A stretch of DNA of 23,104 nt from a virus. The notes beneath the pieces are model-generated. The model was not told the DNA's origin. It saw nothing but the letters and a program-made list of their open reading frames with translations, and did not search any database. The first letter of the stretch is position 1, and every line of letters starts with the position of its first letter. Made by a program: the position numbers and the translations under genes. Shown piece after piece: positions 1 to 23,104 of the stretch. The stretch is from positions 1 to 23,104 of IMG/VR virus record IMGVR_UViG_3300009414_000080; one strand, 5' to 3'.

Positions 1-2231
1 ACATTTAGGCGACGCTGTGACCGCCAATCTGATATATGATTAATGAACTCATCGGCAGTATCGTCATCATAAATAAAGTCAGAGGTAAAGCCGCCACGTC
101 GTGTCTGGAAATTAAATTTGTCCCCCAATGAGATTTCCGTTTTATAGCGCGTCTTCGACTGTGTCATTGCTCCGCTCACATTCGGACCGAGCGTATAGGT
201 TTTATCTACGCTGCCAGTCATCCCGTCCGCATTTCCATTATTAGAAGTTCCTGGCGGGTTTGTATAGGGACGCCCAACCTCGACCAATTCCAGTTGAGTT
301 TCCGAAAGGACCGTATACACCTCATAAACTTTATCGCCGCTTATATAGCAATAGTCGCCCTGCATCCAGCTATAAAGCTGACTGTATTCCCGCGCCTTCA
401 CGCCATCCGTTTGAAATGTTGCAGAGGAATCCGTCAATATGCCGAATGGGTAATTATTGTCAATGTCCATCTCTATATCATCCAGCGTCCCCGTCCCCGT
501 GACTCTATAGCGCGAGGTTGCGATTTTCATTTTGTTATATTCCCCAGTTGCGCGGTCCAGGGCGTAGCGGAAAACAATTTCATTAATCAATTCGCGAATG
601 TTTGTGCGCGACAGTTTGGCGTCAAACTCCCATTGATTCGGGTCCGCGCCGGGATTTTTTACGAGGATATTATCACGATTAAAGAAGTGTGTCGGCACCG
701 TTGTTTTATCCTGTGCCGCGCAATTCCATTTCCCTTCCGAATCTTTAAAAATGTGCAGCCCTGCCTGGAAGGCAAAACCGTTTAAAAACTCTATCTCAAC
801 GGGCTGGTCCATCACAAAGGCAAATTTCCAAGCCGTGCGCGCCGCCGCTGCGGTGTCAAAAGAGGCCAGGTCAATTTTGCTGGTAGGCATATTTAAAAGG
901 TCTTTACCGCGATAAATAGCCTCCAGTTGATGGACGGGATTTTCCAATACCGCGCCACTGGAAGTAATCACCGCGCCGTCTGCCATATTGCCCGTCAGGT
1001 CCTCAAGCCCCTCCGCGTCTTGATATATTGGCAGGCTTGCCAGGTCCTTACTCTCCTGATCGTCAAAGCGTAAATCCAGATAAACCTCGTAAAGATTCTT
1101 AAACCCGGACGCAATTTCCAGCTCTACGCTTACATTTTCAAAATCCCATTTAGTCGCAAAGTAAGTCGCGATCTGAGAGGTGAGATCAATGGTAAAATCA
1201 GTGACCAACGTGCTGGTATCGTCCTGCACGGATGTCCCGCTGGCTATCGTCGTAGTTCCATGTTTAATTATATAGCTGAATGTCCCATTCGCTTTGATCT
1301 CTTTAATCACGAGGGATAAACTTGTCAATGTCCCCAGTTGTCCCCCAGTTCCCCCGAAATTTAAATCAAGATGCACCCCGGTATTCAGAGTCGTCCCCCA
1401 CGTACTTTGACGATTGAATACGGCTTGAGGCGATGGGTGCGTATTGGACGCCTTTGGCCTCGTCGGGGATAGGAGCATCTGCCGCGTGACGTCTGAAATC
1501 GTAGCCTGATGTCCCGACTGTGCAACCTGTAGACATTCGGCCCATTTGCGCGCCGAGGGATAATATTGATAGAGGCCCGAATAGGCATTATTGCGCGCAC
1601 CTGAGGTATATTTCTGTAGGAATTTATCAGTATTCACACAGGGCGCTATAAATGTAGGATCTCCGCTCAAATCATTGGGCGCTTTATCAAATTTGCCAAA
1701 AGGCACCGGCACGACTTTCCCAATCGTATCAAAAGGCGCGCCCACGTAATCAGTCAGATTCACGAAATGAGCCGGGATGCTGCGGTAGTCCTTATCGGAG
1801 CCGTCAATTAATTCCAGCGTCCACGTTCGCTCAGTGTAAGGGTAGTTTTCAATGACGTATTGCCCCAACGGTATCCGGTCCGCGAACTCCTCCGAGCCGT
1901 TGAGGAATAGCACGTAAAAACGCGCGTCATCATTTTCCAGGAAATAACTTTCGGCTAATGAGGTCGCCTTCTCCTCATTGCGTAAAACAACCCGCGCTGA
2001 GGATACCGAAGTCAGCCCACCGCCACGCCGTATCTTCTGCCAGCCGATTTGCAACCCGCCAGGAGAAAGGTCATCAGCGTACGTCTTGCCATCTATAGTA
2101 TATTTTCGGGAGCCGTAATATTTAGTAGTAGGATCAGCAGCAGGTGCATCCGCGTCAATCTCAACCAGCCAGACGATTTGTGTCGCATCGGCATCCTTGA
2201 GGCCGGTAGCCCTGGAGGTCAGGGTTTTCAC
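1..2231 (-). CDS. Tail hub / tail tip protein, 3' end beyond window
   Basis: An uninterrupted frame of 743 codons runs from a GTG at 2231 to the left edge with no stop, so the protein is incomplete. The GTG overlaps the TGA of the upstream gene (GTGA), and an AAGGA lies 9 bases before it, which decides this start. The N-terminal 200 residues have a beta-rich look: a VWLVEID segment, a GLTSVSSARVVLRNE segment, then PLGQYVIENYPYTERTWTLE and KVVPVPFGKF. This succession (an axis or surface description, then a pre-filled 'P-hh-G' strand) is what I associate with N-terminal regions of siphovirus tail hub/tip proteins. The position, second after the tape measure, fits a baseplate hub that closes the distal end of the tail. 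No catalytic or receptor-binding motif is recognised. It could instead be a long minor tail protein with a fibre-like C-terminus outside the window. Confidence 0.6.
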   Translation of the reverse strand, partial: MKTLTSRATGLKDADATQIVWLVEIDADAPAADPTTKYYGSRKYTIDGKTYADDLSPGGLQIGWQKIRRGGGLTSVSSARVVLRNEEKATSLAESYFLENDDARFYVLFLNGSEEFADRIPLGQYVIENYPYTERTWTLELIDGSDKDYRSIPAHFVNLTDYVGAPFDTIGKVVPVPFGKFDKAPNDLSGDPTFIAPCVNTDKFLQKYTSGARNNAYSGLYQYYPSARKWAECLQVAQSGHQATISDVTRQMLLSPTRPKASNTHPSPQAVFNRQSTWGTTLNTGVHLDLNFGGTGGQLGTLTSLSLVIKEIKANGTFSYIIKHGTTTIASGTSVQDDTSTLVTDFTIDLTSQIATYFATKWDFENVSVELEIASGFKNLYEVYLDLRFDDQESKDLASLPIYQDAEGLEDLTGNMADGAVITSSGAVLENPVHQLEAIYRGKDLLNMPTSKIDLASFDTAAAARTAWKFAFVMDQPVEIEFLNGFAFQAGLHIFKDSEGKWNCAAQDKTTVPTHFFNRDNILVKNPGADPNQWEFDAKLSRTNIRELINEIVFRYALDRATGEYNKMKIATSRYRVTGTGTLDDIEMDIDNNYPFGILTDSSATFQTDGVKAREYSQLYSWMQGDYCYISGDKVYEVYTVLSETQLELVEVGRPYTNPPGTSNNGNADGMTGSVDKTYTLGPNVSGAMTQSKTRYKTEISLGDKFNFQTRRGGFTSDFIYDDDTADEFINHISDWRSQRRLN

Positions 2232-2623
2232 GCGCTCATATCCTTGGAGATTCGGATATCAATATCCCACCGATTGCCGCGCTTGGATCTGGCCCGCTCC
2301 ATGCCGCTGAGGTAGTGCATATTAGTATGCGCGGCCTCGTGCGGGTCGGTGTACGTGAAGGCGGTGGCGTTATAGCTGACCGTGGTTTCAAAAAAGGTTT
2401 TCATGGAGGTATAATTAGCATTAGACATATCACGGAAATGCAGCACCATATTCTGATGTGCCGCGCTGCCATCTCCCAGGTCCACCGTCTTAAAGCCACC
2501 GCCCATTGTGCGACCCGTAAGGAATGGATACGAGCGTCCCGGCTCCTCCGGGTAGGCTGGAGCGCGGATTGTTATAGCTGCCGGTGATCCCGATGGCGCT
2601 GTGAAAATTACCGTATTGGCCAT
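2228..2623 (-). CDS. Small minor tail protein after the tape measure (131 aa)
   Basis: The start is ATG 2623, 3 bp after the tape-measure stop, with GGAG about 8 bases upstream in the last codons of that gene. The product is soluble, without signal peptide or membrane segment, and rich in aromatic residues and beta-prone stretches (TVIFTAPSG, TVSYNATAFTYTDP). The central segment GGGFKTVDLGDGSA followed by a conserved-looking MSNANYTSMKTFFETTV and a C-terminal RWDIDIRISKDM resembles small distal-tail or minor-tail proteins that sit between tape measure and hub genes in siphoviruses. Family membership is not established from sequence alone. The stop overlaps the next gene's GTG, implying translational coupling. 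The likely role is structural, at the tail tip. Confidence 0.6.
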   Translation of the reverse strand: MANTVIFTAPSGSPAAITIRAPAYPEEPGRSYPFLTGRTMGGGFKTVDLGDGSAAHQNMVLHFRDMSNANYTSMKTFFETTVSYNATAFTYTDPHEAAHTNMHYLSGMERARSKRGNRWDIDIRISKDMSA

Positions 2624-2626
2624 TAA

Positions 2627-5600
2627 TTAGCTCCCAAACAGTACGTTCCTATTTTGCAGTTCTGTTTCAAGCCACGTCCCCATCTGCTCTTTAAAATCTC
2701 CCTTCAGCGTAAACAGATCTCCCACCTCTAACGTTGTTAGCGGGATGGCATCCCTGAGGCCAAAGGGGTCAGGATCTGTTGTATCATCGTAGATAGAAAT
2801 AAACTGCGAACCGAATGCAGTCGCAACCTCGTCCTGTATGAAGGCTTGCCATTTTTCACCTTCAGCCGCGTCCGTGAAGGTCAGGAAATGCTCTGGCCCG
2901 AGCGCGACTTTAGGAATGCCCCTACCTATGCCAAATTGGTCCGTGGCTGCGACACTGAAGTCCATTGCATCAGTCACGTTTTCTTGTATATACGACTGCC
3001 ATGTCGCCGCCGTCGAGAGGTTGCTAAAAAACGTAAATTTCTCTGTAGCACTGAAGGCCATAAAATGCTCAGGCCCGAGCGCGACTTTAGGAATGCCGCC
3101 GCCAATGTTGAAAACGTCAACGCCCCCTCCGAAATTCATTGCCTCGGTCACGTTGCCCTGAAAGTAGCTTAGCCATGTCGCGGACATTGTTGGGCTGCTA
3201 TTCTCTGTCAGTGACTCTGTTGCACTGAAGAATATAAAATCCTGCGGCCTCAGTGCGATAATAGGCATCCGGCCCCTGATGTTAAAGATGTCGTCCATAG
3301 CCCCAGACGGGAGCTGATTGCCCACCTGTGAAGCAATCCACGGTCCCCAGGTGTTGTCGGCCTCGGGGAACCCTATGACGTGTTCTGGGCCAAACAGGAA
3401 TTTAGCCACGCCTGATAGTATAGTGCTGACCTGATCCGACAGGCCCGTGACTAAACCAGAATCTATTTCGCTCTGCCAAAATAGCTCATTGGCTGCCGAA
3501 TTGGACATCCGCAAAAAAGTGTCCGGCCTTACTATGTACTTGTTTCTACTTGTGATGGCGTTAAATATTCTCGCCGCTTGAGTTGTCAAGCCGGTAGTAA
3601 TACCACTGCCCACCATGTCCCGGTAAAAACTACTGAAACGGGAAGCGGGCGCAATCTTTAACATTGTTAACGGCTGTATGGTATAGCCCAAAAAGTTAGA
3701 AATTGCCGCGTTTATCCCAGTCCATAAGCCGTTATAAACCCAGGAGCCAATACTCTTCTCATTATAGACAGCCATGCCACTTTCGGCGGTGGCATAATTG
3801 ACCAAATGGGCAGGTCCCGGCGTATATATACCCGCATCTTTCCCCGAAGATGCCGTTGCAGACAGAGCCAAAAATTGGGCCGCCACCGCAGTCATTATGC
3901 CATCAGTCAGCCAACCACCAGCAAGGCCAGCCGCTAAATGTGCGGGCATCCCCTCTACTGCTTCGTCAAAATTCACAAGTCTATTAGCGGCTGGCCCCTG
4001 TGGCGTTAGCGTCGCAATGTGGCCCGCTATAGTAGTCATTATATTGCCGAGGATTATCGCCTCAGTGAGGTTCGCGGTATAATGGGCATTCATGTTTAAA
4101 TGCTCAAAACTCACCAGTCTATCAGGTCCCGGCGTATATATACCCGCATCTTTCCCCGAAGATGCCGTTGCAGATAGTGAATTAAAGTGGCTTGACACGG
4201 TATCCAGAAAGCCGCTGAGGAGCCAGGAGGAAAGGATCTTCTGGGCATACCAGCTTTCCATAATTTCCGCATTTGGCATACCTACGAAATGCTGCGGCAG
4301 CAGGGTGTATGCGCCAGCAAATTCATCCCCGGTAAATACGCCCGATATGGAATCTGAAAAACCGTTTAAAAGCCACGTTTCGAGGACGTTATTCTCGTAC
4401 CAACTTTGCATGATTCCCGCAGTGGGCAACCCTACCAAATCCCCGGCTTTTAATGTATGCAAAATCGTCGAAGCGCTGTCCTCCGAGGTGACTATGGTCG
4501 GATTGAAAATAGTCCTCACTAAATCAGATAAGCCAGTCGCATTTATGTTTGTTTCTAAATCATCCCAGAGGCGCAAAAATGCCTCACTATCAGGGATTCC
4601 GATGATATTGGAGGCCGACAACCCAAAAGGCGGTCCCCAAAAGTCCGCTTCATCCAAACGGGTTAAGTCCAGTATATCAGAGCCAGATCCGAAACTATGC
4701 GGCGTAATATCCACCCGGTCCTGTAGGGATATAGGCAAATTTGCCAGATTATCCAGATTGAGGATCTCGTCCCAACTCTCCACAACGTGCGGGGAAACCA
4801 CTACGTCAACCTCTGCTGACACGGCCTGTCCAGTCTCGCCGTCCTCTCCGCCATTACCTGGGGGTAGTTGTTGGGCTCCATCCACTACGGCGGCTCCTGC
4901 GGGCCGTAGGATGGCAGCCTCCTCCTCCGCTTGCAGCACTTTTATCAACCGGCCCAAATTCTCCAGAATTGCGACGGCTTCAAACGGAGATGCTGTGCTT
5001 AATTGCTCTTGGGCTTGACTGCGAAACGCCATTTCCTCGGCGTCAAATCGCATCCGAACAGCGCGGCGGGCTGGATCTTCCATTGTACTAAGAAAGTCTT
5101 GATGAAATTCCGCATTTTCCAGCAACAAGTCCCGCAATATATTCCGTTGTTGCAATGAAATGTTGACCCCTTCCTCCAGGGTAAAGGTCAACCCTTCAAA
5201 GTCCCACGACGCGACAATGTTCTCAAAGGATTTCATTAAAAGCGCTTCCCTACGAGCAGGGCTTATATCTTGGCCTGTGCGTATCTCTTCTTCCCTTAGG
5301 TTGAGCCTAAACGTATCAGATGCCCCGCCTATTGATTGGGCCTGACCGCTAAGCATAGAGGCGTTAATCAGGTCAACCAGTTCCTGTAAGGGGCCAAGAT
5401 TTAAGGCTCCTTCACTTAAAAGCGGAACCCCCAATCTATCAACAACGTCCCCGGTTAAAGTGGCAAACATGGAGGTGACATCATCAAGGCTTGTAGATGA
5501 CATCACAGCAAATCTATCTAAAAAGATGTTAATAGCTTTGTGCATCTCTGCAGACGTATCCGCGCCCTCTTCATTTGCTTTCAGTATCGCAGCAATGGCG

Positions 5601-7513
5601 GATTCAACGCTTATACCCCCTAAAGTCGAGGTGCCGCTAAGCCCTAAAACATCATGCGGTTTAAACTCTGCAAACTCTCTTTCTAAGAGAACCCCCGCTT
5701 GGGCCGAAAATGAGCTTCCCACCGAAGGATTCTCCACTGCGCTGATCATCTTCGTAAAGTCAGCCTCCGCAGCTACTATCGCTTTAAGCCTTTCCTCCGA
5801 AAAGCCCATAAGGGCATCTGCGGCACGGGTCAGCGCTTCAGTCGTGCTTAATGTTTGGTCCTCTACCGCCCGTAAAGCTGAAACGTAGTTTTGTGTTGCA
5901 TGTGTTGCGCGCGGAATTATTTTATCCAAAAACTCAAAAGCAGTAATCGCCACGTTCATTGCAGCCAGCGCCGCAGATGCTTTGGTAGCGGCACTGGCCC
6001 CTGTCATCCGTGCGGCGCTTATTTTTTCTACTGCGGAAACTATCTCATTCCCAAAGTTAGCCATTTCAGGGTTAAACCTTGCAATGACCGACAATACATC
6101 CTGTATCGCGTCTTTGCTTTCCCGAATCCCTTGCGTGAAGTCCCGGAAGCTATCCCATGCCGCCCGGTCAGCGTCGGCCCTTTTTTTCAATTCCGCAGCC
6201 TCATCGTCTGAGTGCCGCTTCATATCAAAGTAGCGTTTCCTGTTATCCGCTTGCTGCTGCTTCAGCAGGTCATCTCCAAGGTCTTTTTGAGCTTCCAGAA
6301 TTTGCCGCCCAATCTCATCAGCATCCTGCGCCTCTAACACATCCTCATTTATGGCCCGGATGGCTTCAACGCGCAAGACCCCCAGTAATTTTTCCTCGGC
6401 TAAAATATCCTTGGCCGCCTGTTCAGCTACTTCATGTCGCGCTAAAATCTCCGCATCTCCCGGCAGGAAATTTCTATCTGGATTTTTAAGGACGCCCGAC
6501 CCCGGAAACTGCTTCGGTCCGGTAAAAAAGGGAGCCGCCATACTTTCATCCACTGCCGTCATGTCCACGACTTCTCGCTTTTCTCGGTTGTAAGAATCTG
6601 CCGCCCGCACTAGTGTTCCGCCTATGCCGCCCCCTCCCGGCATAACCGCGCCCAAGGCGTCCAGCCAAGTGAAAGAAAAGTCAGACCGGCTTAACGTGGC
6701 TATAATATCCTCCAGCCCTCCTGCCAGATCCGCGAGAGCAGAGATTGCGCCCTCAAAGGCAAAGGTATTGCCGATAGTATCCTGTAAATTGCGCCAATTA
6801 GCAGCCAAGCGTCCCGCAGCATCGGCGGCCTCATTGACAACCTCACCCATTGCTGCCGCTTTGATTGCTAACTGCTCCTTGACGAGAATGGCGAAGGCTT
6901 CCCGCTTTTCAAGATCCGATAGGCTTTTAACTGTGCGATTTAATGACACCGCATAGTTTTTATAAGCCGTTTCAACACGAGCCACGATTCCAAGCTCGTC
7001 AAGTAGCTCTTGCTCCTGCTTATTTATTGCCGAGATAACGCGCTCAATATCTACTGAGGCCACACGCCCCAGGCCAGTAGATACGGTTCGGATGTTTTTT
7101 ATTAAACTACCCATATTGCCCGACAGGTTTTTAATGCCGGACGATAGGGCGATATTAGCCGTGACCATCATTTGGAACCGGGAAAGCGTCCCCGCTGCCG
7201 CGTCGTCAATCTCCTTGAGTAATTGAGTGGGATTTGCCCCTGACTTCTGGGCCATAGACATAAAGCCCTTTCGCGCCGCATTGGTGGCCGAGGCAAACTG
7301 GTCCATTTGGTATGCCGCCATGCCTATCTGCCGCACAGTCTCTATCCCAATAGCAACACCAAAGGCTGCGCCCAAAGCCTGAAATGCGCGGCCCGCATTC
7401 TTTGCGGCCTTGTCTACGCGGTCCAGATCGCGCGCCGCTTGCTTGGTGCCACGGTCAAGATCCTTGCCGTCCCATCGCGCCGTGACTTTAATATCGGCAG
7501 TAGTGGCTACCAC
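2627..7513 (-). CDS. Tail tape measure protein with C-terminal repeat region (1628 aa)
   Basis: This is the longest gene and follows the tail chaperones, the fixed place of the tape measure in siphoviruses. The start is GTG 7513, overlapping the preceding TAG by one base, with GGGGA about 8 bases upstream. Residues 1-270 are helical, with a hydrophobic stretch near 47-58 (ALGAAFGVAIGI) and a region like other tape measures (QMDQFASATNAARKGF, ANWRNLQDTIGNTF). Residues about 370-460 are highly charged and likely coiled coil. From about residue 960 to the end the protein changes into degenerate 45-60-residue units that begin with P-[EQDA]-[HDR]-hydrophobic and carry a central Trp, which is not typical. 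The family sets tail length at roughly 0.15 nm per residue; applied to the whole chain that implies a tail near 250 nm, less if the repeats do not span the tube. No lysozyme or peptidase motif was seen. Confidence 0.88.
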   Translation of the reverse strand: MVATTADIKVTARWDGKDLDRGTKQAARDLDRVDKAAKNAGRAFQALGAAFGVAIGIETVRQIGMAAYQMDQFASATNAARKGFMSMAQKSGANPTQLLKEIDDAAAGTLSRFQMMVTANIALSSGIKNLSGNMGSLIKNIRTVSTGLGRVASVDIERVISAINKQEQELLDELGIVARVETAYKNYAVSLNRTVKSLSDLEKREAFAILVKEQLAIKAAAMGEVVNEAADAAGRLAANWRNLQDTIGNTFAFEGAISALADLAGGLEDIIATLSRSDFSFTWLDALGAVMPGGGGIGGTLVRAADSYNREKREVVDMTAVDESMAAPFFTGPKQFPGSGVLKNPDRNFLPGDAEILARHEVAEQAAKDILAEEKLLGVLRVEAIRAINEDVLEAQDADEIGRQILEAQKDLGDDLLKQQQADNRKRYFDMKRHSDDEAAELKKRADADRAAWDSFRDFTQGIRESKDAIQDVLSVIARFNPEMANFGNEIVSAVEKISAARMTGASAATKASAALAAMNVAITAFEFLDKIIPRATHATQNYVSALRAVEDQTLSTTEALTRAADALMGFSEERLKAIVAAEADFTKMISAVENPSVGSSFSAQAGVLLEREFAEFKPHDVLGLSGTSTLGGISVESAIAAILKANEEGADTSAEMHKAINIFLDRFAVMSSTSLDDVTSMFATLTGDVVDRLGVPLLSEGALNLGPLQELVDLINASMLSGQAQSIGGASDTFRLNLREEEIRTGQDISPARREALLMKSFENIVASWDFEGLTFTLEEGVNISLQQRNILRDLLLENAEFHQDFLSTMEDPARRAVRMRFDAEEMAFRSQAQEQLSTASPFEAVAILENLGRLIKVLQAEEEAAILRPAGAAVVDGAQQLPPGNGGEDGETGQAVSAEVDVVVSPHVVESWDEILNLDNLANLPISLQDRVDITPHSFGSGSDILDLTRLDEADFWGPPFGLSASNIIGIPDSEAFLRLWDDLETNINATGLSDLVRTIFNPTIVTSEDSASTILHTLKAGDLVGLPTAGIMQSWYENNVLETWLLNGFSDSISGVFTGDEFAGAYTLLPQHFVGMPNAEIMESWYAQKILSSWLLSGFLDTVSSHFNSLSATASSGKDAGIYTPGPDRLVSFEHLNMNAHYTANLTEAIILGNIMTTIAGHIATLTPQGPAANRLVNFDEAVEGMPAHLAAGLAGGWLTDGIMTAVAAQFLALSATASSGKDAGIYTPGPAHLVNYATAESGMAVYNEKSIGSWVYNGLWTGINAAISNFLGYTIQPLTMLKIAPASRFSSFYRDMVGSGITTGLTTQAARIFNAITSRNKYIVRPDTFLRMSNSAANELFWQSEIDSGLVTGLSDQVSTILSGVAKFLFGPEHVIGFPEADNTWGPWIASQVGNQLPSGAMDDIFNIRGRMPIIALRPQDFIFFSATESLTENSSPTMSATWLSYFQGNVTEAMNFGGGVDVFNIGGGIPKVALGPEHFMAFSATEKFTFFSNLSTAATWQSYIQENVTDAMDFSVAATDQFGIGRGIPKVALGPEHFLTFTDAAEGEKWQAFIQDEVATAFGSQFISIYDDTTDPDPFGLRDAIPLTTLEVGDLFTLKGDFKEQMGTWLETELQNRNVLFGS
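2895..3097 (-). repeat. 26-bp perfect direct repeat inside the tape measure gene
   Basis: Bases 2895-2920 and 3072-3097 are identical over 26 bp, 177 bp (59 codons) apart, encoding GIPKVALGPEH at about residues 1473 and 1532. These are adjacent units of the degenerate protein repeat, and the DNA identity points to recent duplication or selection on the motif. Confidence 0.93.
3811..4174 (-). repeat. 52-bp perfect direct repeat inside the tape measure gene
   Basis: Bases 3811-3862 and 4123-4174 are identical over 52 bp, 312 bp (exactly 104 codons) apart. On the minus strand both encode the same residues (ATASSGKDAGIYTPGP) at about positions 1114-1131 and 1218-1235. The reading frame is kept, so this is an internal duplication or gene-conversion tract within the protein repeat region. 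Confidence 0.95.
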
Positions 7514-7863
7514 TATATATTCCCCAGTTTTCTATTCGCCAATTCTTTTTCCCGCTGTAAATCCTCGCGCTTTTTCTCTCTCTGCCGGTGGGATTCCGAG
7601 TGGACGAATCGGATGGCAGCTTTCAATTTCGGCCTCGGTTCCTCACGCCATACGCCCAGGCCGATTTCCTGATCATAGAGAAATTCCTGCGCTTCCATGT
7701 AGAGTGGATCAATGTCCAATAGATCCAGAAACTCGTCCGAATCCAAAGGGCAGTCCTCGCACTCTACCGCTGCCAGAGTGTCGTCCATCCCGCACGCTTC
7801 GCCCGAACAGTCCGGCCAGTCGCCATCCCTCCGGTCTAAAGCGCGCTGGATGGACTCCCTTAG
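7513..7863 (-). CDS. Tail assembly chaperone, frameshift extension (GT-like T part)
   Basis: This frame has an ATG at 7788 (91 aa), but it is open without a stop back to and past 7863. A -1 shift at GGGAAAC (7869-7863) joins it exactly to the upstream chaperone frame. The fused product would run from 8219 to 7513 and have 235 residues: 119 from the first frame, 25 linking codons starting with CTA 7863-7861, then the 91. The T part is acidic at its start (ECEDCPLDSDEFLDLLDIDP) and very basic/charged at its end (SHRQREKKREDLQREKELA), likely helical. In lambda the equivalent GT protein bridges tape measure and tail tube during assembly and is absent from the virion. There is no convincing ribosome-binding site at ATG 7788, so I read this as an extension and not an independent gene. 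The stop TAG overlaps the tape-measure GTG. Confidence 0.75.
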   Translation of the reverse strand, partial: LRESIQRALDRRDGDWPDCSGEACGMDDTLAAVECEDCPLDSDEFLDLLDIDPLYMEAQEFLYDQEIGLGVWREEPRPKLKAAIRFVHSESHRQREKKREDLQREKELANRKLGNI

Positions 7864-7869
7864 TTTCCC
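7823..7869 (-). promoter_or_regulatory. Programmed -1 ribosomal frameshift site with downstream stem
   Basis: On the minus-strand mRNA the last codons of the chaperone frame read GAG GGA AAC TAA, so a canonical X XXY YYZ heptamer, G GGA AAC, sits directly before the stop (DNA 7869-7863). Lambda G/GT uses GGGAAAG. Nine bases after the heptamer comes a 6-bp stem, CCATCC (7853-7848) pairing with GGATGG (7828-7823). A purine-rich GAGGACGAGGA tract precedes the heptamer and could act as a Shine-Dalgarno-like stimulator. The shift leads into the open -1 frame. Confidence 0.8.
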
Positions 7870-8219
7870 TCCTCGTCCTCAGAGAGTGTGTTTTTCTCCT
7901 CAAAATGCAGAGCAAAAGACACCTTCCAGTTCGCCGGTATTTTCTGCCTCCAGTTTTCTACGTCTGGGGATAGAGATTGCCCAGTTTCGTCCTCTACATT
8001 TTCAACTCGGATACAAGTGGTATTGAAAAAGCTGACCCTTGCTTCAAAGGATTTATCTTGCACTCCTCGCGCCCCGCGCCCTTGTTTTACTCGGCCCGAC
8101 AGGAGCTTTTTGATGGAGTCCTGTAATTCGGTTGAGCCGTAACCTGGGAAAAATGCATGGACTTCCTCGTCGCCGATGAGAATTGAAACCTTAACCTCTT
8201 CCGTCAAACGTACTGGCAT
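7860..8219 (-). CDS. Tail assembly chaperone (G-like, 119 aa)
   Basis: The start is ATG 8219 with GGAG 8 bases before it. The product is small and soluble, with N-terminal beta-prone residues (VKVSILIGDEEVHAFFPGYG), a helical basic middle (LQDSIKKLLSGRVKQGRGARG) and an acidic end (EEKNTLSEDEEGN). I do not recognise the family by sequence. The assignment rests on position directly before the tape measure, size, and the slippery heptamer at its last codons that extends a fraction of product into the next frame. In lambda-like phages the short form G and the rarer fusion GT are both needed, in a fixed ratio, to load tail tube subunits onto the tape measure. Confidence 0.72.
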   Translation of the reverse strand: MPVRLTEEVKVSILIGDEEVHAFFPGYGSTELQDSIKKLLSGRVKQGRGARGVQDKSFEARVSFFNTTCIRVENVEDETGQSLSPDVENWRQKIPANWKVSFALHFEEKNTLSEDEEGN

Positions 8220-8240
8220 ATTTCGCTCCGTGGTTTTGAG

Positions 8241-8504
8241 TTATTTGACCTTACTTATTGCGGCCAATTTGAGATCATTTGAGGCAATGAGCGCGTCTAT
8301 TTGATCTTTTTCATCAAGGCGCTGACCTAAGTCAAGGAATTTCTGAAGCCTTAACTTTTCCAGCTCGGCCCATCCTTTCCGAATATTCTCAAACCGCTCT
8401 TCGCCTTCGGGACTGACAATCGTCAGAATATACTGATCGTCTATGTTTTTTATGTCGTCCCGCTTCACTGCGCTGATCTTAGTTGCTGCTTTTTCTTCTG
8501 CCAT
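8241..8504 (-). CDS. Unknown small protein between tail tube and chaperone (87 aa)
   Basis: The start is ATG 8504, with AAGGAG 8 bases upstream, making this a well-expressed-looking gene. The product is charged, with an N-terminal basic segment (KISAVKRDDIKN), a short beta-like part (QYILTIVSPEGEERF) and a likely continuous helix from about residue 43 to the end (AELEKLRLQKFLDLGQRLDE). I do not recognise it. The location between tail tube and chaperone suggests a tail assembly role, perhaps as an additional chaperone. It is 25 bp from the tail tube gene and 21 bp from the chaperone start. Confidence 0.6.
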   Translation of the reverse strand: MAEEKAATKISAVKRDDIKNIDDQYILTIVSPEGEERFENIRKGWAELEKLRLQKFLDLGQRLDEKDQIDALIASNDLKLAAISKVK

Positions 8505-8529
8505 CTTGCTATCTCCTTTCGCCTATTAC

Positions 8530-9648
8530 TTAGGCCATTATAGCAGTCCTGTCCGTGCTATCTGCAAACACGTCAAAATATACGGACTTGTGGGTTGACC
8601 CAGAGTCTTCCAAAACTTGATAAACCAGCCGATCAACCAGATTGCCCCCTGAATCAGTTACCTGCACACTCTGCAATTTAATTTGCGGAAAAATCAAATT
8701 GAAGCCTTCATAGTGGGCAGCATCAACCAAAGCGCCCTGCACAATCATTTGAAAGGCGCAGGTGTATTGCCCCTTCAGCAATGCGGTGAAATCATCGTCT
8801 GCGTGATCCAGCTCCAGCGTTAGGGTTTGAGTGCGACCGCCCCTATTGTTATCCGATAAAACCTTACCGCCGCCGATGCGATAATTGTCGTCCGGCGCGA
8901 TATTATTGGAGAAGTCCCAAGTAGCTGACCTTAATCTTGACGCGATGTCGTGCGCGGTTGCACCGTTAGCCGCAATATCTGGTGCGCCGGGGGCGAGGTT
9001 TTGACTCCGATTGCCAGCCGTTTCTATTGTGCCGGTCAATGCGTTGATGTTATCCGCAGGAGGATCACCAGACTCAATAAGCAAATACGCTCCAGCCGAG
9101 GCCGCATTTAGTTGTGTTTCTGCGTGCTCCGTTTGCGCTGAGCCTGCGGCGGCACGAGTGCCAGATGCGATAATGTTAGTATTTAGCGATACAAACCGAT
9201 TCGCCCCCTGCTGAACAGAAAGGGAAAAACTATTAATCATCCCGCCCGTATATTTGTATTTTAGACTGGTGTCGAGCCAAAATTCAAAAGTGAAAGAATT
9301 AGTTGACCCGTCATTGTCTACCGGAGTGCAGGCGTATTGATAAATCTTTGTTGCTCCCGACGCGGCAGCCTGAGCTACAGCGCCCAATCCATAGGCACCC
9401 ACCCAGAGCAAAGGCGTCGGCTTTACCCTATTAATTCCAACATCTAAACTGACCGACTGGGCGAATACCTCCTGATCCGTAGCCTCCTCCTTGCCGCCGG
9501 TCAGGTCTTGGTCATTGATGACCTGAACATTTTCCTGCGGTATGGAGCCGATATTAACATTAATCAATTCATCCAGCGCGGCAGCCGAATCGTAGGTAGA
9601 TTCCTTTGCTGCGAGGGATACGTTTAGTTGAGTTTTGCGGCTTAACAT
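8530..9648 (-). CDS. Major tail tube protein (372 aa)
   Basis: The start is ATG 9648 with an ideal CGGAGG 6 bases upstream, matching high expression. The N-terminus (MLSRKTQLNVSLAAKEST) is the kind seen in long tail tube proteins that begin by naming beta strands and then a GSIPQENVQV segment. It contains alternating polar beta strands throughout (SFTFEFWLDTSLKYKYTGGMINSFSLSV, RTQTLTLELDHADDDFTALLKGQYTCAFQMIVQGA), a pattern typical of tube subunits with duplicated domains: a first half about 1-180 and a second about 240-372, joined by an Ala/Asn-rich linker. The position after the tail terminator and before the chaperones agrees. At 372 residues it is longer than lambda V (246), consistent with two related halves or an added domain. 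Confidence 0.75.
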   Translation of the reverse strand: MLSRKTQLNVSLAAKESTYDSAAALDELINVNIGSIPQENVQVINDQDLTGGKEEATDQEVFAQSVSLDVGINRVKPTPLLWVGAYGLGAVAQAAASGATKIYQYACTPVDNDGSTNSFTFEFWLDTSLKYKYTGGMINSFSLSVQQGANRFVSLNTNIIASGTRAAAGSAQTEHAETQLNAASAGAYLLIESGDPPADNINALTGTIETAGNRSQNLAPGAPDIAANGATAHDIASRLRSATWDFSNNIAPDDNYRIGGGKVLSDNNRGGRTQTLTLELDHADDDFTALLKGQYTCAFQMIVQGALVDAAHYEGFNLIFPQIKLQSVQVTDSGGNLVDRLVYQVLEDSGSTHKSVYFDVFADSTDRTAIMA

Positions 9649-9649
9649 C

Positions 9650-10171
9650 TTAATCCTCCGTTATAGTAAAATCTATTGAGATATTGAAAGTCAAAACGGC
9701 AACCCCTCGCAGCCCTTGGGTTTCCTCCAGCGCCGCGCTGCCAATTGCCGTTCCTGCCTTCTCGACTACTACCGAGCCGGAAACCGCGTCTGACAAGTCA
9801 GCCGTGACGGCTGATAGTTGCTTTGCGGCCAAATGCTGCTGCTGCATTACGCGCTCTATCCTGGCCGCGTAATATTTCACCGTCTTTTTAACATTGATAA
9901 GACGGCCCCCGGTGACACATACCAAAACAAGGGCCATATAAGTCGCCCTGTCCTGGCCCGTTGAAGCCTCCGCTTGTCCGCTCAAGTCCACTGTCACGGC
10001 TACCGCCGGAAGTTCATTCTCATTATAATCCCCCGCGTCCTCTCGCAGCTCCTGTTCCCATTTTTTAATCGCCAGCGCGCCGCCAGTGCCGAGCCTTGCG
10101 TCTGCCTGGAGGGATTCGATTACATGCTCGGCGATTACGTTATAGGTATCGTCGCTATTAAAGGCGCTCAT
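9650..10171 (-). CDS. Tail terminator / tail completion protein (173 aa)
   Basis: ATG 10171 overlaps the preceding TGA (ATGA). The order connector, gp10-like protein, this gene, then tail tube is where siphoviruses encode the tail terminator (lambda gpU type) that caps the tube and joins it to the head. The middle has LPAVAVTVDLSGQAEAS and YMALVLVCVTGG, then a helix (TVKYYAARIERVMQQQHLAAK), and a final strand VLTFNISIDFTIT. This alternation of a beta sheet with a helix fits that small family. Assignment is mainly by position and shape. The end lies 1 bp before the tail tube start. Confidence 0.6.
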   Translation of the reverse strand: MSAFNSDDTYNVIAEHVIESLQADARLGTGGALAIKKWEQELREDAGDYNENELPAVAVTVDLSGQAEASTGQDRATYMALVLVCVTGGRLINVKKTVKYYAARIERVMQQQHLAAKQLSAVTADLSDAVSGSVVVEKAGTAIGSAALEETQGLRGVAVLTFNISIDFTITED

Positions 10172-10683
10172 GTCACCGTCTTCTTTAGATGCCGCAAAGC
10201 AATCTTTAAAAGCTGGTTCGCATCCTGGGGGACATCAAAAAACAGAAAAGGCCGCATTGCATTCTGTTCCGCGGCATATCTCACGCCCTGCGGCCCCAGT
10301 TCTATCTTGTCATTGCCCAGGAACATGGTCAGGGCGGCCCGTGAGCGCATCGTGCCGAGATCCTGCATTATGGAGTCACCCTCTTTTACAAACTGCCCAG
10401 AGGGGCGCTTGCGGCCTTGTACAGTGCCGCCGCCGTGCAGCTTCGGCACGCCGCCCCAGGCTGGCACCGTAACGCCATCTGTCTTTCGCGTGTACTGCGG
10501 CGCAAAGTAGCTCCACGTCACGCCGCGGAAGCTGCCCCCGTGCCGGAGCTTTATAAAAGTATTATCCGTGACCTGTCGCATATATACGCCGAACTCCTTG
10601 AAAACAGCACGGCCTGTCCCCAGAGCAGTATCAACCTGTTTTAAAAGTTTTTTGACGGCTTCGTCTTGGACGTGTAAATCCAT
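10168..10683 (-). CDS. Head-tail joining protein, gp10 / virion morphogenesis-like (171 aa)
   Basis: ATG 10683 overlaps the previous TGA (TGATG), so it is translationally coupled. An N-terminal helix (VKKLLKQVDTALG) is followed by a middle Gly/Arg-rich part (RHGGSFRGVTWSYFAPQYTRK) and then RSRAALTMFLGNDKIELGPQGVRYAAEQNAMRPFLFFD. The last segment closely follows the 'YAAIHQ...RPFLG' ending typical of Mu gpG/phage virion morphogenesis and HK97 gp10-like neck proteins. It would be located at the head-tail interface. Which of the two families it belongs to is not settled. Confidence 0.65.
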   Translation of the reverse strand: MDLHVQDEAVKKLLKQVDTALGTGRAVFKEFGVYMRQVTDNTFIKLRHGGSFRGVTWSYFAPQYTRKTDGVTVPAWGGVPKLHGGGTVQGRKRPSGQFVKEGDSIMQDLGTMRSRAALTMFLGNDKIELGPQGVRYAAEQNAMRPFLFFDVPQDANQLLKIALRHLKKTVT

Positions 10684-11336
10684 CAGCGCACCAGCCGAGC
10701 CTCGCCTACCATAAAGTCGAAAGGCGCAGAATACGCCGAGTCATCAGCCCACGGAGTCCGAGGCCAGGGAGCCGCCTGTGCGGGGCCGCCAGAGGCGGGA
10801 ACTTGTATAAGCTCTTTCGCGTAGCTTTTCGCCGCTGCCGCTGCTTCATTGAGTGGATTATCTCGCAAGATGGAAAAAGCCAAGCCGACCCCAAACCAGC
10901 GCGCCGCCTCTTGAATGAGCGCTGGCGTACCAAAAAACAGCCGCGCATTATCGGGGAAGTCGTCCCGTGCCGCCATATTCCATTCGGGAGGATTAGACTC
11001 ATAGGTGACCACATTGGCCGAATAGGCTGAAACTTTATACAGGACATTTTGGTGCTCGACCCGGAACCAATCGCCCACAGCAGGCGCATTTGAGCCGCCG
11101 TCAACGGTCACGCTTTCATCCCCTGCGGCGTGGTTCGTCTGGTTTACAGCCCATTCCTCAGCCGCTGCGGCTATATTGGGGAAAGGCGCAAACTCTGGAT
11201 ACACCGAGTCAATCCACTCCCGCGCAGGCGCTCGGATCTTAGTGTCCCGCTTCGCTGAGGTGTCAATCTCCGAATCCGTCAGATCCGGCAGCAAATCGGT
11301 CAACTGTGCATCAGTGCAGTAATAGATAGAGGCCAT
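10683..11336 (-). CDS. Head-tail connector / head completion protein (217 aa)
   Basis: ATG 11336 shares its A with the preceding TAA (TAATG). The product begins MASIYYCTDAQLTDLLPDLTDSEID, a motif order (an early 'hhT..dL...lp..t...') common in adaptor proteins of the gp6/gp15 type, which dock beneath the portal. A middle beta region (VGDWFRVEHQNVLYKVSAY) and an Ala-rich helix (EAAAAAKSYAKELIQ) follow. The N-terminal helical part plus position after the coat gene supports the call. The inserted beta segment at about 78-115 makes it longer than the usual 100-150 residue adaptor. Confidence 0.6.
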   Translation of the reverse strand: MASIYYCTDAQLTDLLPDLTDSEIDTSAKRDTKIRAPAREWIDSVYPEFAPFPNIAAAAEEWAVNQTNHAAGDESVTVDGGSNAPAVGDWFRVEHQNVLYKVSAYSANVVTYESNPPEWNMAARDDFPDNARLFFGTPALIQEAARWFGVGLAFSILRDNPLNEAAAAAKSYAKELIQVPASGGPAQAAPWPRTPWADDSAYSAPFDFMVGEARLVR

Positions 11337-11518
11337 TATTCGTCGGCTTTCTTCTTAGGTCGCCCGCGCTTAACTGCCTTTTTTTCTACCGGCGGAGAGC
11401 CTGCGCTATACTCTGTCATAGTCGCAGGATCAAAATCCTCAGCGTTTATCAATGCGAAATCGTCCCCGTCTTGGATTTTGATTGTGGGCTTCCGGGATTT
11501 ATTGCCTATCCAGTCCAT
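11336..11518 (-). CDS. Small protein with basic AT-hook-like tail (60 aa)
   Basis: ATG 11518 has AAGGA 8 bases upstream. The product is acidic in the middle (DDFALINAEDFDPATMTEY) and ends in a basic stretch, KKAVKRGRPKKK, containing GRP as in AT-hooks. Many phages place a 50-80 residue protein of unknown function directly after the major capsid gene; I do not recognise this one further. Its stop overlaps the next start, so it is part of the head-tail operon. Confidence 0.6.
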   Translation of the reverse strand: MDWIGNKSRKPTIKIQDGDDFALINAEDFDPATMTEYSAGSPPVEKKAVKRGRPKKKADE

Positions 11519-11546
11519 ATATAGAATCCTTAAAAGCGTTTAAAGT

Positions 11547-11583
11547 GCCGGAGGGAAAGAGGCTCGAATTCTCCCCCTCCGGC
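11547..11583 (-). terminator. Hairpin after the coat gene (possible attenuator)
   Basis: A perfect 9-bp stem, GCCGGAGGG with CCCTCCGGC (11547-11555 and 11575-11583), has a 19-base loop and lies between the coat stop (11617) and the next start (11518). No long T run follows on the minus strand (it reads ACTTTAAACGC), so this is likely a partial terminator or an RNA-stability structure that lowers expression after the coat gene. Confidence 0.55.
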
Positions 11584-11616
11584 GGAATCCCTTGCGTGAC
11601 GGCATCAAGGGAGAGA

Positions 11617-12786
11617 TTACCCCAGAATCCGACAGGCCAGAGCCGGACGGATACATTTGACGCCATACAATACATCCCACCGCCAAGTCGTCTGATAGTA
11701 TTCCTCAGTGACCTTGAGGCGAAGGCTGACGCCGGTTTCCGGGTCAGTAATGGAAGAGCCACTGTCAAGGCCCGTGCCAGCTATCGGAGCAAACGCCAGA
11801 GCAAAGGCGTTCCGATGAAAGGCCAGATTGGCGACGTGATCCGCGGCGAAAGTGATAACCGCATTATCATCAAAGCCGCCCGTCGGAGCTGCCGGGGAAA
11901 AATTAACGGCTGCAATTGCGTTGCCGCTGGCCGTCTGGGTGCCATTGGTGACGATAAAATAACCTGATACACCGGCTACCGTGAACACGTCCCCATCAAC
12001 CAGGGTGCCACTCAGAGAGCTATCGTCAATAGCCATCGTGGTAGCGTCAGCCGATACAGCGCCGTTGACCTTGGCCAGCTTGCCGGACCCATTGGTCAGC
12101 GTGCCGCCGGTAAAGCTTCGGACGTTCTGATTGACAAGCCAAGTTGACCCCATCTTCCGGCCTATTTCGCCCTCTATCATACCCGCAGCGTCGCCGCGGC
12201 GGTCTGCGTCTGTAAACTGCGTCAGGCTGCTCAGGTTGCCCTCAGCGTCCTCATCAATCACGCAGTATATATCAGGGCCAAACCGCGCCAAGCCTTGGCG
12301 GAGGACCTTCCTCGCGCCCTTCTGCCAATTAGTCTGAAAAGCGGACTCACTTGCAAAAGGAGTCGTCCCGGCGGTGCCTATGTGATTATAGACGCCGGAA
12401 TCCGCGGTAGCAGTGTCGAGGAGGTCTGCATCAATCTGATTTGCCAGCGCCCGAACAGCCTCGCCCGCTTGAGAATTGACAAAGTTGCCCTTATTGATTT
12501 CCAACTCGTCTTTATTCGACATCTGGAAATCGGTTTTCTTCCACTTATCAAGCGGAATAGTGACCGTGGTGGGTGTGGTGTCAGTGTTTGCCGGTGGCGT
12601 ATTACTGGGAGAAACCGCGGCAACTGTTTGCGCTATAGGTTGAGGAATGGTAATAGTGTCGCCGACCTCTCGCGCCTGAGCCGAATATGAGGTATTGACA
12701 GCCCGAAGAGTCGCGCAGGATTCGCGCAAAACCTCCAGCCCAGAGGCCAGAATAGTCGGGATAATGGAAGTAAAAGTATTAGCCAT
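11617..12786 (-). CDS. Major capsid (coat) protein, P22-like (389 aa)
   Basis: This is the shell subunit assembled on the scaffold. I chose ATG 12786 (MANTFTSIIP) because it gives the standard 'MANT..' start; an in-frame TTG at 12795 would add three residues. The N-terminal part with ILASGLEVLRESCATLRAVNTSY then VGDTITIPQP is the pattern of the P22 coat family (gene 5-like) in many siphoviruses. Residues about 235-300 form a beta-rich insert (SADATTMAIDDSSLSGTLVDGDVFTVAGVSGYF) like the P22 'insertion' domain. After it comes NLAFHRNAFALAFAPI, a family signature near the C-terminus, and the end ETGVSLRLKVTEEYYQTTWRWDVLYGVKCIRP. Position after the scaffold gene agrees. Length is near P22 coat (430). 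Confidence 0.85.
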   Translation of the reverse strand: MANTFTSIIPTILASGLEVLRESCATLRAVNTSYSAQAREVGDTITIPQPIAQTVAAVSPSNTPPANTDTTPTTVTIPLDKWKKTDFQMSNKDELEINKGNFVNSQAGEAVRALANQIDADLLDTATADSGVYNHIGTAGTTPFASESAFQTNWQKGARKVLRQGLARFGPDIYCVIDEDAEGNLSSLTQFTDADRRGDAAGMIEGEIGRKMGSTWLVNQNVRSFTGGTLTNGSGKLAKVNGAVSADATTMAIDDSSLSGTLVDGDVFTVAGVSGYFIVTNGTQTASGNAIAAVNFSPAAPTGGFDDNAVITFAADHVANLAFHRNAFALAFAPIAGTGLDSGSSITDPETGVSLRLKVTEEYYQTTWRWDVLYGVKCIRPALACRILG

Positions 12787-12815
12787 GAGGTCCAAGTCCT
12801 ATTTTTAGAGATTAA

Positions 12816-12838
12816 GGTTGACATAATACGGATCAACC
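12816..12838. promoter_or_regulatory. 6-bp inverted repeat before the coat gene
   Basis: GGTTGA (12816-12821) and TCAACC (12833-12838) form a perfect inverted repeat with an 11-base spacer, about 30 bp upstream of the coat start in the minus-strand leader. It could be an operator or a leader stem; nothing more can be said. Confidence 0.3.
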
Positions 12839-12884
12839 GAAATCCCCCGGACCTCGGGCGACTGCCCCCGGCAGCCTGTGCTAC

Positions 12885-12919
12885 TTTCCGCTAATGGCCC
12901 CCCGGACCCCTTGCGGAAA
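12885..12919 (-). terminator. Hairpin directly after the scaffold stop
   Basis: TTTCCGC (12885-12891) pairs with GCGGAAA (12913-12919), a 7-bp stem starting 2 bases after the scaffold TAG on the minus strand. The loop includes a further GC-rich stem (GGTCC with GGGCC, one G-T pair). A second small hairpin, CTGCC-CCC-GGCAG, lies at 12862-12874. There is no T run, so partial termination, or RNA processing that separates scaffold from coat messages, is more likely than full termination. Confidence 0.5.
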
Positions 12920-12921
12920 TA

Positions 12922-13590
12922 CTACGCGGCATCCGGCTCATAACCGCGCACAACTACGGAGCCGTCTTTAATCTGGGCTATATGCTGTCCCATTTCCTCC
13001 GGCTCAATTATGCGCGGTGAACCATTCCGAACACCGCGCCCTTCTTCTCCTCCACCTCCCCCGGAAGCGGAAAAATAAAAGGGCTTGTCAGTTCCTAACT
13101 GCTTAAAATATTCATCAATGCCGAGGTTTTCCCCGGCTTTATCTTTTGATAACTGCACTTGATCATTTATAATACACACCGGCGCGCCATCCTGTAGCTG
13201 CCAATCTGCGCTGGCCCTGGCAACAACGTCGTCAACGGCCTCGGGCCTCACGCCGGAAGCGGTAGCGGATGACCTGAGCCGGTCGGTGACTTGCAGTGTG
13301 ACGAGCTGAGATTCAAGGCCCTCATTCGCGCCCTGGAGCGCCTGGAAACGCTTGTCAAAATCGGCAGTCAATGCCGCCCGCTGTTTCTCAAGCGCCTCTT
13401 CAACGTCCCCGGATTTAATCAGCTCCTGAGTTTCAAGGTCTTTTTTCTGCTGCAATAACGCCCGCACCTCGTCGGGATTAATGCCCTCAAACTCATCCAG
13501 AGTCCGCGCTTGTTCAATATTGCGGCCCCTGAATTCCGAAACCTGATCCTCAAGTTTTTTGATCTTTTCCACTGCTTCGTCTAATTCCAT
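12922..13590 (-). CDS. Capsid scaffolding protein (222 aa)
   Basis: ATG 13590 is preceded by GGGGGG, a weak Shine-Dalgarno. The product is strongly helical and acidic, with a coiled coil at about 1-100 (ELDEAVEKIKKLEDQVSEFRG, EALEKQRAALTADFDKRFQAL), then VTDRLRSSATASGVRPEAVDDVVARA, a segment characteristic of phage scaffolding proteins of the 'phage_GP20/scaffold' kind. A Gly-rich linker (SASGGGGGEEGRG) follows, and then a short conserved-looking C-terminal tail. Directly upstream of the coat gene is the normal place. It would form the core on which coat subunits assemble and then leave. It appears to have its own promoter at 13614-13642. Confidence 0.82.
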   Translation of the reverse strand: MELDEAVEKIKKLEDQVSEFRGRNIEQARTLDEFEGINPDEVRALLQQKKDLETQELIKSGDVEEALEKQRAALTADFDKRFQALQGANEGLESQLVTLQVTDRLRSSATASGVRPEAVDDVVARASADWQLQDGAPVCIINDQVQLSKDKAGENLGIDEYFKQLGTDKPFYFSASGGGGGEEGRGVRNGSPRIIEPEEMGQHIAQIKDGSVVVRGYEPDAA

Positions 13591-13613
13591 GCACCCCCCA
13601 AGGGTTTAATGGT

Positions 13614-13642
13614 AATATACAATACTTGTATTTTGCCCGCAA
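13614..13642 (-). promoter_or_regulatory. Promoter for scaffold and coat genes
   Basis: On the minus strand TTGCGG (13642-13637) and TATATT (13619-13614) are separated by 17 bases, 23 bases before the scaffold ATG. The -10 is identical to those of the two plus-strand promoters. Predicted start is near 13607, leaving a leader of about 17 bases. Confidence 0.55.
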
Positions 13643-13663
13643 GTTGCCGCTACGGAGCAAAAT

Positions 13664-13708
13664 AAAGCTCTTTTTATAGCCTGAAAAGGGAAAAAGTGAG
13701 CTTTTTTT
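13664..13708. terminator. Bidirectional terminator-like hairpin
   Basis: AAAGCTC (13664-13670) pairs with GAGCTTT (13698-13704), continued by TTTTT/AAAAA with a 2-base bulge. On the plus strand the stem runs into a total of seven Ts (13702-13708). On the minus strand it is followed by ATTTT. It would stop minus-strand readthrough from the portal/MuF side and plus-strand antisense transcription before the cassette promoter. Confidence 0.55.
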
Positions 13709-13739
13709 CATTTATTTGCCCTTTTCTTTGATTTTGCAC

Positions 13740-13768
13740 TTGCTATTCTATATTACATTCCATATATT
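13740..13768 (+). promoter_or_regulatory. Promoter 1 of the plus-strand cassette
   Basis: TTGCTA (13740-13745), 17 bases, TATATT (13763-13768), followed by ATAA. It lies 36 bp before the ATG at 13805. A near copy recurs at 14035-14063 in the same layout. Confidence 0.65.
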
Positions 13769-13804
13769 ATAAGCATGACACACACACACTATAAGGAGGA
13801 CAAA

Positions 13805-14026
13805 ATGGATTATAGAATCTCAGAAAAAACCTTTTCAATAATTGAAGAGGCACTCAGGAAAAGAATTATTGAGCTGGAGGAAAGAGTGGAATGCTTTGAA
13901 GAAAGATTTGACATGCCCTCTCTTAATAACGCGCGGCAAGAGCTAAAAGAAGCAAAAGCCGACTACGGGAACACCCTGGTCAGCTTGGCAAATCAAAAGT
14001 ATAACACTGGCAGCATTAAATACTAA
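13805..14026 (+). CDS. Unknown small helical protein (73 aa)
   Basis: ATG 13805 is chosen because AAGGAGG lies 5 bases upstream; the in-frame ATG at 13775 lies before the ribosome-binding site and would translate through it. The product is almost wholly alpha-helical and charged (IEEALRKRIIELEERVECFEERF, LNNARQELKEAKADYGNTL), probably a coiled coil, with no membrane segment. I do not recognise it. It is the first gene of the plus-strand cassette and has its own promoter. Confidence 0.6.
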   Translation: MDYRISEKTFSIIEEALRKRIIELEERVECFEERFDMPSLNNARQELKEAKADYGNTLVSLANQKYNTGSIKY

Positions 14027-14034
14027 TTAAACAC

Positions 14035-14063
14035 TTGCTTTTCTATATGGGATGGCATATATT
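14035..14063 (+). promoter_or_regulatory. Promoter 2 of the plus-strand cassette
   Basis: TTGCTT (14035-14040), 17 bases, TATATT (14058-14063), followed by ATAA. Over the 39-base promoter block (13737-13775 and 14032-14070) most positions match copy 1, including all of the -10 and its flanks. The start site would be near 14070. Confidence 0.65.
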
Positions 14064-14070
14064 ATAAAGA

Positions 14071-14095
14071 CGGCCCCAGGACGATCCTGGGGCCG
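14071..14095 (+). promoter_or_regulatory. 11-bp hairpin at the predicted 5' end of the DUF932 message
   Basis: CGGCCCCAGGA (14071-14081) pairs perfectly with TCCTGGGGCCG (14085-14095) around a 3-base loop. It begins about 7 bases after the -10 element, so it would form the very 5' end of the RNA, before the (AC)n leader. 5'-terminal stems are known to slow RNase E-dependent decay (ompA type). Confidence 0.6.
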
Positions 14096-14123
14096 CACAC
14101 ACACACACTATAAGGAGAAACTA

Positions 14124-14909
14124 ATGGTTAATATAATGGAAAGCACCGCACGGGGCCATAGGGCCGCACAATTTGAGGATCTGGGAAGTATGCCCGTTTT
14201 AACCGAGGCCAGCAGCACTTATACACCGCTGCCTCATCTGGACTTTGCCATGAATGTCCACCGCATCGGCGAAGAGATCCTCGGCCCCAAGGGCTTTAGC
14301 CTTAACGGCGCACAGTACACCGTTAGCGCCGATATGGGAAAACTTTACATGGCCCAAGCCTTTGATCATGACGACCGGGAGGATTTGAAGTTGATGGTGG
14401 CAGGCCGGAACAGCACGGATAAGTCCATGATGGCCGCGGTGGCTGTTGGCGCACAGGTTACTATCTGCACCAACGGTATTATAAGCGGGGAAATTTCGGT
14501 CATGCGGAAGCACACCGGGGACGTATTCCGCTACTTGGAGGATAATTTGATCCTCTCTTTTCACCGCGCGACGGCAGGCTGGAATGACCTGCAAGCGGAT
14601 ATTGAGAAGTTTAAGGAAACGCCCCTGGATGACCGCGAAGCCTATCGCATTATTGGCGAAATGTGGGGCGATAATATCCTACTCCCCAATCACCTCAACA
14701 AAGTGCGGAAGCACTGGCACGAGGACGACGACTTTGCCGACAAGTCTTTGTGGAGCCTGTACAACGCCGCCACAGAGGCTTTTAAGGGCCTGCCGCCCCA
14801 GAAGATCATGCAGTCGCACCTTGCACTTCACACCTTCGCACGGGAGCAGGTGACGCCTGAAACGCCTGAAACCGCCCACTTCAGCGTCGGCGAGGCGCTG
14901 AATAATTAA
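14124..14909 (+). CDS. DUF932 / phage-plasmid-like protein (261 aa)
   Basis: ATG 14124 is preceded by AAGGAG at 6 bases; the upstream in-frame ATG at 14052 is inside the promoter and is rejected. The middle contains AGRNSTDKSMMAAVAVGAQV followed by TICTNGIISGEI, matching the DUF932/TIGR03299 signature (R-N-S-x-D-K...G..V..C.N). The C-terminal part has SLWSLYNAATEAFKG, the family's late 'YNA.TE..K' segment. These proteins are widespread in phages and plasmids; their biochemical role is not settled, although they often lie near replication or recombination genes. Finding one inside a head operon is unusual. No membrane segment or signal peptide is seen. Confidence 0.8.
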   Translation: MVNIMESTARGHRAAQFEDLGSMPVLTEASSTYTPLPHLDFAMNVHRIGEEILGPKGFSLNGAQYTVSADMGKLYMAQAFDHDDREDLKLMVAGRNSTDKSMMAAVAVGAQVTICTNGIISGEISVMRKHTGDVFRYLEDNLILSFHRATAGWNDLQADIEKFKETPLDDREAYRIIGEMWGDNILLPNHLNKVRKHWHEDDDFADKSLWSLYNAATEAFKGLPPQKIMQSHLALHTFAREQVTPETPETAHFSVGEALNN

Positions 14910-14913
14910 AAAC

Positions 14914-14951
14914 CGGACACCCCCCCTGCCAACCGCGGGGGGGGATGTCCG
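14914..14951 (+). terminator. GC-rich hairpin between DUF932 gene and the next gene
   Basis: CGGACA (14914-14919) pairs with TGTCCG (14946-14951), and a run of seven Cs (14920-14926) pairs with Gs 14938-14944, with one bulged A. No T run follows (GAAAAGGAG). It probably attenuates or processes the transcript; the downstream start at 14967 has its own AAGGAG. Confidence 0.5.
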
Positions 14952-14966
14952 AAAAGGAGATCTAAA

Positions 14967-15362
14967 ATGGCAGACGACAAACTAAAAGCCGCCGCTACGC
15001 AGCTTTTTAACCTTGTCCACTCCTACGCCAACCCAAGCGGGGAGGAAGATGATTATGGCCGGTGGTATCCGATTAAAATGCTGCCCTGCTGTGAGAAAAT
15101 TGTACAGCCGGAAAGAGGAAACTTGTACTCATTTTTCCTCCACCAGCGTACAGTCAAACATGTTGCGATGGAATTCGGCGTATCGCCAGAAGCGTTGAGG
15201 AGGGAAGTGACTGAGCCGGATGGTGTATTCTTTAAAGCTGAAAGGAATTTAATGGCGGCCCATACAATAGAAAAGGTCAAAGAAAGTGTCAACTCTCGGC
15301 TTGAAGCGTCTGAATATATTGAAAAAATAAACACTATAAAGGAGGATAATGATGAGCAATAA
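14967..15362 (+). CDS. Unknown protein with possible helix-turn-helix (131 aa)
   Basis: ATG 14967 has AAGGAGA about 8 bases upstream. The segment YGRWYPIKMLPCCEKIVQPER, then a Phe/His-rich part (LYSFFLHQRT), and VKHVAMEFGVSPEALRREV resembles a helix-turn-helix (residues about 62-80). Two adjacent cysteines (PCC) and a later charged helix (KVKESVNSRLEASEYIEKIN) follow. I do not recognise the family. The gene overlaps the start of the next one by 11 bp, so the two are likely co-translated. Possible DNA-binding regulator, unproven. Confidence 0.55.
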   Translation: MADDKLKAAATQLFNLVHSYANPSGEEDDYGRWYPIKMLPCCEKIVQPERGNLYSFFLHQRTVKHVAMEFGVSPEALRREVTEPDGVFFKAERNLMAAHTIEKVKESVNSRLEASEYIEKINTIKEDNDEQ

Positions 15363-15564
15363 ACCGCGAGGGGGCGCACGGCGGGGAGCAGGGCGGCCCT
15401 TGCTCTATGGAGAGGAAACCAAACAGCTTACAATCACCCTACCGCTATTTTTGCGGGACGAGCTTGAGAAAGCCGCCTGGGCGACGAATAAAAGCCGGAG
15501 CCGGATAATCGCGGACGCCATGACGGCGCAGCTTCACAGCTCCGGCCTGGGACGGCCTCGGTAG
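15352..15564 (+). CDS. Ribbon-helix-helix DNA-binding protein (70 aa)
   Basis: GGAGG lies 6 bases before ATG 15352; the adjacent ATG at 15349 is only 3 bases away, so 15352 is preferred. The N-terminus carries PRGGARRGAGRP, a basic tail common on phage ribbon-helix-helix proteins, followed by a strand (KQLTITLP) and two helices (LFLRDELEKAAWATNKSRSRIIADAMTAQL) in the CopG/MetJ-like order strand-helix-helix. It would bind DNA as a dimer. As the last gene of the cassette it could regulate the duplicated promoters at 13740 and 14035, though no operator is proved. Confidence 0.72.
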   Translation: MSNKPRGGARRGAGRPLLYGEETKQLTITLPLFLRDELEKAAWATNKSRSRIIADAMTAQLHSSGLGRPR

Positions 15565-15579
15565 TTTTAAACTAAATCA

Positions 15580-15607
15580 GGGATAGGCTTTTTAAAGCCA
15601 TCATCCC
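15580..15607 (+). terminator. Hairpin after the RHH gene
   Basis: GGGAT (15580-15584) and GGCTTT (15586-15591) pair with AAAGCC (15594-15599) and ATCCC (15603-15607), giving an 11-bp broken stem with a 2-base loop, 15 bp after the RHH stop. The T run is absent, so termination efficiency is uncertain. Confidence 0.45.
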
Positions 15608-15614
15608 CCCACTT

Positions 15615-15682
15615 GGCCCGGATAAACTGAAGCCTTTGGACCCCTGGCTATCCGACAGGCGATTAATCAGTTTATCCGGGCC
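15615..15682. terminator. Perfect 16-bp inverted repeat between convergent genes
   Basis: GGCCCGGATAAACTGA (15615-15630) and its exact reverse complement (15667-15682) are separated by 36 bases. The element fills the gap between the convergent RHH and 147-aa genes. It is probably a bidirectional terminator; long symmetric arms also fit a protein-binding or recombination site. Confidence 0.55.
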
Positions 15683-15694
15683 TTTATAATTATT

Positions 15695-16138
15695 TCATTC
15701 GGCCTCATCGGCTATATTCTTAGCCGCTTTTATATACCTTTCCTTTAAACTGTCAAAATACTCAGCATCGCCCGCCCGGAAGTCTTGCCATTTCTGCCAG
15801 GATTTTAAAAGCTCTTTCCGGTCTAAAATCTGCTCTAAATGTAGCTGATACCCTTCTTTATTTATAAAGCGCCGGATATGCTCCTGGGGCGCTGTTATAG
15901 AATTGAATTTTATTACATGCCCTCGGCCATTATCAAAATAAATAGGCATCCAATAAAGCCAAAAATCAACGGCCATAATCTCTCCCTCAGAGTCGAGGTG
16001 TGGATTATAGCGCACAAGCTCGACGGCATCAAGCGCGTGCTTCCCGTTAGGGGGATCATTCCCCGGATATATAACGGACATAAAACTCGGCGCCTCTTTA
16101 AAGGGCTTTAAATGGCCCTCAATCTCAGTCAGCATCAT
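15695..16138 (-). CDS. Unknown 147-aa protein overlapping the MuF gene
   Basis: The ATG at 16138 (second ATG 16135) overlaps the last 14 bases of the MuF gene, and there is no clear ribosome-binding site, so it is likely translated by coupling. The product is soluble, somewhat acidic, with beta-prone and aromatic segments (EIMAVDFWLYWMPIYFDNGRGHVIKF) then helices (EHIRRFINKEGYQLHLEQILDRKELLKSWQKWQDF). I do not recognise it. Directly after a MuF protein with a possible enzyme domain, a small acidic gene is where an immunity protein would be expected; alternatively it is a head decoration or assembly factor. Neither is shown by sequence. Confidence 0.65.
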   Translation of the reverse strand: MMLTEIEGHLKPFKEAPSFMSVIYPGNDPPNGKHALDAVELVRYNPHLDSEGEIMAVDFWLYWMPIYFDNGRGHVIKFNSITAPQEHIRRFINKEGYQLHLEQILDRKELLKSWQKWQDFRAGDAEYFDSLKERYIKAAKNIADEAE

Positions 16139-18734
16139 CTGCCAGGGTCATCCATTTGTCTTTAGCCATTATCACATCTTCTATTTTTCGCCCATCAGGT
16201 AAAAAGTGAATATGGGCCTCTTTAAATTTACCAACTAACACCGCAACATTCGCCTCTTCTGCCAGGACAATAGCCCGCAGCTCTGTAAGTAAATCAAGCC
16301 CGTTCTTCAATACAAGCTCATTCTCGGGATGGGCGCTATAATCCATAAGGGCCTTATCATCTAAACGTAGGCGCTTTTCTTCATCGGGTACTGCGCCCCA
16401 TTTATCAAATTTAAAATGACGGGCATCCAAGCGCCTATAATTGCGGCGCTTAAAATATAGCCCCCCCCAAGTTGGGGCTATTGAGGGCCTACTCCTAAGA
16501 TAAGCATAAGACCCGCCCCCGCCCGCTATATCCTCCGCAGGCGACTCCGCGCGACTGCGCTTGATGCCACGACGGATTTTTTCACGCGAACTGACCACGC
16601 GCGCCGAGTTTTCCAATATGCCTTTTTGAAAAAAATCAATAATTTCTTTGTCTGATGATTCTTTCAAATTTGCAACCGAATGATATAAATTAAATCCTTT
16701 CGGAATATCATTGTCGTCTATATCAAACCGATATTGATGGCGATGGCCTGCGGTTTCAATGCCCTTTGAATCCACCCAAGAAGAAAAAGAAATATCAGTT
16801 TCCCCCTCCGGGTTATATGCCCTTAGGGTAGTTATGTCGTCCACGTCGAGCCGCCTTCCCCAGAACTGGCGCAACTCTAAAACCTGATCAGGAACAGGCC
16901 AGCCCTTAATCTTATCTAAAAGCGCATTATGCTCCGTGTCCGAGACATTGACAAGCATCCGCTGGTCTCGTATCTCCATTTCCACCTCTTGCCCGGTGGC
17001 ATTTCGGGCCATCCGCTTTAAATACGCCAGCTCAATATCAGCCGACGTTGACAGGCGCGCCGGAATGTCCATATCCTCAAGCCGCTTAAAAATATCGTCC
17101 GCCAAGTTCTGGGTCCACGGGCCATTCGCCTCAATTTCCATGCTGCCACGGTATGACAGAGGAGTTTTCACGCCATCCAAATCCGCCGGTCTGTACCGTA
17201 TTTTCATCCCGTCAGAAAATTTAATTTCATATTCCTTACCTTCTAGCTCTGGATCATTATAAAAATCCCCAGGCGTTTCATATTCGCCCGAAGCCTTCAG
17301 CTTACCGCCCTTTAATGTTTTCCTAATCGGCACTTGTATATCCTGCACTTTACTAGTCGGGCGGGCGCTTCCGGCCCCCCAAGAAAACCGAGTCTCTTTT
17401 TTAATCCAATCAACTATTTTTTGCTCTGATTCTTCAGCTATTTTCAAAGACGCAAAGGATCTTATTTTTTCGGGGCCAAGCAAGTCGTCGCTCATACTGG
17501 GGTCAAGATAATCATTGTACATGTGAAAAGTTAGATCTTCCACCGCATCTCCATCAAAGCGCACCGCGCGCCCTTGCGCCCCATAGTTTTCAATCTTTTT
17601 TAAAGTTTCCGCAAATTGTATGGCATCTGGAGCCGTAAGAGAAATTTTGGCCTCTTGCAGCTTGGCTACTTCAAGCGCCTGGGCTGCCTCCTGTGCCTTC
17701 TTAGCCTCCGCCGCGGCCTTTGCTGCCGCCTTTTCTTTAAGGGCTTTCCTGCTGGCAATCGCGGCCTTTGGGGCCGCCTTGGTCTTAGGTAGCGGCGTCT
17801 GCGCTTCCAGAACCTCCTCGGGGACATCTTTGAACCACTCAGCCCGCCCGCCTATTAGGACACTGCGGCATAGATGAAAAGGAGATAGGCGAGGCGGACG
17901 CCCGAGGTCGGAATTAGACCACTCAACCAGAGTCATCGGCTCACGCTCGGAGGCCCTGCGACAAATAGGCGTAGTGCGGGAATCGTGCGGATTGGAATTA
18001 CGATAGACGGCCTCGTCTCCCAAGACTTCCGCCGCCTTTGTTTCATGTGTGCGGTTGATGATCTTGGACGATTCGACCCGCGCTATGGCCTCGGCCCGCT
18101 GCTGGATGGAGCGGGTGATCATTTTGCCAGACTTTGACTTTATGACAAGCGGCTTTATGCGGCCCGATTCAATCAAGCGGCTCATCAGCGTATCCGCCCG
18201 CGGGTCCAGCTTATTCACAATAGGCAACTCTTCAAAAATACTATCCATCATCGTCTGGCGGAACCACTCAGTCACATCGTCGCCGACGACGTTCATTATT
18301 TTATAGGTATCATTATAGCCGGTTTTTAAAACGGCTTTCTCTGACATTGAAACCAAATCAAAAGTGCTTTTTAGCTGGTCGGAATCTAAAAACTTAACGT
18401 TGAGATTCGCCCGCGCTAAATCCCGGCCCGCCTTGTGCATTTTGGGGATTATATCGTCGGCCCACTGCTGGCCGGGACCGATTAGATACTCGTCCACCTC
18501 CCCCATTAAATCATTGACTATGGCCGAGGCCGCGTCAACATTGGCCGGGATGTTCTGCAACTGGTCGCCCTTTGTCAGCAGCGTTTTAAATGCCGATTCT
18601 TTTAATGCTAGTTTCTCCTCGGCAGAATTGAAAATAGCTTTTAAATCAAGCGCCGCCTGCCCGACTACCTCGTCCTCTATTTCGTCGCGGAGCCGGTGCA
18701 TTTTGCTGATCATTGCGGGTATACTAAGTGCCAT
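16125..18734 (-). CDS. MuF-like minor head protein with long C-terminal, ART-like extension (869 aa)
   Basis: ATG 18734 overlaps the portal TGA (TGATG); GGAG lies 9 bases upstream. Residues about 205-295 carry the head morphogenesis (Mu gpF-like) pattern: ARVESSKIINRTHETKA, then HDSRTTPICRR, and PPRLSPFHLCRSVLI, with Cys258, His287 and Cys289 as possible metal ligands. Residues 316-365 are an Ala/Lys coiled-coil linker. Residues 380-680 form an unrecognised beta-rich part (RAVRFDGDAVEDL; KIRYRPADLDGV; IPARLSTSADIELAYLKRM, a segment I have seen in other MuF tails). Residues 680-825 have NLYHSVANL, GGGGSYAYLR, GGLYFKRR and ENELVLKNGLDLL, which I read as an ADP-ribosyltransferase-like H-Y-E layout. 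The family's usual length is 250-500. MuF proteins lie inside the head and some carry toxin or enzyme tails (the 'polyvalent' and MuF-toxin literature). MuF call firm; ART call tentative. Confidence 0.82.
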   Translation of the reverse strand: MALSIPAMISKMHRLRDEIEDEVVGQAALDLKAIFNSAEEKLALKESAFKTLLTKGDQLQNIPANVDAASAIVNDLMGEVDEYLIGPGQQWADDIIPKMHKAGRDLARANLNVKFLDSDQLKSTFDLVSMSEKAVLKTGYNDTYKIMNVVGDDVTEWFRQTMMDSIFEELPIVNKLDPRADTLMSRLIESGRIKPLVIKSKSGKMITRSIQQRAEAIARVESSKIINRTHETKAAEVLGDEAVYRNSNPHDSRTTPICRRASEREPMTLVEWSNSDLGRPPRLSPFHLCRSVLIGGRAEWFKDVPEEVLEAQTPLPKTKAAPKAAIASRKALKEKAAAKAAAEAKKAQEAAQALEVAKLQEAKISLTAPDAIQFAETLKKIENYGAQGRAVRFDGDAVEDLTFHMYNDYLDPSMSDDLLGPEKIRSFASLKIAEESEQKIVDWIKKETRFSWGAGSARPTSKVQDIQVPIRKTLKGGKLKASGEYETPGDFYNDPELEGKEYEIKFSDGMKIRYRPADLDGVKTPLSYRGSMEIEANGPWTQNLADDIFKRLEDMDIPARLSTSADIELAYLKRMARNATGQEVEMEIRDQRMLVNVSDTEHNALLDKIKGWPVPDQVLELRQFWGRRLDVDDITTLRAYNPEGETDISFSSWVDSKGIETAGHRHQYRFDIDDNDIPKGFNLYHSVANLKESSDKEIIDFFQKGILENSARVVSSREKIRRGIKRSRAESPAEDIAGGGGSYAYLRSRPSIAPTWGGLYFKRRNYRRLDARHFKFDKWGAVPDEEKRLRLDDKALMDYSAHPENELVLKNGLDLLTELRAIVLAEEANVAVLVGKFKEAHIHFLPDGRKIEDVIMAKDKWMTLADDAD

Positions 18735-20227
18735 CAGGCCGCTCCTATATTCGCCACCTTCTCATCTATTTCCTCGGCGTTGTCAGGTAGCCGCCCCCCT
18801 TGCGCCCGCTGCTGGAAGATGTTCTCAGTATCCGCATCAATTGTCTCCTGCTCCTCCTCGGCATCTACTCCAGGCCGCGTCAGCTCCAACTGCTCTAAAT
18901 TGTGGTAGTATGTAGCGTAAGAGATGGCACCCGCCTGTAGTGAGGCATTGAGCGCCGCCAGCTCTTGAGGATTGGCCCGGATGGCGACCAAATCTTTATT
19001 TATCTCAAGCCGTAACTTATCTGCGCTTTGTCCCGCCCAGGTAATCGCAAAAGACAAGGCGCTTTTGACCGCTGTTTCAACCACTTCTATCATACCGACA
19101 AGCGTGGCCTGTTCGCCCGATTGTCGCAGACGTAGCGTTTCGGCTGCCTCCTGTGCTTTCTTCTGTTCCTCCAGTAAGCGCGCGCCCATCGCCGCCATTT
19201 CATGCTTTTTGCGCTCCATATTCGCCAGCACTGCATCCAACCCCTGCCCGCTATACTCCATATAGTACGCTTTAGCGGCGGCATCCGAAGATACCCACGC
19301 CCGCGCTGTGCCGATATGTAATTGAGTCTTTGCCGGAAATCCGGCGGCAACTGGCTGCGGGAAGCCGGTAAAATGCAGGGCATTCTCCAGATCCGCAGAG
19401 TTGCGATATAATGACAGATTGAGGTCTGCCAAATCCTTTAAAGGCGGTTTATTTATTTTCGGAGTGAGGTCTGCCGGATTCAAAAACCAAACAGGCAACC
19501 CGCCGCCGGTTAAATTCGCCAGCTCTGGCACCTGCAATAAATCCCGGTCCCTAAATTTTGGGATTACCGGCTCATCGTATGGAATCCAATCGCCCTGCCC
19601 GCCCGAGTCCTCCTTTTTGCGCCGCCAAAGCTGGATACTATACACGCCATCCAGCACATCTAAGACTCGGTACTGCTCAACCTTTTCGCGGGTAAAAGCA
19701 TCGCCATCGGCGTCCTCCTCAAAAACATCTTCGCGGATTCGGACCTGAGTGATGATCTGGCGGCCCTCCTTGCGGCTCTCGCGCCAATCAACCACAGCCT
19801 CAGCATCAACGCCTACCAGGTACGGACGCGCATCTGCGCCCGCCTCCTCGCCCGCTGGCATATCAACATATATAAGCCGCCGCCCCACTTCCAGCAGCTC
19901 GTCCAGGCAAACGCGGCAAAAAGTCTTAGCCGGTATCCCGGTAAGCGTTACGTCCTCGCGCCAATCCTCCAGCGCATCAGGTAGCTCAAGGGAAATTTCT
20001 TTTCGGAAGGCTGCGCCGGAAAGGCCCTGCACGGTGCGACCCGTGGCACCATACCAGTCAGCGCGCTTTTTGTACGCTGTGTATTCCTGCGTATTCTGTC
20101 CCGCCAGCACCGGGATATAATCTCCCCCGCGCTCACGTACTGCGTCCAACCCCGCCACGGCATCCCGGCACCGCAGCCAGGATTTAGCCGCTGCGGTGTA
20201 CGTTTCATGCTGCGTATCAACAGGCAT
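18734..20227 (-). CDS. Portal protein, DUF4055 type (497 aa)
   Basis: ATG 20227 has AAGGAGG 7 bases upstream. It forms the dodecameric ring through which DNA enters the capsid. The central part contains PPLKDLADLNLSLYRNSADLENALHFTGFPQP, which is the strong DUF4055 signature seen in portal proteins of this type. An earlier segment, YKKRADWYGATGRTVQGLSGAAFRKEISLELP, also fits. Residues 340-385 form a helical stretch (MERKKHEMAAMGARLLEEQKK) equivalent to the portal stem/wing helices. The C-terminus is acidic (DAEEEQETIDADTENI). Position directly after the large terminase and before MuF is standard. 19 bp separates it from the terminase. Confidence 0.87.
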   Translation of the reverse strand: MPVDTQHETYTAAAKSWLRCRDAVAGLDAVRERGGDYIPVLAGQNTQEYTAYKKRADWYGATGRTVQGLSGAAFRKEISLELPDALEDWREDVTLTGIPAKTFCRVCLDELLEVGRRLIYVDMPAGEEAGADARPYLVGVDAEAVVDWRESRKEGRQIITQVRIREDVFEEDADGDAFTREKVEQYRVLDVLDGVYSIQLWRRKKEDSGGQGDWIPYDEPVIPKFRDRDLLQVPELANLTGGGLPVWFLNPADLTPKINKPPLKDLADLNLSLYRNSADLENALHFTGFPQPVAAGFPAKTQLHIGTARAWVSSDAAAKAYYMEYSGQGLDAVLANMERKKHEMAAMGARLLEEQKKAQEAAETLRLRQSGEQATLVGMIEVVETAVKSALSFAITWAGQSADKLRLEINKDLVAIRANPQELAALNASLQAGAISYATYYHNLEQLELTRPGVDAEEEQETIDADTENIFQQRAQGGRLPDNAEEIDEKVANIGAA

Positions 20228-20246
20228 TGCTCCCCTCCTTGACGAT

Positions 20247-21620
20247 TTATAATCCTAACACTGGAACACTCCCTCCTTCAATGCCGTCAAGCAAGAGATT
20301 CGTGAAACCCCACACCAGCGCATCCATGCGATTGGGGGATTGATCCCCCGGTGCGCCGGTATAATTTACCATTTCGTCCTCCAGTGCCGGAAATGCTCCT
20401 ACATGATGAATCCGAGCCTGTTCATACATTCCCGCCACCGGTTCAGCGCGCTTTATTTTCCCCCTTGAGGCTCTGACGGATTTATAGTATATCTGCCCGC
20501 CGCCGGGGATAGTACGCAGTAGCGCCTCAATTAAGTCTCCCCCGTTATTAGTTTCGCCGACCATTGCGTCAGCGTCCCACGTTTTATAAGCGTCAATCGC
20601 CCGATGCAGCGCCTCAGCCGGGGAATATATGCCGGATAAATCCTCCAGCACAAACCCCGAGGCGGCATCAATGTCCTCATCATCCCGCCCACAAACAATA
20701 ATACCCCATTCATCCGGCTCGTCAATAAGATAGGTTTTATTCGGGTCCGTGACAGCCGGGTCCAATGCCACTGTAATTCGCACCAGATCATCCGGCGCAG
20801 TCCGCACGCGCAGGGATTCCAACTGTCCCAGGCTCCACAATGCCCCCTCAACCTCGTCCAGAACCTCGCCATGTAGTTCCTGCCGCCCCAACCGCGTGCC
20901 TTCATAACGCCGCTGGACGCGCTGGACAAATGGCCCCGCCAGATTCGCCCGATTCTCCCAGGTGCTGCCGCCGGTGACAGTCGTCCCAGGGTCACCAATC
21001 AATTCTCGGATTAAAGGCGTCGGCCTCGGCGTAGAGGTCACAATCACACGGGGCCGACTGCCCAGGCGCAGGCCCATTTCCAAATTTATCCACGCCTCCG
21101 ACGCATAGCGCATTTTTGCCAGCTCATCAACCCAGGCGACTTCGGCCTGCGGCCCGCGCAACTGGTCAGGATTATCACCGCTATATAGATTAGCTATAGC
21201 GCCCCCCGGCCACGTCAAGCGGCGCTTCGACGGCTCATATTCCGGCAGATTCCAGGGGGGAGAACAGGCCAGTATTCCGCTTTCACCTTCCACCATAATA
21301 TCCCGCACATCTGCCGCAGTCTCGCCGAGAATGGAGATATATTTGACCCCGGCCTCCACCTGTTCGCGCACCCATTCCGCGCCCATTCGCGTTTTTCCGA
21401 AGCCGCGCCCCGCTTTAACCAGCCACACCGTCCAATCTCCTTCTGGCTCAATCTGGCCCGGACGAGCGTGGAAGCGCCACAAATAGCGCACCTGTAAAGC
21501 CTTTTCTGGCTCAAAGTTGTCTTTTATGCCGCCCAGGTGCTGCCGGTAAAACTCCCATCCCGACAGCCCCGCGGTATGAGCTGCATTTAAGAGCAGGCTG
21601 GTAGGCGATGATGCAGTCAC
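20247..21620 (-). CDS. terL: Terminase large subunit (457 aa)
   Basis: This is the packaging motor ATPase and nuclease. Walker A is KAGRGFGKT (residues 69-77), Walker B VAWVDE (161-166) with catalytic Glu166, and the coupling motif TSTPRPT is at 195-201. The C-terminal RNase H-like nuclease shows ALDPAVTD (Asp287), GETNNGGD (Glu356) and NRMDALVW (Asp433), the three acidic ligands for metal. The length is at the shorter end of the family. ATG 21620 overlaps the TGA of the DUF1064 gene (ATGA), so the two are coupled. It acts with the small terminase at the portal vertex. The terminase subgroup (cos or pac) cannot be told from the sequence alone. Confidence 0.93.
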   Translation of the reverse strand: MTASSPTSLLLNAAHTAGLSGWEFYRQHLGGIKDNFEPEKALQVRYLWRFHARPGQIEPEGDWTVWLVKAGRGFGKTRMGAEWVREQVEAGVKYISILGETAADVRDIMVEGESGILACSPPWNLPEYEPSKRRLTWPGGAIANLYSGDNPDQLRGPQAEVAWVDELAKMRYASEAWINLEMGLRLGSRPRVIVTSTPRPTPLIRELIGDPGTTVTGGSTWENRANLAGPFVQRVQRRYEGTRLGRQELHGEVLDEVEGALWSLGQLESLRVRTAPDDLVRITVALDPAVTDPNKTYLIDEPDEWGIIVCGRDDEDIDAASGFVLEDLSGIYSPAEALHRAIDAYKTWDADAMVGETNNGGDLIEALLRTIPGGGQIYYKSVRASRGKIKRAEPVAGMYEQARIHHVGAFPALEDEMVNYTGAPGDQSPNRMDALVWGFTNLLLDGIEGGSVPVLGL

Positions 21621-21949
21621 GTTTCTCTGATCTCCTGGCCGTATTCCGCTTTAAAATGCTTAGCTTTCCATTTGTAAATCGGCGTCCTCAGTCCCTTGCA
21701 ATCCTCCACGACCTCCTTGGCACCTTCCCAGTAGACGAAATCTGCAATGTATTTCCCGATCTTCTCGCCCTGTACGTGCAGGAGATACGGCACTTGCAGA
21801 CGCAGACTGTGTATTTCTCCGGCCCTTTCCAGCAGCTTTAAATCCATATAGCGGCGGCTCTCGCGCAGGGAATCAAACCGATGGCCGTCAATATACGTTT
21901 TTTTAGCGCCGTATTTATTCCGGGAGCGCATCCCTGATTTTTGCCTCAT
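21617..21949 (-). CDS. DUF1064 family nuclease (110 aa)
   Basis: A phage-specific small nuclease of the PD-(D/E)XK type. Residues 1-30 carry SRNKYGAKKTYIDGHRFDSLRE, the DUF1064 hallmark with Glu30; then YIADFVYWE (Asp70) and VEDCKG (Asp83-Cys-Lys85) provide the D...(D/E)xK core. ATG 21949 is preferred, with GAGG nine bases before it; an upstream TTG at 21958 adds three residues but has no site. The gene overlaps the small terminase by 35 bp and the large terminase by 4 bp. Family members are often found near replication genes and are proposed Holliday-junction resolvases or endonucleases; here the position between terminase subunits suggests a packaging-linked role such as branch trimming, which is inference. 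Confidence 0.82.
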   Translation of the reverse strand: MRQKSGMRSRNKYGAKKTYIDGHRFDSLRESRRYMDLKLLERAGEIHSLRLQVPYLLHVQGEKIGKYIADFVYWEGAKEVVEDCKGLRTPIYKWKAKHFKAEYGQEIRET

Positions 21950-22304
21950 AGTCCTCAACCTCGGCTATTAGCTCGTCCAGCGCCACCACGCCCTCGTCGG
22001 CCCTGTGTGTATGCTCTACCGCGGCCTTGTCCGTCTGCCCCAAGAGCTGCTTTCCGAGCCAAATCAGCATAGTCGTATTCCCGTCCCGCACCGCCTTCAC
22101 CCACTGCGCCCGCTTCAGGGAAATATCCCGCAGCTTCTGCCCGCGCTCCAGCGCCTGCCTGTATTCCTTTTTTCGTAGATAGCGCTGTAGCGTGTTGCGG
22201 GACACTCCAAAAAACAACGCCATTTCCTCATTGGTCGGGTGCATGAGCGCCAGCCGTTCCAGGTTATCCGGCGTCAGCTCGTCAACTTTTATACCCTGTG
22301 CCAT
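21915..22304 (-). CDS. Terminase small subunit (129 aa)
   Basis: ATG 22304 has GGAGG 6 bases upstream, inside the end of the methyltransferase gene. An N-terminal helix-turn-helix at about 24-43 (TNEEMALFFGVSRNTLQRYL) would read the packaging site; LKRAQWVKAVRDGNTTMLIWLGKQLLGQTDK is the central signature common in small terminases of this type. A C-terminal acidic helix (VALDELIAEVEDYEAKIRDAL) probably contacts the large subunit or oligomerises. Length is typical. The methyltransferase end overlaps it by 23 bp and its own end overlaps the nuclease gene. Confidence 0.82.
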   Translation of the reverse strand: MAQGIKVDELTPDNLERLALMHPTNEEMALFFGVSRNTLQRYLRKKEYRQALERGQKLRDISLKRAQWVKAVRDGNTTMLIWLGKQLLGQTDKAAVEHTHRADEGVVALDELIAEVEDYEAKIRDALPE

Positions 22305-23104
22305 TACTATCCTCCAGTTTATTTGTACCGCTGCGCTCCTCGGCTACCTCGCCAAATGTGCGCCCGTCGCCTTCAAGTTTTGCTTCCTGGCCGGTGTAGT
22401 CCTGCCAGCGCAAAACGGTAACATCGCAATATTGCGGGTTTTTTTCCATTCCAAACCCAATGCGCCCCAAGTTGTGACATGCGATTATCGTGCTTCCTGA
22501 GCCACTAAAAGGCTCCCACACAATAGCGCCTTTCTCCGTGTGCGCCCTTATTGCCCTTTCCGGTAGGCATACCGGAAAGGCCGCCACGTGCCTTGTTAAA
22601 GGGCGGTCATCAGTTGATTCCTCCCGCGTGTCCCAAACTGCCCGGGAGCTAATATCCCAATCGTGGACTTGATCTTTGCCGCCGCCCGGCATTCGCCACG
22701 TCCAAATATTTTCCCACTCTTGATAATGTGGAATGCTGGTGTGATACGACCAAAAAGGCTGTTGGAGCCGATTAAAAGGCTTATACCAGACCCTTTGTGC
22801 GTACAAATCACAGCGCCGGTCAACGTGGAAAATGCGCCAATAATCTATAGAAATAGGATAAATGCAAGCCCGAGAACTTCCCGTCAATGGTCCCGCATGA
22901 GCCATTGCCGCAATTTCGTCAAAATTTATAAAGAAGAAACCACCCGGCTTTATTGTCTCCAGCGCACTATCTGCGACGGCTTCCAACAATTTTAAATGTT
23001 CAGCAAAAGAAACGTCTTCCTCGTACTCTTTCCCCACTGCATAAGGGGGCGACGTTAAGCCCATATCGGCTTGCCGCCCATCCATCAACCGCGCCACATC
23101 CTCG
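22282..23104 (-). CDS. DNA methyltransferase, beta class, 5' end beyond window
   Basis: The frame is open at the right edge (EDVARLMDG... begins before any start), so the N-terminus is missing. Motif IV TSPPY (DNA about 23055-23041) comes before motif I EPFSGSGST (about 190 residues later), with FGMEKNPQY (motif II) after it and RHVAAFPVCLPERAI as motif X; this order is beta class, transferring methyl to the amino group of adenine or cytosine. SPPY favours N4-cytosine but N6-adenine is not excluded. It would protect phage DNA from host restriction or mark a packaging site. No restriction partner is visible. The TGA overlaps the small terminase start by 23 bp, so it is coupled to the late operon. 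Confidence 0.88.
   Translation of the reverse strand, partial: EDVARLMDGRQADMGLTSPPYAVGKEYEEDVSFAEHLKLLEAVADSALETIKPGGFFFINFDEIAAMAHAGPLTGSSRACIYPISIDYWRIFHVDRRCDLYAQRVWYKPFNRLQQPFWSYHTSIPHYQEWENIWTWRMPGGGKDQVHDWDISSRAVWDTREESTDDRPLTRHVAAFPVCLPERAIRAHTEKGAIVWEPFSGSGSTIIACHNLGRIGFGMEKNPQYCDVTVLRWQDYTGQEAKLEGDGRTFGEVAEERSGTNKLEDSNGTGYKS

Follow-up and report, generated by a model that had tools for sequence, protein, structure and literature searches.

Repeats in tape measure proteins are usually read as the graduations of a ruler. Repeats of 11, 18 and around 40 residues have been reported (PMC5099701, PMC3271669), and in TP901-1 the deletion of repeats shortens the tail in proportion, with a slope of 0.153 nm per residue (PMC5099701). 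The tape measure of RcGTA is a trimer in which a 113-residue helix is followed by 83 residues made up of strands and loops and then by a C-terminal helix of 20 residues (PMC7296036); that of R4C is predicted to be alike and has been likened to the P22 needle (PMC10276861). The tail tip houses the C-terminus of the tape measure in JBD30 and lambda, and its extrusion on opening of the tip has been proposed for JBD30 (PMC11445458, PMC10721106). Channels through the host envelope have been ascribed to the tape measures of other phages (PMC11445458, PMC10276861). Here we describe, in a small group of uncultured phages, a repeat architecture that is real and, as far as the present searches and a partial review of the literature extend, apparently undescribed in this known kind of protein.

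The stretch of DNA that was analysed (the window) is the 23,104-bp IMG/VR record IMGVR_UViG_3300009414_000080, from an uncultured phage. It holds a head-tail module, mostly on the minus strand, that runs from a methyltransferase, terminase subunits, portal, MuF-like protein, scaffold and P22-type major capsid protein to neck proteins, a major tail protein, chaperones, the tape measure, a 131-aa protein and a hub-like protein, where position, not library matches, is the basis for naming the neck, major tail, 131-aa and hub proteins. The MuF-like protein (16125-18734, minus strand) has 869 aa in the window versus 1700 aa in the four related contigs L010, L011, L012 and L013, and in these longer proteins a big extra stretch separates the conserved N- and C-terminal parts. 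The scaffold gene is separated from the MuF-like gene by inserted frames on the opposite strand (13775-15362, plus strand). The near-identical THTHYKE at the start of two of them suggests that a leader or ribosome-binding stretch is repeated.

The tape measure gene (2627..7513, minus strand) has a GTG start and encodes 1628 aa. It lies between the tail chaperones and the distal tail and hub genes, an order common to the related phages described below, and residues 95-244 match phrog_3779 (tail length tape measure protein) with an E value of 5.4e-8. Upstream, the chaperone pair (a 119-aa and a 91-aa frame; 7513..8219, minus strand) carries the -1 slippery heptamer GGGAAAC at 7863-7869 (minus strand), at the very end of the 119-aa frame, whose final Gly-Asn is kept in the relatives; the 91-aa frame is open across the heptamer, and the pair likely uses a -1 frameshift of the lambda G/GT type. 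Based on this position, the N-terminal match and the chaperone pair with its heptamer, the sequence identifies the 1628-aa protein as a tailed-phage tape measure. Comparing the whole protein with named phages by tblastn gave short N-terminal matches only, and a peptide-pattern scan of IMG/VR with the tape measure alone gave no match. The adjoining 131-aa protein (2228..2623, minus strand), distal-tail-protein-like by position, found no convincing match in the libraries and is 45-49% identical in the relatives with an intact copy. The hub-like protein (3..2231, minus strand; 743 aa in the window, truncated by the contig end) is 39-44% identical in all the array-carrying relatives.

Residues ~963-1628 of the tape measure (2630-4627, minus strand) consist of diverged tandem units of 45-59 residues. 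When self-BLAST was run with 60-residue windows across the protein, strong off-diagonal matches were nearly confined to residues ~960-1600, among them 1426-1485 with 1484-1544 (59% identity, E 4e-20), 1083-1136 with 1187-1240 (E 1e-15) and 994-1060 with 1051-1110 (E 5e-13). The C-terminal 678 residues gave a best self-match of 63.5 bits and 42 matches of at least 25 bits; in 40 shuffles of the same residues the maximum was 22.7 bits and no match reached 25. The internal repeats are significant and restricted to the C-terminal side, and no such units were found in the N-terminal 900 residues.

We placed 13 units by hand, each of 45-59 residues except for the last, which has 33, and scored every unit with an HMM trained on the others against 1,000 shuffles. 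Eight of the 13 scored above all shuffles: unit 2 (residues 1019-1069, 4307..4459; 25.5 bits), unit 3 (1070-1126, 4136..4306; 28.2 bits), unit 4 (1127-1171, 4001..4135; 23.3 bits), unit 5 (1172-1230, 3824..4000; 12.2 bits), unit 6 (1231-1280, 3674..3823; 17.3 bits), unit 8 (1329-1374, 3392..3529; 13.0 bits), unit 11 (1480-1538, 2900..3076; 20.5 bits) and unit 12 (1539-1595, 2729..2899; 14.1 bits), these and all further coordinates in the array being on the minus strand. Three more were exceeded or equalled by very few shuffles: unit 7 (1281-1328, 3530..3673; 8.9 bits, 1 in 1,000), which matches unit 8 by BLAST (E 5e-6), unit 9 (1375-1421, 3251..3391; 7.0 bits, 1 in 1,000), which matches units 10-12 (E 1e-5 to 6e-5), and unit 10 (1422-1479, 3077..3250; 7.3 bits, 4 in 1,000), which is the 59% identical partner of unit 11. 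The two end units, namely the degenerate unit 1 (963-1018, 4460..4627) and residues 1596-1628 (2630..2728), did not reach significance. These results support 11 units, and the 12-13 counted in the earlier note are a fair upper limit; within that limit, the unit size, the coordinates and the start motif P-[EQDA]-[HDR]-[FLV] given there are also correct.

Most copies are old and diverged. Some are recent at the DNA level, as shown by 52 identical bases common to 3811-3862 and 4123-4174, at the ends of units 5 and 3. Duplication has been local, as seen in units 10 and 11 with their 59% identity, in the similarity of unit 2 to unit 3, and in a step of two units that joins units 3 and 5. A tblastn search of 50,697 phage records with the array returned no match other than two chance ones, and Pfam and PDB sequence searches gave nothing convincing.

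Relatives were found in IMG/VR by capsid alignment and later by hub and chaperone alignments. Six further lineages have the same gene order: L009, L013 (with an identical tape measure in L090), L056, L093, L096 and L099. In each, the tape measure runs from a conserved block of the type FD.REMALRR.AQ... through a C-terminal array to a terminal strand-helix (KLSVADIVDLSELEGIV..RNR type). The block, which lies at residues ~821-880 in the window (4874..5053, minus strand) and is predicted to be helical, was recovered by alignments and HMM matches in 7/7 tape measures, so the kinship of these proteins reaches beyond the N-terminus. All seven distinct tape measures, the window included, carry an array after this block. 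The array of the window thus has the same position as in the relatives, between the block and a terminal strand-helix that was assigned by position and pattern (residues 1596-1628, TTLEVGDLFTLKGDFKEQMGTWLETELQNRN, with TTL before it). We regard TTLEVGDLFTLKGDFKEQMGTWLETELQNRN as the positional counterpart of KLSVADIVDLSELEGIV..RNR; it was significant neither as a thirteenth unit nor by HMM against the ends of the relatives.

The repeats of the relatives contain Trp and are shorter than the window units, at 34 residues in L056, ~38 in L009, 37 and 44 in L013, 37 and ~48 in L093, ~36 in L096 and ~41 in L099. In five of the six they share an element of 12 residues around W..[VI][VI].[LF], present in 9-20 copies that are mostly 17-25 residues apart. 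A PSSM of this element, trained on the relatives only with the window excluded, finds 16 copies in L009, 20 in L013, 19 in L093, 9 in L096 and 11 in L099; the 2 matches in L056 stand beside a 34-residue repeat that is its own variant. DNA tandem repeats of 111 and 114 nt in L093 and L009 show recent duplication. Copy number differs even between L093 and L099 (19 versus 11 motifs), whose hub proteins are ~79% identical and whose tape measures share 73% identity over residues 1-300 and 42% over the array.

The N-terminal side of these proteins is modular as well. Profile searches place a TMP_3 domain (PF20155) in L009 and L013 and a domain of the phrog_3779 type in the window and L056, and the genes beside both types are homologous (6700-7513, minus strand, in the window; L009, L013 and L056). 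By these profiles the differing domains beside homologous flanking genes are a modular swap, and the C-terminal module persists with different N-terminal domains. The motif was absent from the more distant phages that share capsid or portal (R5C, Pan1, SSP002 and the Leptospira plasmid pLiSL5) and from R4C, and hub and capsid alignment scans of genome contigs gave no prophage relatives. Some neighbouring genes of the relatives are themselves rearranged: L093 (797-1873) and L099 (1549-2577) carry two copies of a 173-aa neck or terminator-like protein joined into one frame, and L056 has two different major-tail-protein-like frames in tandem (2825-3901 and 4134-5357) and a homologue of the 131-aa gene split over two overlapping frames (9337-9707).

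An HMM of the window units found no significant match in the relatives, and the link between the two therefore runs through the strand motif only. Scored with the relatives-only PSSM, the window gives 16.3 at residue 911, just before the units and within the range of the relatives' own copies, 8.2 at 941, 5.8 at 964 (the start of unit 1) and 6.6 at 1583. The first of these is the strand motif VESWDEILNLDN (residues 911-922, 4748..4783, minus strand), a good copy of the element, and the second a weaker one, FGSGSDILDLTR (residues 941-952, 4658..4693, minus strand). Across units 2-12 the mean score peaks, among 41 shifts, in the register predicted by the alignment (p 0.003 compared with N-terminal sites of matching hydrophobic pattern), at a value that is below zero and well under that of true copies, as the units are much degenerated. 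Units 10 and 11 are each preceded, 17 residues upstream, by another weak strand motif, at the spacing seen in the relatives. Register, flanking copies and position together give moderate grounds for homology of the window units to the relatives' element. A window unit looks like strand pairs of the relatives with an added, probably helical segment that carries Trp. The idea that the unit arose by amplification of the terminal strand-helix of the relatives was set aside, as HMMs gave it no support in either direction.

AlphaFold was used to model an array from a relative and units 10-13 of the window, from small alignments of 4-6 sequences that included a pseudo-alignment of repeats. Confidence in the arrays was low (pLDDT about 25-50) and insufficient for a fold search, so that the consecutive units suggested for modelling in the earlier note gave no confident fold and neither strand packing nor the helix was confirmed. 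The added Trp-bearing segment of the window units is drawn as a helix at this low confidence, and the pre-array block of L096 was modelled as two helices at pLDDT about 64-80. The helix that follows the strand had been described as amphipathic; this holds only weakly, since its mean hydrophobic moment of 0.20 is less than in the rest of the protein.

To weigh the ruler question we compared the seven related tape measures, which range from 995 to 1628 residues in total. The block starts at residue 637-872 (CV 0.10), whereas the array is 167-710 residues long (CV 0.51), and the two lengths are weakly correlated (r 0.52, n=7). A part read as helical, of fairly steady length, is followed by an array of probable strand type that varies more than four-fold. 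As array length varies more than the pre-array part, this indirect comparison suggests that the array is probably not the ruler itself, with some contribution to tail length possible in view of the weak correlation, and the length-variable ruler proposed in the earlier note is not favoured. The part before the array is itself steadier but not fixed, because the stretch from residue 300 to the block differs between L093 and L099 (564 and 490 residues, 27% identity). If the TP901-1 slope is applied, the predicted tail is ~118 nm when the pre-array part (~900 residues) alone counts and ~229 nm when all 1628 residues do. That the array nevertheless forms part of the ruler, each added unit lengthening the tail as the 11/18-residue repeats of TP901-1 do, would fit the proportional shortening in that phage and the spread of total length among the relatives. 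We consider it unlikely: the array lies directly against the terminal strand-helix, Pro and Trp are abundant in residues 881-1628 (4.8% and 2.3%) but not in the upstream part, and neither the pre-array part nor the array of the window is enriched for W, W/F or W/F/Y at lags 11 and 18 (the top W/F lag in the array is 59).

A doubtful but possible alternative is that the array consists of short linear motifs, mostly unfolded alone, that dock through the W..VI.L strand on a partner such as the tail chaperone during assembly or the lumen of the tube or hub. The short conserved element with its variable linkers, the lack of a predicted monomer fold and the co-occurrence with conserved chaperone, 131-aa and hub genes would suit such docking, although low AlphaFold confidence with 4-6 sequences is uninformative, trimeric beta structures may also look unfolded as monomers, and no partner site was identified. 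The array could instead be a neutral expansion, tolerated on the C-terminal side of the tape measure and without specific function, as rapid copy-number change and DNA-level duplications might suggest; that all seven lineages keep an array, and that the motif is kept between lineages with different repeat lengths, makes this quite improbable. Least of all do we expect membrane-active segments, with one helix per unit inserting into the host envelope at DNA ejection, as had been suggested before. Most units do have Trp-bearing segments, and the envelope channels ascribed to other tape measures offer a precedent, but the only hydrophobic stretch of membrane-spanning character is a borderline one in unit 4, the hydrophobic moment is low as noted above, the net charge is -48 over 728 residues, and the arrays of the relatives lack the added segment.

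The explanation we prefer, with a probability of roughly 0.45 and hence tentatively, is that the array is a C-terminal segment of variable copy number and partly beta structure, placed at the tail tip and separate from the ruler. The repeats, their place, the common strand element, the variation in copy number and the co-occurrence with the 131-aa and hub genes are observations. We infer a tip-proximal variable segment because the array occupies the place of the C-terminal part in RcGTA, R4C, JBD30 and lambda; its strand and helix content, a trimeric state and a role in ejection likewise follow by analogy. The tandem-repeat domain would have arisen, and would keep changing, as a Trp/aromatic strand element is duplicated locally, and in the window most elements would have gained an extra, probably helical segment to give units of 45-59 residues. 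The domain would lie between the helical ruler and the last strand-helix, which in other siphophages is located in the tail tip. The tape measure, a trimer in those relatives whose tails have been solved, may keep its ruler function in the ~880 pre-array residues, while the array may pack, partly as beta structure and at variable length, at the head-distal end beside the distal-tail and hub proteins. On opening of the tip it could leave the tail first and serve as a spacer or needle for crossing the host envelope; a domain released on DNA ejection, also raised in the earlier note, is compatible with published siphophage tape measures.

A more speculative extension, which we think improbable, is that copy number is tuned to the host envelope, so that the array would leave first as a trimeric needle built of repeats and set the reach of the conduit across the periplasm, the protein then having a measuring length for the tail and a second for the envelope. 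The array looks like a fast-evolving addition to the tape measure at its tip end. If it is not a ruler, the tail-length role of the protein is separated from its role at the tip and in ejection, and these phages supply natural variants for studying a poorly resolved C-terminal segment.

Among described systems, the 11/18-residue aromatic repeats of TP901-1 and p2 (Belcaid 2011, Mahony 2016) resemble the window in being tandem and aromatic and in their duplication and loss. They are internal and tied to tail length, whereas the repeats here are C-terminal, 45-59 residues long and free of 11/18 periodicity, and the element in the relatives is mostly spaced by 17-25 residues. The earlier view that units of this size are unlike those of tape measures has to be modified, as a ~40-residue repeat has been noted in p2 and the relatives have repeats of 34-48 residues. 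In T5, 80alpha, JBD30 and lambda the last residues of the tape measure are probably in the tail tip, as proposed for the window; the portions of the sources consulted present these C-termini as short coiled coils and describe no repeat array. Further counterparts are the uncultured IMG/VR relatives, which share gene order, block, array and terminal strand-helix and differ in lacking the added segment, in having 2-20 motif matches and, in two of them, in a TMP_3 N-terminal domain by Pfam. RcGTA (g11) and R4C, the latter with no sequence similarity seen and no motif match in its tape measure, each pass from a long helical part through strands and loops into a short helix at the C-terminus. The segment order of the window tape measure agrees with this helix-sheet-helix plan, the array itself being modelled below pLDDT 50. 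The sheet part of RcGTA has 83 residues compared with 167-710 for the arrays here, and the best reading of the array, by analogy, is an enlarged counterpart of the sheet part in tape measures of the helix-sheet-helix type.
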